Of a stretch of 64,000 nucleotides of DNA, positions 1 to 64,000 are shown piece by piece. Every line of letters begins with the position of its first letter. The first letter of the stretch is position 1. Under the pieces are notes generated by a model, which saw nothing but the letters and a program-made list of their open reading frames with translations, was not told where the DNA came from and did not search any database. Source of the stretch: Sphingopyxis sp. LK2115 (GTDB lineage: Bacteria; Pseudomonadota; Alphaproteobacteria; Sphingomonadales; Sphingomonadaceae); the NCBI RefSeq assembly GCF_014595975.1, contig NZ_JABWGQ010000036.1, forward strand, positions 1 to 64,000, read 5' to 3'. A program made the position numbers and the translations under genes.

Positions 1-48
1 TGCGCCTCAACCGAGGTCCGAGGGAAGTAGCCGCAATTACACGATGAC

Positions 49-2664
49 TCAATTGCCAAAGGTGCGCTGCCACCAGCCGCGGCGCGGCTCGCCGTCCGTT
101 GTTTCGCTGGCCTCGCCCGCGTCGGCGGCAACCGGTTCCGCCTCGGTTGCGGTCGCCGGTTCGCTGCTCGCTTCGGCGGCAACGGCCTTTTTCGCCCGGC
201 TCGCGCGCTTTTTGGCCGCGGGCTTGGCCGGTTCGGGTGCGGGCGCGGCGGCGACGGTTTCGGCGGGTTCCGGCGCGGCGTCGGCAACGACCGTCCCCGC
301 TTCGGCGGCATCGACCGCGGCCTTGGTCTTGCGCGGCGCGCGCTTGCGCTTTGGCTTTTCCTCGGCGGGCGGCGGTGCTTCTTCGGCAACGGGTGCGGCG
401 GCCTCGACCGCCTCTACCGGCGCAGCCTCCGCCGCGACGACCGCCTCTTCGCTGGCGTCGGCCGTATCGGCCTTCTTGCGAGCGCGTCCCCCGCGGCGGC
501 GGCGCGGTTTGGATTCGGCCTCGCCGGCCTCCATTGCGGGAGCGGCTTTGGCGGTTTCGGCGGCTTCGGCGGTTCCGGCCGGTGCGGCTTCGCCCGCCTC
601 CGAATCGACAGCTTGGGCGGTGTCGCCATCCTCGCCGCTTTCACCGCCGACCTCATTGCCTTCCTCGTCGCGGCGGCCGCGACGGCCACGGCGGCGGCGG
701 CGGCGACGCTTGCGGCCCTCTCCATCGCCGGGGGCTTCGTCGCGATCGCGCGAACGCGGACGCTCTTCGGCCGCTTCCTCTTCGTCTTCATCCTCCGCTT
801 CGGGGATGTCGTCCTCCTCATCCTCGATCGGTTCGATCGGCGCAAAGCTGCGGCGCTGGGTCGGCGGCGGACCGCCGACCTCGATCGCCATGCGCGCGCC
901 CTCGGTCTCGCCATCGGGCAGGATTTCGACGCGGACGCCGTAAAGCTCTTCGATTTCGTGCAGCTCGCGGCGCTTTTCGTTGAGGAGATAGAAGGTCGCC
1001 TCCTGGCTTGCACGCAGCGTGATCTTGCTGCCTTTGCCGCGCGCGGCTTCTTCCTCGATCAGGCGCAGCGCGCTGAGCCCCGCCGACGATGCGGTGCGCA
1101 CGAGCCCGGTGCCTTCGCAATGCGGGCACGGCCGCGTCGAGGCTTCGAGCACGCCGGTGCGCAGTCGCTGGCGGCTCATTTCCATCAGGCCAAAGCCCGA
1201 AATGCGGCCGACCTGAATACGCGCGCGGTCGTTCTTCAGCGCCTCTTTCATCGCGCGCTCGACCTTGCGGACGTTCGATCCATGATCCATGTCGATGAAG
1301 TCGATGACGATCAGCCCCGCCATATCGCGCAAACGCAGCTGGCGCGCGATCTCGGCTGCCGCTTCCAGGTTGGTGTTGAGCGCGGTCTGTTCGATATTAT
1401 GTTCGCGCGTCGAGCGGCCCGAGTTGATGTCGATCGACACCAGGGCCTCGGTCGGGTTGATCACCAGATAGCCGCCCGACTTCAGCTGCACGACCGGGTT
1501 GAGCATCCCGGCAAGCTGGTCCTCGACGCCATAGCGCTGATAGAGCGAGACAGGATCGGCATATTGTTTCACGCGCCGCGCGTGGCTTGGCATCAACAGT
1601 TTCATGAACTGTTTGGCCGCCTTGTACCCGTCGTCGCCCTCGACGAGCACTTCCTCGATGTCCTTGTGATAGATGTCGCGGATCGCGCGCTTGATGAGGT
1701 CGCTGTCCGAATGGATCAGCGCGGGCGCGCTCGACGCCAGCGTTTTTTCGCGAATCTCGTCCCACAGGCGGGCGAGATAGTCGAAGTCGCGCCTGATTTC
1801 GGTCTTGGTGCGGCTCATCCCCGCGGTGCGGACGATGCAACCCATCGTCGGCGGCAGGTTCATCTCGTCGATCATCGCCTTCAGCTTGCGGCGATCGGCG
1901 CCGTTCGAAATCTTGCGGCTGATCCCGCCGCCGTGCATCGTGTTGGGCATCAGCACGCAATAACGGCCGGCGAGCGACAGATAGGTGGTGAGCGCCGCGC
2001 CCTTGTTGCCGCGTTCTTCCTTGACGACCTGCACCAGCATCACCTGGCGGCGGCGGATGACGTCCTGGATCTTGTAACGGCGGCGGAGCGACATGCGGCT
2101 TTCGCCGTCCTCGTCGTCGTTGCGGCGCCCGCGCCCGCGGCCCCGGCCGCCCTTGCGTCCGTTCTGCCCCCGGCGCTTGCGGTCGCCGCGGCTATCCTTG
2201 TCCTCTTCGGCGCTCTCGTCACCGTCGGCATCGCCGTTTTCGCCGTCGTCCTCGCTTTCGCCGATCGTTTCGGGCGCCGGGGCATCGCCATTTTCGTCGT
2301 CATGCTCCTCGACGTCGGCGACATCGCCCTCCAGCTCGTCGAGATCGTCCTCGGCACGCTGCGCCGCGGCGGCGGCATGTTCGGCCTCTTCGCGCAACAG
2401 CGCGTCGCGGTCTTCTTTCGGAATCTGGTAATAATCGGGGTGGATTTCGCTGAACGCCAGGAAACCGTGGCGATTGCCGCCATATTCGACGAACGCCGCC
2501 TGCAGCGACGGTTCGACGCGGGTGACCTTGGCCAGATAGATATTGCCCTTGAGCTGCTTGTGCTCGGCGGACTCGAAATCAAACTCCTCGATGCGGTTTC
2601 CCTTGGTGACGGCGACCCGGGTTTCTTCCCGGTGCCGCGCGTCGATCAACATGCGCGTGGTCAT
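49..2664 (-). CDS. rne: Ribonuclease E/G (degradosome endoribonuclease)
   Basis: Single-strand-specific endoribonuclease for mRNA decay and rRNA processing, 871 residues from the ATG at 2664. The frame stays open further upstream, but MTTRMLIDA is the usual family start. The S1 RNA-binding domain (about 35-235) is split by an insertion near 81-190 that is first acidic, then rich in RG repeats. Catalytic Asp412 (SIDINSG) and Asp455 (VIDFID) and the zinc-link CPHC at 513-516 are present. After about residue 590 comes a low-complexity Ala/Glu/Lys/Arg tail ending in RRGWWQRTFGN. A C-terminal GWW motif is known from Caulobacter RNase E as the PNPase-binding site, so a PNPase contact is inferred here. 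The gene is transcribed away from the amidase gene at 3307. Confidence 0.97.
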   Translation of the reverse strand: MTTRMLIDARHREETRVAVTKGNRIEEFDFESAEHKQLKGNIYLAKVTRVEPSLQAAFVEYGGNRHGFLAFSEIHPDYYQIPKEDRDALLREEAEHAAAAAQRAEDDLDELEGDVADVEEHDDENGDAPAPETIGESEDDGENGDADGDESAEEDKDSRGDRKRRGQNGRKGGRGRGRGRRNDDEDGESRMSLRRRYKIQDVIRRRQVMLVQVVKEERGNKGAALTTYLSLAGRYCVLMPNTMHGGGISRKISNGADRRKLKAMIDEMNLPPTMGCIVRTAGMSRTKTEIRRDFDYLARLWDEIREKTLASSAPALIHSDSDLIKRAIRDIYHKDIEEVLVEGDDGYKAAKQFMKLLMPSHARRVKQYADPVSLYQRYGVEDQLAGMLNPVVQLKSGGYLVINPTEALVSIDINSGRSTREHNIEQTALNTNLEAAAEIARQLRLRDMAGLIVIDFIDMDHGSNVRKVERAMKEALKNDRARIQVGRISGFGLMEMSRQRLRTGVLEASTRPCPHCEGTGLVRTASSAGLSALRLIEEEAARGKGSKITLRASQEATFYLLNEKRRELHEIEELYGVRVEILPDGETEGARMAIEVGGPPPTQRRSFAPIEPIEDEEDDIPEAEDEDEEEAAEERPRSRDRDEAPGDGEGRKRRRRRRRGRRGRRDEEGNEVGGESGEDGDTAQAVDSEAGEAAPAGTAEAAETAKAAPAMEAGEAESKPRRRRGGRARKKADTADASEEAVVAAEAAPVEAVEAAAPVAEEAPPPAEEKPKRKRAPRKTKAAVDAAEAGTVVADAAPEPAETVAAAPAPEPAKPAAKKRASRAKKAVAAEASSEPATATEAEPVAADAGEASETTDGEPRRGWWQRTFGN

Positions 2665-3306
2665 TGGTAACACTCCAAGCGCGCCGCGGCGCGCCATCAA
2701 AAAATCCCGCAGATCCCCCTGGTGGAGGGCCGCGGCGGATAAGGGTGAAATGAAAAATATCGTTATTGCCGAAGGCGGCTTGCGTCCGGTCCTGGACGCG
2801 CATGCGGTCCTCCCGTCCGGCGAGCGGGGCAAAAGCGCCCGCGTCGGGATGGAAAGAGGGCATGGCAAGCCTCATGCGGCATCAACCTGTTACGGGGTGA
2901 GCGGGCGGGCAGGGCGGGCGATGAAGCGAACGCCCCGACTGTCCGGTCAACCGGGTGGACTGGCGGCAGGCGTGTCCGTTCCCGCATGTCCGGCGCCAAG
3001 GCGACCATGTTCCGCGAGTTTCGCGGACCAGGCCTTCCCCTCAAAAGGCCGGACGGCACCGGAAAGAACGCCGTCAGTGATGGGGTGCTAGCATCGGCGC
3101 GCGCCGACGGCAACCACAACCGCCCCCAAAGATAGGATCGCCGCCCACTGTTGCAACAATGTCATGCGCGCCCGATGCCGCCTTATGCTGAAAATGCGAT
3201 CACCGGATCGTCTTTAACGCAGCGTTCAGGCTTGTGAGCCGCCGAAATCCCCACCTTTTCGATTAAGCACTGGACCAACCGCCACGCCGGACGGCATAGA
3301 CGCGCC
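2665..3306. other. Intergenic region between rne and the amidase gene; candidate long rne leader
   Basis: No convincing gene was found in these 642 bases. On the minus strand a possible promoter, TTGCAA (3151-3156), a 16-base spacer and TATCTT (3129-3134), would give an rne 5' leader of roughly 450 bases. RNase E genes commonly have long autoregulatory leaders, so this is plausible, but neither hexamer is better than 4 of 6 to consensus. The short open frames on both strands lack a ribosome-binding site and any recognisable sequence. Confidence 0.4.
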
Positions 3307-4197
3307 ATGAGCATGTTCGCCCTTGTCGGCTTGATCATGACGCCGCCGATGACGGGTGGGGGTATCGATCGTCCGCGAACCGAGTTCGGCGCTGCGGTTG
3401 CATTTCGCGCGCAGCGGCCGGCCCGGCGCTACAGCGTCACCGTGCCGATCGGCAAGCCGAAGCCTGCGGTGCCGCTGCCGCGGATCGAAGGGCCGGCTGA
3501 CAAACGCCTGCCGCTTGTCGTGATCGACGCGGGGCATGGGGGGCACGATCCGGGCGCGATTTCGCCGCACAACGGCCGCCGCGAAAAGGACGTCACCCTG
3601 GCGATCGCGCGCGCGATCCGCGACGAGCTCGTCGCCTCGCGCCGCGTCCGCGTTGCGTTGACCCGCGACGACGACCGCTTTCTGGTGCTCGAGGAACGCT
3701 ATGGCATCGCCCGGCGGCTGAAGGCCGACCTGTTCATTTCGGTCCACGCCGACGCCGCGGAAAATCGCGAAGCGCACGGCGCGTCGGTCTATACCCTGTC
3801 CGAAGTCGCGTCCGACCGCGAGGCGGCGCGGCTCGCGGCGCGCGAGAACAAGGCGAATATCATCAACGGCGTCGACCTCGGCGCGCACGGCGACGATGTG
3901 TCGTCGATCCTCATCGACCTGACCCAGCGCGAAACGATGAATGCCGCGGCCGAGTTCGCCCGTCTGCTCCAGCGCGAGGCATCGGACGAGGTGCCGTTCC
4001 GCACCACCGCGCACCGCTTTGCCTCCTTCGTCGTGCTGAAAGCGCCCGACACGCCGTCGGTGCTGTTCGAAACGGGTTTCCTTTCGAACAAGGACGACGC
4101 CGCATTTCTCGCCTCGGCATCGGGGCGCAAGAAGGTTGCGCGCGGCGTGCGCCAGGCGGTGCAGATCCACTTCGCGCGGCGCATCGCCGCCGAATGA
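3307..4197 (+). CDS. N-acetylmuramoyl-L-alanine amidase (Amidase_3 family)
   Basis: Zinc amidase that cuts the bond between MurNAc and the stem peptide in peptidoglycan; AmiC-like. Of 296 residues the catalytic domain is about 68-290. Visible zinc ligands are His77 (DAGHGG), Glu93 (RREKDV) and His147 (SVHADA), with catalytic Glu255 (LFETGF). The N-terminus (MSMFALVGLIMT) is short and only weakly hydrophobic, so export depends on a poor signal or an earlier start that I do not see. No AMIN domain is present. In related genomes this gene usually directly precedes PBP1A; here a three-gene cassette separates them. Confidence 0.92.
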   Translation: MSMFALVGLIMTPPMTGGGIDRPRTEFGAAVAFRAQRPARRYSVTVPIGKPKPAVPLPRIEGPADKRLPLVVIDAGHGGHDPGAISPHNGRREKDVTLAIARAIRDELVASRRVRVALTRDDDRFLVLEERYGIARRLKADLFISVHADAAENREAHGASVYTLSEVASDREAARLAARENKANIINGVDLGAHGDDVSSILIDLTQRETMNAAAEFARLLQREASDEVPFRTTAHRFASFVVLKAPDTPSVLFETGFLSNKDDAAFLASASGRKKVARGVRQAVQIHFARRIAAE

Positions 4198-4215
4198 TCG
4201 CCGCAGGCAGCAAAT

Positions 4216-4235
4216 AAGTTAGTCTTGACTAACTT
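4216..4235. promoter_or_regulatory. Perfect palindrome upstream of the lactone oxidase operon, probable TetR operator
   Basis: AAGTTAGTC-tt-GACTAACTT: two 9-base arms, all nine pairs matching, around a 2-base centre. It lies 18 bases after the amidase stop and 42 bases before the ATG at 4278. It contains TTGACT (4225-4230), a good -35 hexamer, so binding here would block polymerase; no strong -10 follows at 16-18 bases. The operon it heads ends with its own TetR gene (6670-7326), so autoregulation by that protein is the simplest reading. Confidence 0.65.
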
Positions 4236-4277
4236 TCGACGCGGCGGCAGCCTTGCCGCGAGCGAAGGAGGGCGGGC

Positions 4278-5531
4278 ATGGCGTGGAGCAACTGGTCGGG
4301 CAGTGTCAGCGCGCGCGCCGCGATCGCGCGGCCGCAAAGCGAGGATGAACTTGCGGCGCTCGTCCGCGATGCGCACCGCCTGCGCGTCGCGGGGGCAGGG
4401 CACAGTTTCATGCCGCTGTGCGAATCGGACGAGCTGATCGTCAGCCTTGATGCCATGGCGGGCGAACTCAGCGTGGCGCCCGATCGCCAGACCGCCCGAA
4501 TCCCGGCGGGCTGGAGCATCCGGCGGCTGACCGCGGCGCTTTGGGATCATGGGCTCGCGCTCGCCAATCAGGGCGACGTCAATCCGCAGTCGCTCGCGGG
4601 TGCGATGGCGACGGGCACCCACGGCACCGGCGTCGACCTTGGCTCGCTGTCGACCTTTGCACGCGGCTTCCGCTTCGTCGATGCGGCGGGCGAGGTGCAT
4701 TGGTGCGACGCCCAAACCAACGCCGATCTCTATCAGGCGCAGCGCCTGTCGCTCGGCCTGTTCGGCGTTGTGACCGAAATCGACGTTGCGGTCGTCCCTG
4801 CCTTTCACCTTGCCGAACGCATCGAAAAACGACCCTGGGCAGAGGTGCGCGAAAGCTATGACGAGCTGGCGCGCCAGCACCGCCACGTCGAATTCTGGTT
4901 CTTTCCGCACAGCGACCAGCTGATCGTAAAAACGCTCGACCCGTGCGACCCATGCGATCCGCCGCCGACGACGACCGACATGGAGGAAGCAACCTTCCGC
5001 CGCATCCTCAATGCATCCGCGCGCCTGCCTTTCCTCACGCCCATGCTTCAGCGGCTGATGATGAAAAGCCCCATTTCGGGTCGCCGTCGCGGACCGGCGC
5101 ACGCCATTTTCCCGTCCGACCGCACGATCCGTTTCGAGGAGATGGAATATGAAATGCCGCGCGCCGCGGGGCTGGAGACGCTTGCCGAGCTTGTCGGCTG
5201 GATTCGCAGGAAAGGCCTGCCCGTCGCCTTTCCCTTTGAATATCGTGTCGTCGCCGCCGACGACATCTGGATGAGCCCGATGAATGCGGGGCCGGTGGCC
5301 GCCATTTCGATGCACCAATATGCGAAGATGCCGTGGCAAAATCTGTTTGCGGAGGCCGAGGCGATTTTCCGCAGCCATGGCGGCCGTCCGCACTGGGCGA
5401 AACGCCACGGCCTGACCCGCGCCGACGTCGCCGCCCTTTATCCGATGGCGCCGCGCTACATTGCAGTCCGCCGCGCCGCCGACCCGGCAGGCAAGTTCCT
5501 GAACCCCCATCTCGAAAGCCTTTTCGCATGA
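4278..5531 (+). CDS. FAD-linked oxidase, D-arabinono-1,4-lactone oxidase / aldonolactone oxidoreductase family
   Basis: 417-residue VAO-type flavoprotein. The N-terminal FAD-binding domain has AGAGHSF at 38-44, where His42 is in the position used for covalent FAD attachment in this family, and GAMATGTHGTG near 107-117. The C-terminal half is the ALO domain, ending in the typical DPAGKFLNPHL. Family members oxidise sugar lactones or polyols with O2; the true substrate cannot be told from sequence. A cysteine-containing DPCDPCDPPP stretch near 220 is unusual. The start is fixed by AAGGAG at 4265-4270, 7 bases before the ATG. The stop overlaps the next start (ATGA), so it is translationally coupled to the PLP enzyme. 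Confidence 0.88.
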   Translation: MAWSNWSGSVSARAAIARPQSEDELAALVRDAHRLRVAGAGHSFMPLCESDELIVSLDAMAGELSVAPDRQTARIPAGWSIRRLTAALWDHGLALANQGDVNPQSLAGAMATGTHGTGVDLGSLSTFARGFRFVDAAGEVHWCDAQTNADLYQAQRLSLGLFGVVTEIDVAVVPAFHLAERIEKRPWAEVRESYDELARQHRHVEFWFFPHSDQLIVKTLDPCDPCDPPPTTTDMEEATFRRILNASARLPFLTPMLQRLMMKSPISGRRRGPAHAIFPSDRTIRFEEMEYEMPRAAGLETLAELVGWIRRKGLPVAFPFEYRVVAADDIWMSPMNAGPVAAISMHQYAKMPWQNLFAEAEAIFRSHGGRPHWAKRHGLTRADVAALYPMAPRYIAVRRAADPAGKFLNPHLESLFA

Positions 5532-6673
5532 CCAGCGACCGCATCCTCCACGACGCGCTGATCGGTCGGCAGGGAAGCCGCGCCGACCTCAACACCCCGG
5601 TGCTGATCCTCGACCAGGGCGCGCTCGACCGCAACATCGCGCGCATGGCGGCACTCACCAAGGCGGCGGGCGTCGCGCTCCGCCCCCACGCCAAGACGCA
5701 CAAGAGCATCGCCATCGCGCGCCGTCAGCTCGATGCGGGCGCGGTCGGCGTCTGCTGCGCCAAGATCGGCGAGGCAGAGGTGCTGGCGGGCGGCGGCATC
5801 ACCGGCATCCTCATCACCTCGCCCGTCGCCGCGCCCGCTGCGATCGCGCGTCTCGCGACGCTTGCGGGGCGTGCCGAGGGTCTGATGGCGGTCGTCGATC
5901 ATCCGGCGGTCGCCGCGCGGCTGGACGCGGCGCTCGCGGCCGAAGGCGCGCGGCTCGACGTCATCATCGACATCGACCCCGGCATCGCGCGCACCGGTGT
6001 GGCGTCGGCCGAATCGGCGGTCGCGCTGGCGCGGACGATCGAGGCGCTGCCGACGCTGACCTATTGCGGCGTGCAATTCTATTGCGGGTCGCAGCAGCAT
6101 ATCGAAAGCTATGCCGAACGCCGCGCGGCGATCATCGAGCGGACGGACTATTTGCGGGACGTCATTGCTGCGCTCGCTGCCGCCGGTTTTGCGCCATCCA
6201 TCGTCACCGGGTCGGGCACGGGCACGCACCGCATCGACCTCGACCTCGGCGTCTTCACCGAGCTTCAGGCGGGCAGCTATGTCTTCATGGACAAGCAATA
6301 TCTCGATTGCGAACTGGCCGAGGGCGAGGCCGCGCCGTTCGAGGTGGCGCTTGCGGTCGATGCGCGCGTGGTCAGCGCCAACCACGGCGGCCTCGTCACG
6401 ATCGACGCGGGGTTCAAGTCGCTGTCGACCGACGGCGGCGTCGCGGTTGTGCGGCGCGGTGCGCCCGAAACCGCCTTTTTCGCCTTCATGGGCGACGAAC
6501 ATGCGGCGCTGATCGCCCCCGGCATCGGCGACACACTGCGCCCCGGCGATCCGGTCAGCCTGACGGTTCCGCACTGCGACCCGACCGTCAATCTCTACGA
6601 CCATTATCATGTCGTCGCGGGCGACACGCTGATCGACATCTGGCCGGTCAGCGCGCGCGGCTGCGCCCGATGA
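5528..6673 (+). CDS. D-threonine aldolase / D-serine dehydratase-like PLP enzyme (alanine racemase N-terminal fold)
   Basis: 381-residue fold-type III PLP enzyme. RPHAKTHK at 52-59 carries the PLP lysine (most likely Lys56). The C-terminal D-ser_dehydrat domain ends with PHCDPTVNLYDHY, whose His349 and Cys350 match the metal-binding His/Cys of this family. Members split D-3-hydroxy amino acids (D-threonine, D-phenylserine) to glycine plus an aldehyde, or dehydrate D-serine. The start is the ATG in the ATGA overlap with the upstream oxidase; the frame stays open further upstream but that part overlaps the oxidase gene. Its stop also overlaps the TetR start as ATGA, so three genes form one coupled unit. 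Confidence 0.88.
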   Translation: MTSDRILHDALIGRQGSRADLNTPVLILDQGALDRNIARMAALTKAAGVALRPHAKTHKSIAIARRQLDAGAVGVCCAKIGEAEVLAGGGITGILITSPVAAPAAIARLATLAGRAEGLMAVVDHPAVAARLDAALAAEGARLDVIIDIDPGIARTGVASAESAVALARTIEALPTLTYCGVQFYCGSQQHIESYAERRAAIIERTDYLRDVIAALAAAGFAPSIVTGSGTGTHRIDLDLGVFTELQAGSYVFMDKQYLDCELAEGEAAPFEVALAVDARVVSANHGGLVTIDAGFKSLSTDGGVAVVRRGAPETAFFAFMGDEHAALIAPGIGDTLRPGDPVSLTVPHCDPTVNLYDHYHVVAGDTLIDIWPVSARGCAR

Positions 6674-7326
6674 CGACGCGGCCCGCGCCCAAACAGGCGC
6701 GCGCGCAGCAGACGCGCGACCGCCTGCTCGACGTTGCGGGAGGCTTGCTTGCCGAGGTCGGGCTGGAGCGGATTTCGACCAATTTGATTGCCGCGCGCGC
6801 AGGGGTCAGCCCGCCTGCGCTCTATCGCTATTTCGCCGACAAATATGCGGTGCTGGAGGCGCTGGGGCACCGGCTGATGGACCGGCAGAATGCTGTGCTC
6901 GATCGCTGGATTGGCCGTCACGCGCCCGGCGGGATCGCGGCGATGGCGGACCATATCGGCGACCTGCTCGCTGCCAACGCCGCGATAACGCGCGCCGAAC
7001 CGGGGGCAGTGTGGATATTGCGCGCGCTCCATGCTTCGCCGCAGCTCGTCCATGTCCGGATCGAATCGCACCGTGCGGTGACCGACCGCCTCGCCGCCGC
7101 CTGCGCGCCGTATCTGCCGCACCTCGATCCGGCGATCCTCTGGGCGCGGCTGCGCCTTGCGGTCGAGATCGGCTTTGCCGCCGACGAAATGCTCCATGAG
7201 GAGGATCGCATTGCCGCCGAGCGGTTGTTTGCCGATGTCGCGGCGCTGCTGCGCGCCGCGCTTCTCGATGTCGATGCGCCGCTCCCCGCCGCAACGATGC
7301 TTCCCTTTCGGCGATCCACGCTTTAG
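6670..7326 (+). CDS. TetR family transcriptional regulator
   Basis: 218 residues with an N-terminal helix-turn-helix at about 35-62 (ISTNLIAARAGVSPPALYRYFADKY would be the recognition unit; only its ends, ISTNLI and YRYFADKY, are needed to see it). The C-terminal ligand-binding domain is not assignable to a subfamily. It is the last gene of a three-gene ATGA-coupled cassette and probably binds the palindrome at 4216-4235 in front of that cassette. Only 12 bases separate its stop from the PBP1A start, so PBP1A may be partly co-transcribed with it. Confidence 0.88.
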   Translation: MTTRPAPKQARAQQTRDRLLDVAGGLLAEVGLERISTNLIAARAGVSPPALYRYFADKYAVLEALGHRLMDRQNAVLDRWIGRHAPGGIAAMADHIGDLLAANAAITRAEPGAVWILRALHASPQLVHVRIESHRAVTDRLAAACAPYLPHLDPAILWARLRLAVEIGFAADEMLHEEDRIAAERLFADVAALLRAALLDVDAPLPAATMLPFRRSTL

Positions 7327-7338
7327 AGGCGGGGGCCT

Positions 7339-9855
7339 ATGGCCGCCGACCGTTCGACCGATTTCCGCCTGCGCCTGCGCCGCGACAGCAACGCCGTCAT
7401 CGCCTGGCTCCGCGAAATGTGGACGCGGCGCTGGTTTCGCTGGCTCGGCTATCTCGCCGGCGCGGGCCTGCTTGCGATCGCGCTCGTCTGGGCGATCTTC
7501 GCGCGCGACCTTCCGTCGGTCGACCAGTTGCGCACCTACGAACCGCCGCTGCCGACCATGGTCCGCGATGCCGAGGGCAAGCCGGTCCACAGCTATGCGC
7601 GCGAACGCCGCGTCCAGCTCGACTACAGCGAATATCCGCCGTTGCTGGTGCGCGCCTTCCTTGCGGCGGAGGACAAGACCTTCTTCAGCCATGGCGGGAT
7701 CGACTATCCGGGCATTGTATCGGCGATCATCACCAACCTGTCGAACAGCGGGCGCCCGGTCGGCGCTTCCACGATCACCCAGCAGGTCGCGAAGAATCTG
7801 CTGCTGACCAACGAGCTCAGCTACCGCCGCAAGATTCGCGAGGCGATCCTTGCGATGCGGATCGAGGATGCGTTGACCAAGGAGCAGATTCTCGAACTTT
7901 ATCTCAACGAAATCCCGCTCGGTCGGCGCAGCTTTGGCGTTCAGGCGGCGAGCCGCGCCTATTTCGACAAGGATGTCGACGAACTGGCGCTGCACGAAAT
8001 GGCTTTCCTCGCCATCCTGCCCAAGGCACCCGAACGCTATGGCCGCGCGCGGTTCGAGCGCGACGCGATTGCCCGGCGCAATTTCGTGCTCGGCGCGATG
8101 GAGGATAATGGCTGGATCACAGCGGCGCAGCGCGACGCCGCGCGCGCCATGCCGCTCGGCCTGACGACCAGCGGGAACCGCGCCGTGGCGCAGGTCGGCG
8201 GCTATTATATGGAAGAGGTGCGACGCCAGCTGATCGCCGAGTTCGGCGAAACCGCCGAAGACGGGCCGCACAGCGTCTATGCCGGCGGCCTGTGGGTGCG
8301 CACGCCCTATGACGGCAAGATGCAGGTCGCGGCGACGCGGGCGCTGCGCAAGGGGCTGCAACGCTATGACGCGGGCAAGGGCTGGTCGGGGCCGATCGCG
8401 AGGATCGAGCCCGACGAACAGTGGCAAAGCCGCCTCGCGTCGAGCTTTATCGGCATCGACTATGACAATTGGCGCGTCGCGGCGGTGCTTTCGAAAAGTG
8501 CGGGCGCGGCGCGCATCGGCTTTGCCGATGGCGATACCGGCACGCTCCCCGCGAGCGCCGCGACGATGGGTTATCGCCGCACGGGCGGCAGCGCCTTTTC
8601 GGCGCTGCGTCCGGGCGACCTGATCGTCGTCAAATCGACCGGCGGCAACAGCTATGCCTTGCGCAACATCCCCGAAGTGTCGGGCGGGATGGTCGTTGAA
8701 AGCCCGCATTCGGGGCGCATCTATGCGATGCAGGGCGGTTTCGACGTCCGCCTGTCACCCTTCAACCGCGCAACGCAGGCGGAGCGCCAGCCGGGCTCGA
8801 CGATCAAGCCCTTCGTTTACGCCGCGGCGCTCGACAATGGCATGACCCCCGCGACGATGATCGTCGACGGGCCCTTCTGCGTCTATCAGGGCGCGCGTTT
8901 CGGCAACAAATGTTTCCGCAATTTCGGGGGCGCCGGGGGGTCGGGCGAACATACGATGCGCTGGGGGCTTGAACAGTCGCGCAACCTGATGACGGTGCGG
9001 GCGGCGAGCCAGATCGGCATGGAACCGGTGGTCGAAATGATCGCCCGGATGGGCATCGGCCAGCACGAACCCTATCTCTCGACCGCGCTTGGCGCCGGAT
9101 CGACGACGGTGGAAAAGATGACCAATGCCTATGCCATGCTGGCGAATCACGGCCGCGAGCTCAAACCGCGCGTCATCGACTATGCGCAGGACCGCCGCGG
9201 AAAGGTGATTTTCCCCCGGAACTGGAAACCGTGCGACGGTTGCAACATGAAGGATTGGGACGGCCGCCCGATGCCGCGTTTCGAGCGTTCGGGGCGGCAA
9301 CTGATGGATCCGATGACCGCCTATCAGGTCGTCCACATGCTCGAAGGCGTCGTCCAGCGCGGCACGGCCGTGCGGCTGCGCGACCTCAATGTGCCGCTGT
9401 TCGGCAAGACGGGCACGACGTCTGGCCCGAACGACGTCTGGTTCGTCGGCGGCACGCCCGACGTCGTCGCGGGCGTGTATATTGGTTTTGACCAGCCACG
9501 CAGCATGGGCGGCTATGCCCAGGGCAGCAGCTATGCGGCGCCGATTTTCAAGGACTTCGCGCTCGAAGCGCTCGCCGATCGCCAGCCGATTCCCTTCGCC
9601 GCGCCCAAGGGGATACGGATGGTCCGCATCGACCGTCGGTCGGGACGCCGCGTCTATGGCAGCTGGCCGGGGACCGATCCGCTCGCGGCGATCATCTGGG
9701 AAGCGTTCAAGCCCGAAAGCGAACCCCGGCGCACGATCCGCGAAGACGAAATCAAGCCGCCCAGAACCCCGCAGCGACAGGACGCGCCCGTCGAGCAGCG
9801 GCCCGCGCGCCGCAGCGACAGCGAGTTTCTGGAGGATCGCGGCGGCATCATCTGA
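7339..9855 (+). CDS. mrcA: Penicillin-binding protein 1A (bifunctional transglycosylase/transpeptidase)
   Basis: Class A PBP of 838 residues for peptidoglycan polymerisation and cross-linking. It has a cytoplasmic N-terminus, one membrane helix at about 35-55, and a GT51 glycosyltransferase domain with catalytic Glu111 (AAEDKTFFSHGG) and the GASTITQQ motif at 142-149. An OB-like insertion lies between the catalytic domains. The transpeptidase has Ser487 (GSTIK), SRN near 545 and KTGTT near 695. The C-terminal tail from about 795 is charged and probably disordered. It starts 12 bases after the TetR gene; in related genomes it usually follows the amidase directly. Confidence 0.96.
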   Translation: MAADRSTDFRLRLRRDSNAVIAWLREMWTRRWFRWLGYLAGAGLLAIALVWAIFARDLPSVDQLRTYEPPLPTMVRDAEGKPVHSYARERRVQLDYSEYPPLLVRAFLAAEDKTFFSHGGIDYPGIVSAIITNLSNSGRPVGASTITQQVAKNLLLTNELSYRRKIREAILAMRIEDALTKEQILELYLNEIPLGRRSFGVQAASRAYFDKDVDELALHEMAFLAILPKAPERYGRARFERDAIARRNFVLGAMEDNGWITAAQRDAARAMPLGLTTSGNRAVAQVGGYYMEEVRRQLIAEFGETAEDGPHSVYAGGLWVRTPYDGKMQVAATRALRKGLQRYDAGKGWSGPIARIEPDEQWQSRLASSFIGIDYDNWRVAAVLSKSAGAARIGFADGDTGTLPASAATMGYRRTGGSAFSALRPGDLIVVKSTGGNSYALRNIPEVSGGMVVESPHSGRIYAMQGGFDVRLSPFNRATQAERQPGSTIKPFVYAAALDNGMTPATMIVDGPFCVYQGARFGNKCFRNFGGAGGSGEHTMRWGLEQSRNLMTVRAASQIGMEPVVEMIARMGIGQHEPYLSTALGAGSTTVEKMTNAYAMLANHGRELKPRVIDYAQDRRGKVIFPRNWKPCDGCNMKDWDGRPMPRFERSGRQLMDPMTAYQVVHMLEGVVQRGTAVRLRDLNVPLFGKTGTTSGPNDVWFVGGTPDVVAGVYIGFDQPRSMGGYAQGSSYAAPIFKDFALEALADRQPIPFAAPKGIRMVRIDRRSGRRVYGSWPGTDPLAAIIWEAFKPESEPRRTIREDEIKPPRTPQRQDAPVEQRPARRSDSEFLEDRGGII

Positions 9856-9939
9856 CGGCGCGCGCCATTTTTCGACTCGCCTTTTCTTCATCGCCGCGAA
9901 GCCCTAAGGGCGGGGTCAACATTGTTCAGGAGCAACGAC

Positions 9940-11067
9940 ATGCGCGCCGAAGCGCAGGATCATATCGACAGGATCAGGGCTGCCCTCGCGCTGCTGCGCC
10001 GCTTTCTCGACTGGGATCGAGCGGTGCGCCGCCTCGACGAACTGAATGCCAAGGTCGAAGACCCGACGCTGTGGGATAATCCCAAGGCGGCGCAGGAGGT
10101 CATGCGGGAACGCCGCCGCCTTGATGAGGCGATTACCGCGACGCGCGCGATCGAACGCGAATGCGCCGACACCGCTGAACTGATCGAACTGGCCGAGATG
10201 GAGGGCGACGAGGCGATGGTGGATGAGGCCATCGCCAGCCTCGCCGCGCTCGCCGAACGCGCCGAGGAGGACAAGGTAAAGGCGCTGCTCGCGGGCGAGG
10301 CCGACGGCAACGACTGCTATATCGAAGTGCACGCCGGCGCGGGGGGCACCGAAAGTCAGGACTGGGCCGAAATGCTTCAGCGCATGTATATGCGCTGGGC
10401 CGAAAAGCGCGGGCTGAAGGTTGAACTGATCGAATATCAGGCGGGCGAACAGGCGGGCATCAAATCGGCGACGATGCTCGTGAAAGGCGAGAATGCCTAT
10501 GGCTATGCCAAGACCGAAAGCGGCGTCCACCGCCTTGTCCGCATCTCGCCCTACGACAGCTCGGCGCGGCGCCACACCAGCTTTTCGAGCGTCTGGGTCT
10601 ATCCGGTGATCGACGACAATATCGAGATCGAGATCAACGAGAGCGACCTCAAGATCGACACCTATCGCGCATCGGGCGCGGGCGGGCAGCACGTCAATAC
10701 CACCGATTCGGCGGTGCGCATCACGCACATCCCGACGGGTATCGTCGTGGCAAGCCAGAACGACCGTTCGCAGCACAAGAATCGCGCGACCGCGATGGGG
10801 ATGCTGAAGGCGCGGCTTTACGAGGCCGAGCTGCAAAAGCGCGAGGCCGCGGCGTCGGGCGAATATCAGGCAAAGACCGAGATCGGCTGGGGTCACCAGA
10901 TACGTTCCTATGTGCTTCAGCCCTATCAGCTGGTGAAGGATCTGCGCACCGGTGTCACCTCGACGGCGCCGCAGGACGTGCTCGACGGCGCGCTCGACCC
11001 CTTCATGGCCGCGGCGCTGTCGCAGAAGGTGACGGGCGAAAAGGTCGAGGTGGAGGACATCGACTGA
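9940..11067 (+). CDS. prfB: Peptide chain release factor 2
   Basis: Recognises UGA and UAA stops and triggers peptide release. 375 residues from the ATG at 9940, placed by AGGAG at 9928-9932; an in-frame TTG at 9922 is less likely. GGQ is at 248-250. The stop-codon-reading tripeptide is S-P-Y at 203-205 ([17 protein letters not shown]) rather than the textbook SPF. There is no internal frameshift site: the gene reads straight through, unlike E. coli prfB. Its TGA overlaps the ATG of the next gene (TGATG), coupling the two. Confidence 0.97.
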
Positions 11068-11786
11068 TGCGGCGCGCTGCCCTCGCGGCGCTGACGCTGC
11101 TGCCGCTGCTCGGCGGCTGCGACGGCCCCTGGAACGAGGACAGCAGCCGGATCGAAACCGCGCGCGACTTTCCGCCCGCCGACCGTCCCGTCGCGCCGAC
11201 CGTTTCGACCAAATGGTCGACCGAGGAAGCGCGCGACCGCGTCAACGAGGCCGAGGACGTGATGGATTCGGCCGACGTCCGCCCCGGCATGACCGTCGCC
11301 GACATCGGCGCGGGCGACGGCTATTATACCGTGCGCCTTGCGCAGCGTGTCGGCGCCGCGGGGCGCGTGCTGGCGCAGGACATCATCCCGGAGGTGATCG
11401 AGCGGCTCGCCGATCGCGTCGCACGCGAACGGCTCGACAATGTCTCGCTCAAACTCGGCGCGGTCGACGACCCGCGCCTGCCGGCGGCCAGCTTTGACCG
11501 CGTGTTCATGGTCCATATGTATCACGAGATCGGCGAACCTTATGCCTTCCTCTGGCGGCTGCGCCCCGCGCTGCGCGCGGGCGGACAGGTGATCGTCGTC
11601 GACGGCGACCGTCCGATCCCCCAGCATGGCACGCCCTTCCGCCTGCTCGTCTGCGAGTTCGAGGCGGTGGGCTACAAGCTCGTCTCCTATGACGACAAGC
11701 AGCACGCGGGCGGCTATCTCGCGCGCTTCGTCCCCGAAGGCGAGCGCCCCGCGCCCGATGCGATCCAGGTCTGCGATAATCCCTAG
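11067..11786 (+). CDS. Putative lipoprotein with a class I SAM-dependent methyltransferase domain
   Basis: 239 residues. The N-terminus is a short lipoprotein signal with lipobox LLGGC (Cys18). Methyltransferase motif I, VADIGAGDGYYT, starts at 78, and the rest follows the Rossmann methyltransferase pattern to about 200. A methyltransferase on a lipoprotein is odd, because SAM is cytoplasmic; the same arrangement is commonly annotated in alphaproteobacteria with no proven role. Either the protein is exported and has another function, or the signal-like N-terminus is not used. It overlaps prfB by one base. Confidence 0.82.
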   Translation: MRRAALAALTLLPLLGGCDGPWNEDSSRIETARDFPPADRPVAPTVSTKWSTEEARDRVNEAEDVMDSADVRPGMTVADIGAGDGYYTVRLAQRVGAAGRVLAQDIIPEVIERLADRVARERLDNVSLKLGAVDDPRLPAASFDRVFMVHMYHEIGEPYAFLWRLRPALRAGGQVIVVDGDRPIPQHGTPFRLLVCEFEAVGYKLVSYDDKQHAGGYLARFVPEGERPAPDAIQVCDNP

Positions 11787-11800
11787 ACCGTCTCCGTTTC

Positions 11801-11822
11801 CTTCGCTTCGCTCGCAATGACG
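11801..11822. repeat. Single REP-like half element
   Basis: CTTCGCTTCGCTCGCAATGA and the following CG match, on the opposite orientation, one end of the paired element at 51508-51589 (CGTCATTGCGAG). It lies in the 60-base gap between the convergent genes ending at 11786 and 11847. Only one arm is present here. Confidence 0.6.
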
Positions 11823-11846
11823 AGGGATTTCGGTCCGCGATCGCGT

Positions 11847-12212
11847 TCAATAAACGAGCAGCCGGTCCTCCGCCGCGACCGCCGCCAGGAAACTGACGAC
11901 GCCGCCCGCCTTGACGCCGTCGACGATCCGGTCCGCGGTCAGGCCGACGAGCGCGAGACCCGATTGGCACACGACCATTTCCACCCCGCTCGCCAGCGCT
12001 TCGCCGATCAGTTCGTCCAGCCCCGGTAGTCCCGCGGTGCGGCGCGTGCTGTCGCCCGCGAACCCCGCGGGCGCGCGCAGCATCGCGGCGGCATCGCCCT
12101 GCAGGAACAGGCGCGCGCGCTGTCCCAGCGCGGCGGCGGCGATCGCGGTCTCCAGCGCCGCGCAAAAGCGCCGCCCTTCGGCCGCCGCGACGATGATGTT
12201 CAGCCCCGGCAT
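11847..12212 (-). CDS. DsrE/peroxiredoxin-like family protein
   Basis: 121 residues starting MPGLNIIVAA. The DsrE/DsrF-like fold is suggested by the N-terminal strand, the ALGQRARLFLQGDAAAML segment and the helix-strand with Cys82 (VVCQSGLALVG), the position of the sulfur-carrying Cys in DsrE-type proteins. Its start overlaps the end of the upstream E1-like gene by 13 bases, so the two are translated together. A sulfur-relay role with the E1-like partner is an inference from this pairing. Confidence 0.75.
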   Translation of the reverse strand: MPGLNIIVAAAEGRRFCAALETAIAAAALGQRARLFLQGDAAAMLRAPAGFAGDSTRRTAGLPGLDELIGEALASGVEMVVCQSGLALVGLTADRIVDGVKAGGVVSFLAAVAAEDRLLVY

Positions 12213-12949
12213 ATCGGGCACTCCGGCTCCTTCGCGACCGTCACCTCGCGCCAGCGCCGGTCGATCATGTCGATGATCGCGAGCCGCCCGGCCAGCGGCG
12301 TCCCCCAGCCCGCCAGCGCGCGCACCGCTTCCAGCGCTGCCATCGTCCCGACCATCCCCGCGAGCGCACCCATCACACCCTGCTCGGCGCAGTTGATCTC
12401 CGGCCGGTCGGGATCGTCGCCGACCAGGCAGGCATAGCAGGGATTCGCGGCGCGCCACCCCTCGTAAAGCGCGACCTGCCCCTCGAACGCACCGATCGCC
12501 GCCGAGAGCAGGGGGATTTGCAGCGCCACCGACGCGCGGTTGACCGCCAGTCGCGTAGCGAAATTGTCGCAGCCGTCGAGGATCAGGCTTGCGCCCGCCA
12601 GCAGCGTCGCGGCGTTGGCCGCGTCCAGCCGCCGGGCGACCGGAATGGCCTCGACATGGGGATTGATCCGCCGCGCCGCATCGGCCGCGACCGCGGCCTT
12701 CGATGCGCCAATGTCGGCGTCGGTGAACAAGGGCTGGCGCTGGAGGTTCGACAGTTCGACGACATCATGGTCGATGATCGTCAGCCGCCCGACCCCTGCC
12801 GCGGCCAGATAGGTGATCGCGGGACAACCGATTCCGCCCGCGCCGACGATCGCGACATGGCCCTCCTTCAGTTTCGCCTGTCCCGCGCCGCCGAACGCGG
12901 ACAGGATGATCTGGCGGGCATAACGGTCGAGTTCGGCGTCGGACAACAA
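12200..12949 (-). CDS. HesA/MoeB/ThiF family E1-like adenylyltransferase
   Basis: 249 residues. Adenylates the C-terminal Gly-Gly of a small sulfur-carrier protein (MoaD- or ThiS-like) for molybdopterin or thiazole synthesis. The nucleotide-binding glycine loop GAGGIGCPA is at 36-44, followed by the DHDVVELSNLQRQ motif at 60-72. The zinc site is formed by two cysteine pairs: CYAC near 165-168 and CPIC at 244-247. There is no C-terminal rhodanese domain. It follows dut after 2 bases and overlaps the DsrE-like gene. Confidence 0.88.
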   Translation of the reverse strand: MLSDAELDRYARQIILSAFGGAGQAKLKEGHVAIVGAGGIGCPAITYLAAAGVGRLTIIDHDVVELSNLQRQPLFTDADIGASKAAVAADAARRINPHVEAIPVARRLDAANAATLLAGASLILDGCDNFATRLAVNRASVALQIPLLSAAIGAFEGQVALYEGWRAANPCYACLVGDDPDRPEINCAEQGVMGALAGMVGTMAALEAVRALAGWGTPLAGRLAIIDMIDRRWREVTVAKEPECPICRG

Positions 12950-12951
12950 GC

Positions 12952-13512
12952 CTATTCGCCCGGCCGCCGCATCTTGATCGCGGAGAGCGAGGCGAGTTTT
13001 GCGCGCGTGCCGGTATCTTCTTCCTCTTCCCCGGTCCCGCCGCTCGCAAGGCCCGTCGATCCGAACCCGCCCGCGCCGCGCGCGGTATCGTCCAGCCGGT
13101 CGACTTCGGCAAAGGCCGCGCGCTGGACGGGCGCGGGGACGATCTGCGCAATGCGGTCGCCGCGCCGGATTTCGAAAGGCTCGTCGCCCAGATTGGCGAG
13201 GATCACCTTCACTTCGCCGCGATAGTCGCTGTCGATCGTCCCCGGCGTGTTGAGGCAGGTGATGCCATGTTTGAGCGCGAGCCCGGACCGCGGCCGCACC
13301 TGCACCTCATATCCCGGCGGGATCGCCATCGCGAATCCCGTCGCGACCGCGTGGCGCGTGCCGGGGCGGATCGTCAGCGTTTCGGCCGCGACGACGTCCA
13401 TCCCCGCCGCGCCGCCCGACGCATAGGCGGGCAGGGGCAGGCCGCCGCCGTTCGGCAGGCGCTGGATCGCGATTTCAATCGCGGTCGAGTGGGGCGCGTT
13501 GTTCGAGCTCAT
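12952..13512 (-). CDS. dut: Deoxyuridine 5'-triphosphate nucleotidohydrolase (dUTPase)
   Basis: Hydrolyses dUTP to dUMP, keeping uracil out of DNA. Trimeric dUTPase with all five motifs: AGMD (36-39), PRSGLA (74-79), [10 protein letters not shown] (91-100), RRGDRIAQ (116-123) and the glycine-rich [10 protein letters not shown] (145-154). At 186 residues it is about 30 longer than usual because of a C-terminal extension (155-186) containing EEEE and a basic end. The start overlaps the end of coaBC by 38 bases. Confidence 0.95.
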
Positions 13513-14737
13513 CGGCGATCTTTTCCATCAATTTGCGGGCGACGGCCGCTTTGGGCAGCCGGTCCCAGCTGTTTACCCCGTCTTTGCTAACGATATGCAC
13601 CCGGTTGCTTTCGCCGCCCATCGGGTCGGCCGCCACATCATTGGCGACGATCCAGTCGCACCCCTTGCGCGCCAGCTTTGCCTCGGCATGCGCGATGACA
13701 TCGCTGGTCTCGGCGGCAAAACCGATCAGCAGCGGCGGACGTTCGGACGACTTCGCGACGCTTGCCAATATGTCGGGATTTTCAGCGAGCGCGAGCGGCG
13801 GCACGGCGCCGCTGCCGTCCTTCTTGATCTTTTGTTCCGCGGGGTCGGCGGCCCGCCAGTCGGCGACGGCAGCAACCATGATCGCGGCATCGACGGGCAG
13901 TCCCTGCCGCACCGCTTCGGCCATTTCGACCGCGGTTTCGACATCGACGCGGATTACCCCGGCGGGGGTTGGCAGCGGCACCGGGCCGGCGATCAGCAAC
14001 ACCTCGGCCCCTGCCTCGGCGGCGGCGGCGGCGATGGCAAAGCCCTGCTTGCCGCTCGACCGGTTGGCGATGTAGCGCACGGGGTCGATCGGCTCGTGCG
14101 TCGGCCCGGCGGTCACGAGGATCCGGCGGCCGTGGAGCGGGCGGTGGTTCGCGGGCGCGAAATCGGGTTGCCCAGAAAGGATCACGGATGCGGGCGCGTT
14201 CGCCAGCATCGCTTCGATCGCCGCAAAAATCGCGTCGGGTTCGGGCAGCCGTCCCGGCCCATATTCGCCGCACGCCATCTCGCCTTCGTCCGGCTCCATC
14301 ACCGTCACGCCGTCGCCGCGCAGCACGGCGACATTGCGCTGCGTCGCGGCGTGCAGCCACATGCGCACATTCATCGCGGGCGCCGCGAGCACCGGCTTGT
14401 CGGTCGCGAGCAGCAACGTCGTTGCCAGATCGTCGGCGATACCGCCCGCCATTTTGGCGAGCAGATCGGCGGTTGCGGGTGCGACGACGACCAGGTCGGC
14501 CTCGCGGCTCAGCTGGATATGCCCCATCTCGACCTCGTCCTTCAGGTCAAACAGGTCAGTGTAAACCTTGTTTTCGGACAGCGCGGCGAGAGTCAACGGC
14601 GTGACGAACTGTGCGCCCGCTCGCGTGAGGACGCAGCGCACGACATAACCCGCCTTGCGCAGCAGGCGGACAAGCTCGATGCTCTTGTACGCGGCGATCC
14701 CGCCGCCGACGATGAGCAGGATGCGGGGCTGGGTCAT
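13475..14737 (-). CDS. coaBC: Bifunctional phosphopantothenoylcysteine decarboxylase / phosphopantothenate-cysteine ligase
   Basis: Two consecutive steps of coenzyme A synthesis in one 420-residue protein. The N-terminal flavoprotein CoaC domain has GGGIAAYKS at 11-19, active-site His73 (MGHIQLSR), PAMN (120-123) and proton donor Cys156 ([10 protein letters not shown]). The C-terminal CoaB domain begins near 205 with [15 protein letters not shown] and has the KIKKDG lysine motif near 304. Its ATG is only 4 bases after the ccdB stop, so its translation start lies in the ccdAB transcript. Confidence 0.96.
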
Positions 14738-14741
14738 CAGG

Positions 14742-15038
14742 TCAGAACCCCGTGGTCAACATGTCGAGCGCGCCCATGATCGCATAATGCTCCGCTTCAA
14801 GATTGGCGACCGGGCGTTGCAGACGCTCGAACGGAATCGCAAAGATCAGATGCGTCGCCATTACCAATGTTTGGCCGTTGACCGTCAAGAGCGGGTTTAG
14901 CCGCGGGATTGGTTCGACTTTCGCGGTCGGCATCAGCGGCACGACGACGCGTGACGCCAGATGATCGAGCACGTCGGCCTGGCAATCGAGAAGCAGCCCG
15001 CGACCGGGAGCACCGGGGTAGACGTCGTATCGCGCCAT
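14742..15038 (-). CDS. ccdB: CcdB-family toxin
   Basis: 98 residues in a CcdB/MazF-like fold: the start MARYDVYPG, LLLDCQADVLDHLASRVVVPL in the first half and LMPTAKVEPIPRLNP fit CcdB, which poisons DNA gyrase. The C-terminal tripeptide known to matter for gyrase poisoning in F-plasmid CcdB (Trp-Gly-Ile) is replaced by T-G-F, so potency is uncertain. It begins directly after the ccdA stop with no spacer. Confidence 0.85.
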   Translation of the reverse strand: MARYDVYPGAPGRGLLLDCQADVLDHLASRVVVPLMPTAKVEPIPRLNPLLTVNGQTLVMATHLIFAIPFERLQRPVANLEAEHYAIMGALDMLTTGF

Positions 15039-15284
15039 TCAGAGCTGCCGATACTCGTCATAGGGCATTCCGTTTTCCCGAATATAGTCGTTCCAGCTTT
15101 CGATCGCGGCACGGTTTTCTTTTTTCCAGACCAACTCGCGAGCCTTCTTCACCTCGGCTGCCAACCCCGACTGGCAGGCCTCGCTGACGTTGATGCCCAG
15201 CTTTCGCGCTTCCTCGACCAGCTCGGCGTTCAGCGACACATTGGTCGGCTTTTTGGGGCCTTCAAATCGCGCCGGACGGTTCAT
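15039..15284 (-). CDS. ccdA: CcdA-family antitoxin
   Basis: 81 residues. The N-terminal half (KKPTNVSLNAELVEEARKLG) is a ribbon-helix-helix DNA-binding segment, and the C-terminal half (VWKKENRAAIESWNDYIREN) is the CcdA toxin-binding tail. Two ATGs exist: AAGGAG is only 1 base before the one at 15290 but 7 bases before the one at 15284, so the latter is chosen. CcdA proteins autoregulate with CcdB; a palindrome overlies the -10 just upstream. The pair sits between ubiB and coaBC, both on the same strand. Confidence 0.85.
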   Translation of the reverse strand: MNRPARFEGPKKPTNVSLNAELVEEARKLGINVSEACQSGLAAEVKKARELVWKKENRAAIESWNDYIRENGMPYDEYRQL

Positions 15285-15297
15285 CCCCATTCTCCTT

Positions 15298-15332
15298 GCG
15301 CATAACATATGCGCATTGGATTTCCGATTCAA
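15298..15332 (-). promoter_or_regulatory. ccdAB promoter with overlapping operator palindrome
   Basis: On the minus strand: TTGAAT (15327-15332), a 17-base spacer, then TATGTT (15304-15309). The palindrome GCGCATA-aca-TATGCGC (15298-15314; perfect 7-base arms) covers the -10, a standard place for toxin-antitoxin autorepression. The -35 overlaps the ubiB stop codon. The transcript would start a few bases before the AAGGAG of ccdA. Confidence 0.7.
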
Positions 15333-16873
15333 CCCAGCCAGTTCAGCGCCGCGGCACCCGCCGCCGCGCCGACCAGCGCGGTCAGCGCGTAACGCCACCA
15401 GACGCGCCGCTCGCCGCGTTCCCACATCAAGGGAATGTCGGGCAGCGGCGGCGCGGGCGGCGCGGCGCCCTTGCGCGGCAATTGTTCGTCGAGGCGGCGG
15501 ATGATGTCGGGGATCAGCGCCAGCGTCCGGCCCTGTTCGCGCAGCCCGTCGGCGAGCGCGGCTTCGGGGCCCAGCTCGTCGCGGATCCATTCTTTGACGA
15601 ACGGTCCCGACACGTCCCACATGTTGATCTGGGGGTTCAGCATCGTTGCGACGCCTTCGACCATCACCATCGTTTTCTGGAGCAGGAGAAGGTGCGGCTG
15701 CGTCTGCATGTCGAAATCGCGCGTGATCGCGAACAGCCCGTCGAGCATCTGCCCGACGCTGAGCTCGCTCACCGGCTTGCCGCGCATCGGTTCGCCGACC
15801 GCGCGCAGCGCCGTCGCGAACTCCTCGACATTGTGGTAATCGGGCACATATTGCGCCTCGAAATGAATCTCGGCGACGCGGCGATAATTGCCCGTCGTCA
15901 GTCCATAGAGGATTTCGGCCAGCCAATAGCGCGCCTGCCGGTTGATCCGCCCCATGATGCCGAAATCCACCGCGGCGATCGTCCCGTCGGCCTTCACGAA
16001 CAAATTGCCCTGGTGCATGTCGGCGTGGAAAAAGCCTTCGGCAATCGCCTGCCGCAAGAAAGCGTGGACCAGATTCGCCGCCAGCTTCTCCATGTCGTGC
16101 CCGGCGGCGACCAGCGCGTCGCGATGCGATATCTTGATGCCGTCGATCCAGCTCATCGTCATCACGCGGCTGTTGGTGCGGTCCCAGTCGATCGCGGGCA
16201 CCTCATATTCGGGCACCGCCGCCATCGCGTCGGACAATTCCGAAGCCGAGGCCGCCTCGCGCCGCAGGTCGAGCTCGCGCAAGGTCCAGCGGCGGAAATT
16301 GGCGATCACCTGGCGCGGGCGCAGCCGCGATGCCTCGCCGCCGAAGGCTTCGAGATGCGCAGCCGCCCATTCATAGGTTTCGATGTCGCGTGCGAACTGT
16401 TTGTCGATGCCGGGGCGGCGGATCTTGACCGCGACGCGGCGCCCGTCGGTGGTGACCGCGCGGTGGACCTGCGCGATCGACGCCGATCCGACGGGATCGG
16501 GGTCGAATTCGCTAAAGAGGCTTTCGAGCGGCGCCTCGAAGGTCGCCTCGATCTCTTGCCGGATGCGCGCAAAGCTGACGGGGGGCAACGCATCCTGAAG
16601 CGTGAGCAGGTTGCGCGCGGCGTCCTCGCCGACCAGGTCGGGCCGCGTGGCCAGCGTCTGTCCCAGCTTGACCGCGGCGGGGCCGATCGCCTGAAAGGCG
16701 GCGGCATAGTCGGGCGTTTTCGGTTGGATCGTGCCGAACCGCGCGATCCGGCACAGCCGCTTGACGCCAGGCGGGGTCGCCGGTGCGGTCTCGATGCCCC
16801 GCAGCGCGCCGTGACGCGCGAGGATGCGGCCCCATTTCAGCAGACGGGCAATATGGGTGACGGGACGGGTCAT
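15329..16873 (-). CDS. ubiB: UbiB/ABC1 family atypical protein kinase for ubiquinone biosynthesis
   Basis: 514 residues starting MTRPVTHIARLL. UbiB supports early steps of ubiquinone synthesis, probably by its ATPase activity extracting lipid intermediates from the membrane. Visible are the family KxGQ-type motif (AVKLGQTLATRPDLVG), the kinase lysine region (VAVKIRRPG), the catalytic-loop equivalent HADMHQGN and the DFG-like AVDFGIMG. The C-terminus is hydrophobic and would anchor it in the inner membrane (ALTALVGAAAGAAALNWLG). Upstream on the same strand is ubiE. Confidence 0.94.
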   Translation of the reverse strand: MTRPVTHIARLLKWGRILARHGALRGIETAPATPPGVKRLCRIARFGTIQPKTPDYAAAFQAIGPAAVKLGQTLATRPDLVGEDAARNLLTLQDALPPVSFARIRQEIEATFEAPLESLFSEFDPDPVGSASIAQVHRAVTTDGRRVAVKIRRPGIDKQFARDIETYEWAAAHLEAFGGEASRLRPRQVIANFRRWTLRELDLRREAASASELSDAMAAVPEYEVPAIDWDRTNSRVMTMSWIDGIKISHRDALVAAGHDMEKLAANLVHAFLRQAIAEGFFHADMHQGNLFVKADGTIAAVDFGIMGRINRQARYWLAEILYGLTTGNYRRVAEIHFEAQYVPDYHNVEEFATALRAVGEPMRGKPVSELSVGQMLDGLFAITRDFDMQTQPHLLLLQKTMVMVEGVATMLNPQINMWDVSGPFVKEWIRDELGPEAALADGLREQGRTLALIPDIIRRLDEQLPRKGAAPPAPPLPDIPLMWERGERRVWWRYALTALVGAAAGAAALNWLG

Positions 16874-16886
16874 ATCCGAAAGCCCG

Positions 16887-17000
16887 CTCCCTTCAGGGGA
16901 TGGGTCGGGGTGGGGCCTCGCGGCGTGGCGCAAGGCCTCTGGCCCCCACCCGCAGCGACCCGGATCAGGGCCGGGGCTCGCTGCCCTTCGCTGAAGGGAG
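16887..17000. repeat. Inverted-repeat (REP/BIME-like) element between ubiE and ubiB
   Basis: The ends CTCCCTTCAG (16887-16896) and CTGAAGGGAG (16991-17000) are perfect complements, and the following bases continue with partial pairing (GGGGATGGG against CCCTTCG). The inner part is GC-rich and itself partly self-complementary. It fills most of the 148-base gap inside the ubiE-ubiB run. Confidence 0.6.
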
Positions 17001-17021
17001 GGATGAACGCCAGTCGCCCGC

Positions 17022-17759
17022 TCACGCCTTCCACCCGCTGTGAATCGCGACCAGTCCGCCCAGGATCGGTTCGACCTTGACCGCGGTAAAGCCCGCATCG
17101 CGGATCATCCCGGCAAATTCGGGCATCGGCGGAAAGCGGCGGATCGATTCGATCAGGTAACGATAGCTGTCCTCGTCGCCCGCGATCAGCTTGCCGAGCT
17201 TCGGCACCAGATGGTGCGAATAGGCGTCATAGGCTTGGGCGAACCCCGGCCATTCGTTCGTTGAAAACTCCAGGCAGAAAAAGCGCCCGCCAAAGCGCAG
17301 CACGCGGTGCGCTTCGCTGAGCGCCGCGGGGATGTCGGTGACGTTACGGATGCCGAAAGCGATCGTATAGGCGTCGAAAAAGCGGTCGGGGAAGGTCAGC
17401 TTTTCGGCATTTTGTTCGGACCACACCAGGCTGTCGATGCCGCGCGCCGCCGCGCGCTCCATGCCGACGGCCAGCATGTCGGGGTTGATGTCGGCGACGG
17501 TGATGCTTGCCCCCGATGGTTCCATGCGGAACGCGATGTCGCCGGTGCCGCCCGCCATGTCGAGGATCGCCTCGCCCGCGCGCGGCTTGACGCGGCGCAC
17601 AAAGCGGTCCTTCCACAACCGGTGCATCCCGCCCGACATCGCGTCGTTCATGATGTCATATTTGCGTGCGACGCGGCTGAACACCTCGCCGACCATTGCG
17701 GTCTTTGCACCCGCGGGAACCTGCTCATAGCCAAAGCTGACGGTATCGGGAGTGGCCAT
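17022..17759 (-). CDS. ubiE: Demethylmenaquinone / 2-methoxy-6-polyprenyl-1,4-benzoquinol methyltransferase
   Basis: 245-residue C-methyltransferase for ubiquinone. SAM-binding motif I is DMAGGTGDIAF at 67-77. The UbiE signatures YDIMNDAMSGGMHRLWKD (34-51) and IAFGIRNVTD are present, as is the RFGGRFFCLEF strand. The start MATPDTVSFG is typical; the frame is open 30 bases further upstream. It is divergent from mutM and begins the ubiE-ubiB run. Confidence 0.96.
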   Translation of the reverse strand: MATPDTVSFGYEQVPAGAKTAMVGEVFSRVARKYDIMNDAMSGGMHRLWKDRFVRRVKPRAGEAILDMAGGTGDIAFRMEPSGASITVADINPDMLAVGMERAAARGIDSLVWSEQNAEKLTFPDRFFDAYTIAFGIRNVTDIPAALSEAHRVLRFGGRFFCLEFSTNEWPGFAQAYDAYSHHLVPKLGKLIAGDEDSYRYLIESIRRFPPMPEFAGMIRDAGFTAVKVEPILGGLVAIHSGWKA

Positions 17760-17854
17760 CGTTTGCGCGCCTTTTGCGGGGGAGATCATCTGTTGCGTCG
17801 GCCTTTAGCCGGGCCTTGCCGCGCGCGCAAATGGCGCGTAGCCCGATGCGCGAT

Positions 17855-18667
17855 ATGCCCGAACTTCCAGAAGTCGAAACCACCGTGCGCGGCCTCGCGC
17901 CCTTCCTCGAGGGGCAAAGGCTGGCGGCCGTGACCACCTTTCGCCCCGACCTGCGCCGCCCCTTTCCCGCCGACCTTGCGCAGCGCCTCACCGGCGCGAC
18001 CGTCACTGCTCTGTCGCGCCGCGCCAAATATGGCATCGTGTCAACCGACCGCGACGATCATATGATCTTTCACCTCGGCATGTCGGGGCGCTGGCGGACC
18101 GAGGGGGGCGAGCCGGGCAAGCACGACCATCTGCTTCTCGAAACTGCGGCGGGGCACCGGCTGTTCCTGCACGACCCGCGGCGTTTCGGCTCGGTCGATC
18201 TGGTCGCGGGCGATCCGCTGGCGGCATTCGCGGCGTTCGTGACGCTCGGCCCCGAACCGCTGTCGGACGCGTTCGACGCCGCCCATCTGGTGCGCGCCTT
18301 CGCCGGGCGACGCGCGCCCGTGAAGGCGATGCTGCTTGACCAGAATGTCGTCGCGGGGCTCGGCAACATCTATGTCTGCGAGGCGCTCAACATGGCGCGC
18401 ATATCGCCGCTGAAGCCCGCAGCCGACGTGCCCAAAGCCAAAATCGGCGCGCTCGTGCCCGCCATCAAGGCGGTGCTCGCCGCCGCGATCGCCGCGGGCG
18501 GTTCGACGCTGCGGGATTTTTTGAGTCCCGATGGCGACCTTGGCTATTTCGCAAAGGATTGGCGCGTCTATGGTCGCGCGGGCGATCGTTGCGAATGCGG
18601 CGGCTCGATCGTGCGCGTCGTGCAATCGGGGCGCTCGACCTTTTACTGCCGCAAATGCCAGCGTTGA
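17855..18667 (+). CDS. mutM: Formamidopyrimidine-DNA glycosylase
   Basis: Removes 8-oxoguanine and formamidopyrimidines from DNA and nicks the site. 270 residues from the ATG that yields the obligatory N-terminus MPELPEVET: Pro2 is the Schiff-base nucleophile, Glu3 the acid, Lys58 the conserved lysine. The C-terminal zinc finger uses Cys246, Cys248, Cys265 and Cys268; the first pair is C-x-C, one residue tighter than the E. coli C-x2-C. The order mutM, rpsT, dnaA is common in alphaproteobacteria. Confidence 0.96.
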   Translation: MPELPEVETTVRGLAPFLEGQRLAAVTTFRPDLRRPFPADLAQRLTGATVTALSRRAKYGIVSTDRDDHMIFHLGMSGRWRTEGGEPGKHDHLLLETAAGHRLFLHDPRRFGSVDLVAGDPLAAFAAFVTLGPEPLSDAFDAAHLVRAFAGRRAPVKAMLLDQNVVAGLGNIYVCEALNMARISPLKPAADVPKAKIGALVPAIKAVLAAAIAAGGSTLRDFLSPDGDLGYFAKDWRVYGRAGDRCECGGSIVRVVQSGRSTFYCRKCQR

Positions 18668-18852
18668 GCCCGGATATTGCCGCAAGGCATTGACCAAATC
18701 GCCTGTCATCGCTATGCGCGCACCCTTCGAGCAGGGTCCGGTCGTCCGGAACCGGCCACATCCGGACATTGATTCGCTGCTCCGCGCGCGATTCGGCTGC
18801 TCCGATGCGGCTGCGCTCCGACCATGTTGACCGTTTGAGATTAGAGGATTTT

Positions 18853-19116
18853 ATGGCCAATACGCCGCAGGCAAAGAAGCGCATCCGCCGCAACCAGGCG
18901 CGCGCCGTTGTGAACAAGAATCGCGTTTCGCGCATCCGCACGCTCGTCAAGAAAGTCGAAGCCGCCGTCGCGGCGGGCGACAAGGACGCCGCCGCGACCG
19001 CGCTGAAGGCTGCGCAGCCGGAAATGGCGCGCGGCGTTGCCAAGGGTGTCCTCCACAAGAACACGGTCGCGCGCAAATATGCGCGCCTGACCAAGAGCGT
19101 GAACGCGATCGCCTGA
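18853..19116 (+). CDS. rpsT: 30S ribosomal protein S20
   Basis: 87 residues, basic, starting [14 protein letters not shown], the standard S20 N-terminus that binds 16S rRNA. AGAGGA at 18843-18848 precedes the ATG. A strong intrinsic terminator follows the stop, so it is probably transcribed alone, with dnaA having its own promoter. Confidence 0.98.
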
Positions 19117-19139
19117 TCTCGCTTGTCCCGAAAGGGAAC

Positions 19140-19180
19140 AAAAAGGACTCGCCGGCTTTTTGGCCTGCGGGTCCTTTTTT
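19140..19180 (+). terminator. Intrinsic terminator after rpsT
   Basis: A stem of AAAAAGGAC (19140-19148) with GTCCTTTTTT (19171-19180), extended inward by a G-T pair and several G-C pairs, ends in a run of six T. It stands 24 bases past the rpsT stop. Confidence 0.85.
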
Positions 19181-19613
19181 GCGTGCTCTATTGTGACATC
19201 GCGATGGCAATAGTGTTGCATCGCGGTAAGTGGCGGATTTTCGGCGATTCGTTGGGATCGTCTCCGCGCGTTTCCCATAAACATATGAAATTGATGAAAA
19301 AAAAACGCTCATTCACGCGATTCTGCGAGCGGGGGCGAGTCAAGATTTTTATTTCACTATTTTTACATGAGCGCCCCTTGATCGACTCGGCGCGCCTTGC
19401 CTAGACAGGTGCGTCGTCGGCCTTCGCCGGCGGCCGCCACATCGACATGTTCGTATTCTTTCGGGCCGTTTGTCCCGGACAGTTGACCTGTGCCCGGCGC
19501 AGGCAACGGATCGGCGCGTGGCGGCTGCCCGATACCGGCGCGAGGGGACCAGGGGGCGGCAGGGCGTGACAGAGAGCGGCATTCGGCATGAGCAAGATGC
19601 AAAGGGTGGAGCA
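19181..19613 (+). promoter_or_regulatory. dnaA upstream region with GANTC cluster
   Basis: This 433-base region has no gene I can support. It includes an AT-rich stretch (about 19270-19370) unlike the rest of the window. GANTC sites, the target of the alphaproteobacterial cell-cycle methylase CcrM, occur at 19246, 19319, 19337 and 19384, plus 19146 in the rpsT terminator. dnaA transcription in Caulobacter responds to GANTC methylation, so this is the probable dnaA promoter region. No clear -35/-10 pair was found and no oriC is claimed. Confidence 0.5.
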
Positions 19614-20972
19614 GTGAACGGCGATGCCGCGGCGCTCTGGCCGCGCGTCGCCGAGGGCCTGCGCCGCGATCTTGGCGCCCGCACTTTCGATCATTGGCTG
19701 AAGCCTGTGCGCTTCGCCGACTATTGCGCGCTGTCGGGCGTCGTGACGCTCGAGACCGCGAGCCGCTTTTCGGCGAACTGGATCAACGAGCGCTTCGGCG
19801 ACCGGCTCGAACTTGCGTGGCGGCAGCAACTGCCCGCGGTGCGCAGCGTCAGTGTGCGCGGCGGTGCGGCAGCGGCCGAGCGCGCCGCGACGCTCGCTTC
19901 GGCGCCGCTCCCCGCTTTCGATGCGGCGCCCGCCGCGACCAATCCCGCGCTGCTCGGTTTCGACCCGCGCCTGTCGTTCGACCGCTTCGTCGTCGCGCGC
20001 TCGAACATTCTCGCCGCCAACGCCGCGCGCCGCATGGCGATGGTCGAGCGGCCGCAGTTCAACCCCCTCTATCTCTGCTCGGGCACGGGGCAGGGCAAGA
20101 CACATCTTTTGCAAGCGATCGCGCAGGAATATGCCGCATCGCACCCGACCGCGACGATCATCCTGATGTCGGCCGAAAAGTTCATGCTCGAATTCGTCGG
20201 CGCGATGCGCAGCGGCGACATGATGGCGTTCAAGGCGCGGCTGCGCGCCGCCGACCTGTTGCTGCTCGACGATCTGCAATTCGTGATGGGCAAGAATTCG
20301 ACGCAGGAGGAACTGCTCCACACGATCGACGATCTGATGACCGCGCAGCGCCGCCTCGTCGTTACGGCCGATCGCCCGCCGGCGATGCTCGACGGGGTCG
20401 AGGCGCGGCTGCTGTCGCGACTGTCGGGGGGCCTTGTCGCCGACATCGAGGCGCCCGAGGATGATCTGCGCGAACGCATCATCCGCCAGCGACTCGCCGC
20501 GATGCCGATGGTCGAGGTGCCGGGCGACGTCGTCACCTGGCTGGTCCGGCATTTCACGCGCAATATCCGCGAGCTTGAAGGCGCGCTTAACAAACTCCTT
20601 GCTTATGCTGCGCTCACCGGTGCGCGCATCGACCTCGCCCTCGCCGAGGACCGGCTCGCCGAAAATGTCCGATCGGCGCGCCCGCGCATCACGATCGACG
20701 AGATCCAGCGCGCCGTGTGTGCGCACTACCGGCTCGACAAGTCGGAGATGAGCTCGAAGCGCCGCGTCCGCGCGGTCGCCCGCCCGCGCCAGGTCGCCAT
20801 GTATCTGGCCAAGGAACTGACGCCGCGCTCCTACCCCGAAATCGGGCGCCGTTTCGGCGGTCGCGATCATTCGACGGTGATCCACGCGGTGCGCACGGTC
20901 GAGGCGCTGCGCGTCGCCGACAGCGAACTCGATGCCGAGATCGCCGCGATCCGGCGCAGCCTCAACAGCTGA
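19614..20972 (+). CDS. dnaA: Chromosomal replication initiator protein DnaA
   Basis: 452 residues from the GTG at 19614, preceded by GGAG; the start gives VNGDAAALWPRVAEGLRRDL, the normal DnaA domain I. An in-frame TTG much further up is unlikely. Walker A GTGQGKTH is at 157-164 and Walker B LLLDDLQF at 216-223. The C-terminal DNA-binding domain has the signature RPRQVAMYLAKELTPRSYPE, with GGRDHSTV near 425 that reads the DnaA box. The linker domain II is short. Confidence 0.97.
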   Translation: MNGDAAALWPRVAEGLRRDLGARTFDHWLKPVRFADYCALSGVVTLETASRFSANWINERFGDRLELAWRQQLPAVRSVSVRGGAAAAERAATLASAPLPAFDAAPAATNPALLGFDPRLSFDRFVVARSNILAANAARRMAMVERPQFNPLYLCSGTGQGKTHLLQAIAQEYAASHPTATIILMSAEKFMLEFVGAMRSGDMMAFKARLRAADLLLLDDLQFVMGKNSTQEELLHTIDDLMTAQRRLVVTADRPPAMLDGVEARLLSRLSGGLVADIEAPEDDLRERIIRQRLAAMPMVEVPGDVVTWLVRHFTRNIRELEGALNKLLAYAALTGARIDLALAEDRLAENVRSARPRITIDEIQRAVCAHYRLDKSEMSSKRRVRAVARPRQVAMYLAKELTPRSYPEIGRRFGGRDHSTVIHAVRTVEALRVADSELDAEIAAIRRSLNS

Positions 20973-21012
20973 TCCACAGCGCTGTCCCGGAGTTGTCCGC
21001 GGAGTTGTCCAC
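20970..21012 (+). promoter_or_regulatory. DnaA-box-like sites directly after dnaA
   Basis: TGATCCACA (20970-20978), overlapping the dnaA stop, differs from the DnaA box TTATCCACA at one base. Two further copies, TTGTCCGC (20993-21000) and TTGTCCAC (21005-21012), sit in a 12-base direct repeat of GGAGTTGTCC. They are 15-12 bases apart and in one orientation. Whether DnaA binds is unknown. Confidence 0.35.
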
Positions 21013-21127
21013 CGGGCGCGGCCGGTTATGCGGTCGATGTCGGCTTTGGGGTGGATTGCAAAGCGTTCCGCGGTCGCCGGGATGACGACAGGATGCCGCT
21101 CTGGTTGCGCTCGAAATCCCGCGCGCG

Positions 21128-21799
21128 CTACTCCTCGGCCCGCCCCTCGAACTTTTCGATCACCCAATCCTCGGCCTGCGCGCCGCCGATCCATTCCTGC
21201 ATGTGCGGGTGGCTGATCACCGCTTGTGCATAGGGCAGGGCAAAGCGCGGCAGCGGGATCGAATAAGTGATGAAGCGCGTTACCACCGGCGCGAACATCA
21301 TGTCCGCCGCCGACCAGTCGCCGAACAGATAATCGCCTTTGCCGCCAAAGCGCGCGCGCGCCTCGGCCCAGATCTGCAGGATACGGATCACATCGGCCTG
21401 CACCTCGGGGGTCAGTTCGGCGGCGGGATAGATGCGGCGGATGTTCATGCTGTGCTCGCGGCGCAGCGCCGCAAAGCTCGAATGCATCTCGGCCGCCATC
21501 GACCGCGCCATGGCGCGCGCCGCCATGTCGTCGGGCCAGTATCCGCGGGTGCCACCGGTCTTTTCGTTAAGGTAATCGATGATCGCCAGGCTGTCCCACA
21601 CGACGATGTCGGCGCCGTCCCACAGGATCGGCACCTTGCCCCCCGACGGTGCGAACTCGTCGCCCTCGCGGCGCCGGCTCCATTCCTCATTATAGAGCGG
21701 GACGGTGACTTCCTCGAACGGCAGGCCGCTGTGCTTGGCGGCGAGCCAGCCGCGCAGGCTCCAGCTCGAATAGGCCTTGTTGCCGATGAAGAGTTTCAT
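21128..21799 (-). CDS. Glutathione S-transferase family protein
   Basis: 223 residues with an N-terminal thioredoxin-fold GST domain (1-80) and an all-helical C-terminal domain. The glutathione-contact features are the cis-proline strand GKVPILWDG and a WDSLAIIDYLNE segment in which the usual Glu-Ser is Asp-Ser. The active-site region is KAYSSWSLR, a serine-type N-terminus. GGAGGAGGGAGGAG just upstream gives a strong ribosome-binding site. It follows yihA on the same strand after 115 bases; its substrate is unknown. Confidence 0.88.
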   Translation of the reverse strand: MKLFIGNKAYSSWSLRGWLAAKHSGLPFEEVTVPLYNEEWSRRREGDEFAPSGGKVPILWDGADIVVWDSLAIIDYLNEKTGGTRGYWPDDMAARAMARSMAAEMHSSFAALRREHSMNIRRIYPAAELTPEVQADVIRILQIWAEARARFGGKGDYLFGDWSAADMMFAPVVTRFITYSIPLPRFALPYAQAVISHPHMQEWIGGAQAEDWVIEKFEGRAEE

Positions 21800-21914
21800 G
21801 CGATATCTCCTCCCTCCTCCTTGACGGGAGCGGGTTGTGTAGAGCGGCCATCCTGCTGACGGTAGCGGACAAGTCCGCAACCTTCACCATCCTCTCCCGC
21901 TGGGGCAGAGGATA

Positions 21915-22574
21915 TTATGACTCCACCGCCTCCAGCACCGCGGTGCGCAGCTCGGCGATCCCCATGCCCTTTTCGCTGCTTGTCGCGATGACCTCGGGAT
22001 GCGCGGCAGGATGTTGCCGCGCCTCCGCCGCGGTCGCCGCATGCACGTCGGCGAGCGCGCTCGCCTTCACCTTGTCGGCCTTGGTCAGCACGAGGCGATA
22101 GCTCACCGCCGCCGTGTCGAGCATTTCGAGCAGCTCGCGGTCGACGTCCTTGATGCCGTGGCGGCTGTCGATCAACACCAGCGTCCGTTTCAAGACCTGT
22201 CGCCCGCGAAGATAGTCGTTGACGAGGAAGCGCCATTTCTTGACGACGTCCCGCGGCGCCTTGGCAAAACCATAACCGGGCATGTCGACGAGCCGGAATA
22301 CCAGCGGCGCGCCCACGTCGAAATAGTTAAGCTCCTGCGTCCGCCCCGGCGTGACCGAGGTGCGTGCGAGACCGTTCCGGTTCGTCAGCGCGTTGAGCAG
22401 CGACGATTTGCCGACGTTCGACCGGCCCGCAAAGGCAATCTCCGGCACCGACGGCAAGGGCAGGTGCTGGAGCGCGGGCGCCGATTTCAGAAAGGCAACC
22501 GGGCCTGAAAACAGTTTGCGCGCGCGCTCCGCCCGTTCGGGATCCGCACCGGGTTCGGGTTCGACCTCGCTCAC
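21915..22574 (-). CDS. yihA: Ribosome-biogenesis GTPase YihA/YsxC (EngB)
   Basis: GTPase needed for late 50S assembly, 219 residues. The start is the GTG at 22574 in a GTGA overlap with the yidC stop; a much longer upstream frame only overlaps yidC. G1 is GRSNVGKSS at 50-58, G2 TPGRTQ, G3 DMPGYGFAK and G4 TKAD. It ends the rpmH-rnpA-yidD-yidC-yihA run. Confidence 0.96.
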   Translation of the reverse strand: MSEVEPEPGADPERAERARKLFSGPVAFLKSAPALQHLPLPSVPEIAFAGRSNVGKSSLLNALTNRNGLARTSVTPGRTQELNYFDVGAPLVFRLVDMPGYGFAKAPRDVVKKWRFLVNDYLRGRQVLKRTLVLIDSRHGIKDVDRELLEMLDTAAVSYRLVLTKADKVKASALADVHAATAAEARQHPAAHPEVIATSSEKGMGIAELRTAVLEAVES

Positions 22575-24331
22575 TTCGTCGGCGCCGCCTTCAACGCCGG
22601 AAATTTGCGATACATCCACTGCTGCTGCCCGATCGAAAGGATATTGTTGGTGATCCAGTAGAGGAGCAGGCCCGCCGCGAACGGCGCCATGATGAACATG
22701 AACAGCCAGGGCATGATCTTGAACACCTGCGCCTGCACCGGATCGGCGGGGGCGGGGTTCAGACGGAACTGAAGCCACATCGTCACGCCCAGGATCACCG
22801 CAAGGAGTCCGATCGCGAGGATCGACGGCGGGGTAAAGGGGAGCAGGCCGAAAAGATTGAGGATGTGCAGCGGGTCGGGCGCCGACAGATCCTTGATCCA
22901 AAGGATGAACGGCTGGTGCCGCATTTCGATCGCCAGCATCAGCACCTTGTAGAGCGCATAAAAAATGGGGATCTGGATCAGGATCGGCAGGCAGCCGGCG
23001 AGCGGATTGATCTTCTCGTCCTTATAGAGCTTCATCAGCTCCTGCTGCATCTTCGGCTTGTCGTCCTTGTAACGGTCCTGCAGCGCCTTCATCTTCGGCT
23101 GGACGACGCGCATCTGCGCCATCGATGCGAACTGCCGGTTGGCGATCGGGAACATCAGCAGGCGGATGATCAGCGTCAGCGCCATGATCGCGAGGCCGAA
23201 ATTGCCGAGCTGCAGGAACAGCCAGTGGAGCAGTTTGAAGATCGGCACTTCGAAAAATTCGAACCAGCCCCAGTCGATCGCGTTCGACAGGCGCGTAATG
23301 CCCTGGCCGTTCTGATAGGTTTCGAGGATCTCGACTTCCTTCGCGCCGGCAAAGATGCGGCTGGTGGTCGTCAGCTGTTGCCCCGGCGCTACTGCCGTAA
23401 AGTCGCGCGCGAAAAGCGTCTGGTAATTGTTCGGGGCGGGCGAACTGATCGCCGCGGTCACGCGCTCGCCCTTGGCCGGAATGATCGCGGCGAGCCAATA
23501 TTTGTCCGTGAAGCCCAGCCAGGCGGCCGAAGCGTAGCGCACGCTGCGGTTCGGGGCTTCCTCGACGTCGTCATAATCGACATCGAACACCGATTTGCCG
23601 TCCAGATAGCCCGTCGGGCCGACATGGATCGTCCAGCTGTCGACCTCGTGCGGGTCGGTCGGCTTGCCGAGACGGTCAATCAGCGCAAAGCTGTTCAGCG
23701 ATACCGGCGCGGTGCCCGCATTCACGACCGTCTGCTTTGCGGTGATCAGATAATTGCTGTCGATGCGATATTCGATGCGGAAGGTCTGGCCCGTGCCGTT
23801 TGCCCAGCTCAACGTGACCGGGCTGGTCGGGGTCAGCTTTGTCCCCTTCGCGGTCCAGACGGTGTTGGCGCCCGGAACCTGGACGCCCTGCGCTGCCCAG
23901 CCGAGGCTGGCGAAATAGGCCGCCGGCGTGCCGCCCGGCGCGAACAGGCGGACGGCGGGCGAGTCCTTCTTTATCGTCTGGCGATATTTGGTGAGCGTGA
24001 TGTCGTCGATGCGCGCGCCGGTAAGGTTGATCGAGCCGCGGATCGCCGGGGTTTCGATCGGGATGCGGCGCCCTTCGGCGAGCACGACGTCGATTGGGCG
24101 AATCGTCTGCGGCGCGGGCGCCGCGGGCGCAGCGGCCGTCGGAGAGGGCAGCGCGCTCGGCTGGCCCTGCGCTGCGGGGGCGCTGGCGGGCGCGCCATTG
24201 GCGCCGGCGACCGTCCTGGTCACGTCGGGCTGTGCGGGGGTCGGAAAAAACCGCTCGGCGACGAAGTTCCAGCCGATCAAAATCGCCACCGACAACAGGA
24301 TTGCCGCGATCAGGTTACGCTTGTCGTCCAC
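22571..24331 (-). CDS. yidC: Membrane protein insertase YidC
   Basis: 586 residues. N-terminal signal-anchor helix (about 6-26), a periplasmic beta domain to about 360 preceded by an Ala/Pro-rich stretch (40-80), then the conserved five-helix insertase core. The core contains the loop with PIANRQFASMAQMRVVQPKM and a final helix ending in WITNNILSIGQQ. It helps insert respiratory and ATP-synthase subunits with or without SecYEG. Its stop overlaps the yihA start. Confidence 0.97.
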   Translation of the reverse strand: MDDKRNLIAAILLSVAILIGWNFVAERFFPTPAQPDVTRTVAGANGAPASAPAAQGQPSALPSPTAAAPAAPAPQTIRPIDVVLAEGRRIPIETPAIRGSINLTGARIDDITLTKYRQTIKKDSPAVRLFAPGGTPAAYFASLGWAAQGVQVPGANTVWTAKGTKLTPTSPVTLSWANGTGQTFRIEYRIDSNYLITAKQTVVNAGTAPVSLNSFALIDRLGKPTDPHEVDSWTIHVGPTGYLDGKSVFDVDYDDVEEAPNRSVRYASAAWLGFTDKYWLAAIIPAKGERVTAAISSPAPNNYQTLFARDFTAVAPGQQLTTTSRIFAGAKEVEILETYQNGQGITRLSNAIDWGWFEFFEVPIFKLLHWLFLQLGNFGLAIMALTLIIRLLMFPIANRQFASMAQMRVVQPKMKALQDRYKDDKPKMQQELMKLYKDEKINPLAGCLPILIQIPIFYALYKVLMLAIEMRHQPFILWIKDLSAPDPLHILNLFGLLPFTPPSILAIGLLAVILGVTMWLQFRLNPAPADPVQAQVFKIMPWLFMFIMAPFAAGLLLYWITNNILSIGQQQWMYRKFPALKAAPTK

Positions 24332-24376
24332 GCTCTTCGATCTCTCTTCGTCTCAAAATGTCGGGGGATGCGGGCA

Positions 24377-24589
24377 CTAAGGCACCGGGTCGTAGCCGTG
24401 ACCGCCCCAAGGATGGCAGCGCAATAGCCGCTTTGTCGCGATCCAGCCACCCTTGATCGCGCCATAACGCCGAAGCGCGACGATCGCATATTCGCTGCAC
24501 GACGGCGCATAGCGGCACGTCGGCGGCAGAATGCGCGACGGGCCCAGTTGCCAGCCGCGCGCGATCAGGATGAGCAGCCGGGCGATCAT
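24377..24589 (-). CDS. yidD: Membrane protein insertion efficiency factor YidD
   Basis: 70 residues, the usual YidD size, with the family pattern PTCRYAPSCSEYAIVALRRYG and RCHPWGGHGYDPVP, including the conserved cysteines. It is a peripheral inner-membrane protein that assists YidC. It lies between rnpA and yidC, 45 bases before yidC. Confidence 0.95.
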   Translation of the reverse strand: MIARLLILIARGWQLGPSRILPPTCRYAPSCSEYAIVALRRYGAIKGGWIATKRLLRCHPWGGHGYDPVP

Positions 24590-24650
24590 GCGTGTTGTCC
24601 CGTTTCGTCACCCCGGACGCGATCGGCGTGATGATGAGAAGGGGGAGCGG

Positions 24651-24998
24651 TCACGAGACTTTCGCCGCCAGCTTCTTTGCCGCGCGCGCAAGCGCCGTGC
24701 CGAGCTGTTCGCCGAGATCGGCAAAGAGGATTTCGTTGCCGCCGGGGCGGCCGATCAACACATGGTCGGCGCCTGCGATTCCCGCTTTGGGCAGCGCGAC
24801 GCGGCAAAGTTCGCGCAGCCGGCGCTTCATCCGGTTGCGCGTCACCGCGTTGCCGATTTTTTTGCTGACAGTGTAACCGATTCCCATGGCGCTGTCGCCG
24901 TCGCCGCGCGGGCGGACGAGCAGGACGAAGCCGGGCATGGGAAAGCGAAGGCCGCGATTCGCGGCCAGAAAGTCGCTGCGCTTGTTAAGCGTTCGCAC
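24651..24998 (-). CDS. rnpA: Ribonuclease P protein component
   Basis: 115 residues, binding RNase P RNA for tRNA 5' processing. The start is taken as the GTG at 24998 (VRTLNKRSDFLAAN), 29 bases after the rpmH stop; upstream codons in this frame run through rpmH and are not starts. The signature RNRMKRRLRELCR follows KKIGNAVT. The C-terminus is Ala/Lys-rich (AKKLAAKVS). Confidence 0.94.
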   Translation of the reverse strand: MRTLNKRSDFLAANRGLRFPMPGFVLLVRPRGDGDSAMGIGYTVSKKIGNAVTRNRMKRRLRELCRVALPKAGIAGADHVLIGRPGGNEILFADLGEQLGTALARAAKKLAAKVS

Positions 24999-25027
24999 CA
25001 GACGCGCTGGCGGCGAAGCGTCGGCGA

Positions 25028-25162
25028 TCAGGCCGACAGCTTCTTGCGGCCGCGGGCACGGCGGGCGGCCAGAACCTTGCGGCCGCCGACGGTCGCCTTG
25101 CGGGCGCGAAAGCCGTGACGGCGCTTGCGCACGAGGCGGCTGGGTTGATAGGTGCGCTTCAT
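25028..25162 (-). CDS. rpmH: 50S ribosomal protein L34
   Basis: 44 residues, very basic: it starts [18 protein letters not shown], continues [17 protein letters not shown] and ends GRKKLSA, the complete L34 pattern. It is the first gene of the rpmH-rnpA-yidD-yidC-yihA run and is preceded by the terminator of the upstream gene. Confidence 0.97.
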
Positions 25163-25194
25163 CGCGGTTTTCCCTAGATTTCGTCAAATGCTGC

Positions 25195-25225
25195 AACAGA
25201 AAAGGGCCGCCAAGCGTGGGCGGCC
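25195..25225 (-). terminator. Intrinsic terminator upstream of rpmH
   Basis: On the minus strand GGCCGCC (25225-25219) pairs perfectly with GGCGGCC (25211-25205) around a 7-base loop and is followed by CTTTTCTGTT. It would end transcription of the PGPGW protein gene and isolate rpmH. Confidence 0.8.
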
Positions 25226-25262
25226 ACCGTTGGGGCGCGGATAAGCAAGAGTCGGTGGAAAG

Positions 25263-25571
25263 TCAATCGCCATCTGCCCGGTCCAGCGCCTCGCGTGCGC
25301 GCCGCCGCGCGGCGCTGACGCGGCGCATCACCCGGTCGGTCCACGCGCCATAGCGGGGATGCCGCCATTTGAAGCGGACATAGACGCGCTTCGCCCACGC
25401 GCTGTTCTGAAGGCACAGCATCAGCCCGACCGGAAAGACGATCAGAAAACCCGGTCCCGGCAATGGCCCGATCGCGATGCCGACGAGCATCAGCAGCAGG
25501 CCGAGCGCGAACAAGGCCGTGCGCATTTGGGCATTCGACCTTAATCGCTGATAAAGGCTCCGCTTCGCCAT
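25263..25571 (-). CDS. PGPGW-family membrane protein
   Basis: 102 residues from MAKRSLYQRL. Two adjoining hydrophobic segments (about 20-50) hold the diagnostic PLPGPGFLIVFPVGLMLCLQ. It then has a basic cytoplasmic tail with RFKWRHPRYG and an Arg/Ala-rich end. The family (PF09656-like) is a small inner-membrane protein with no established function. It has its own terminator. Confidence 0.8.
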   Translation of the reverse strand: MAKRSLYQRLRSNAQMRTALFALGLLLMLVGIAIGPLPGPGFLIVFPVGLMLCLQNSAWAKRVYVRFKWRHPRYGAWTDRVMRRVSAARRRAREALDRADGD

Positions 25572-25829
25572 GGGGGCGATGTGGGAAAGCCAGCGGCGTG
25601 TTGCAAGGATAAAGCAGCGTGGGTGCGAACGGCCGAGCGCAAGCGGCGGCAGGGTGCTGGGCGGATGCGCCCGCACTGGACGCCGCTCATCCATCGCCTT
25701 CCCCGGCTCGGCGGTCTTTGTGAACGCTTCGGCCAGCAGGTCGCCGGTGCAACGGAACGATGCGTTCAGGCCACCGTTGCCAAAATGTTGAAATGGCAGG
25801 CTGGTTGGCCCTCGTGTCGGAGAAAGAGA

Positions 25830-25964
25830 ATGAAAAGGCTTTTGACGATTTTCGCAATCAGCGGCTCGCTGCTGTTCCTGTCGGCCTGCAATACCGTCGA
25901 CGGTGCCGTAAAGGACGTCGAATCCGTTGGCGACTGCGCCGATGGCGTCAAAGGCAACTGTTAG
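25830..25964 (+). CDS. Entericidin EcnA/B family lipoprotein
   Basis: 44 residues: a lipoprotein signal MKRLLTIFAISGSLLFLSAC with lipobox Cys20, then a short acidic tail with two more cysteines (GDCADGVKGNC). Entericidins are tiny membrane lipoproteins linked to stationary-phase lysis in E. coli; a role here is unproven. GGAGAAAGAG just before the ATG is the ribosome-binding site. Confidence 0.88.
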   Translation: MKRLLTIFAISGSLLFLSACNTVDGAVKDVESVGDCADGVKGNC

Positions 25965-25993
25965 CGCGGCGTGCGTTTAATCTGATCCATCGT

Positions 25994-26010
25994 CCCGTTC
26001 GTGTCTCGAC
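25994..26010. repeat. Single half of a REP-like family
   Basis: CCCGTTCGTGTCTCGAC resembles one arm of the paired element at 40626-40707 (CCCGTTCGCATCGAGCG) and lies in the short gap between convergent genes. Confidence 0.5.
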
Positions 26011-26021
26011 GGCGGCGATGC

Positions 26022-26798
26022 TCAGTTGATCGTGACGAACCGCGCCATGTCGGCGCGGGTCAGGTAGCGCACCTCGTTGAAAGGCGTCGCATTGGTCAGC
26101 GCATAAAATTCGCGCGCCTTCGCCGCGTCCATGCCCAGTTCGCGATAAAGGGCGATATAGTCGGCGTGGACCGGGTCGTCGGCCGGATAGTCGTTCGCCT
26201 CGCGCCCATGTTCGTCGGCCCAGCTATGGACGCCGAACTCGGCGTCGGGCGCCGCGCGCCGCGTCGCGCCCGCGAGCCACAGCTCGACCGCGCCCGATCG
26301 GACCGACCCGCCGCTCGGCACCACGGTTTCCAGCCCGGCGCGGCGGATCGCGCGGGCGAGCGCCAGATTGGCATCCTCGTCAAGGCTGCCGGGGCAATCG
26401 ACCATCTCTATGCGCTTGAGGCCGGGAAAGGCGACGAGCATCGCCGCGAACTGGCGTGGGGTCGCCGAAGTGACGTCGCCGACCATGCGGACTGTTGCCG
26501 CGTCGACCACCGAAAAAGGACCGAAACGCGCCTTTGGATGCCCCAGCGTGGCAAGCGTGGCGGCAGGCGCATAACGCCGCGTCGCCCCGAACGCCTCTTC
26601 CTCGGCCAGCGCTTCATCGTCGAGGAGCGCCGCATCCTCCTCGATAAAGCCCAGGTCATCGTCGCTCGCGTCGATATGGGTCCACGTCACGGTCGTGGTG
26701 ACGATCGTGACCCACTGCGCCTGCGCCGGCGCGAGCGCCAGCACCGCGGCGAACGCGGCGACGACAAGCGTGCGCAACAGGGCAAAGGGCGAAACCAT
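26022..26798 (-). CDS. Secreted protein with ClpP/periplasmic-serine-protease-like domain
   Basis: 258 residues with a clear signal peptide (cleavage after APAQAQ, about residue 28). After an acidic linker (43-70) the middle resembles the COG3904 predicted periplasmic proteins of the ClpP/crotonase fold. A helix ALARAIRRAGLETVVPSGGS leads to Ser168 (VRSGA), and FGVHSW follows with His191, the expected nucleophile and base. A catalytic acid is not pinned down. It is the last gene of the TetR-headed run. No function is known and the protease reading is an inference. Confidence 0.6.
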   Translation of the reverse strand: MVSPFALLRTLVVAAFAAVLALAPAQAQWVTIVTTTVTWTHIDASDDDLGFIEEDAALLDDEALAEEEAFGATRRYAPAATLATLGHPKARFGPFSVVDAATVRMVGDVTSATPRQFAAMLVAFPGLKRIEMVDCPGSLDEDANLALARAIRRAGLETVVPSGGSVRSGAVELWLAGATRRAAPDAEFGVHSWADEHGREANDYPADDPVHADYIALYRELGMDAAKAREFYALTNATPFNEVRYLTRADMARFVTIN

Positions 26799-26883
26799 GC
26801 CCCCATTCTCGCGCGCCCGCGATGACCAATTGGCAAAGCGGCAATGTCAGCGCCGCATTAACCGCGATATGGGACGGCGCAGG

Positions 26884-27543
26884 TCAATCGCGGCCCGACA
26901 CGTCGAACGGGAAATGGCTGCGATAGGGGCGGGCATCCTCGATGCACCGCGACACGCTCGGCCGCGCGAGCAGGCGGGCGCGATACGCGCGCACTCGTGC
27001 ATGGCGTGGATCGATCGGATGAACCCAGTCGGCATAGAAGAGCGCCGGCGCGGCGGCGCAGTCCGCCAGCGAGAAGCCGTGCGGCGTTGCCCAGCCGTCG
27101 TCGGGCAGCTTGGTCTCGAGCCAGCCATAGGCTTTTTCGAGCAGGTCGCGTGCGCGTTCGACGCGGGCAAGGTCGGGTTTTTCGGTGATAAAGGGCAGAT
27201 ATTCGGCAACCACGGCCTGAAAACGCGCCTGGAAATGATTGTCGAAGATCCGGTCGAGGAAGCGGAGTTCGAGCGCCACCCGCGGGTCGGCAGGGATCAG
27301 TCGCGGGTCCGGGACTCTCTGGTCGAGATATTCGATGATGATCGACGATTCGAAAATCGGAACGCCATCGTCGACGATCAGCGGAAACTGACCGACCGGC
27401 CAATGGGATCGCAGTTCGTCATAATGGGTGAACGGTTCCTCGGTCTCAAGCGCGCGATATTCGAACGCGACGCCCTTTTCATACAGTGCGATCAACGCCT
27501 TCCACGCGTAGGACGAGAAGGGATGGCCATAGAATATCAGCAT
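26884..27543 (-). CDS. Glutathione S-transferase family protein
   Basis: 219 residues. The N-terminal thioredoxin-like domain starts MLIFYGHPFSSYAWK, with the cis-proline GQFPLIVDDG and the glutathione gamma-glutamyl contact FESSIIIEYLD. The C-terminal half is helical. Its ATG is 4 bases after the stop of the VOC gene at 27548, so the two are translated as a pair. The pairing of a GST with a VOC protein suggests conjugation or reduction of small electrophiles. Confidence 0.88.
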   Translation of the reverse strand: MLIFYGHPFSSYAWKALIALYEKGVAFEYRALETEEPFTHYDELRSHWPVGQFPLIVDDGVPIFESSIIIEYLDQRVPDPRLIPADPRVALELRFLDRIFDNHFQARFQAVVAEYLPFITEKPDLARVERARDLLEKAYGWLETKLPDDGWATPHGFSLADCAAAPALFYADWVHPIDPRHARVRAYRARLLARPSVSRCIEDARPYRSHFPFDVSGRD

Positions 27544-27547
27544 CGCG

Positions 27548-28030
27548 TCAACCCTTCACTGCGGCCTCGATCGCCGCAATGTCGATCTTCTTCATCGTCA
27601 TCATTGCCTCGAACGCGCGCTTGGCGGCCGCCTTGTCGCTGCCCGTCGTTGCTTCGAGCAGGACGCGCGGGGTGATCTGCCAGCTCACGCCCCATTTGTC
27701 CTTGCACCAGCCGCAGACGCTTTCCTGCCCGTCATTGCCGACAATCGCGTCCCACAGCCGGTCGGTTTCCTCCTGCGTGTCGGTGTGGACGATGAAGGAA
27801 AAAGCCTCGCTATGCTTGAATATCGGCGGGCCGTTGAGGCCGATGCACGGCGTTCCGAGCAGCGTGAACTCGACCGTCAGCACATCGCCTTCCTTGCCGC
27901 CCGGCGTGTCGACGGGGGCGCGGTGAACCGCGCCGACATGGCTGTCGGCAAAGGTTGCGGCATAGAAATTGGCCGCTTCCTCGGCATCGCCTTCGTACCA
28001 GAGGCACAGGGTCAGGGGGGTCTTGCTCAT
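27548..28030 (-). CDS. VOC-superfamily protein, PhnB / 3-demethylubiquinone methyltransferase-like
   Basis: 160 residues. The pattern TLCLWYEGDAEEAANFYAATF, then HTDTQEETDRLWDAI and WGVSWQITP is that of the PF06983 group (named after UbiG-like and PhnB proteins, but of unknown activity). Two beta-alpha-beta-beta-beta modules are expected. The start is set by AAGGAGAGTGACGATG, a ribosome-binding context almost identical to those at 29910 and 32730. Confidence 0.85.
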   Translation of the reverse strand: MSKTPLTLCLWYEGDAEEAANFYAATFADSHVGAVHRAPVDTPGGKEGDVLTVEFTLLGTPCIGLNGPPIFKHSEAFSFIVHTDTQEETDRLWDAIVGNDGQESVCGWCKDKWGVSWQITPRVLLEATTGSDKAAAKRAFEAMMTMKKIDIAAIEAAVKG

Positions 28031-28070
28031 CGTCACTCTCCTTGTTGGAATCCGTGGCCGCAACGCGGCG

Positions 28071-28370
28071 TCAGCGCCGGTAAAAGCGCAGCGGTTTGGT
28101 GTCGGCGCGCGCCATCTGCCCGCGCGCCTCGAGGTCGAGCTGCACGCCCTTTTGCCACCAGCCCGCCTTTGCCCCGCCGGGAAACAGCGTGTCGGGCAGC
28201 AGCGGCAGCAGCCGTTCCTTGATCTCCGCCGCGGTCAGTCCCGGCGCCTCGGTCGGCACCACCGCCAGCATGGCCGCGCGCATCGCGTCATATTTCGCGC
28301 GTTCGACGCGCACCACATGGTCCGGGCTGTTCACGTTCCGCATCTCGACGCGGTCGTCATTCTTCGTCAT
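28071..28370 (-). CDS. DUF6958-like protein
   Basis: 99 residues, MTKNDDRVEMRNVNSPDHV at the start, then VDRxKYxAMR-type (VERAKYDAMRAAML), APGLTAAEIKERLLPLLP, and LFPGGAKAGWWQKGVQLDLE. The GGAKAGWW segment and length match a family I recall as DUF6958; the winged-helix-like layout is an impression. No function is known. It sits between a GST and a VOC gene. Confidence 0.65.
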   Translation of the reverse strand: MTKNDDRVEMRNVNSPDHVVRVERAKYDAMRAAMLAVVPTEAPGLTAAEIKERLLPLLPDTLFPGGAKAGWWQKGVQLDLEARGQMARADTKPLRFYRR

Positions 28371-28398
28371 CGTGCAAATCCTTCTTTGCTTGCCGCGC

Positions 28399-29037
28399 TC
28401 ACGCCTCCAGCGCGGCAAACCCCTTGGCAATCGTTACCGGCGCCCTGGGCCGCGCATACATGGTGTCGAGAAAGGCGCGGAGCGCCGGGGCATCGTCCAG
28501 CAGCATTTCCTCGCGCGCCCAGTCGAGCGTGAAGGCTGCGTTGAAATCGGCGACGGTCAGCGCGTCGCCGACCAGGACGTCGCGCCCCTGCATATGCTGT
28601 TCGAGCACCGCGATCATGCGCCGCGCGTCGCGCTTTGCCAGCGCAATTTCGGATTCCGACCGTTCCTCCGGCGCATAGATGAAATTGTGGAGCGCGATGC
28701 GCCACAGCGGTGCCTCGATCTCGGTCATCAGGAAGAACAGCCATTGGTACATGCGGCCACGATCTTCGGGCGTCGCGGGGATCAGCCCGCCGCCGGGGAA
28801 GCGCCCCCCATATTTGTCGGCGAGATAGAGCTGGATCGCCGCCGATTCGCTGATCACCGTGTCGCCGTCGACCAGCACGGGCAGCTTGGCGGCGGGATTG
28901 AGCGCAAGAAACGCGGGTGTCAGCTGCTCGCCGGCGGCAAGATCGACCGGGGCGATTTCGTGCGGCAGGTCGAGTTCGTTAAGCAGCCAGATCGCGCGCA
29001 AGGCGCGCGTCGGGGGAGTGCCGTAAAGCCTGATCAT
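28399..29037 (-). CDS. Glutathione S-transferase family protein
   Basis: 212 residues: N-terminal MIRLYGTPPTRALRAIWLLNELDL, cis-proline NPAAKLPVLVDGD and SESAAIQLYLA for glutathione, then a helical domain with the VADFNAAFTLDW segment typical of theta/beta-class-like GSTs. GAAGGAG precedes the ATG. A 150-base spacer separates it from the tandem DUF1428 gene upstream. Confidence 0.9.
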   Translation of the reverse strand: MIRLYGTPPTRALRAIWLLNELDLPHEIAPVDLAAGEQLTPAFLALNPAAKLPVLVDGDTVISESAAIQLYLADKYGGRFPGGGLIPATPEDRGRMYQWLFFLMTEIEAPLWRIALHNFIYAPEERSESEIALAKRDARRMIAVLEQHMQGRDVLVGDALTVADFNAAFTLDWAREEMLLDDAPALRAFLDTMYARPRAPVTIAKGFAALEA

Positions 29038-29187
29038 CTTCGCTCCTTCAACCCTCCCGGCGCCGACGGCATGGAGAGGGGGATCATCGGCGGAAGGGTG
29101 GAAGGGCCGCGAGCCGTGCCAGTGCCGCCTTCGTCAGCCGTCGGGGCTGCCGCCTCCCCATGGTTTGGCCACGCGGGGCAGCGGGCG

Positions 29188-29910
29188 TCACGCTTCGACG
29201 ATCGGCACGAAGCCGCCATAGATCATGCGCCTGGCATCGAACGGCCGTTCCTCTTCGGGGCCGGGGTTCATCCGTTCGTCGGCCATCACCTTTTCCCAGC
29301 CGCTGTCGCGCGCTTCCCTGCTCGGCCATTCAACCCAGCTGAACACGACCGTCTCGCCATCTTTTTTGTGCGCGGCGCGGGCATAGTCGGTGACCTCGCC
29401 GCCGGGCACATCGTCACCCCAGTTTTCGACGACGCGCGTCGCCCCATGTTCGATGAAAACATCCGACGCCATTTTCGCCAGCGCGCGATAGCGCTCCTTG
29501 TTGGCGTCCGGGACGGGGGCGACGAAACCGTCGACATATCCGGTTGCGCCGCTGCCGCGATCATCGAGGATCGACTCGAAACCGCCGATGATCATCCGCT
29601 TGCCGTCGAATGGCATGGTGGCGCCCATTTCCTTCATCCGGGGGTCGGACATGATCTTTTCATTCGCGGCATCGCGCGTCGCCCGGTCGGGATATTCGAA
29701 CCAGCTAAACACGACGGTTTCGTCTGCTCTGGCCTGCACCGCGCCCTTGAAGTCGTTGATCTTGCCGTCGGGCACATCATCGCCCCACGCCTCGACCATC
29801 CGCCTGACGCCGAACTCTTTGAACAGCGGCGCTGCGTCGGCGGCATGTTTGCGATAGGCGTCCTTGTTGGCGGTCGGCACCGCGACTACAAATCCTTCCA
29901 CATAGGTCAT
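29188..29910 (-). CDS. Tandem DUF1428 protein (two fused copies)
   Basis: 240 residues made of two DUF1428 units, 1-115 and about 124-240. Both have a YVxGFV start, a GDDVPxGx motif (AWGDDVPDGK; NWGDDVPGGE), ETVVFSWxEYP/EWP and a GFxxI end. DUF1428 proteins are normally single-copy about 115-120 residues in the dimeric alpha-beta barrel (ABM-like) fold, so this is a covalent dimer made by duplication. No enzymatic role is established. Its start is AAGGAGAGAGACGATG. A longer upstream frame is not used. Confidence 0.82.
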   Translation of the reverse strand: MTYVEGFVVAVPTANKDAYRKHAADAAPLFKEFGVRRMVEAWGDDVPDGKINDFKGAVQARADETVVFSWFEYPDRATRDAANEKIMSDPRMKEMGATMPFDGKRMIIGGFESILDDRGSGATGYVDGFVAPVPDANKERYRALAKMASDVFIEHGATRVVENWGDDVPGGEVTDYARAAHKKDGETVVFSWVEWPSREARDSGWEKVMADERMNPGPEEERPFDARRMIYGGFVPIVEA

Positions 29911-29939
29911 CGTCTCTCTCCTTCGGGGGCAGGCAGTCG

Positions 29940-30614
29940 TTATCGGGCGGGCGGACCCGCCTCTTCGCTGAACGCGGCAAGCTGTGCGTCGAGCGCACGC
30001 TGAAAGGCGGGCCGTGCAAGGCATCGGTCGAGATAGGTCTGGAGCCGCGGCTGCTCGGCAACCAGCCCCGCCTCGACGGCTTCGCGCAGCACCGTCGCCA
30101 TCGCGATGTCGGCGACGGTGAAGTCCCCCGCCAGATAGGGCTTGTCGCCCATTGCGTCGTTCAGGCGGCCGAGTCGGCCGCGGATGAAGGCGATCAGGCC
30201 AGGGCGACGCAGCTTGGCCCACTCTTCGTCCTTCGCGAAAATATCGACATTGCCGAGCTCGAACAGCATTGGCTCGACACTGTTATAGGCGGCGAACAGC
30301 CAGGCGAGCGTGTTCGCGCGGCCCTGTGGATCGCGCGGCATCAACCGTTCGTCCTTTTCGGCGAGGTGGAGCAGGATCGCGCCACTTTCGAACAGGCGGA
30401 TGCCATTATCGTTGAGCACCGGCACCTGCCCCCACGGCTGGAACAGGAAATGGTCGGCGGGGCGGTTGACCGCGCTGATCAGATGTTCGGCATAATCGAG
30501 GTCGATTTCCTCGCACGCCCAGCGCGGGCGCAGGTCGCGGACAAAGCCGCGCGCGAAACCCGGCACCCAGTCGAAGGCGGTAACCTCGATGGCGGCATGA
30601 GGATTGATCGGCAT
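29940..30614 (-). CDS. Glutathione S-transferase family protein
   Basis: 224 residues, with a slightly longer N-terminus (MPINPHAAIEVTAFDWVP) before the thioredoxin-like domain. It has GQVPVLNDNGIRLFESGAIL and a helical C-terminal domain containing FTVADIAMATVLRE. The active-site residue is not obvious (DWVPGFARGF). It is the third GST of this run, 29 bases before the tandem DUF1428 gene. Confidence 0.85.
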   Translation of the reverse strand: MPINPHAAIEVTAFDWVPGFARGFVRDLRPRWACEEIDLDYAEHLISAVNRPADHFLFQPWGQVPVLNDNGIRLFESGAILLHLAEKDERLMPRDPQGRANTLAWLFAAYNSVEPMLFELGNVDIFAKDEEWAKLRRPGLIAFIRGRLGRLNDAMGDKPYLAGDFTVADIAMATVLREAVEAGLVAEQPRLQTYLDRCLARPAFQRALDAQLAAFSEEAGPPAR

Positions 30615-30644
30615 GGGGGGATTCCTCTCGCTTCGTCCCTGGGA

Positions 30645-31607
30645 TCAGAAGACCGGCGGCGGCGGCGCCTTGTCGTCCAGAAAAGGCACGACCATCGCAG
30701 CGATAGCGGGCGCTTCGGCCATGATCCCGATGTGCGATGCCGCAGGCAGGATCGCCAGCCGCGCCTTGGGCGCTTCGGTCAGGAAACCCTGCGTCGCCGC
30801 CGCGACGTCGCCGCCGCCGCGCAGCTTGAAGAGCGCGATCGCATGGTCGAGCGTCACGCCGTCGGCATCGCCGATGATCACCATCGTCTTGCCGGGGATC
30901 GCGCGGACCGCGGCGTCGGACCAGCCAAAGGGCGTGGCGTCGAGTTTCTTGATATTCTCGACGAGTATGGGGAACTTTTCCGGCGCAGGCGACAGTCGTT
31001 CATATTCGGTCTCGATGATCGTGTTCGCGAAAAACTCGGGCTTGATCGCCGCAATGCCCGCCAGCACTTCGGGATACCAACCGTCGAGGCGCGAGGTTGC
31101 CGAAAGGATGATCTGCTTGCCGACCCTGTCGGGGTGCCGGATCGCCAATGCGATCGCGGTCGACCCACCCATCGAATAACCGAGCACATCGACCTTTTCG
31201 ACGCCCAGCTTGCCCAGCACCGCGGCGGCGTCGTCGGCCATGCGGTCGTAATTCAGCGGCGTATCGACGCCGCCTGACCGGCCATGGCCGCGCGCATCGA
31301 TCGCGATCACCGGCCGCGTCGCGGCGAGCGGCGCAATCAGCGGCCGCATCGCATCGGCCGACATAAAGGCGCCATGCAGGACGAGCAGCGGGGTGCCACC
31401 CGCCCTTGAATCGCCATAGATCTGGTAATGGACGGCCGCACCGGCAACGTCCACATGACCATGCGCGGAGGCGTTGACCGGCGCCACCGCGGCGGCGGGC
31501 GCTTCCGCCGCGGCGCTCTGCGGCATCGCGACGAACGCCAGCGCGGCAATGATTTTCGCGAACACCGCGCCCGCGGCCAGTGGGGGGAGGGGAGAAAGGC
31601 TTATCAT
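30645..31607 (-). CDS. Secreted alpha/beta hydrolase
   Basis: 320 residues with a signal-like N-terminus (about 1-35, SAAAEA) followed by an alpha/beta hydrolase domain. The oxyanion strand is LLVLHGAF, the nucleophile elbow GYSMGG has Ser145, a DARGHGRSG motif precedes it, an IIGDADG acid strand and an AASHIGIM histidine complete the triad. The sequence resembles carboxylesterase/haloperoxidase-type hydrolases; the substrate is unknown. Confidence 0.85.
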   Translation of the reverse strand: MISLSPLPPLAAGAVFAKIIAALAFVAMPQSAAAEAPAAAVAPVNASAHGHVDVAGAAVHYQIYGDSRAGGTPLLVLHGAFMSADAMRPLIAPLAATRPVIAIDARGHGRSGGVDTPLNYDRMADDAAAVLGKLGVEKVDVLGYSMGGSTAIALAIRHPDRVGKQIILSATSRLDGWYPEVLAGIAAIKPEFFANTIIETEYERLSPAPEKFPILVENIKKLDATPFGWSDAAVRAIPGKTMVIIGDADGVTLDHAIALFKLRGGGDVAAATQGFLTEAPKARLAILPAASHIGIMAEAPAIAAMVVPFLDDKAPPPPVF

Positions 31608-31636
31608 TGGACGATCCTCATTCTTGAAAACGGCGA

Positions 31637-31855
31637 CTAGCTTCGTTTGCCTTTGATCCACGCGACGATTGACATGGCGTGGCCGTGACCCAGGCCGTAA
31701 TCGGCCCTGAGCCAGTCGATCACCGCGCCGGCCTTGACGCCGGGAGCGAGGCCCTTTTCATCGGCCAATCCCTTCTGGATCGCCTGTGCAGCCAAGGCAT
31801 CGGGCGATTGCCCCGTTTTGGTTCGAACATTGTCGAGATAGGCTTGGAAGCTCAT
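31637..31855 (-). CDS. DUF4287 domain protein
   Basis: 72 residues starting MSFQAYLDNVRTKTG; the SFQAYLDNV and AMSIVAWIKG segments are those of DUF4287, a small helical domain of unknown function. The ATG overlaps the stop of the DoxX-like gene (ATGA), so the two are coupled. Confidence 0.85.
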   Translation of the reverse strand: MSFQAYLDNVRTKTGQSPDALAAQAIQKGLADEKGLAPGVKAGAVIDWLRADYGLGHGHAMSIVAWIKGKRS

Positions 31856-32268
31856 GCCACCGCTCCCTTTCGGAACGGAATCATCGCGCGGACTCGCGGG
31901 TCGCGCAGCCACAGGCCGCCCCACAGCATCACGCCCAGATAGACGCCGAACAATATGTGGCTGAACAGCGGGTTGCCGACGCGGACCTGCGTGGCGATCG
32001 CGCCGCCCAGATAGGCTGTGATCAGGATCGCGCCGAGGATGCTCGTGCGCGGCCAGACATGGAGCAGCGTCGGGATCAGCAGCAGGATCGCCAGCAGATA
32101 CATGGTGCCGACCTCTGCCGGCCAGCCGAGGTTCGGCGGACTATATTTGATTGCGGTCTCGGGCGACACCAGCTTGAGCCCGGCGTCAAAGAGGAGGAAG
32201 GCGACCACCAGGCCGCTGAGCGCGCGGCCAAGGATCAGCCGATGTTTGGCGGGGGCTGTACCGGACAT
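31852..32268 (-). CDS. DoxX-like membrane protein
   Basis: 138 residues with four hydrophobic segments (about 12-35, 50-70, 75-95, 100-120), matching the DoxX-like family (PF13564). Early residues read GRALSGLVVAFLLFDAG. DoxX-like proteins are often encoded with thiosulfate/antioxidant or glyoxalase genes and have no firm function. It is ATGA-coupled to DUF4287. Confidence 0.82.
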   Translation of the reverse strand: MSGTAPAKHRLILGRALSGLVVAFLLFDAGLKLVSPETAIKYSPPNLGWPAEVGTMYLLAILLLIPTLLHVWPRTSILGAILITAYLGGAIATQVRVGNPLFSHILFGVYLGVMLWGGLWLRDPRVRAMIPFRKGAVA

Positions 32269-32292
32269 TTTTCTTCCTCCCTCATGCGTCGA

Positions 32293-32730
32293 TCAGGCGG
32301 CCGTTTCGGCGGGTTCGCCGGCGGAAATTGCGGCGGGGTCCATCCACATCACTTCCCAGATATGGCCGTCGGGATCCTCGAAGCTGCGCCCGTACATGAA
32401 GTCGCCATATTCCTGCGTCGGCGTGGGGTCGGCGGCGCCGCCCGCGGCGGTCGCGCTGGCGACCAGCGTGTCGACGTCGGCGCGGCTGTCGGCGGAAAGG
32501 GCCAGCAGCACCTGCGCGTGGGTGCGCGCATCGGGGATCGTCTTTGGCGTAAAGCTCGCCCATTTTTCATGCGTCAGCAGCATGACATGGATCGCCCCTT
32601 CCTCGACCACCATGCAAGCGGCGGTGTCGTCGGTGAAGGCGGGGTTGTTGACGGCACCGATCGCGGCATAAAAGGCCTTCGATCTTTCGAGGTCGGCAAC
32701 GGGCAGGTTCACGAAAATCATTCGGGGCAT
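32293..32730 (-). CDS. VOC-superfamily glyoxalase/bleomycin-resistance-like protein
   Basis: 145 residues starting MPRMIFVNLPVADLERSKAFY, a glyoxalase-type first module, with ADVDTLVASATAAGG and SFEDPDGHIWEVMW in the second module (the D-P-D-G-H metal-binding end). Two ATGs are available; AAGGAG is 7 bases before the one at 32730 and 1 before the one at 32736, so the shorter form is chosen. The Zn/Fe ligands are not fully clear. It is the first gene after the TetR gene. Confidence 0.85.
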   Translation of the reverse strand: MPRMIFVNLPVADLERSKAFYAAIGAVNNPAFTDDTAACMVVEEGAIHVMLLTHEKWASFTPKTIPDARTHAQVLLALSADSRADVDTLVASATAAGGAADPTPTQEYGDFMYGRSFEDPDGHIWEVMWMDPAAISAGEPAETAA

Positions 32731-32797
32731 CGTCATTCTCCTTCGTGGGGGTGTCGAGGTCAGCGCGCTCCGCGCGCCGCGGCAATTACCTGTCGCA

Positions 32798-33499
32798 TCA
32801 TGCGGCGCCGTTCCGTGCAAAAAGCATGGCGACATAGCGCTTCAGATGGGTGACGCTTTCGCGCGCGATCGCCGGATCGTTCGCCGATTTGGCGAGGATG
32901 AACGATCCCTGCAGAACGGCCTGGATGTGGCGCGCAAGGCCGATGGCGGTGACGCCTTCGGGCTTGCCGTGGCGTCCGAACGCCGCTTCGATGTCGGGGA
33001 CAAGCGCTTCGCAATAGGCGTTGAGGCTGGCTTCGCACGCTTCGCGGATCGCTTCGCTTGTCGCATAGGCTTCCTGCACCATCGTGCCGACGAAGCAGGT
33101 ATAGTCCTCGGTCGGCCCGCCCAGCATCGACAGGCGGAAATCGATATGGCCGAGCAGCCGGTCCAGCGGATCGTCGAGCCGGGTGTGGGGCGGCAGTTCA
33201 AACAACGGTCGCGCACGGTCGGTCCAGCCCTCGGCGGCGGCGACCGCGAGTGCCTCCTTCGACGCGAAATGATGGAAAAAGGCGCCCTTTGTGACGCCGG
33301 CGGCGGCGCAGATCTGGTCGACCGTCGTTGCGGCATAGCCCTGTCGGCGCACGAGCTGGTGCGCCGCTGCGATCAGCGCCGCGCGCGCGCTGCCGCGGGG
33401 CGCCCGGCCACCGGCGGTGCCGCCGCCCGCCGGGGGGGCGGTGCGGGCGGCGGCGTCGCGGCGCGCGGGGGAGGTCGGGGGCATCCGATTCGTCGTCAT
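32798..33499 (-). CDS. TetR family transcriptional regulator
   Basis: 233 residues, with an Ala/Arg/Gly-rich disordered N-terminus to about 38 and the TetR helix-turn-helix at about 58-82 (TTVDQICAAAGVTKGAFFHHF region). The C-terminal half has the TetR_C pattern seen in regulators of detoxification genes. The ATG follows an operator-like palindrome by 8 bases. A downstream ATG at 33484 is an alternative. It begins a same-strand run to 26022. Confidence 0.9.
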   Translation of the reverse strand: MTTNRMPPTSPARRDAAARTAPPAGGGTAGGRAPRGSARAALIAAAHQLVRRQGYAATTVDQICAAAGVTKGAFFHHFASKEALAVAAAEGWTDRARPLFELPPHTRLDDPLDRLLGHIDFRLSMLGGPTEDYTCFVGTMVQEAYATSEAIREACEASLNAYCEALVPDIEAAFGRHGKPEGVTAIGLARHIQAVLQGSFILAKSANDPAIARESVTHLKRYVAMLFARNGAA

Positions 33500-33506
33500 G
33501 TGAACA

Positions 33507-33535
33507 GACATACCGACTGGTTGGTATGTTGTCAA
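33507..33535 (-). promoter_or_regulatory. Promoter and TetR operator fused to the regulator start
   Basis: On the minus strand TTGACA (33535-33530; perfect -35) is followed after 17 bases by TATGTC (33512-33507). The palindrome ACATACC...GGTATGT (33508-33529, 22 bases, 9 of 11 pairs) fills the spacer and -10. Transcription would begin about 7 bases later at the ATG (33499), so the mRNA would have little or no leader. This is the classical layout for an autorepressing TetR protein; the divergent comM promoter is 150 bases away and probably independent. Confidence 0.75.
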
Positions 33536-33681
33536 TTGCACGATCGCCCCGCGGTCGGCGGCGCCCCGTCCTGGCGGGGGAAGGCTTTTCGCCAACCACC
33601 GAAAAAGACTCGACCTTCCCGTCGCTTCGCCTAAGAAGGCATTGGAACAAAGGGGGCACATCGCGCAGTTCCGGGGAACCA

Positions 33682-35190
33682 ATGGTCGCAATCGTCTCAA
33701 CCGCCGCCTATCTCGGCATCGAGGCCCGCGGGGTCGAGGTGCAGTGCCAGATCACGCCCGGCGTGCCGCGCTTTGTGGTCGTCGGGCTGCCCGACAAGGC
33801 GGTCGGCGAAAGCCGCGAGCGCGTCCGCGCCGCGATCGCCGCGATCGGCCTGTCGCTTCCGCCCAGGGTCATCACGGTCAACCTGTCGCCCGCCGACTTG
33901 CCCAAGGAAGGCTCGCATTACGACCTGCCGATCGCACTCGCGCTGCTCGGCGCGATGGGGGTGATCGATGCCGAGACGCTGGCGTCATACGTTGTCGTCG
34001 GTGAACTCGGCCTCGACGGGCGCATCGCCGCCTCGCCCGGCGTGCTGCTCGCCGCGCTCCACGCGGGCAGCGTCGAGCGCGGCCTCATCTGCCCCGCCGC
34101 GCAGGGGCCGGAGGCGGCGTGGGCAGGCAATGTCGAGGTCATCGGCGCACCCGACCTTCTCGCGCTGCTCAATCACTTCAAAGGTCATTCGCCGCTGCCG
34201 CCGCCGGTGCCGGGCGAGGTCGAGGCGGCGCGGCGCGGCGCCGACCTGTCGCAAGTGAAGGGACAGGAAATCGCCAGGCGTGCATTGGAAATCGCCGCAG
34301 CGGGCGGGCACAATCTGCTGATGTCGGGGCCGCCGGGCGCGGGAAAGTCGCTGATGGCGGCGTGCATGCCCGGCATCCTGCCCGAACTCACCCCCGCCGA
34401 AGCGCTGGAGGTGTCGATGATCGCCTCGGTCGCGGGACAGCTCGAAGGCGGGCGGCTTGTCCGTGCGCGGCCATTTCGCGCACCGCACCATTCGGCGTCG
34501 ATGCCCGCGCTCGTCGGCGGCGGCCTGCGCGTCCGGCCGGGCGAGGTCAGCCTCGCGCATCTCGGTGTGCTGTTTCTTGACGAACTGCCCGAGTTTCAGC
34601 GCGGCGTGCTCGATTCGCTCCGCCAGCCGCTCGAAACGGGCGAGGTCAGCGTCGCGCGCGCCAATGCACATGTCACCTTTCCCGCGCGCGTCCAGCTTGT
34701 CGCGGCGATGAACCCGTGCCGCTGCGGCCATCTTGGCGATCCGGCGCTCGCGTGCAGCCGGGCGCCGCGCTGTGCCGCCGATTATCAGGCGAAACTGTCA
34801 GGACCGCTGCTCGACCGCATCGACCTGCACGTCGAGGTGCAGGCGGTGAGCGCCGCCGACCTTGTCCTGCCGCCCCCCGCCGAGGGTAGCGCCGAGGTCG
34901 CGGCGCGCGTCGCCGCGGCGCGCGATGTGCAGACCGCACGTTATGCCGGGCACAGGGCGCGCACCAATGCGGAGATCGACGGCGAATTGCTCGAAGCGGT
35001 CGCAACACCCGACGAGCCGGGGCGGAGGCTGCTTGCGCAGGCGGCCGAGGCGATGCGGCTGTCGGCGCGCGGCTATACGCGGATCCTGCGCGTCGCGCGG
35101 ACGATCGCCGATCTTGGCGGAGCCGAAAAGGTGGGCCGCATCCACGTCGCCGAAGCGCTGAGCTATCGCCGCCAGGCGCCGAAAAACTAG
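33682..35190 (+). CDS. comM: ComM/YifB family magnesium-chelatase-like AAA ATPase
   Basis: 502 residues starting MVAIVSTAAYLGIEARGVEV. A ChlI-type N-terminal domain is followed by an AAA core with Walker A GPPGAGKS at 216-223 and a Mg_chelatase C-terminal domain. Cysteines CRCGHLGDPALACSRAPRC form a zinc-binding-like motif characteristic of YifB. ComM is a helicase that promotes branch migration in natural transformation. An in-frame upstream extension is not conserved-looking and ignored. Confidence 0.94.
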   Translation: MVAIVSTAAYLGIEARGVEVQCQITPGVPRFVVVGLPDKAVGESRERVRAAIAAIGLSLPPRVITVNLSPADLPKEGSHYDLPIALALLGAMGVIDAETLASYVVVGELGLDGRIAASPGVLLAALHAGSVERGLICPAAQGPEAAWAGNVEVIGAPDLLALLNHFKGHSPLPPPVPGEVEAARRGADLSQVKGQEIARRALEIAAAGGHNLLMSGPPGAGKSLMAACMPGILPELTPAEALEVSMIASVAGQLEGGRLVRARPFRAPHHSASMPALVGGGLRVRPGEVSLAHLGVLFLDELPEFQRGVLDSLRQPLETGEVSVARANAHVTFPARVQLVAAMNPCRCGHLGDPALACSRAPRCAADYQAKLSGPLLDRIDLHVEVQAVSAADLVLPPPAEGSAEVAARVAAARDVQTARYAGHRARTNAEIDGELLEAVATPDEPGRRLLAQAAEAMRLSARGYTRILRVARTIADLGGAEKVGRIHVAEALSYRRQAPKN

Positions 35191-35315
35191 GGGTGCGATC
35201 GGTCGATCCGGGTCATCGACGATGATGTGCGGCATGGCGCAAACCTTCGATTGCATAGCTTTTCCTTTGCGAAGGGCTATCCAAAGCGGCGGCATGGGCG
35301 CATAGGCTTGCTGCC

Positions 35316-36560
35316 ATGCACAAAGCGGCCGAATCCCCTCTGCGGCGCCTGCCCGGCGACCGTGAAATGGTTGTAATGATGGCGATGGTCATGGCGCTCA
35401 ACGCGCTCGCGATCGATTCCATGCTGCCCGCGCTCCCGGCAATCGGCGAAGCGCTGGGAGTCGCCGTCGCCAACGACCGCCAATATATCATTTCGGTCTA
35501 TCTGCTCGGCATCGGCTTCGGCTCGCTTCTTTACGGCCCTTTATCGGATCGCTTTGGGCGCAAGGGCGTGCTCGTCCCCGCCCTCTTCGCCTATCTCGCG
35601 CTCTCGATCGGCTGCGGGCTGGCGACAAGTTTTACAATGCTGATCGTGCTGCGTTTCGTGCACGGGCTGGTCAGCGCCGCGCTTGGCGTGATCGTCGTCG
35701 CGGTGATCCGCGACCTGTTCGCGGGCGACGCCATGGCGAGGCGGCTGTCGCTGATTTTCCTTGTCTTCATGATCGTGCCGATCATCGCCCCGACGCTCGG
35801 CGCCGGGGTCGCGGCGCTTGCGGGCTGGCGCGCCATCTTCATCCTGCTGGCCGTGATGTCGGTGGCGATGCTGGTCTGGCTTCGCCGCCTGCCCGAAACG
35901 CTCGACCCCGCCGACGTCCGACCGCTCGACATCAAGACGATGGCGGCGGGCTGGGCGACGGTGACGCGGCATCGGCGCGCGGCGGGCTATATGATCGCGT
36001 CGGGCACGATGCAGGGCGCGCTCTATGGCTATCTCAACAGCAGCGAACAGATCATCGGCGAGGTGTTCGACGCACGCAGCCTGTTCCCGCTGGTCTTTGC
36101 GTGCGTCGCCATCGGCATTGCGATCGCCAATTTTTCGAACGCCGCAATCGTCGAGCGCTTCGGCGCGCGGCGCGTTTCGCAGTCGGCGGTTTTCGCCTTC
36201 ATGGCGACCTCGATCCTCCAGATCGTCGCAGCGCTGAGCGGGGTCGAGACATTGTGGATGTTCACCCTGTTGATGATGGTCAACGTCGGCCTCATCGGCT
36301 TTATCGGCAGCAATTTCGGGTCGATCGCGATGGAGGATTTCGGCCATATGGCGGGCGTCGCATCCTCCTATCAGAGCTTTGCCAAGACGTTGCTCGCGGC
36401 GACCGTCGGTGCGGTCATCGGCCAGCAATATGATGGTACGACGCTCCCGCTCGCCCATGCCTTCCTCGGCTGCGCGATCGTCGGGCTGGTGCTGGTGCTG
36501 TGGGCCGAGCGCGGCAAGCTGTTCACCCGGCCGGGAACCGCGCCCAAAAGCCCCTTCTGA
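35316..36560 (+). CDS. Bcr/CflA-type MFS multidrug efflux transporter
   Basis: 414 residues, 12 predicted membrane segments. The Bcr/CflA features are MALNALAIDSMLPALPAIGE in helix 1, the motif A-like GPLSDRFGRKGVL between helices 2 and 3 and RVVHGLVSAALGV-type helix 4 (here LRFVHGLVSAALGV). It exports small drugs such as bicyclomycin-class compounds or chloramphenicol using the proton gradient. It converges with the permease, sharing a bidirectional terminator. Confidence 0.9.
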   Translation: MHKAAESPLRRLPGDREMVVMMAMVMALNALAIDSMLPALPAIGEALGVAVANDRQYIISVYLLGIGFGSLLYGPLSDRFGRKGVLVPALFAYLALSIGCGLATSFTMLIVLRFVHGLVSAALGVIVVAVIRDLFAGDAMARRLSLIFLVFMIVPIIAPTLGAGVAALAGWRAIFILLAVMSVAMLVWLRRLPETLDPADVRPLDIKTMAAGWATVTRHRRAAGYMIASGTMQGALYGYLNSSEQIIGEVFDARSLFPLVFACVAIGIAIANFSNAAIVERFGARRVSQSAVFAFMATSILQIVAALSGVETLWMFTLLMMVNVGLIGFIGSNFGSIAMEDFGHMAGVASSYQSFAKTLLAATVGAVIGQQYDGTTLPLAHAFLGCAIVGLVLVLWAERGKLFTRPGTAPKSPF

Positions 36561-36655
36561 ATCGGGGATCGCTGCCGCGAAGTCCAGCGACCATACCGGC
36601 ATGATGGGCGGCCGCGCGCGGCGCCCGACCATGCCGCCGCGCTTGTGCGCATAAG

Positions 36656-36677
36656 AAAGGGGGCCAAAGCCCCCTTT
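36656..36677. terminator. Bidirectional intrinsic terminator
   Basis: AAAGGGGGC (36656-36664), loop CAAA, GCCCCCTTT (36669-36677) is a perfect 9-base-pair hairpin with A/T runs on both sides. It lies between the convergent MFS and permease genes and serves either strand. Confidence 0.85.
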
Positions 36678-36699
36678 CCCTTTCCTGTTCGCGACGCCG

Positions 36700-38256
36700 T
36701 CAGTCGAAAGACGGAACGGGCGGAACCGGAGGCGGCGGGGCGTCGGCGTCGTCCTCGTGGACCTCGACGATGCCGCGGCCGACGTGGCTCTTGCGGTAAC
36801 CATAGAGGAAATAGAGCACGAGCCCGATCGCGCCCCATATGGGCAGCACCATCTTCGCGTCGAAAGGCAGGTTGAGGTAAAGGCCGAGCGTGCCGAGGAT
36901 CGCGAGCGGCGCGACGATCCACACCAGCGGGGTGCGGAACGGCCGGTGGCGGCCCGGATCCTTGATGCGGAGCGCAAGCACCGCGATCGCCACCATGAAG
37001 AAGGCGAAGAGCGTGCCCGAGTTCGAAATGTCGGCAAGCTTGCCCACCGGCAGGAAGGCGGCGAAGCAGGCGACGGCGACGCCGGTAATGGCCGTGACGA
37101 TGTGCGGCGTCTTCCACCGGGGGTGGATCGACGCCAGCTTTTCGGGAAGCAGCCCGTCACGCGCCATCACGAAGAAGATGCGCGTCTGACCGAACAGCAT
37201 GATCAGGATCACCGACGGCAGCGCGAGAAAGGCGGCGATGCCGATGGCGTTACCGATTGCCGGATAGCCGATTTCGCGCAGCACATGGGCGAGCGCTTCG
37301 CGCGAGCAGACAAGCGGTTCCTGGCCCAGCGCGGCGAGCGAGGCGCAGCGTTCGGCGAGCGCCGTCGAACCGGGCGAAAGGACTTCGCCCGCGGGTCCGG
37401 TGACCGGCTGCGCGCCCATCGTGCCAATCGCCCCCGCGGCGACCAGCAGATAGAAGATGGTGCAGATGCCGAGCGACGCGATCAGCCCGATCGGCACGTT
37501 GCGCTGTGGATTCTTGGTTTCTTCGGCGGCGGTGGAAACGGCGTCGAAGCCGACATAGGCGAAGAAAATCGACGCTGCGGCGCCGACCGCGCCAAGCCCC
37601 GCCATCTGGCCGAACCAGCCATTCGGCATGAAGGGGTCGAAGTTCTGGCCCTTCAGCATCGGCAGCGTAAGCACGATGAACAGCGACAGCGCGGTGACCT
37701 TGATGACCACCAGCACCGCGTTGACGCGCGCGCTTTCGGTCGTGCCGATCATCAAAAGCCATGTCACAAGCAGCGCGATCACCAGTGCGGGCAGGTTGAC
37801 GATACCGCCCGCATAGGGCCCGACCGTCAGCTCCATCGGCAGGTTTATTCCCGCGTTCGCCAATAATCCGACAAAATAGCCCGACCAGCCGACCGACACC
37901 GCCGAGGCGGCGACGGCATATTCGAGGATCAGCGCCCAGCCCACGGTCCAGGCGAGCAGCTCGCCCATCACCGCATAGGTATAGGTGTAAGCGCTGCCCG
38001 AAACGGGCACCATCGAGGCAAGCTCTGAATAGCAGAGCGCCGCGACGACGCAGACCAGCCCGGCGATGACGAAGCTCCACATCATGCCCGGCCCCGCCTT
38101 TTGCGCGGCTTCGGCGGTCAGCACGAAAATGCCGGTGCCGATGATGGCGCCGATGCCGAGCATGGTGAGCTGAAAGGCACCGAGCGAGCGGTGCAGCGAC
38201 TTTTTCTCGGCGGTGGCCAAGATGGCGTCGAGCGGTTTGACGCGACCAAATATCAT
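36700..38256 (-). CDS. APC-superfamily amino acid permease (cationic amino acid transporter type)
   Basis: 518 residues, 12 or more hydrophobic helices. The N-terminus carries the APC helix-1 motif LGIGAIIGTGIFVLT, and the region GSAYTYTYAVMGELLAWTVGWALILEY is close to the CAT/YfnA family. The substrate is probably a cationic or branched amino acid. A large periplasmic loop has cysteines (CASLAALGQEPLVC). The C-terminal tail is acidic and proline-rich (DDADAPPPPVPPVPS). Confidence 0.88.
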   Translation of the reverse strand: MIFGRVKPLDAILATAEKKSLHRSLGAFQLTMLGIGAIIGTGIFVLTAEAAQKAGPGMMWSFVIAGLVCVVAALCYSELASMVPVSGSAYTYTYAVMGELLAWTVGWALILEYAVAASAVSVGWSGYFVGLLANAGINLPMELTVGPYAGGIVNLPALVIALLVTWLLMIGTTESARVNAVLVVIKVTALSLFIVLTLPMLKGQNFDPFMPNGWFGQMAGLGAVGAAASIFFAYVGFDAVSTAAEETKNPQRNVPIGLIASLGICTIFYLLVAAGAIGTMGAQPVTGPAGEVLSPGSTALAERCASLAALGQEPLVCSREALAHVLREIGYPAIGNAIGIAAFLALPSVILIMLFGQTRIFFVMARDGLLPEKLASIHPRWKTPHIVTAITGVAVACFAAFLPVGKLADISNSGTLFAFFMVAIAVLALRIKDPGRHRPFRTPLVWIVAPLAILGTLGLYLNLPFDAKMVLPIWGAIGLVLYFLYGYRKSHVGRGIVEVHEDDADAPPPPVPPVPSFD

Positions 38257-38357
38257 GTAATAGTCCCCTTTGGGGCCCGGCGCGGGCCTCTCCTGGCGGG
38301 GCAGACTAGCCGCTCCGCACGTCAGCGCAACTTAATTTCAGACATATGACACCCGGT

Positions 38358-40499
38358 TTATCGCACCGTGAAGCGGATGCGGTCGATCGTTCGCCCGCCG
38401 GGGTCGACGAGCGCAAGCATATGGCTGCCTGGGCGCGGCATGATCTGCGGCCCCGCATCGGCGTCGCCCAATGGTTTTTTGTCGAGAATCAACCGGTATC
38501 CGGCGAGCGATCCGCTGACGGTCACGGCGATGCGCTGCCGATCCGGCGGAATGTCGGGGTCGAGCGCATAGACGCTGCCGCTGACCGGGCTGGTGATGCG
38601 CGGTCGGCGCGCTGTGGCGGGCGCGGCGGTCATTTCAGTCTGCGCGGTGCCGACCAGGAAAAACTCGCGGCGCGGCGGCTCGCGCGTGCCGGGGAGGGTG
38701 ATCGGACGCGCTTCGACCCCCGCGGGCATGGCGGGGGGCTTGCCGGGGCGACCCGCGTGGAGCGCGAGCATGACGTCGCGCCACACCGGCGCGGCGCCGG
38801 AAGTGCCCGACACGGCGCGCATCGAATCGCCTTCCAGATTGCCGACCCACACCGCGACGGTGAAGCGGTCGGACCAGCCGATGCACCAATTGTCGCGCAT
38901 CCCCTTTGACGTGCCCGTTTTCGCGGCGGCCCAGAAAGGCAGGCGGAGCGCGCTGTCGGCGCCAAACGCATCGGTGCGCGCGGCGGCGTCGGCCAGGATA
39001 TCGCCGACGATGAAGGCGGCGGCGGGGCTGACGATCTGGCGCGCGCGCTCCGGCTTTTCGCCCGGCGTGAAACGGATGGGCGCGTGGCGGCCGTGATTGG
39101 CCAGGGTGCGGAAAGCATTGGCTTGTTCGACCAGCGACACTTCGGCCGATCCAAGCGCAAGGCTGAAGCCGTAATATTCGCCGTCCTCGACAAGGCCGTG
39201 ATAACCGAGCGCCCAGAGGCGGTCGCGAAACTGCTGGACGTCGTCGATGACGAGCGCGCGAACGGCGGGGACGTTGAGCGAGGCGGCAAGCGCGTGGCGG
39301 ACGCTGACCGGACCCTTGAAGCTGCGGTCGTAATTTTTGGGGACGTAGAGGCCGGAGGCGGTGTCGAGCTGGACCGGGCTGTCGTCGAGAATCGACGCGG
39401 CGGTGAGCCAGCCATGCTCGATCACCTGCGCATAAAGATGCGGTTTCAAGGTCGATCCCGCCTGCCGCCGCGCGTTGGCGCCGTCGACCTGTGCCGCGGT
39501 CGATTGGAGCCCGACGCCGCCGACATAGGCGAGCACATCGCCGGTGGCATTGTTGAGCACGACGACCGCGCCGTCGCGGACGCGGTCCGAACCGAGCGCG
39601 GCGAGCTGGCGGCGCAGCGCGACGATCGCCGCCGTCTGGATACGGCGGTCGATGGTGGTGGCGACGCGTTTGCCGGGTTTGTCGAGCAGGCGGACGGCAA
39701 GGTGCGGGGCAAGGCCGGGGTCGGTGCGCGCGGCATGCTCGCCCGACACCAAAGTCGCGGCGGCGGCGCGGATCGCCGCGCAATCGCTTGTCGCCGCGAT
39801 CCGGCACGCACGGCGGGCGATCGCGTCGGCCCCCGCGCCGGGGCTGGGGAGGAGCCCGGCAAAGAGCGCGGCGTCGATGCGGTTCAGGTCGGCGGGCGGC
39901 TTGCCGAACAGGCCCGCCGCGCCCGCGCCGATACCCTGCGCCTCGCCGCGCAGGGGGACGAGGTTCAGATAGGCTTCGAGCATCTGCTCGTGCGTCCACG
40001 CGTCGGCAAGATACTGTGCGGCGCGCATCTGGCGCAGCTTGGCGCGCCAGTCGCGCTGCCCCGGCTGCGCGAGGCCGGGGTCGAGGAAGGCGGCGAGCTG
40101 CATCGCGAGCGTCGAGGCGCCGCGCGAGCGATTGGCGCGCGCGTCCCGCGTCAGCCGCGCGCGGACGGCGCTGGCGACCGCGAGCCAGTCGACCCCGCCG
40201 TGCGACCAGAAACGGCGGTCTTCGCTCTGGATAACGGCGGTGCGGACGGCGGGGCTGATGTCCTTCAGCGCCACCCAGGCGAGGCGGCGGCGCTGAAAAT
40301 CGACACGCTCGCTGTCGAGCAGGCGGCCGTCGCGGTCGTAGAGCCAGGCTTCGCTGGGTCGCCAGTCGGCGCGGACGGCGGCGAAGGAAGGCATGGGGGG
40401 CGGTTTGGTGGCGAGGTGCGCGGCGGTGGTGAGGATGAGTGCGGCGAGGGCGACCCATGCGAGCGCGTGGGGCCAGCGGCGTTTGCGATGGTGTTTCAT
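38358..40499 (-). CDS. pbpC: Penicillin-binding protein 1C
   Basis: 713 residues: short cytoplasmic start MKHHRKRRWP, a membrane helix (about 11-30), GT51 domain with catalytic Glu93 (QSEDRRFWSHGG), transpeptidase with Ser349 (GSTLK) and KTGTS, and a C-terminal BiPBP_C domain from about 620. The ATG at 40499 is chosen because the frame further up runs through an inverted repeat. Its upstream partner on the same strand is the alpha-2-macroglobulin gene, as in E. coli pbpC-yfhM. Confidence 0.93.
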   Translation of the reverse strand: MKHHRKRRWPHALAWVALAALILTTAAHLATKPPPMPSFAAVRADWRPSEAWLYDRDGRLLDSERVDFQRRRLAWVALKDISPAVRTAVIQSEDRRFWSHGGVDWLAVASAVRARLTRDARANRSRGASTLAMQLAAFLDPGLAQPGQRDWRAKLRQMRAAQYLADAWTHEQMLEAYLNLVPLRGEAQGIGAGAAGLFGKPPADLNRIDAALFAGLLPSPGAGADAIARRACRIAATSDCAAIRAAAATLVSGEHAARTDPGLAPHLAVRLLDKPGKRVATTIDRRIQTAAIVALRRQLAALGSDRVRDGAVVVLNNATGDVLAYVGGVGLQSTAAQVDGANARRQAGSTLKPHLYAQVIEHGWLTAASILDDSPVQLDTASGLYVPKNYDRSFKGPVSVRHALAASLNVPAVRALVIDDVQQFRDRLWALGYHGLVEDGEYYGFSLALGSAEVSLVEQANAFRTLANHGRHAPIRFTPGEKPERARQIVSPAAAFIVGDILADAAARTDAFGADSALRLPFWAAAKTGTSKGMRDNWCIGWSDRFTVAVWVGNLEGDSMRAVSGTSGAAPVWRDVMLALHAGRPGKPPAMPAGVEARPITLPGTREPPRREFFLVGTAQTEMTAAPATARRPRITSPVSGSVYALDPDIPPDRQRIAVTVSGSLAGYRLILDKKPLGDADAGPQIMPRPGSHMLALVDPGGRTIDRIRFTVR

Positions 40500-40625
40500 C
40501 GTCTGCTTCAGCGCGTGCTTCCGCGAAGGCGGAAGCCCATATCCTGTGGGTTCAACCGTGCGCCGACCGGAGATGGACCCCTGTCGTCGCGGGGGCACCG
40601 CGATAAAGAAGTGGAGCCGACCTTG

Positions 40626-40707
40626 CCCGTTCGCATCGAGCGAAGTCGACATGTCCATCGGTTGTGCACGGCTTCGGGGTGTTTCGACTTCGTTCGATGC
40701 GAACGGG
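40626..40707. repeat. 82-base paired inverted repeat
   Basis: The 24-base arms begin CCCGTTCGCATCGAGCG (40626) and end CGATGCGAACGGG (40707); they differ from perfect complementarity only at one G-T pair. It sits between the alpha-2-macroglobulin gene and pbpC. The surrounding 229-base gap has no gene. Confidence 0.75.
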
Positions 40708-40728
40708 AACAGGGCCGACTGCTTTCCA

Positions 40729-43700
40729 TCACGACCCCACATTCCCAACGGTCAGCGGCGCGTTCGGCCATTGGCCGCGAATCGCAGGGGAATACATCGC
40801 CTCGACGCGCGTTGGCGGCAGGGTGAAGCGGCCCGATCCATTGAGCCGCACGACATATTCGACCGCGTGCGTGCCCGCGGGCATCCAGCCGAAATAGCCG
40901 CGCCAGCTGTCCTTGCCGCGCTCGACATAGCTCGGCTGCGCGCCCGATCCGCCCGCCTGGCTGCCCAGCATTTCGGACTGGCCGCCGAGATTGCCGACGA
41001 TGGTGGCGCCGGGCGCGACGGGATCGCTGATCACCACCCAGGTCCGGCCCGCAGCCGCGATGACCTCGATTCGCACCTTGATGACGTCGCCGCGCGTCAG
41101 CCGGTCCTTGTTCGCCGCCTTGACGATGCTCACCGATCGCTTGATCCGGTAGCCGGCATTGAGCGGTTCCTTCAAAGGCACCGCCGCCTTGACGCTGACG
41201 GTGGCCCATGGCGACCCCGTGCCCCGGTGACTGAGGCTCATCGTCGCGGCGTTCAGCGCGACGCGAAGCGGCGAGGGCGGTTCGGCAGGAAGGGGCCAGC
41301 TTTGCGACGCGCTATGGCCCGCAAGGCCGATGGTGGTGACGCCGGTGATCGCGCTCGCCGGATACAGCTCGGCGAAGCGGCGGACGGCGACCGCGCCCCA
41401 CGCATTCGCCGGGGTGGTGTCCCAATGGCCCTTGCGCTGGCGCTGCGCGACGCCGACCATCAGCTTGCCCGCGTCCTCCTCCCAGCCCTTGCGGCCGAGG
41501 ACGGCTTCGAGCGCCTTGATCGCCATTTCGTCGCCGCTGACCATCATCCACCAGGGCGCGCGCGCATCGTCGACAAGGTCGAGCCGCGTGCCTTCATAGA
41601 CAAGGCGCTTGCGCAGCTCGGCCTCGGCCGCGGTGCGCAGCGCAGCGGCGTTCCGCACCCCCGGCGTCCGTTCGATCGCGACGAGCCAGTCGGCGAGCGT
41701 GCCCGTCGCCATTTCGCCGGGGACCATGTCGACTGCGGCGACGAGGCGCGCGTTCGACGCATCGGCGCGTGCGAGCGCGGCGAGCGCGGCGATGCGCACG
41801 GGGCGAATGTCCCATGGGCCATAGCCGCGGCGCGTCAGCCGTCCCTCGACCACCGCTTGCAACGCCGCGATCATCCTGGCGCGCGACGTATCGGGGATCG
41901 CAAAGCCGTTCGCCGCGGTCACGCCGAGGACATAGGCGGTGAGCTCGATCGACCCTTCCATTCGCTCGTTCGGCCAATAACGGAGCAGCCCGTCGTCATC
42001 GAGATAGGTCGGCATCGCGCCTGCCAGCGCCTGCCATTGACCAAGGTCGCCCAGGGCCACCGCGCGCGACGTCTGCTGCTCGAAACAGGTATAGGGATAG
42101 GCGGCCATATAGTCGCGCACCCCGGCGAGCGGCGGCGCGAGCGTACCCGCGAGCGCGACGTCGACAGTCCCGCCGGGGAGCGCGCCCGCGGGGATTGCGA
42201 TGGGCAGACTTGTGTTCGGCCCGACGCGCAAGAGGCTGGCGGCCCAGCTTTCCACGGGCACCGCGGGTTCGACGGCCTGCTCGAAAACCAGCCGGTCGCG
42301 CGCCTTGCCATCCCTTGTCGCCGCTTCGACGGTCCATTTCAGCGTCCCTGCCTGATCGGGCGCGGTAATCGCCCAGCTCACCGGCACCGCGCCGCCCGCG
42401 GGGATGGTCACCGTCAGCGGCGGCGCGGTCGCGATCGCGGGCGAGATCGTCGCGGTCGCGGTGACTTCCATCGCCTTGTCGGTGCCGTTGCGCAGCGTGA
42501 AGCGCGCGTCATAGGCGTCGCCGGTGCGGACCAGTTCGGGCAGCCCGGCGAAAACGCCAAGATCCTGCACGGTGCGCACGGTCATTTCGCCGGTCCCGAA
42601 AAGCTGCGACCCGTCGGTCGCGATCGCGACGAGGCGGAAACCCGAGAGATTGTCGCTGAGCGGCACGTCGACGCGCGCGCGGCCCCTGGCGTCGAGCGGG
42701 ACAGTGCCTTTCCACAGCAGCACCGGCCGGAAATCCTCGCGCGTCAGCCCCGACAGGTCGCCGCCGCCCCCGCCGCCGGGTTCGAGCGCCTTGCGGCCAT
42801 AGTGACGCTTGCCCACCACCTGCATCTGCGCGGTCGAGGTGAGCACGTCGAGCGTGCGGTCGCCCATCATCGCGGCGAGTATGTCCCAGCTTTCGTTGGG
42901 CGCGAGCTGGAGCAGCGCTTCGTCGACCGCGGCAAAGGCGACGTCGGCATTTTTCGGCGCCTTGCCGCCCGGCGCCTTGACCTCGATGTCGACCTTCGCG
43001 GTTTCGCGCACCGCATATTTTTCCTTGTCGGCCTTGACCTTGACGTCGAGCTGATGGCCTTCCCAGCCGACCTTGATGCGCGCGATGCCCATGCGATAGG
43101 CGGGCTTGGCGAGGTCGACCAGGGCCGTGGGCGGCGCGCCCTCGCTCGTCTCGATTCTGAAACCGACTGCGCGTTTCATCTTGCGGAACCAGCTTTCCCC
43201 GCCGGTGACGCGTCCGCGCACCGCCATCACCGACACATAGACGTCGGGGGCGTAGGTCGCGGGCAGCTTGACGTTGACGACGGGGTTGGTGCCCTTCAGC
43301 GGCACGACGAAGCTCGACAGCACGCCTTCGCGTTCGACGGTGACGAGTGCAGTCGCTTCGCGGAACGGCATCCGCACCTGGAAACGCGCGGTGTCGCCCG
43401 CGGCATAGCGCGGCTGTTCGGCGATCACGTCCATGCGGTCGCCATTGTCGCCGCCGAACCACCATTCGTCGCCGCCCGCGAGCCAGACCGAGCGCACCGC
43501 GCGCGCTTCGTTGCCGTCGGCGTCGCGCGTCGTCGCCACGACGGTGACTTCGCCCGACACGCCGGGCGCCATCGCGCAGCCGGCGCGGCCGAGCCGGTCG
43601 GTCGTCGCGGCGCAGCTCGCCGAAAGCTTCGCCGTGCGCATCTGATTGTCATAGGCATAGAAGCCGCCGATCAGGCGGCGGCGCGCGGTGATGATCTGGC

Positions 43701-46569
43701 GGCTGTAGAGCGCGACATCGACGCGCTGGCCGCGGATCGGCTTGCCATCCAAGTCGAGCGCGACGAAATTGAGGCGGAGGTCGTCGTCGCGCATCATCCA
43801 GCCGTCGGTCTTGACCCCCAGCCGCACCGCCGACGGATAGAGGGTGATGCGGCGGCTCGCCGTCAGCGTTTCGCCATTGGCATCCTCATAATCCATTTCG
43901 GCGGCCATGATCGTCGGCTCGCTGATCGGCTGATCGACGACGACGCTGGTCGACGCGGTTCCGTCGGCGCCGAGCGTCAGCGGCACCGAGCGCGCGAGCG
44001 GCAGCTCGCCGCCCGGTTCCTCGCCGCTGTCGTCGAGCTGGACGACGCCTTCCTTGACCGGTCGGCCGTCGAAATCCCAGTCGCGATAATCTTCGGGCGG
44101 TGACCAGGCGGCGCGGAAACTGGTGCGCAGTTCAACGGGGATGCCCGGCGCGGGGCCACCCGACAAATAGCCGACGAACAGGCTGAGCGGCACGGCGGCG
44201 GGGCGCACGAGCGCGCCTTTTGGGCCGGTGATCGCGGCCTTCATCGTCGGCAGGCGATATTCGTCGACGCGGACGCTCTGGCCGGTCCAGATGCTTTTGT
44301 CCTCGCCATCCTTGTCCCGGGTGACAAAGACCAGTTCATAATCGCCCATCGGCGCGGATTGCGGGATGTTCCACACGCTTTCGCCGCTGCCGCCTGCAAC
44401 AATGGCGAAGGGCATTTCGAACTCGGTGTCCGATCCGCGGTGGACCAGGCGCAGCTTGCCCGCCATCGGTTCGGGGGTGCGAAAGCCAAGCCCGACGGGG
44501 CGGCGCAGCACATGCTTCATATGCACCGTCTCGCCCGCTTTCACGAGCGTGCGGTCGAAGATGGTGTGCAGGATGTCCTCGCGTTCGGACCAGCCATAGG
44601 GGAGGTCGAAATCATAGGGGCGGATGCCGTCGCCCCAGTCGGTCAGCGTGAAGCTGAAATCGTCGCCCGATCGCGCGCTGACCATCAGCGCATGTCCCTC
44701 GCTGTTCGTGGGGTCGGCGTCGGCTTTGCAGCTTGAATAGGTTTCGGGCTGCGGCAGGCCCGATGGAAAGGCGAGGCGCCCCGCCTTGTCGGCGGTGCCG
44801 CGCGCCAGCAGGCGACCGGTGCAGCTGTCGGAAACGCGGATTTCGGCGCCCGCGACGGGCTTGCCGGTGGCGAGCGAGGTGACCCAGGCGAGCGAGCCGT
44901 CGCGGCCCCATTTGAAATGCACCGCCATGTCGGTGACGAGCGCGGCGGTCGCGACATAGCGCGTCGCCTTGCGACCGAGCAGCGCGGCGCCGAGTTCGGG
45001 GCTCGCGACCTCGACGACATGGAATCCCTTTTCGGCGAGCGGGATGCCGATAACCTCGAACGCCTTGCCACCCGCGGGCGGGGTGAGCTGCATATCGCGG
45101 CGCTCGCCGCCCGACGGCGCGCCGTCGAACACCGATCTGGTGCCGGTGTAGTTGACGGTGATCGCCTTGCCGCGCGCGTCCTTTTCTTCGCGATAATCGC
45201 TGTCGTCGGCATCCTCGACACGGCGGAGCCAGCGCGCGACGGCGGCATCATCGTCACCGATGCGCAGCGTTGCGGCGGGCATTTTGAGATTCTTCTGCAC
45301 CAGCGCCGATTCGACCCCGCGCACGGTGACGGGCAGCACACCGCCCTCGCTCGCTTCCAATATGCCGAACTCGGCGGCGAATTTGACCAGCGGCGGTGTG
45401 CGGTCGATGTGGAATGCAAGCGGAAAGTTCGACGCGTTGAGCAGCCGGCGGCCGCTCTGGTCGGTGAGGTCGGCAGGCAGGATCAGCCTTGCGTCGACAT
45501 TTTGCGGCAACGGCCCGGCAAAGCGCACCTGCGTCAGATACGGGTCGTTGCGATCGTCGTCGTCGACGCTGGCGATGATCGTCTTTCCGTCGGCGGTGGC
45601 GAGCCTGGCCGCGAGCGCCGTGTCGCGTGCGACAGGCGCGGTAAAGCGAAGCACGACATCCTTGATCGGGTTGCACCCCGCCTGCGGATTGACGCGGCTG
45701 CACGTCATTTTCGCGGAGAAGGCGGGGCGCACGTCATAATCGAAGCGCTGGTCGCGGCCCGCCGTGCGGCCGGGAACACCGGCCTGGCTGATGCGCGCGT
45801 CCCATACGAGCGCCATGCTGCGCCCCGGCGGCAGCGGGCGGCGGCACTGGACCGCGACGATCCGGTCCAGTGCCGCGTCGCGCTCTGCCCCGGCGGCGGG
45901 CAGGCGCTGCGGCAGTCCGGCGTCATAGGTAAAGGACTGGCGCGACCAGTCATTTTCGCCGAGTCCGGTGAGGATGTCGGCCGCGGTCGCGCGCGGCAGC
46001 ACGTCGAGCGGGATCTTCTCGCCGATGCCGTCGACGGCGCAATAGCCATAGCGGCCGACCGAAGCGCGGTCGGCGGCGACATTGGTGGCGACAAGGAAGA
46101 CCTGCTCCTCCTCGATCCCGCCGCCGATCCCGCCGACGAGCACCGCGCGCGCCGAGGGGCCGCCGGTGTCGATCTCAAAGCGATCGTTACCCGCGACCGC
46201 GACGCCGCGCGCGGTGACGAGGCCTTGGCGAAGCTCGACATGGCAGCGAAGCCCGCCGGGCAGCGGCTTGTCGAACTCAAGCACCCAGGTGCGCGTGTCG
46301 ACCCAGCGGGCGGTCGACGGGCGTTTGCAATCGTCGGTCGCGGGGGCCGCGGCGCGCGGGTCGCCGAGCGCGACCATGTCTTCGGAAAAGCGCAAGGTGA
46401 AGCGGGTGATCGTGCCGTCGCCGGTGCCGCTGCTGCCCGGCGTCGCGAGCGTGACCTGCGGGACGGTATCGGCGGCGGTCGCGGCCATCGCGAGCGTCAG
46501 CGGGATGATCAGCGCCAGTTTGACGCGGCTTGCCAGCCATTTGCCGAGCCTTTGCCACCCCGTCGTCAT
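40729..46569 (-). CDS. Bacterial alpha-2-macroglobulin (MG-domain protein with thioester)
   Basis: 1946 residues from MTTGWQRLGKW. A signal peptide (cleavage near AATAAD, about residue 33) precedes many macroglobulin domains, a CUB-like region and the thioester domain. The thioester motif CFEQ is at 1495-1498 (cys Cys1495, gln Gln1498), and the surrounding TCFEQQTSRAVALGDL fits active bacterial A2M. It traps proteases in the periplasm, near PBP1C. Unlike E. coli YfhM there is no lipobox Cys, so it is predicted to be soluble. The start is the shorter of two in-frame ATGs. Confidence 0.92.
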   Translation of the reverse strand: MTTGWQRLGKWLASRVKLALIIPLTLAMAATAADTVPQVTLATPGSSGTGDGTITRFTLRFSEDMVALGDPRAAAPATDDCKRPSTARWVDTRTWVLEFDKPLPGGLRCHVELRQGLVTARGVAVAGNDRFEIDTGGPSARAVLVGGIGGGIEEEQVFLVATNVAADRASVGRYGYCAVDGIGEKIPLDVLPRATAADILTGLGENDWSRQSFTYDAGLPQRLPAAGAERDAALDRIVAVQCRRPLPPGRSMALVWDARISQAGVPGRTAGRDQRFDYDVRPAFSAKMTCSRVNPQAGCNPIKDVVLRFTAPVARDTALAARLATADGKTIIASVDDDDRNDPYLTQVRFAGPLPQNVDARLILPADLTDQSGRRLLNASNFPLAFHIDRTPPLVKFAAEFGILEASEGGVLPVTVRGVESALVQKNLKMPAATLRIGDDDAAVARWLRRVEDADDSDYREEKDARGKAITVNYTGTRSVFDGAPSGGERRDMQLTPPAGGKAFEVIGIPLAEKGFHVVEVASPELGAALLGRKATRYVATAALVTDMAVHFKWGRDGSLAWVTSLATGKPVAGAEIRVSDSCTGRLLARGTADKAGRLAFPSGLPQPETYSSCKADADPTNSEGHALMVSARSGDDFSFTLTDWGDGIRPYDFDLPYGWSEREDILHTIFDRTLVKAGETVHMKHVLRRPVGLGFRTPEPMAGKLRLVHRGSDTEFEMPFAIVAGGSGESVWNIPQSAPMGDYELVFVTRDKDGEDKSIWTGQSVRVDEYRLPTMKAAITGPKGALVRPAAVPLSLFVGYLSGGPAPGIPVELRTSFRAAWSPPEDYRDWDFDGRPVKEGVVQLDDSGEEPGGELPLARSVPLTLGADGTASTSVVVDQPISEPTIMAAEMDYEDANGETLTASRRITLYPSAVRLGVKTDGWMMRDDDLRLNFVALDLDGKPIRGQRVDVALYSRQIITARRRLIGGFYAYDNQMRTAKLSASCAATTDRLGRAGCAMAPGVSGEVTVVATTRDADGNEARAVRSVWLAGGDEWWFGGDNGDRMDVIAEQPRYAAGDTARFQVRMPFREATALVTVEREGVLSSFVVPLKGTNPVVNVKLPATYAPDVYVSVMAVRGRVTGGESWFRKMKRAVGFRIETSEGAPPTALVDLAKPAYRMGIARIKVGWEGHQLDVKVKADKEKYAVRETAKVDIEVKAPGGKAPKNADVAFAAVDEALLQLAPNESWDILAAMMGDRTLDVLTSTAQMQVVGKRHYGRKALEPGGGGGGDLSGLTREDFRPVLLWKGTVPLDARGRARVDVPLSDNLSGFRLVAIATDGSQLFGTGEMTVRTVQDLGVFAGLPELVRTGDAYDARFTLRNGTDKAMEVTATATISPAIATAPPLTVTIPAGGAVPVSWAITAPDQAGTLKWTVEAATRDGKARDRLVFEQAVEPAVPVESWAASLLRVGPNTSLPIAIPAGALPGGTVDVALAGTLAPPLAGVRDYMAAYPYTCFEQQTSRAVALGDLGQWQALAGAMPTYLDDDGLLRYWPNERMEGSIELTAYVLGVTAANGFAIPDTSRARMIAALQAVVEGRLTRRGYGPWDIRPVRIAALAALARADASNARLVAAVDMVPGEMATGTLADWLVAIERTPGVRNAAALRTAAEAELRKRLVYEGTRLDLVDDARAPWWMMVSGDEMAIKALEAVLGRKGWEEDAGKLMVGVAQRQRKGHWDTTPANAWGAVAVRRFAELYPASAITGVTTIGLAGHSASQSWPLPAEPPSPLRVALNAATMSLSHRGTGSPWATVSVKAAVPLKEPLNAGYRIKRSVSIVKAANKDRLTRGDVIKVRIEVIAAAGRTWVVISDPVAPGATIVGNLGGQSEMLGSQAGGSGAQPSYVERGKDSWRGYFGWMPAGTHAVEYVVRLNGSGRFTLPPTRVEAMYSPAIRGQWPNAPLTVGNVGS

Positions 46570-46904
46570 CGCCTGTCTCCCCTCGCTGGCCCGCACCTAT
46601 CCTGCTGGAAAGACGGGGATGAGTCCACCCGTCGCGGCGCATGGTGCACCATTGATCGCGCGGCGGAAAAAGGCTGTGACGCCGGTCACAGACAATCAGG
46701 AGAGCCGCTGCGGTTTGCTGCCCTTCCCCTTGACGGGGGGAGGCAGCGAGACGTGCGAACTTGTTCGCCAGTCGCAGCGCCAGGGGTAAGGTTGCGTGCT
46801 GAAGCCCCGGTGCAAGGACGCGCCCTTGCCCTCATCCGGCGCCGCCTAGCCGCCATCGCGGCAAGGCTGCCTATCCTTGCCCCATCGAGGGGCAAGGCGG
46901 TTCA
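46570..46904. other. Gene-free region upstream of the alpha-2-macroglobulin gene
   Basis: No gene was recognised in these 335 bases, which lie between the start of the A2M gene and the end of the HIT gene. They hold a GC-rich inverted segment near 46725-46790 (CCTTCCCCTTGACGGGGGGA type), a GCGAACTTGTTCGC palindrome, and the HIT terminator hairpin. The A2M promoter must be here but no clear hexamers stand out. Confidence 0.4.
46875..46897 (-). terminator. Hairpin after the HIT gene
   Basis: CCTTGCCCC (46875-46883), loop ATCGA, GGGGCAAGG (46889-46897) is a perfect 9-base-pair stem 8 bases past the HIT stop. There is no U-run on the minus strand, so termination is likely but not certain; it could be a REP-type hairpin. 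Confidence 0.55.
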
Positions 46905-47282
46905 TCATCGCGCGAGCATCGGGCCGAGTTTCTGCCCCGCAAAGATATGAACATGGAGGTGCGGCACCTCCTGGTGACTGTCGGGGCCGACATTGGCGAG
47001 CAGGCGGTAACCGGCGGCGACAAGGCCCTGGTCGCGCGCGACCCGGCCCACCGCGCGGACGAAGCCCGCGATCTCGGCGTCGCTGCCGCGCGCCGAAAAA
47101 TCGTCCCAGCTGACATAGGCGCCCTTGGGGATCACGAGGATGTGCAGCGGCGCCTGCGGATTGATGTCGTGAAAGGCGAGCGCGAATTCGTCTTCATAGA
47201 CGGTCTTGCACGGCAACTCGCCGCGCAGGATGCGCGCGAAGATATTGCTGTCGTCATAAGGCAGAGTGGCGTCGATCGGCAT
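46905..47282 (-). CDS. HIT family protein (histidine triad nucleotide-binding, HinT-like)
   Basis: 125 residues with the histidine triad HLHVHIFAG at 108-116. The N-terminal half IFARILRGELPCKTVYEDEF and PLHILVIPKGAY are typical of HinT-type phosphoramidases that hydrolyse AMP conjugates. It follows hisE on the same strand, a common pairing in alphaproteobacteria. Confidence 0.93.
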   Translation of the reverse strand: MPIDATLPYDDSNIFARILRGELPCKTVYEDEFALAFHDINPQAPLHILVIPKGAYVSWDDFSARGSDAEIAGFVRAVGRVARDQGLVAAGYRLLANVGPDSHQEVPHLHVHIFAGQKLGPMLAR

Positions 47283-47305
47283 TGGGGGCTTCCCTTGTCC
47301 TCTAT

Positions 47306-47331
47306 GTCATCCCGGCCTTCGCCGGGATGAC
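47306..47331. repeat. Palindromic REP-like repeat
   Basis: GTCATCCCGGC (47306-47316), loop CTTC, GCCGGGATGAC (47321-47331): a perfect 11-base stem in the 81-base gap between hisE and the HIT gene. Partial copies of CGCCGGGATGACG also occur near 21078. Confidence 0.75.
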
Positions 47332-47363
47332 GGATGGCGTGAAGAAACGGGTGGGTCGGATTT

Positions 47364-47693
47364 TCACGGGCGCGCGGCTTTTTCGGCGTGGCCCGAGGTG
47401 CCGTGGCGGCGGTCGAGTTCGGCGGCGATGGCGTCCCAGGTCAGGCCGCGTTCGGCGAGCAGAATCGAGAGGTGAAAGACAAGGTCGCTCGCCTCGCCGA
47501 CCAGCGCGGGGTCGTCCTCGCTCACCGCGGCGATCACCGCCTCGACGGCTTCTTCGCCCAGTTTCTGCGCGATCTTGCCGCGACCCTTGGCGGCGAGGCT
47601 CGCGACATAGGAAAGCTCTGCCTCGCCCGCCGAGAGCCGGTCGTGGATGACCGCTTCGAGCCGTCCCAGCGTTTCGCCCATTGCCTTGCTCAT
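47364..47693 (-). CDS. hisE: Phosphoribosyl-ATP pyrophosphatase
   Basis: Second step of histidine synthesis: hydrolyses phosphoribosyl-ATP to phosphoribosyl-AMP. 109 residues with GEEAVEAVIAA and the acidic SEDDPALVGEASDLVFHL motif that bind Mg. AAAGG is 9 bases before the ATG at 47693; an ATG at 47702 overlaps that site and is less likely. No other his genes are in the window. Confidence 0.92.
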   Translation of the reverse strand: MSKAMGETLGRLEAVIHDRLSAGEAELSYVASLAAKGRGKIAQKLGEEAVEAVIAAVSEDDPALVGEASDLVFHLSILLAERGLTWDAIAAELDRRHGTSGHAEKAARP

Positions 47694-47842
47694 CGCGATC
47701 ATCCTTTCGCGGGGTGCCTACCGCGCCCCGTCGGCGCGGGCAAGCGCCGCCAAAATTACTGCGTCGTCAACCCTATTGAAACGCCTTGGGCTTAGGAATT
47801 GCCGCGCCGGGGGGCGGATCAATTCGGACAAGGATGATGAAT

Positions 47843-50800
47843 ATGGGCTCCCCCTCCCAGCTGTTTCTGGCCGCCACGGCCTCGGCGATCGCGATGTCGG
47901 CCAGCCCCGCGCTGGCGCAGGCCGACGGCGATGAAATCGTCGTCACCGGGTCGCGCATCGCGAAGAGCGAGTTTACCAGCGCCGATCCGATCCAGATCAT
48001 CGATCCCGAAACCGCAAGGCAGCAGGGGCAGGTCGAGCTGGTCGGCGTGCTGCGATCCGCGCCCGCCGCGCAGGGGTCGATCCAGATCAGTTCCGCAATC
48101 TCGAACCGCTTTGTCGCCAATGGCGGCAATGATGTGCAGTCGCTGTCGCTGCGCGGGCTTGGCGCCGAACGCACGCTGGTGCTCATCAACGGCCGCCGCG
48201 CCGGGCCCGCGGGGATTCGCGGCGCGGTCGCGCCCTTCGACCTCAATGTGCTGCCGCTGTCGGTGGTCCGGCAGGTCGAGCTGCTCAAAACCGGTGCCTC
48301 GTCGATCTATGGGTCTGACGCGGTGGCCGGGGTGGTCAATATATTGACCCGCGACGAACTCGACGGCTTTGAAGGCGGGGGGTTTTCGTCGGTCACCGAG
48401 CATGGCGGCGGTGAAAGCCATGGCGCCGACGCAAGCTTTGGCAAGACGTTCGGCCGTGGCCATTTTTTTGCGACGGTCGATGTGTTTCGCCAGCGCAATC
48501 TGACGCGCCGCGACCGCGATTTCCTTTTCTGTTCGGAGGAATATCTGAAGCGCGAAGCCGACGGCAGCCGCGCCGACATCGTCGATTTCCGCACCGGGCA
48601 GCCCGCGTGCAGCAGCACGCTGGGCAATGCCATCCTGTTCGGCGATTTTTCGGGCGTCGACCAGAATGGCTTTCCGACCTTCGGACCGGGGCTGATCGCT
48701 CCGAACGGGCGGGCGATTTTTGCCGGCCAATATGGCGCCGAGTTCGCGGGCGTCGGCATCCCGATCAATGCCTATAATCCGATCGGCGTATTCGGCCCCG
48801 CCGATTTCTTCGGGGTCAATTTCGACGGGCCTTCGACGGGAGCGCTCAACCAGTTCGAGCCGGCCGAACAGGATATGGACGTATTTTCGTCCGTCAGCCG
48901 GCTGAGCGTCTTTGCCGATGGCGCGTATGAGGTGAAGGATGGCGTCACCGCCTATGGCGAGTTTCTGTTCAGCAACCGCAAGTCACGCAATAATGGTTTT
49001 CAACGGATCGAGCTCGACCAGTTCACCGGCGCGTCCTTCCTGCCGATGTTCCTGTGCGATCCGACGCAGTTCAATTGCGATCCCGGCGACCCCGGCGATC
49101 CGCTCAACGCCGAGTTCGGCGGCAGCATCATCCTGCGCCCGCGGGTGATCGTGACGTCGACGAGCGCGGCCGACGTCGATTATTATCGCGGCGTGCTGGG
49201 ATTGCGCGGCGACCTTGGGGCCGGGTGGAAGTGGGACGTTCACGGCCAGCACAGCCGCTCGGACGCCAGCTATACGCAGGATGTCATCTATCGGGACGCG
49301 CTGGCGTCGCAGAGTTTGCGCACGCGCTCATGCATCGGCACGGTGACCGCGATCCGCGGCGCGGACTGCATCGACATCGACTTTACCGATCCGCGCGTGC
49401 TCAGCGGCGACTTCACGGCAGAGGAACGCGCCTTCCTGATGGGGCGCGAGACGGGGCGGACCTTGTTCGAGCAAAGCTCGGCCGAGGCGCTGCTGACGGG
49501 CAAGCTCTTCGACCTGCCTGCCGGGGCGGCGGGCGCGGCGTTCGGCGCGACGGTCCGCCGCGACGAAATCGACGATACGCCCGGCGCCGCGACGCTCGCG
49601 GGCAATGTCGCCAATTTCACCACGTCGGGAATCACCGCGGGGCGCACCGTCTCGAAAGAGGTTTTCGGCGAGGTCGAATTGCCGCTGCTCGAAGGCGTGC
49701 CGATGATCGAGCGGCTGACGTTGTCGGGGGCGGCGCGCTACACGCATGTCGAGGCGACGCGCCGCGACGGCGTGTCCGACCGTTTCAGCGATACGACGTG
49801 GAAGGTCGGCGCCGACTGGGCGGTGACCGGCTGGCTGCGCCTGCGCGGCACCTGGGGCACATCGTTCCGCGCGCCCGCGCTGTTCGAACTGTTCCTTGAG
49901 GATCAGACGGGTTTCCTGGGCCAGGCTGCGATCGACCCGTGCATCCAGACCGCGGCGCGGCTGGCGGCGGGGGCGATCAGCCAGCGCGTCTTCGACAATT
50001 GCGCCGCCGACGGCATCGCGCCCGACTATGCCGGGGGGATCGGCCCGGCGACGATCGTGTCGGGCGGCGGCATCGGGCGGCTGGCGCCTGAAAAATCGAC
50101 CGCAAAGACGGTCTCGCTCGTCCTGACCCCCGATGTGTCGGGGGCGCTGTGGGGCGGGCTGCGCACGCGCCTGGCGGTGGATTATTTTGACATCGAAGTC
50201 AGGCAAGAGATCACCCTGCTGGGCGCGGGCAATATCCTGACCGGCTGCTATGATTCCGACTTCTTCCCGGACGAGCCGCTGTGCGGCCTGTTCACGCGCG
50301 CGACTGCCGGTCCCGATAGGGGGAGCGTCGCGAGCGTCACCGACCGCTATGTCAATATCAGCCGCCAGCGCAATCGCGGCGTCGACCTGTCGCTCGCCCT
50401 CGACCAGGATCTGGGCAGGCTCGGCTCGCTGGCGTTCCGTGCGCAGATGACGTGGCAGGTCGAGGACAAGGTCGCGCTGTTCCCCGGCACGGTGATCGAC
50501 GACAATGGCACGATCGGCAATCCGAAATGGGTCGGCGATTTCACGCTTGGCTGGACGAAGGACAAATGGACGCTCTTCTATGGTCTCGACGTCACCGGCG
50601 CGGCGTCGAACAGCGAGGAATTGCTGCGCGCGCAGGGCGGCGATCCGTGCCGCACATCAAGCTTTCGTCCCGGTGGGCGTTTCTGTCCCGATGTCAGCGT
50701 GCCCGCGACCTTCTATCATTCGCTTTCGCTGAGCCGCGATGTCGCCGAGCGGTTCCGCATCACGCTGGGGATCGCCAACCTGTTCGACACGCCGCCGCCG

Positions 50801-50917
50801 CGGGTGTCAACCGTGGTGACCGCAACGCCGCCGGTGATCGGTCAGGCGCCAGCGTTCGGGACGCAATATGATTATCTGGGGCGGCGGATGTTCCTGAACG
50901 TGCGGGGACGGTTGTAG
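47843..50917 (+). CDS. TonB-dependent outer membrane receptor
   Basis: 1024 residues from the ATG at 47843, which has AAGGA (47830-47834) 8 bases before it; ATGs at 47834 and 47837 overlap that site. The signal peptide ends AQA near 28. A plug domain begins with IVVTGSRI, followed by a 22-strand-type barrel. Several extracellular loops hold cysteine pairs (FLFCSEEYL...QPACSS), and the last strand ends RMFLNVRGRL. The substrate cannot be told; no siderophore, vitamin or sugar genes are beside it. Confidence 0.88.
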   Translation: MGSPSQLFLAATASAIAMSASPALAQADGDEIVVTGSRIAKSEFTSADPIQIIDPETARQQGQVELVGVLRSAPAAQGSIQISSAISNRFVANGGNDVQSLSLRGLGAERTLVLINGRRAGPAGIRGAVAPFDLNVLPLSVVRQVELLKTGASSIYGSDAVAGVVNILTRDELDGFEGGGFSSVTEHGGGESHGADASFGKTFGRGHFFATVDVFRQRNLTRRDRDFLFCSEEYLKREADGSRADIVDFRTGQPACSSTLGNAILFGDFSGVDQNGFPTFGPGLIAPNGRAIFAGQYGAEFAGVGIPINAYNPIGVFGPADFFGVNFDGPSTGALNQFEPAEQDMDVFSSVSRLSVFADGAYEVKDGVTAYGEFLFSNRKSRNNGFQRIELDQFTGASFLPMFLCDPTQFNCDPGDPGDPLNAEFGGSIILRPRVIVTSTSAADVDYYRGVLGLRGDLGAGWKWDVHGQHSRSDASYTQDVIYRDALASQSLRTRSCIGTVTAIRGADCIDIDFTDPRVLSGDFTAEERAFLMGRETGRTLFEQSSAEALLTGKLFDLPAGAAGAAFGATVRRDEIDDTPGAATLAGNVANFTTSGITAGRTVSKEVFGEVELPLLEGVPMIERLTLSGAARYTHVEATRRDGVSDRFSDTTWKVGADWAVTGWLRLRGTWGTSFRAPALFELFLEDQTGFLGQAAIDPCIQTAARLAAGAISQRVFDNCAADGIAPDYAGGIGPATIVSGGGIGRLAPEKSTAKTVSLVLTPDVSGALWGGLRTRLAVDYFDIEVRQEITLLGAGNILTGCYDSDFFPDEPLCGLFTRATAGPDRGSVASVTDRYVNISRQRNRGVDLSLALDQDLGRLGSLAFRAQMTWQVEDKVALFPGTVIDDNGTIGNPKWVGDFTLGWTKDKWTLFYGLDVTGAASNSEELLRAQGGDPCRTSSFRPGGRFCPDVSVPATFYHSLSLSRDVAERFRITLGIANLFDTPPPRVSTVVTATPPVIGQAPAFGTQYDYLGRRMFLNVRGRL

Positions 50918-51019
50918 AGGGGGGGCTTCGGGGAAGCGGACGGGATAAAGCTCCGCCTCCGGCCGCGGCCGGTCGTTCTGCGTGCCGGCGATGATGGTCG
51001 GTCGCGAACCGGCCAGAGC

Positions 51020-51499
51020 CTACCCCGCTCCGCATCCCGCAAATGGCAGAATGGCCCGATAAGCCTCGACCCCCGGTGCGCCGCCGACGACCGCGCCCTC
51101 GGTCAGCAGCCAGTAATGGCGCACAATTTCCGCCTGCTGTTCCAGGCCATAGCGGGTGAGCGGCCAGCCGGGTTTCAGCGTGTAGCTGTAGGTTGCGAAC
51201 GGGTGGCGCATCAGCACCAGATACCAGCGGCCGCGTGTCTGCGCCTGCCACACATGGGTCATTTCGTGGATGAACAGCCCTTTTAGTCGCCGCGATGCGG
51301 CGCTGAAATCGTCACAGTAAAGGTCGCCGTGCGGATTGAAATGCAGGTGGCCCATCGGCGCCATGACGACGTGGCGCGGCTGGAAAAAAGCCCATTTATG
51401 ATGGTTCACGCGCACGCGGTCATAGGCGATCGCGTCGCCGAACACGCTGCGTGCGAGCGCGATTTCGCCGGTCGTCAGAGGTCGGGAAGAGCGCGGCAT
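51020..51499 (-). CDS. HExxH metalloprotein, vgr-related in alphaproteobacterial annotations
   Basis: 159 residues. The sole diagnostic feature is HEMTH at 78-82 (LFIHEMTHVWQAQ), the zinc-protease signature, followed by Glu about 30 residues later (LEQQAEIVRHYW). Homologues are labelled vgr-related in Sphingomonads, but it is not a VgrG spike. There is no signal peptide. The ATG at 51499 is preceded by an in-frame GTG. Its promoter lies in the repeat at 51508-51589 or beyond it. Confidence 0.65.
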   Translation of the reverse strand: MPRSSRPLTTGEIALARSVFGDAIAYDRVRVNHHKWAFFQPRHVVMAPMGHLHFNPHGDLYCDDFSAASRRLKGLFIHEMTHVWQAQTRGRWYLVLMRHPFATYSYTLKPGWPLTRYGLEQQAEIVRHYWLLTEGAVVGGAPGVEAYRAILPFAGCGAG

Positions 51500-51507
51500 C
51501 ACCGCCT

Positions 51508-51589
51508 CGTCATTGCGAGCGAAGCGCTGCGATCCACAGCGGTTTACGCCACGCTGGATCGCCGCGCCGCTTCGCGCCTCGCAATGACG
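51508..51589. repeat. 82-base paired inverted repeat (REP/MITE-like)
   Basis: CGTCATTGCGAG (51508-51519) is the exact complement of CTCGCAATGACG (51578-51589), and the next bases also pair (CGAAGCGCTGCGATCCA with TGGATCGCCGCGCCGCTTCG). It lies between the HExxH gene and the copper-chaperone gene. A half copy is at 11801-11822. Confidence 0.75.
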
Positions 51590-51607
51590 GCGTGTCGAAA
51601 GCCACCC

Positions 51608-52123
51608 TTATTTCTTTGCGTCCGAAGCCTTCGCCGCGCCATGGTCCATCGCGCCATGATCGGCCGCTTCCGCCCCGCCCTCGGCGGGCTTGATCATCAT
51701 GTCGAAGAGGATGCGTTCATTATTGTTGTTGGTGAACACAAACGCCATCGGCAGCTTGCCCGCGCGCACAGCGGCGCCATTGATGCCCCAGATCATCAGA
51801 TGCTTTCCGCCCTGTTTGAAGACGAGTTCGCCCTTGGCGGGCACCAGCGCGCGGTCGAGCGGCTTCATCACCATCATTCCGTTTTCGCGCACGCTTTCGT
51901 GCATTTCGACCCGCTGTGCAAGGTCCGCGGTCACCGCCACCAGTTCGACGTCGCGCGGTCCGCCCTCGACGCGGAAATAGCCGACCGCAGGCCGATCGGG
52001 CGTCGCCCCCATCACGATATGGCCGCTGACGACATTGAGCTGCTGTCCCGCGCCCAGATTTTCGCCACAGCCCGTCAGGCTGAGCGAGGCGGCGGCAAGG
52101 GCGGCAAGAGCGAGGGGTTTCAT
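51608..52123 (-). CDS. PCu(A)C-family copper-chaperone-type lipoprotein
   Basis: 171 residues. Lipoprotein signal with lipobox LTGC (Cys19). The PCu(A)C ligands His75, Met83/84, His108 and Met110 are in the normal H-x7-8-M...H-x-M arrangement. Such periplasmic proteins deliver Cu(I) to cytochrome oxidase. The C-terminal tail (about 150-171) is Ala/His/Asp-rich with AADHGAMDHGAA, which may bind extra copper. It is divergent from dnaK. Confidence 0.86.
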   Translation of the reverse strand: MKPLALAALAAASLSLTGCGENLGAGQQLNVVSGHIVMGATPDRPAVGYFRVEGGPRDVELVAVTADLAQRVEMHESVRENGMMVMKPLDRALVPAKGELVFKQGGKHLMIWGINGAAVRAGKLPMAFVFTNNNNERILFDMMIKPAEGGAEAADHGAMDHGAAKASDAKK

Positions 52124-52182
52124 TTCGGGAGGACTCCGTAAAAGCGCGACATTTTCATATCCCCGATAAGCCTTCAAAGCCC

Positions 52183-52210
52183 TTGTGCCAAGGATTAGCG
52201 CACCTATATC
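52183..52210 (+). promoter_or_regulatory. Heat-shock (RpoH-type) promoter of dnaK
   Basis: CTTG (52183-52186), 17 bases, CCTATAT (52204-52210) fits the alphaproteobacterial RpoH consensus CTTG-N17-CYTATNT. It is 78 bases before the dnaK ATG. No CIRCE element was found. Confidence 0.75.
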
Positions 52211-52288
52211 GCGCCCATAAACCCCCACGGGATTCAACTGACGGCGTGCCTTTTCAGGGCGCCGAAGAAGCAACAAGGACGAGTATAA

Positions 52289-54193
52289 ATGGCCAAAGTG
52301 ATCGGGATCGACCTCGGCACCACGAACAGCTGCGTCGCGGTGATGGAAGGCGGCAAGCCCAAGGTTATCGAAAATGTCGAAGGCACGCGCACGACGCCGT
52401 CGATTGTCGCCTTTGCCAAGGATGGCGAGCGGCTGATCGGCCAGCCGGCGAAGCGCCAGGCGGTGACCAACCCCGAAAACACCATCTTTGCGGTGAAGCG
52501 CCTGATCGGCCGCCGCTTCGACGATCCCATGACCAAGAAGGACATGGAGCTGGTCCCCTATTCGATCGTCAAGGGGGCGAACGGCGATGCGTGGGTCAAG
52601 GCGGGCGGCGAGGATTATTCGCCTTCACAGATCAGTGCCTTCATCCTTCAGAAGATGAAGGAAACCGCCGAAGCCTATCTGGGTGAAAAGGTCGAGCAGG
52701 CGGTGATCACCGTTCCCGCTTACTTCAACGACGCGCAGCGCCAGGCGACCAAGGACGCGGGCAAGATCGCGGGCCTTGAAGTGCTGCGCATCATCAACGA
52801 GCCGACCGCGGCGGCGCTCGCCTATGGCCTTGACAAGTCGGAGAACAAGACGATCGCGGTCTATGACCTTGGCGGCGGCACCTTCGACATTTCGATCCTC
52901 GAAGTTGGCGATGGCGTGTTCGAGGTGAAATCGACCAACGGCGACACCTTTCTGGGCGGTGAGGATTTCGACAGCAAGCTTGTCGAGTTCCTCGCTGACA
53001 CCTTCAAGAAGGACGAAGGCATCGACCTGCGCAGCGACAAGCTCGCGCTCCAGCGGCTGAAGGAAGCCGCCGAAAAGGCAAAGATCGAATTGTCGTCGGC
53101 GGCGACGACCGAGGTTAACCTGCCCTTCATCACCGCCGATGCCAACGGGCCGAAGCACCTCGTCAAGACGATCACGCGCGCCGACCTTGAACGCCTTGTC
53201 GAGGATCTCGTCAAGCGCACGCTTGAACCGTGCAAGAAGGCGATCAAGGACGCCGGGGTCAGCGCCAAGGACATCGACGAAGTCGTGCTGGTCGGCGGCA
53301 TGACCCGCATGCCGCGGGTGCGCGAAGTCGTGAAGGATTTCTTTGGCAAGGAACCGCACACCGGCGTCAACCCCGACGAAGTCGTCGCGATCGGCGCGGC
53401 GATCCAGGCGGGCGTGCTGCAGGGCGACGTCAAGGACGTGCTGCTGCTCGACGTGACGCCCCTCTCGCTTGGCATCGAGACGCTGGGCGGCATCATGACC
53501 AAGATGATCGACCGCAACACGACGATCCCGACCAAGAAGAGCCAGGTCTATTCGACCGCCGACGACAATCAGTCGGCGGTGACGATCCGCGTGTTCCAGG
53601 GCGAGCGCGAAATGGCGGCGGACAACAAGTTGCTCGGCCAGTTCGACCTCGTCGGCATCCCGCCGGCGCCGCGCGGCGTGCCGCAGATCGAGGTGACCTT
53701 CGATATCGACGCCAACGGCATCGTGTCGGTCCATGCCAAGGACAAGGGCACCGGCAAGGAACAGCAGATCAAGATCCAGGCTTCGGGCGGCCTTAGCGAC
53801 GCCGACATCGAGCAGATGGTCAAGGATGCCGAGCGGTTCGCCGAAGAGGACAAGAAGCGCCGCGAGGCGGCCGAGGCGAAGAACAACGCCGAGAGCCTCG
53901 TGCACACGACCGAGCGCCAGCTCGCCGAACATGGCGACAAGGTCGACGGCGCGCTGAAGTCCGAGATCGAGGCTGCGATCGCCGAAACCAAGACCGCGAT
54001 CGAGGGTGGCGACGCCGCTGCGATGACCGAAAAAGCGGGCGCATTGGCGCAGGTCGCCATGAAGCTGGGCCAGGCGATCTATGAAAAGGAACAGCAGGCC
54101 GCAGCATCGCCCGACGCCGGCGCCGACAAGGGCAAGGCTGACGAAGATGTGGTCGATGCCGAGTTCTCTGAAGTCGAAGACGACAAGAAATAA
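52289..54193 (+). CDS. dnaK: Molecular chaperone DnaK (Hsp70)
   Basis: 634 residues starting [20 protein letters not shown]. The N-terminal ATPase domain has the phosphate loops GTTNS and DLGGGTFD, and the adenosine motif [10 protein letters not shown]. The substrate-binding domain and helical lid follow, ending EVEDDKK. It works with DnaJ and GrpE to refold proteins. dnaJ follows on the same strand after a 118-base gap containing a repeat. Confidence 0.98.
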
Positions 54194-54204
54194 GGATGAT
54201 CTTC

Positions 54205-54291
54205 ACCCGTCATGCCAGCGAAGGCTGGCATCGCTTTCGGCAAGGCACCGCCCGACCGGCAGCGACCCCGGCTTTCGCTGGGGTGACGGGT
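54205..54291. repeat. 87-base imperfect inverted repeat between dnaK and dnaJ
   Basis: ACCCGTCATGCCAGCGAAGG (54205) pairs with the other end, TTTCGCTGGGGTGACGGGT (to 54291), with about 20 of 24 positions complementary. It could attenuate read-through from dnaK into dnaJ. Confidence 0.65.
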
Positions 54292-54311
54292 TGAAGAAGG
54301 GGCTTTGACGC

Positions 54312-55439
54312 ATGTCGCTCGACATCGATTATTACGAATTGCTCGAATGCGATCGCAGCGCCGACGAAGCGACGCTGAAGGCAAGCTATCGCAAGCTGGC
54401 GATGAAATATCACCCCGACAAAAATCCGGGGTGCAAGGATAGCGAAGCGCGTTTCAAGGCAATCAGCGAGGCCTATGACTGCCTGCGCGATCCGAAGAAG
54501 CGCGCGGCCTACGACCGCTTCGGCAAGGCCGGCGTCAATGGCGGCGGCGGGTTCGGCGGTGGACAGGGTGCCGATTTCGGTGACATTGGCGATATTTTCG
54601 AATCGATTTTCGGTTCGGCGTTCGGCGGCGCGCGACAGCAGCGTGGCCCGGCGCGCGGCGCCGATCTGCGTTACGACATGGAGATCCGGCTTGAGGACGC
54701 CTTCACCGGCATAACGCGTGAGATCGAGGTCGATGTCGCCACGCGCTGCGACGCTTGCGACGGATCGGGCGCGAAGCCCGGCACACGCACGCATCGCTGT
54801 TCGACCTGCGGCGGACATGGCAAGGTGCGCGCGCAGCAGGGATTTTTCATGGTCGAGCGCACCTGCCCGGCGTGCCAGGGCGCGGGCGAGGTCATCGCCG
54901 ACCCGTGCGCGCAGTGCCATGGCGAGGGCCGCGTCGACCGGCGCAAGCGGCTCACCGTCACCATCCCGCCGGGGGTCGACGAAGGGACGCGCATCCGCCT
55001 GTCGGGTGAGGGCGAAAGCGGCGCACGCGGCGCGGCGCCGGGCGACCTTTACATCTTTCTGCACATGGCGCGGCACAAGGTTTTCGAGCGCGAAGGCACG
55101 ACCTTGTTCACGCGCGCGCCGATCAGTTTCACGACCGCGGCGCTCGGCGGCTGCATCACCATTCCGGGGCTCGACGGCCGCAAGCACGACATTGCGATCC
55201 CGGCGGGAATCCAATCGGGCAAGCAGCTTCGCCAGCGCGGCGCGGGGATGCCGGTGCTCAACGGCCGCGGCCACGGCGATCTTGTGATCCAGATCGACGT
55301 CGAGACTCCGACGCGGCTGACCGCAAAGCAAAAGGAGTTGTTGCAAGCGTTCCGGGAGACCGAAACCGGCGAGGAATGCCCGGCAAGCCAGGGTTTTTTC
55401 GGTCGCATCAAGGATATGTGGGACGATTTGACCGATTGA
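54312..55439 (+). CDS. dnaJ: Molecular chaperone DnaJ (Hsp40)
   Basis: 375 residues: J domain (1-70) with HPD at 34-36, a Gly/Phe region (GGGGFGGGQG), a zinc domain with four CxxCxGxG-type repeats (CDACDGSG, CSTCGGHG, CPACQGAG, CAQCHGEG), and the C-terminal substrate domain. It stimulates DnaK ATPase and delivers substrates. It is the normal partner downstream of dnaK. Confidence 0.98.
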   Translation: MSLDIDYYELLECDRSADEATLKASYRKLAMKYHPDKNPGCKDSEARFKAISEAYDCLRDPKKRAAYDRFGKAGVNGGGGFGGGQGADFGDIGDIFESIFGSAFGGARQQRGPARGADLRYDMEIRLEDAFTGITREIEVDVATRCDACDGSGAKPGTRTHRCSTCGGHGKVRAQQGFFMVERTCPACQGAGEVIADPCAQCHGEGRVDRRKRLTVTIPPGVDEGTRIRLSGEGESGARGAAPGDLYIFLHMARHKVFEREGTTLFTRAPISFTTAALGGCITIPGLDGRKHDIAIPAGIQSGKQLRQRGAGMPVLNGRGHGDLVIQIDVETPTRLTAKQKELLQAFRETETGEECPASQGFFGRIKDMWDDLTD

Positions 55440-55524
55440 TCGGCAACGCGACGCATTTCGGATAGCCGCCATGGTTCGGGGCGCAGGGCTGGACAAGCCG
55501 ACGCCGCTCTGGTGAAGCACGCGC

Positions 55525-56229
55525 ATGGCCGAGGTCAAACTGCATCCCGACTGGATCGCCCGCATCGGCGGCGAGTTTGCGCAGCCCTATATGGCGGCGC
55601 TCAAGCAATTCCTTGCCGACGAGCGCGCCAAGGGCAAGACCATCTATCCGCGACCGCGCGACTGGTTCGCGGCGCTCGACGCGACGCCGCCGGGGCAGGT
55701 ACGCGTCGTGATCCTGGGGCAAGACCCCTATCACGGGCCGGGGCAGGCGCATGGGCTTTGCTTCTCCGTTCAGCCCGGCGTGCGCGTGCCGCCGAGCCTC
55801 GTCAACATCTATAAGGAATTGCGCGACGATCTGGGCATCGCGCCCGCGCCGCACGGCCATCTGGCGCATTGGGCGCGGCAGGGCGTGCTGCTGCTCAACA
55901 ATTGCCTGACGGTCGAGGCGGGACAGCCGGCGTCGCATCAGGGCAAGGGGTGGGAGAAGTTCACCGACGCCGCGGTCGCCGCGGTCGCCGCCGATCCGGC
56001 GCCCAAGGTGTTCATCCTGTGGGGCAGCCATGCGCAGAAGAAGGCGGCGAATGTGCCGGGGCTGGGGGCGGGAAGCCCGCACATGATCCTGCGCGCGCCC
56101 CACCCTTCGCCGCTGTCGGCGCACAACGGCTTTTTCGGGTCGCGGCCGTTCAGCCAGGCCAATGCCTTCCTCGATGCGCACGGTCGCGGCGCGATCGACT
56201 GGCGCCTGCCCGACAGTCCCGGCGCATGA
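55525..56229 (+). CDS. ung: Uracil-DNA glycosylase, family 1
   Basis: Removes uracil from DNA. 234 residues with the water-activating motif GQDPYHG (Asp68) and the HPSPLSAHNGF His loop; the LLLNNCLTVE and GKGWEKFTDAA segments are family-typical. Its role complements dut elsewhere in the window. It starts 85 bases after dnaJ and is followed by TauE with a near overlap. Confidence 0.96.
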   Translation: MAEVKLHPDWIARIGGEFAQPYMAALKQFLADERAKGKTIYPRPRDWFAALDATPPGQVRVVILGQDPYHGPGQAHGLCFSVQPGVRVPPSLVNIYKELRDDLGIAPAPHGHLAHWARQGVLLLNNCLTVEAGQPASHQGKGWEKFTDAAVAAVAADPAPKVFILWGSHAQKKAANVPGLGAGSPHMILRAPHPSPLSAHNGFFGSRPFSQANAFLDAHGRGAIDWRLPDSPGA

Positions 56230-56239
56230 GCCTGGCGGG

Positions 56240-56998
56240 GTGAACCTGCTCGCGGATCCGGTGACGCTGGCGGCGCTGATCGCCGCGGTGATCCTTCTTG
56301 GGATGGCGAAGGGCGGGCTCGCAGGCGTCGGCGCGCTCGCGACGCCCGTGGCGGCACTCGTGCTGCCGCCCGCGACCGCGGCGGCGCTGCTGTTGCCGAT
56401 CCTGATCGTTCAGGATGTGATCAGCGTCTGGTCGTTCCGCAGGACGTGGGACGGGTGGATCATCGGCTGGATGCTGCCCGGCGCGGCGCTCGGTATTCTG
56501 GCGGGCTATGCTTATGCCGAGCGGGTGAACGAGGCACAGCTGATGGCGGCGCTGGGCGCGATCACGCTCGCCTTCGGCCTCTATCGCCTGTGGGTCGAGC
56601 GCGGCGGGCGGATCGTCGCCGCATCGCGCTCGCCGGGATGGGTCGGGACGATCTTTGGCGCGATCATGGGGCTGACGAGCCAGATCGCGCACGCGGGCGG
56701 GCCGCCGTTTCAGATGTGGGTGGCGCCGCGCAAACTGCCGCATCTGAGCTTCATCGGGACGAGCGCGATCCTTTTTGCCATCGTCAACTGGATGAAGGTG
56801 CCTGCCTATTGGGCGCTCGGCGCCTTTCCGCACGACGTCGTCGTCGCGGCGATGCTGCTGATGCCGCTCGCGATCGTTTCGACGCTGCTCACGGTGCGTT
56901 GGATGAAGGCGATGCAGCCCGAGCGCTTTTATGCGCTCATCTATGGGCTGATGGTGCTGCTTGGCGCGAAGCTGCTCTGGGACGGGCTTGGCGGATGA
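56240..56998 (+). CDS. TauE/SafE family anion exporter
   Basis: 252 residues from the GTG at 56240 (VNLLADPVTLAALIAAV); eight or so hydrophobic helices. Motifs MAKGGLAGVGALATP and MGLTSQIAHAGGPPFQMW are characteristic of this family, which moves sulfite, sulfoacetate and related anions. The substrate here is unknown. Its TGA overlaps the YaiI ATG (ATGA). A longer upstream frame overlaps ung and is not used. Confidence 0.88.
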   Translation: MNLLADPVTLAALIAAVILLGMAKGGLAGVGALATPVAALVLPPATAAALLLPILIVQDVISVWSFRRTWDGWIIGWMLPGAALGILAGYAYAERVNEAQLMAALGAITLAFGLYRLWVERGGRIVAASRSPGWVGTIFGAIMGLTSQIAHAGGPPFQMWVAPRKLPHLSFIGTSAILFAIVNWMKVPAYWALGAFPHDVVVAAMLLMPLAIVSTLLTVRWMKAMQPERFYALIYGLMVLLGAKLLWDGLGG

Positions 56999-57459
56999 GC
57001 GTGCCCGTCATCCTCGTCGATGCCGACGCCTGCCCGGTGAGGGAGGAAATCTATCGCGTCGCGTGGCGGCACGGGGCCAAGGTCAAGGTCGTGAGCAACA
57101 GCCGGCTGCGCGTGCCCGACCACCCGCTGATCGAGCGGGTGGTGGTGTCGGACGGTTTCGACGCCGCTGACGACTGGATCGCCCAAGCGGCCGACGCGCA
57201 GAGCATCGTCGTCACCGCCGACATATTGCTCGCCGATCGGGCGCTGAAGGCGGGGGCGAGCGTGCTTGCCCCCAATGGCAAGCCGTTCACGCCGGCGTCG
57301 ATCGGCCCTGCAATCGCGATGCGCGCCATCATGGCCGACCTGCGCGCCGGGATGGGCGACGGATTGGGCGGGCCGCCGCCTTTTTCAAAGGCCGACCGCT
57401 CGCAATTCTTGCAGGCGCTCGACGCGGCGCTGGTGCGGCTTCGGCGTCGTCCGGCTTGA
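56995..57459 (+). CDS. YaiI/YqxD family protein (DUF188)
   Basis: 154 residues starting MSVPVILVDADACPVREEIYR; the VDADACPV motif and the GKPFTPASIGPAIAMR segment are the DUF188 hallmarks. The family is a PIN-like nuclease fold whose biological role is unknown. It is ATGA-coupled to the TauE gene. Confidence 0.92.
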   Translation: MSVPVILVDADACPVREEIYRVAWRHGAKVKVVSNSRLRVPDHPLIERVVVSDGFDAADDWIAQAADAQSIVVTADILLADRALKAGASVLAPNGKPFTPASIGPAIAMRAIMADLRAGMGDGLGGPPPFSKADRSQFLQALDAALVRLRRRPA

Positions 57460-57491
57460 CCGCGCGGTGCGGGCGCGACATGCTTCGCGCC

Positions 57492-57830
57492 ATGGCTCAC
57501 CGCTATACGAGCTTTGCCGATTTCTGGCCCTTTTACCTGCGCGAGCACAGCAAGGCCTCGACGCGCGCCCTGCATTATGTCGGGACCAGTCTGGTCGTTG
57601 CGATTGCCATCGGCGTCGTGCTGTCCGGGCGCTGGGGTTGGCTGATCGCGCTGCCGGTTGCGGGCTATGCCTTTGCGTGGGTCGCGCATTTCGCGGTCGA
57701 GAAGAACCGGCCCGCCACCTTCACCTATCCGCTGTGGAGCCTTGCCGCCGATTTCAGGATGTGGGGGCTGTGGCTGACCGGGCGGCTCGGCCCCGAACTC
57801 GACCGCGCGGGCGTGGCGCGGCACAATTGA
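57492..57830 (+). CDS. Mpo1-like membrane protein (DUF962)
   Basis: 112 residues with two or three hydrophobic stretches. The conserved histidines of the DUF962/Mpo1 family are in REHSKASTRALHYVG and WVAHFAVEKNRPATFTYP. Yeast Mpo1 is an Fe-dependent dioxygenase of 2-hydroxy fatty acids; whether this bacterial copy does this is inference. The ATG at 57492 is chosen; TTG or ATG starts further up are possible. Confidence 0.86.
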   Translation: MAHRYTSFADFWPFYLREHSKASTRALHYVGTSLVVAIAIGVVLSGRWGWLIALPVAGYAFAWVAHFAVEKNRPATFTYPLWSLAADFRMWGLWLTGRLGPELDRAGVARHN

Positions 57831-57878
57831 TAAGCGCAAGCCAAAAGGCGCGCTGATCCCAGCCAAGGAGACATTGCC

Positions 57879-58307
57879 ATGACCGTCAACCGCGCATCCG
57901 CCCGCTACGAAGGCTTCGGCAAGGAGGGCAGGGGGTCGATCACGACGCGATCGGGTGTGCTTGATGAACAGCCCTATGGCTTTGGCACGCGCTTCGAGGG
58001 GCAGCCGGGGACCAACCCCGAGGAACTGATCGCTGCGGCGCACGCCGCGTGCTTCACCATGGCGCTGTCCTTCGGGCTCGCGCGTGCGGGCTATTCGGGC
58101 GACACGCTGGAAACGAGCGCGGCGGTGACGCTGGAGCAGCGGGAGGGCGGCTTTACGATCACCAAGTCGGCGTTGACGTTGAACGCCAAAGTGCCGGGGA
58201 TTGGTGCCGAAGAGTTTGCGGCGCTCGCCGCCGAGGCGGAGAAAAATTGCCCGGTGTCGAAGCTGCTCGATTGCGAAATAACGCTCGAACATCGTCTGGA
58301 GAATTAG
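57879..58307 (+). CDS. OsmC family peroxiredoxin-like protein
   Basis: 142 residues. The two conserved cysteines Cys58 (AHAACFTMAL) and Cys124 (KNCPVSKLL) reduce organic hydroperoxides in OsmC/Ohr. LETSAAVTLEQREGGFTI fits the OsmC (not Ohr) subgroup. AAGGAG upstream is a clear ribosome-binding site. Confidence 0.92.
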   Translation: MTVNRASARYEGFGKEGRGSITTRSGVLDEQPYGFGTRFEGQPGTNPEELIAAAHAACFTMALSFGLARAGYSGDTLETSAAVTLEQREGGFTITKSALTLNAKVPGIGAEEFAALAAEAEKNCPVSKLLDCEITLEHRLEN

Positions 58308-58393
58308 GCGCGCCGGGCGGCGATAAGCGCTTGATCTAAACCGCGCTTGAGCTTTCATAAGATGCTCCATTGATTCGCAATGGAGCCCCGATC

Positions 58394-59272
58394 ATGCTGC
58401 ACCAACCCACCGCCCCCGCGTCCGATTCCGTCCATGTCGGCGACGAATCCGCGTCCGATGCCTTTCTGGCGCGTTATCTGGCGCGGATCGGCTATCGCGG
58501 CGCGCCTGCGCCGACGCTCGACGTGCTTGCAGCGTTGCAGGCGGCGCATATCGCGGCGATTCCGTTCGAGGCGATCGACGCGCTGACCGGCGCCGGGGTC
58601 GACATCGGCGCGGCGGCGGTCGAGGCCAAGCTGATCGGTCGGCGGCGCGGCGGTTATTGTTTCGAGCAGAACGGCCTGTTCCTGCGCGCGCTGCATGCGA
58701 TCGGCTTCGATGCCGAGGGGCTGATCGGCCGGGTGCGCTGGATGCTGCCCGACGATGCGCCGCCGACGCCGCGTTCGCATATGGTGGTGCGCGTCAGGAT
58801 CGACGGCCGCGCCTGGCTCGCCGACGTCGGCTTTGGCGCCGCCGTGCCGCCACAGCCGCTGGCGATGGACGATGAATCGCCGCAGCCGACGCGCCACGAA
58901 AGCTATCGCATCGTCCGCCACGGCGCCGAATGGCAGGTCGCGGCGCTGATCGAAAGCGAATGGCGGACGCTCTATCGGATCGAGGACGCGCCGCCGCCGG
59001 CGATCGATTATGAGGTCGGCAACTGGTACACGTCCGCGCATCCCGATTCGCATTTTCGCCACCAGCTGATCGCCGCCCGGACGAGCGCCGAGGCGCGCTA
59101 TGGCCTTCGCGACAATCGGCTGACGGTGCGGCTGGCCGACGGGCGGATCGACCGCCGTCACCTGACCGCCGACCAGATCGAACGCGTGCTGGCGGAGATT
59201 TTCCTGCTGCCGGTCGCGCGCCACTGGCGCCCGGCGATCGAGCGTGCCGCGACCGCCGAAATCGCCGGATAG
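58394..59272 (+). CDS. nat: Arylamine N-acetyltransferase
   Basis: 292 residues with the NAT triad Cys89 (GGYCFEQN), His129 (RSHMVVRV) and Asp144 (ADVGFG). It transfers acetyl from acetyl-CoA to arylamines and hydrazines. The chosen ATG gives MLHQPTAPAS; an in-frame TTG 24 bases up is possible. The N-terminus is about 15 longer than short NATs. Confidence 0.93.
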   Translation: MLHQPTAPASDSVHVGDESASDAFLARYLARIGYRGAPAPTLDVLAALQAAHIAAIPFEAIDALTGAGVDIGAAAVEAKLIGRRRGGYCFEQNGLFLRALHAIGFDAEGLIGRVRWMLPDDAPPTPRSHMVVRVRIDGRAWLADVGFGAAVPPQPLAMDDESPQPTRHESYRIVRHGAEWQVAALIESEWRTLYRIEDAPPPAIDYEVGNWYTSAHPDSHFRHQLIAARTSAEARYGLRDNRLTVRLADGRIDRRHLTADQIERVLAEIFLLPVARHWRPAIERAATAEIAG

Positions 59273-59436
59273 CAGCCGCGATCACCTCCTTTTATCACGA
59301 TGGAAGACGCGTTCGGGAAGCGCGGCGCGACCCGACTCGGCTGCTTGTCCCCTATCACGACCTCAAGGCCGACCGGATGGGCGAGATGCGGGCGCATCGC
59401 CGACTTTCGATCCCCGCGGCGTCCCCGACCGAGGAA

Positions 59437-59886
59437 TCAGCAACAAGGCGGTGCCGCGGCGCCCGCGCGGTCGGGCGACCAGGGCAAGGGTTCGAGCGTG
59501 CGGTCCGATATCGCATCGACGAAGCGGCCGTGCCGCGCGCCCGTCTCGCGCTTGATCGCGGCCCATTCCTCGTCGGCCATGAAGGCTGCCCACGCCGCCT
59601 TCATCGCGGCCGCGTCGGGCCAGTCGAGCAGATAGACGAACTCGACCTTGCCGTCATGCTCGCTGCGCCAGATCGCGCGCACCGCAAAGCCGTGGCGCGC
59701 CATGATGCGCAGCGCATGATCCCGAAACCGATCGTGAAACACGTCCTCGTTGGCGCGCGGGATTTCGTAGATGCGCAGCTGTTGCAGCGGCGCGGGTCGG
59801 GCGGCGGACGAGGATTCCGCCGCCGCCGCCGCAGGCGCGAGTATCAGCAGCGCGGCAAGGGTGAGGATGCGGATGGGGGAGCGCAT
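59437..59886 (-). CDS. Secreted NIPSNAP-domain protein
   Basis: 149 residues: a signal peptide (MRSPIRILTLAALLILAPAA) with cleavage near AAAE, then a NIPSNAP-like alpha-beta barrel with LQQLRIYEIPRANEDVFHDR, VRAIWRSEHDGKVEFVYLL and DEEWAAIKRE. Bacterial members are poorly understood. It ends with a Pro/Cys-Cys tail. The fold is related to DUF1428, seen elsewhere in the window. Confidence 0.82.
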   Translation of the reverse strand: MRSPIRILTLAALLILAPAAAAAESSSAARPAPLQQLRIYEIPRANEDVFHDRFRDHALRIMARHGFAVRAIWRSEHDGKVEFVYLLDWPDAAAMKAAWAAFMADEEWAAIKRETGARHGRFVDAISDRTLEPLPWSPDRAGAAAPPCC

Positions 59887-60347
59887 GGGGGTGTTTCTCC
59901 TGGGTGGTTTGGCGCGTCCTCCCCATGCCTGCGGCACAGGACGGAAGCGCGAATGCGGCGGGCGATGACCCTGGTCGTCCACTATCGCGGGGCCGATTCC
60001 GGCCGTCAATGTTCGTTGCGCGTCGTGCGAGGCATCGCACCCGCCATCAGCGCCACAAGGCCTCGCATCGCTTTCTCCCGTCGCTGGTAACCGCTGTTGC
60101 CCTATCCGGGCATGGAGGCACGTCGACCCGGCACCCCGCACCGAGCACCGCTTGCCCGCCAAAGGTCGGCAAAGGTCAGCCCGTTGCGGCACGGTGGTGG
60201 CGGGTTCGGCCGGAAAGACATTCGGAACAAGCGGGGCCGCGAACTGGCTGTCTTTCGACCATTGGACGACATTTCGCCGCAGCTCTGGTAAAGGCGCCTT
60301 TCTCGCGGATGGCGTCGGCGGCGCGACGATGGAGGGAGAGGGGCGCG
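59887..60347. other. Gene-poor region between the NIPSNAP gene and the small gene at 60348
   Basis: These 461 bases hold no gene I can support. On the minus strand a 20-codon frame (60006-60068, MRGLVALMAGAMPRTTRNEH) is preceded by GGGAG at the right distance but resembles nothing. A hairpin GCCC...GGGC near 60100 faintly recalls an SRP RNA tip but lacks its GGAA loop. The plus strand has a direct repeat of AAAGGTC near 60165-60182. Confidence 0.35.
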
Positions 60348-60587
60348 ATGATGGAGAGTTTCGGGGCACTGGTCGGCTGGGGCCATCATGAAGCGGGCGA
60401 CCGCATCATGCTCCGGCTGGAAAGCGTGCAATCTTCGGAAGCGGCCAAGGCGCACGACCCCGACCTGTTCCGGTTCCTGATGACCAAGCAGCAAGCGGCG
60501 GTCCTGGGCCATTATCTGGTCCGCATTTCCGGCCAGTCGCCGGTCGTTCCCAAAAAGCGGGGCTGGTTTCGTCGTCGTTTCGGCTGA
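60348..60587 (+). CDS. Small conserved-looking hypothetical protein
   Basis: 79 residues, MMESFGALVGWGHHEAGDR at the start and a strongly basic end VPKKRGWFRRRFG. The middle (DPDLFRFLMTKQQAAVLGHYL) looks helical. Purine-rich GGAGGGAGAGGGG precedes the two adjacent ATGs (60348, 60351). I do not recognise the family; it is next to recR but not overlapping it. Length, start context and composition support a real gene. Confidence 0.65.
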   Translation: MMESFGALVGWGHHEAGDRIMLRLESVQSSEAAKAHDPDLFRFLMTKQQAAVLGHYLVRISGQSPVVPKKRGWFRRRFG

Positions 60588-60668
60588 CGGGTGTTCGGCG
60601 GTCGGGTGACGGGGAAGGTGCGGGGAAGGGTTATTGCACCCGCTGTCGCGCGCCACTACCACCCCGCC

Positions 60669-61265
60669 ATGGCCTCCACCGAAATCGAAGCCCTTGTCCA
60701 GCAACTTGCCCGGCTCCCCGGCCTCGGCCCGCGCTCGGCGCGGCGCGCGGTGCTGCATCTGATGAAGAAGCGCGAAAGCGCCTTTGCGCCGCTGCTGGCC
60801 GCGCTGCAAACCGTGTCCGACCGCCTTGTCACCTGCACCATTTGCGGCAATGTCGACACGCACGATCCCTGCGCGATCTGCGCCGACCCGCGCCGCGATG
60901 CGCGCAGCCTGTGCGTCGTCGAGGAGGTGTCCGACCTGTGGGCGCTCGACAAGTCGCGGCTGTTCCCCGGTAAATATCATGTGCTCGGCGGGCGCCTGTC
61001 GGCGCTGGAAGGCGTGCGGCCGCAGGATCTTGGCATCGACGCACTCGTCGCGCGCGTCGCCGCGGGCGGCATCGACGAGGTCGTGCTGGCGATGAACGCG
61101 ACGCTGGAAGGACAGACGACCGCACATTATCTGGCCGAGCGGCTGGAAGGCTATCCGGTGCGGCTGACCCAGCTGGCGCACGGCCTGCCGGTCGGGGGTG
61201 AGCTGGATTATCTCGATGAGGGGACGCTGGCGCAGGCGCTTCGGGCGCGGCGACCGGTGGGGTGA
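60669..61265 (+). CDS. recR: Recombination protein RecR
   Basis: 198 residues from [20 protein letters not shown]. Helix-hairpin-helix GLGPRSARR, a zinc finger [16 protein letters not shown] and a Toprim domain with [11 protein letters not shown] follow. It acts with RecF/RecO in loading RecA at gaps. dnaX and ybaB, often beside recR, are not here. Confidence 0.97.
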
Positions 61266-61319
61266 ATCGGCATCGCGCCGATCATTGACCGGTTGGCCGT
61301 GCATACCTAAATGGCATCC

Positions 61320-61853
61320 ATGGCCATCCTACCCATCATCGAGACCCCGGATCCCCGGCTGCGCGTCATTTCCAAGCCCGTCGAGACCTTCGACGCCGAG
61401 CTCAAGCAGCTTGTCGCCGACATGTTCGAGACGATGTACGATGCCCCCGGCATCGGGCTGGCCGCGATACAGGTCGGGGTGCCGAAGCGCATCCTGGTGA
61501 TCGACCTGCAGGAAGCCGATCCCGACGATCCCGAGGGCAAGAAGGTGATCCGCAACCCGCGGGTGTTCATCAACCCCGTCTTTTCCGACTTTTCGGACGA
61601 ACATAGCGTCTATCAGGAGGGCTGCCTGTCGGTGCCCGAACAATATGCCGATGTGTCGCGCCCCGCCGAAGTCACCGTCGACTGGCAGGACGAGGACGGC
61701 AAGCCCCATCAGGAACGCATGACCGGGCTGATGGCGACGTGCATCCAGCACGAGCACGACCATCTGGAGGGCATTTTGTTCATCGACCATCTGTCGCGGC
61801 TGAAGCGCGAAATGGTGCTGAAAAAGCTCGCGAAGCTGCGCAAGGCGGCTTAG
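61320..61853 (+). CDS. def: Peptide deformylase
   Basis: 177 residues, removing formyl from N-terminal methionine. Motif 1 [10 protein letters not shown] (44-53), motif 2 EGCLSVP (Cys102) and motif 3 QHEHDHLEG (His144, Glu145, His148) are complete; the metal is probably iron. The ATG at 61320 is taken because [14 protein letters not shown] is typical; one at 61311 is also possible. Confidence 0.96.
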
Positions 61854-61870
61854 GCGTTAAACAGGCGTGT

Positions 61871-61948
61871 GCCCCCGCGCAGGCGGGGGCATCTTCCAGC
61901 GGCGTGAACCCGAAACGATCGGTGATGAATCCCCGCCTGCGCGGGGAT
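61871..61948. repeat. Two hairpins (REP-like pair) between def and grpE
   Basis: GCCCCCGC-gcag-GCGGGGGC (61871-61890) and ATCCCCGC-ctgc-GCGGGGAT (61929-61948), inverted copies of one motif, 38 bases apart. They lie between the convergent def and grpE genes and may stop transcription in both directions. Confidence 0.75.
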
Positions 61949-61973
61949 ACATGCAATTATTCGGGCCGCAGCA

Positions 61974-62537
61974 TCACTCCGCCGCCTTTGCCACCGCCAC
62001 CATTGCGGGACGCAGCAGCCGGTCCTTCATCATATAACCCGCCTGCATTTCCTGCACGATCGTGCCGGGCGCCTTGTCGCTCGGGACTTCGAGCATCGCC
62101 TGATGCTGGTTGGGGTCGAGCGGCAGCCCGATCGCGGCAATGCGCGTGATGCCGTGGCGTTCGAACACCGCCATCAGTTCGCGCTCGGTCGCCTCCAGCC
62201 CCGTCACCAGCGGCTTGATCGCCTCGTCGGCGCGCTGTTCGTCGCTGAGCGCGGCGAGCGCGCGGCCCAGATTGTCGGCGACCGACAAAATGTCGCGCGC
62301 GAACCTGGTCGCGGCATAAGTATGCGCGTCGGCGACTTCCTTTTCGGCGCGGCGGCGGACATTCTGCGTCTCGGCGCGCGCATAGAGCAGGTCCTGCTGC
62401 ACCGCGGCGAGCTGTTCGGCGAGCTTTGCCGTTTCATCCAGCGGCTCTGAGACCGCAGTTTCGGTCGCCGCGGTCTGGGTTGCGGCGTCGTCGGCCTGTC
62501 CTTCGTCGACGGGCGTGTCATTTTCCTTGTTCGTCAT
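61974..62537 (-). CDS. grpE: Nucleotide exchange factor GrpE
   Basis: 187 residues: acidic N-terminus, long coiled-coil helix (LAEQLAAVQQDLLYARAETQNVRRRAEKEV region), then the beta domain with VLHP-type end (LRPAMVAVAKAAE). It releases ADP from DnaK. It follows hrcA after 4 bases on the same strand. Confidence 0.97.
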   Translation of the reverse strand: MTNKENDTPVDEGQADDAATQTAATETAVSEPLDETAKLAEQLAAVQQDLLYARAETQNVRRRAEKEVADAHTYAATRFARDILSVADNLGRALAALSDEQRADEAIKPLVTGLEATERELMAVFERHGITRIAAIGLPLDPNQHQAMLEVPSDKAPGTIVQEMQAGYMMKDRLLRPAMVAVAKAAE

Positions 62538-62541
62538 AAAC

Positions 62542-63585
62542 CTATCGTATCAGTCTGGAGAGTGATTGGGCGGTGAAATCCACCATGGGAACGATGCGGG
62601 CATAGTTCAAGCGCGTCGGGCCGATCACCCCCACGACGCCGACGACGCGCCCGTCGGCGCCGCGATAGGGCGCGGCGATAACCGACGAACCCGACAGCGA
62701 AAAGAGCTTGTTTTCGGACCCGATGAATATGCGCGTCGCGCTGCCTTCACGCGCGCTGTCGAGCAGTTGCACGATGTCCTGCTTGGTTTCCAGTTCATCG
62801 AGCAATTGCCGCACCCGGTCGAGGTCGCCGACGGCGCTGTCGTCGAGCAGCTTCGCCTGCCCGCGGACGATCAGCACCGGGCGGTCGGCGCCGTCGGACG
62901 ACCAGACGGCCAGGCCGCGGTTGACCAGATCCTGCGCGGCGCGGTCGATCGCGATGCGCTCGGCCTCGATCTCGCGGCGCACGCGCGCCATCGCTTCGGT
63001 CAGTGTGAGCCCCGACAGCGTCGCCGAGATATAATTGCCCGCCTCGACCAGCGCCGAGGGGTGGAGCCCCGCGGGCACGTCGATGACGCGATTCTCGACC
63101 GTGCCGTCGCCCGCCACGAGCACCACAAGCGCCTGCCCCTGCGACATCGGCACGAAGGCGAGATGTTTCAGCACGCGCTCATGCTTGGGCACGAGCACCA
63201 GCCCCGCGCACGCCGACAGGCCCGACAGCGCGGCGGTCGCCTGCGCCAGCGCGCTTTCGATCGGCCCGCCCTCGGACAGGCTCGCCTCGATCTGCGCGCG
63301 GTCCTCCGCGCTCGGTTCGGCGACCTGCATCATCCCGTCGACGAACAGGCGCAGTCCCTGTTCGGTCGGCAGGCGCCCCGCGCTGGTATGCGGGCTGGCC
63401 AGCAGGCCGATCTCCTCCAGATCCTGCATGACGTTGCGGATCGAGGCGGGCGACAGGTTCAGCGTCGCGAGTTTCGACAGGGTGCGCGACCCGACCGGCT
63501 GGCCCGTCTCCAGATAGGCGTCGACGACCAGCCGGAACACGTCGCGCGCGCGCGTGGTGAGTTCGGTGATCGGGGGCGTTGTCAT
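62542..63585 (-). CDS. hrcA: Heat-inducible transcription repressor HrcA
   Basis: 347 residues: N-terminal winged helix ([33 protein letters not shown] pattern), then a GAF-like domain with [13 protein letters not shown]-type end. It represses groESL through CIRCE; no CIRCE is visible near its own gene or dnaK, so a different target is likely. It is divergent from rph. Confidence 0.95.
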
Positions 63586-63690
63586 GGGGAGGATTTAGGG
63601 AGCGGGTGCGGCAAGAGCAAGCTATGCTCTGGCCAATCCCCCTGTGCGCCGCTAAGCGCCGCGGCACAGCTTCACGAGGAGAAAAGATTC

Positions 63691-64000
63691 ATGCGCCCCT
63701 CCGGCCGCGCGGCAGACCAGATGCGTTCCATCGCCATCGAAACCAATTTCACCATCCATGCCGAAGGAAGCGTGCTGGTCAGCTTCGGCAACACCAGGGT
63801 GCTGGTGACGGCCAGTGTCGAGGAGAAGGTGCCGCCCTTCCTGCGCGGCAAGGGGCAGGGCTGGGTCACCGCCGAATATGGGATGCTGCCCCGCGCGACG
63901 CATACGCGCGGCAGCCGCGAGGCGGCAAAGGGCAAGCAGTCCGGGCGGACTCAGGAAATCCAGCGACTGATCGGCCGCAGCTTGCGTGCGGTCGTCGACA
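63691..64000 (+). CDS. rph: Ribonuclease PH (truncated by window end)
   Basis: The first 103 residues or so of a phosphorolytic 3'-to-5' exoribonuclease for tRNA maturation: [20 protein letters not shown], then [20 protein letters not shown] and [17 protein letters not shown] are the standard Rph start. The frame is open to the last base. AGGAGA is upstream of the ATG. hrcA-rph divergence is conserved in alphaproteobacteria. Confidence 0.96.

Follow-up and report, generated by a model that had tools for sequence, protein, structure and literature searches.

In Escherichia coli, the TetR-family regulator NemR leads its own operon, nemR-nemA-gloA, which contains a glyoxalase gene; electrophiles inactivate NemR, and readthrough into gloA has been reported (available portion of PMC3739934). 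The accessible text of PMC8748444 describes the roles of NemR residues Cys106 and Lys175, gives 4yze as a form of the protein retaining Cys106 alone, and states that a NemR-based sensor lacking the Lys still reacts. HypR and YodB of Bacillus subtilis belong to the MarR/DUF24 (HxlR) regulators; the N-terminal Cys of HypR, YodB and CatR senses HOCl, quinones and diamide, this residue's role in HypR being described for Cys14 (extracts of PMC6943732). No description of the cassette reported below was found in the open-licence literature, judged by titles and abstracts, nor was the cluster found mentioned in the accessible part of a Sphingopyxis granuli transcriptome paper.

An ORF survey of the window, a 64,000 nt stretch of the Sphingopyxis sp. 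LK2115 genome, found a TetR gene and eleven further genes, all on the minus strand, from 33499 down to 26022; this is the TetR-headed run that an earlier note on this DNA had described. The features of the region are as follows.

33530..33535, minus strand: -35 box TTGACA of the cluster promoter, adjoining the strict operator in all but one of the genus loci that have it (39 of 40)
33508..33529, minus strand: predicted operator palindrome ACATACCAACCAGTCGGTATGT, occupying the -35/-10 spacer and providing most of the -10
33512-33507, minus strand: -10 element TATGTC, mostly operator-derived
32798..33499, minus strand: predicted TetR-family repressor (TetR_N), with invariant Cys64, Cys135 and Lys204
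32293..32730, minus strand: VOC/glyoxalase-family protein (PF00903; nearest solved relative 4gym)
31852..32268, minus strand: DoxX_2 membrane protein (Pfam)
31637..31855, minus strand: DUF4287 protein (Pfam), its start overlapping the DoxX gene by 4 nt
30645..31607, minus strand: alpha/beta hydrolase (Pfam), N-terminus signal-like by eye
29940..30614, minus strand: GST 1 (Pfam; best solved relatives 2ycd and 3lq7)
29188..29910, minus strand: fused tandem DUF1428 protein (Pfam; E. coli YbaA family, 2okq)
29038..29187, minus strand: degenerate copy of a dispersed palindromic repeat, here named SPR1 (74% over 125 nt)
28399..29037, minus strand: GST 2 (Pfam)
28071..28370, minus strand: DUF6958 protein (Pfam)
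27548..28030, minus strand: PhnB-type VOC protein (PF06983; nearest solved relative 1u69)
26884..27543, minus strand: GST 3 (Pfam), final gene of the proposed unit
26022..26798, minus strand: secreted ClpP-fold protein, a flanking core gene placed outside the unit

Pfam matches above cut-off are, in run order, TetR_N, Glyoxalase (VOC), DoxX_2, DUF4287, alpha/beta hydrolase, GST, two DUF1428 domains in a single protein, GST, DUF6958, 3-dmu-9_3-mt (PhnB-type VOC) and GST, in agreement with the family names that the note had given to the TetR and the first ten genes downstream; against the PDB, the DUF6958 protein gave a weak match at most. As in the nemR operon, a TetR-family regulator would thus lead its own operon with a glyoxalase-family gene in it; however, ten genes are placed behind it, rather than nemA and gloA, and by Pfam the ten include no NemA-type reductase. 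From the TetR onward, the intergenic gaps measure 64, 24, -4, 29, 30, 29, 150, 28, 40, 4 and 85 nt, much as the note had them. It had also seen no terminator within the run, and the terminator-like signals in our scan are not above chance (8 observed, 7.1 expected); promoter-like signals numbered 1 against 1.2 expected, and an Rfam search of the window returned no family above the gathering score.

The arrangement is conserved within Sphingopyxis. Across 43 loci from the genus, 516 of 517 genes from the TetR through to the ClpP-like gene lie on one strand, and gene order is upheld in 2837 of 2839 pair comparisons despite the gain and loss of members, although these loci are mutually related and the counts are not independent. 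Gaps in the same loci have a median of 25 nt, with 376 of 474 being 50 nt or less and 125 being overlaps. Because order and strand are kept over the 43 loci, the gene run lies far beyond chance. Membership shifts often between species, such that the cassette resembles a loose menu, gaining and losing genes whilst keeping a fixed order within the genus.

A conserved promoter lies upstream of the TetR gene, in which TTGACA directly abuts the palindrome ACATACC-N8-GGTATGT. This palindrome occurs once in the 3.2 Mb genome and in none of 100 shuffles of the window. Its core site, TACCRACYRGTYGGTA, is present exactly once in 71 of 80 genus genomes, is missing from the other nine and is never found twice, whilst the reversed control gave no hits in the 80. 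The pattern CATAC-N10-GTATG was found in 40 of the 43 genus loci, one copy in each and close to the TetR start; of the three exceptions, two have one-base variants and one a damaged half. As this genome has a single operator and none of the 80 from the genus has two, the idea that the window contains more than one TetR-controlled operon was rejected. Of 298 genomes from the family, 23 carry the operator pattern: 22 of the 29 that have the TetR (it is missing from the other seven) versus 1 of the 269 that lack it, the latter with a different core. In a scan of genome contigs, even TACC-N8-GGTA was absent from 11 of the 80 best TetR loci. One genome (G116) has an extra exact operator upstream of VOC-DUF1428-PhnB, with no adjacent TetR match. 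A palindromic operator within the regulator's own promoter, conserved across orthologues, is the arrangement of an autoregulated TetR operon. The TetR start codon falls about 7 nt past the -10, so the transcript is probably leaderless.

The TetR_N DNA-binding domain of the regulator scores 61 bits against a cut-off of 24, and its C-terminal domain is closest in Pfam to LmrA/YxaF (28.5 bits, cut-off 27) rather than to NemR. Cys64, Cys135 and Lys204 are kept in all 78 readable TetRs. In alignment, Cys135 corresponds to NemR Cys106, being paired with the Cys of 4yze, and Lys204 corresponds to NemR Lys175, the 4yze Lys having a hand-counted position of 177 in the chain, or 175 after the offset of 2 given by the Cys. 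A Cys at the Cys106 position is present in all five PDB relatives shown, and the Lys in three of these, including 3knw and 3bru; the pair is therefore not specific to electrophile sensors. The cluster TetR reaches no NCBIfam equivalog cut-off, and no NemR model is among the 17 matches listed. The top match is ScbR-type and confined to the DNA-binding end (57 bits, cut-off 150); those to AcuR and CurR cover part of the ligand domain at 42.5 and 37.1 bits, but fall far under the equivalog cut-offs of 247 and 300 bits.

The earlier note had proposed a comparison of homologue neighbourhoods, and of the 80 best TetR loci with a named source, most of them from Alphaproteobacteria, 78 have the same families downstream. 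On the TetR strand, and no more than 4 kb downstream, menu genes were found in 43 of 43 genus, 25 of 25 family and 78 of 80 named loci (overlapping sets, not to be summed, many of the 80 repeating the genomes of L032-L073 and the 25 including one same-genus locus, L075 of genome G335), versus none of 20 paralogue controls, which may be largely one paralogue group and hence fewer than 20 independent controls. The two exceptions are L152 and L168, the latter having menu genes upstream; in front of five of the control paralogues, a DUF4287-like gene lies in the same orientation. Order differs outside the genus, with PhnB ahead of DUF1428 in L074, L136 and L145, for example.

The last gene of the run had been called ClpP-fold-like, and its AlphaFold model (mean pLDDT 80.1) bears out the fold: residues 86-258 match ClpP chains at a VIA-align Z of 14.5 (152 aligned residues with 15% identity and an rmsd of 3.2), whilst neither Pfam (E 0.1) nor NCBIfam (0.001) gave a match for the ORF. 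It was considered as the last member of the unit and excluded, as it lies directly between comM and rnpA at two cluster-free places (L102 and L106) and upstream of the TetR in five relatives (L131, L133, L137, L138 and L144). The gene is present in 46 of 47 other genus genomes, two of them cluster-free. The predicted unit ends at GST3 (26884).

In related bacteria, much the same cassette appears to stand under an unrelated, cysteine-bearing HxlR regulator. A divergent HxlR gene leads it in 19 of 20 TetR-less loci, which were chosen by hand, in part because menu neighbours or a tandem DUF1428 could be seen, such that the sameness of the cassette is biased there; in a wider count, 59 of 66 HxlR places lie within 5 kb of DUF1428. 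Of 112 DUF1428 places beyond the genus, none has both TetR and HxlR, and 42 have neither within 5 kb, the count being of listed places with most tandem rows collapsed and same-genus genomes left out. Two of the proteins were scanned and contain the HxlR domain (PF01638) at 71 and 69 bits; an N-terminal Cys, invariant in 19 of 19, aligns with position 14 of HypR chain 4a5m. With this domain and a Cys at the N-terminal sensor position, the sister-cassette regulators resemble the HypR/YodB type. Their closest PDB match is YodB (5hs7), and they also match YybR (4a5m), which we take to be HypR; however, they are longer, at around 205-240 residues with an extra C-terminal region, and by position would control VOC, GST and DUF1428 genes. 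A search at E 1e-30 of the genome to which the window belongs did not find this HxlR protein. A strict HxlR-operator pattern was seen in 6 of the 20 TetR-less loci and 0 of 148 TetR loci, conservation being visible in the printed sequences.

We propose, with a probability of roughly two in three, that the ten genes and their repressor make up a single operon for electrophile defence, autorepressed and thiol-sensing. The genes from the VOC (32730) to GST3 (26884) would be transcribed together with the TetR, which would bind the single palindrome in its own promoter spacer and so turn the entire unit off. An electrophile or oxidant, such as a methylglyoxal-like aldehyde, a quinone or reactive chlorine, would modify the TetR, most likely at Cys135; the modified protein would release the DNA, and the VOC, GST, hydrolase and DUF proteins would be produced together and consume the electrophile. 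The sequences themselves show which genes are present, their order and strand, the operator and promoter, the conserved residues and the mutual exclusion of TetR and HxlR; we infer each of co-transcription, repression, sensing chemistry, inducer and substrates. The single TetR-headed detoxification unit of the earlier note is retained for the ten genes to GST3, where comparison strongly supports it, but loses the flanking ClpP-like gene; the support comes from the one conserved promoter and operator, the uniform strand, an order kept across the genus, TetR homologues elsewhere that are followed by the same families, and regulators that belong to thiol-sensing types.

The same operon and operator could instead answer to one particular small molecule that is not reactive, either a xenobiotic or a metabolite, and the genes would then be a pathway for degradation or modification. 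Ligand binding is usual for TetR proteins, and such a reading, which we consider unlikely, would suit a C-terminal domain that passes the Pfam cut-off for the LmrA/YxaF-like model alone, the presence of the ligand-domain Cys and Lys in 3bru and 3knw as well, and the alpha/beta hydrolase, DoxX and the SnoaL/AHSA1 members of relatives' loci. It sits poorly with the invariance of Cys135 (78 of 78), with a content that is a changing menu rather than a fixed pathway, and with an alternative head regulator bearing a HypR/YodB-type cysteine. Still less do we favour the idea that genes have merely gathered at a site receptive to small stress-protein genes, by chance or history and with no shared control. 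Members do change often across species, the comM/ClpP-like/rnpA region hosts the cluster in several genera, and there are the 42 DUF1428 places with neither regulator nearby; nevertheless, the uniform strand, the near-perfect order, the many start/stop overlaps, the same families beneath homologous TetRs at other chromosomal places, and the operator preceding menu genes without a TetR in G116 make this very improbable.

A further doubt concerns the 150 nt gap, the length of which was correctly reported, but which is not empty, as it holds the degenerate SPR1 copy. SPR1 is found at this place, after DUF1428, in 22 of the 40 genus loci with DUF1428, and SPR2 or SPR3 in four more; many relatives have a stable hairpin repeat there. 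Such a repeat could split the expression of the unit, and the TetR might govern the first genes only, with internal promoters or the hairpin repeat (29038-29187) separating TetR-to-DUF1428 from GST2-to-GST3. In favour of this, the junction is the sole long gap and has palindromic repeats in most genus loci. However, no second strict operator exists in the 43 loci or the 80 genus genomes, promoter-like sites do not exceed chance, the distal genes retain strand, order and short gaps, and by gene layout DUF1428 likewise runs on into the distal genes where the cassette is HxlR-headed; we regard a split as improbable.

Returning to the electrophile-defence operon, the best reading of the comparisons is that the regulator of the cassette may be exchangeable. 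The PhnB tree requires ten regulator changes, although long rows may be misplaced and comparability of PhnB copies is assumed. We give even odds to the broader proposal that Alphaproteobacteria share one largely ordered, gene-accreting electrophile-defence cassette, at the head of which a NemR-like TetR or a HypR/YodB-like HxlR has been swapped repeatedly, once at an identical chromosomal site (comM to rnpA), and in which the DUFs are new electrophile-handling proteins. Its core would be VOC, DoxX/GST, DUF1428, double VOC, PhnB, GST and AHSA1, whilst DUF4287, DUF6958, DUF899 and GFA would be optional.

Five DUF or poorly understood families (DUF1428, DUF4287, DUF6958, DUF899 and PhnB-type VOC) are in this way tied to GSTs and glyoxalase-fold proteins under one type of regulator, and with an exactly defined operator and two cysteines as candidate sensors the functions of these families can be tested directly, in a genus that is harmless. 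If true, the exchange of two unrelated families of thiol-sensing regulators on a single cassette would be a clear example from nature of one regulator replacing another, and would provide independent support for the electrophile chemistry.

All twelve genes that the earlier note had placed in a TetR-headed run are found on the - strand of the window (contig 35; genome size 3.2 Mb) with the intergenic gaps it gave, and Pfam matches above cut-off bear out the families it named for every gene except the last open reading frame. This matched no Pfam family, although a structure model predicts the ClpP fold proposed for it (Z 14.5). From TetR to the third GST gene (GST3), the cluster is probably a single-promoter, autorepressed operon responsive to electrophiles. 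Its anatomy, conservation and operator, the residue patterns and the mutual exclusion of alternative head regulators are seen directly in the sequences, from which we infer co-transcription, repression, inducer and substrates. A similar 25-nt ribosome-binding region is common to the VOC, DUF1428 and PhnB genes (32725-32749, 29905-29929 and 28025-28049; 76-84% to the reference copy).

The promoter of the cluster comprises two boxes:

33535-33530, - strand: -35 box, TTGACA
33512-33507, - strand: -10 box, TATGTC, exactly 17 nt after TTGACA

The whole of the intervening spacer, and most of the -10 box, is occupied by the palindrome ACATACCAACCAGTCGGTATGT, the sole copy of this operator in the 3.2 Mb genome. 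The -10 box ends around 7 nt from the TetR ATG (window 33497-33512), with similar spacing in many loci of the genus, so the repressor transcript is probably leaderless. A search of 47 other genus genomes recovered a TetR orthologue (at least 64% identity) in 42; in G012 and G040 the distal cluster is present but cut by a contig end at DUF1428, and G015, G017 and G047 had no TetR match. In the resulting 43 loci (the window and L032-L073, genes called by a codon-usage script), the strict operator pattern occurs in 40, as one copy each close to the TetR start, and adjoins TTGACA in 39 of these; the remaining three comprise two one-base variants and one site with a damaged half. Across 80 genus genomes, exactly one core site was present in 71, two in none and no site in nine, with no matches to a reversed-pattern control.

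Genes in these loci, counted from TetR as far as the ClpP-like gene or the end of the contig, lie on one strand in 516 of 517 cases, the sole exception being the large gene that separates GST3 from AHSA1 in L073. Gaps have a median of 25 nt (376 of 474 being 50 nt or less, and 125 overlaps), and pairwise gene order is kept in 2837 of 2839 observations. The number of genes following TetR ranges from 4 to 17 per locus, some loci being incomplete. With order kept whilst members vary, the cassette within the genus is an ordered mosaic with gene gain and loss.

Cassette families of genus relatives that are absent from the window
Double-VOC protein: 35 loci
Membrane protein without a Pfam match: 26 loci
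Additional VOC: 23 loci
GFA-family protein: 22 loci
DUF899: 18 loci
AHSA1 proteins: some relatives
Second protein without a Pfam match, VOC-like in appearance: some relatives
SnoaL-like proteins: some relatives

The closest relative, L032 (TetR 95%), has GFA and double-VOC genes that are absent at the same junctions of the window (27548-29037), a difference reflecting recent loss or gain. The 150-residue membrane family (c17; offset 6341-6793 from TetR in L033, and 25 other genus loci) lies between PhnB and GST3 in the 26 loci, overlapping or almost touching both.

A dispersed palindromic repeat of about 133 nt, which we name SPR1 (consensus fold -104.9 kcal/mol, z -9.8), follows DUF1428 in 22 of 40 genus loci, the window copy (29038-29187) being degenerate. 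Its orientation differs between loci, even those of closely related species, and at the score used no other junction within the unit carries it. Thirteen genus genomes contain 2 to 80 matches each, the window's own having four, and eight genomes of other families none; a literature search on palindromic and interspersed repeats in Sphingopyxis found no description of it. Other palindromic repeats lie at the same junction in four species (L044, L045, L051 and L046), which may point to a preference for hairpins at this position or to an insertion hot spot.

The run and its single operator-bearing promoter are real, but the earlier note's inclusion of the ClpP-like gene does not hold. This gene is present in 46 of 47 other genus genomes, including the TetR-less G015 and G017; in G017 (L102) and G043 (L106), comM, the ClpP-like gene and rnpA are consecutive with no cluster between them, that of G043 being on a different contig. 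In five relatives (three labelled Sphingorhabdus) it instead lies upstream of TetR. These arrangements rule it out as a cluster member, and gene order places it in the comM-rnpA neighbourhood. Taking comM as the reference, the cluster flanks the ClpP-like gene on the opposite side in L131, L133, L137, L138 and L144 to that in Sphingopyxis loci.

The neighbourhood comparison proposed by the earlier note shows that TetR and these gene families also occur together outside the genus. Each of 25 further loci from the family (TetR 41-66% identity; one of them from within the genus and 24 from elsewhere) has the same families downstream on the same strand. Amongst the best 80 named loci of a wider contig scan for TetR, drawn from Sphingopyxis, Sphingorhabdus, Novosphingobium, Paracoccus, Caulobacteraceae, Hyphomonadaceae, Rhizobiales and others, together with a few from outside Alphaproteobacteria, 78 have at least one cassette family within 4 kb downstream on the same strand, against none of 20 paralogous TetR loci; a DUF4287-like gene lies upstream of TetR in five of these controls. 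TACC-N8-GGTA is close to the TetR start in 69 of the 80, and a stricter core in 62. Order is variable outside the genus, PhnB preceding DUF1428 in L074, L136 and L145. The TetR is encoded in 29 of 298 family genomes (E 1e-30), and the operator pattern occurs in 23; 22 of the latter are TetR-positive, the remaining site (G309) having an unrelated core, whilst seven TetR-positive genomes lack the pattern and the reversed control gave no match. TetR-positive G116 has an extra exact operator before VOC-DUF1428-PhnB genes (L104, offset about 5750); no TetR match lies beside it in the 12 kb retrieved, suggesting that these genes are a second target regulated in trans.

Cys64, Cys135 and Lys204 are present in all 78 readable TetRs of the best-80 set, and Cys155 in 69. 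No NCBIfam equivalog fits this TetR; NemR (4yze) ranks third in a PDB profile search, and Cys135 and Lys204 align with its Cys106 and with the lysine that by our count is Lys175, the cysteine being common to all five PDB relatives shown and the lysine to three (4yze, 3knw and 3bru). By Pfam, the C-terminal domain is nearest LmrA/YxaF rather than NemR. NemR is described as inactivated by electrophiles, with glyoxalase I driven from its operon (PMC3739934), and the role of its lysine as disputed (PMC8748444). By this analogy, our leading candidate for the inducer is an electrophile or oxidant. The invariant Cys64 lies within the DNA-binding domain (DQICAAAGVTKGAFFHHF; window about 33308-33310) and is a possible second sensing site; 4yze has no cysteine at the aligned position, being a form in which Cys106 is the only cysteine kept and the others are replaced (PMC8748444).

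DUF1428 is present in 106 of 149 family genomes, most without the cassette TetR. Twenty hand-picked TetR-less DUF1428 loci (L238-L257), lacking both a TetR-profile match and TACC-N8-GGTA, contain subsets of the cassette with gene order largely preserved (VOC, DoxX or GST1, DUF1428, double VOC, PhnB, GST3, AHSA1). All but L249 are headed by a divergent HxlR, which is absent from all 148 TetR loci examined, drawn from overlapping sets. In these 19 loci, the interval separating HxlR from the first cassette gene has a conserved AGTTA...CAACTATGAAGTTA...TAACT-like stretch that overlaps the HxlR start and is likely its operator, a strict pattern matching only six of the 20. The best PDB match of this HxlR is YodB, and all 19 proteins keep one N-terminal cysteine, aligned with position 14 of 4a5m (YybR, which we take to be HypR). 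The two regulators are mutually exclusive on the cassette: of 112 DUF1428 places outside the genus (tandem rows mostly collapsed), 60 have HxlR within 5 kb, ten TetR, none both and 42 neither. Conversely, DUF1428 is within 5 kb at 59 of 66 HxlR and ten of 17 TetR places. HxlR occurs in 132 of the 298 family genomes but alongside TetR in only three of 29, against 12.8 expected (P about 4.5e-5, relatedness ignored).

In L242, comM and ClpP-like/PGPGW/rnpA flank an HxlR-headed cassette, which thus occupies exactly the position that the TetR-headed one has in Sphingopyxis. On a tree of 82 PhnB proteins, the head regulator must change ten times, with at least eight of the changes forced by well-supported branches, against a mean of 15.6 in 500 shuffles, none as low as ten; the regulator is thus partly inherited with PhnB and partly exchanged, although gene exchange between cassettes could also produce such conflicts. 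The conserved N-terminal cysteines of HypR, YodB and CatR are described as sensing HOCl, quinones and diamide (PMC6943732), that of YodB being Cys6 (PMC6798810). That one cassette occurs with either of two unrelated regulators of thiol-sensing kinds is the strongest indirect sign that its chemistry concerns electrophiles. The finding is more interesting than the earlier note had it: the probable Sphingopyxis operon appears to be one version of a cassette with an exchangeable regulator.
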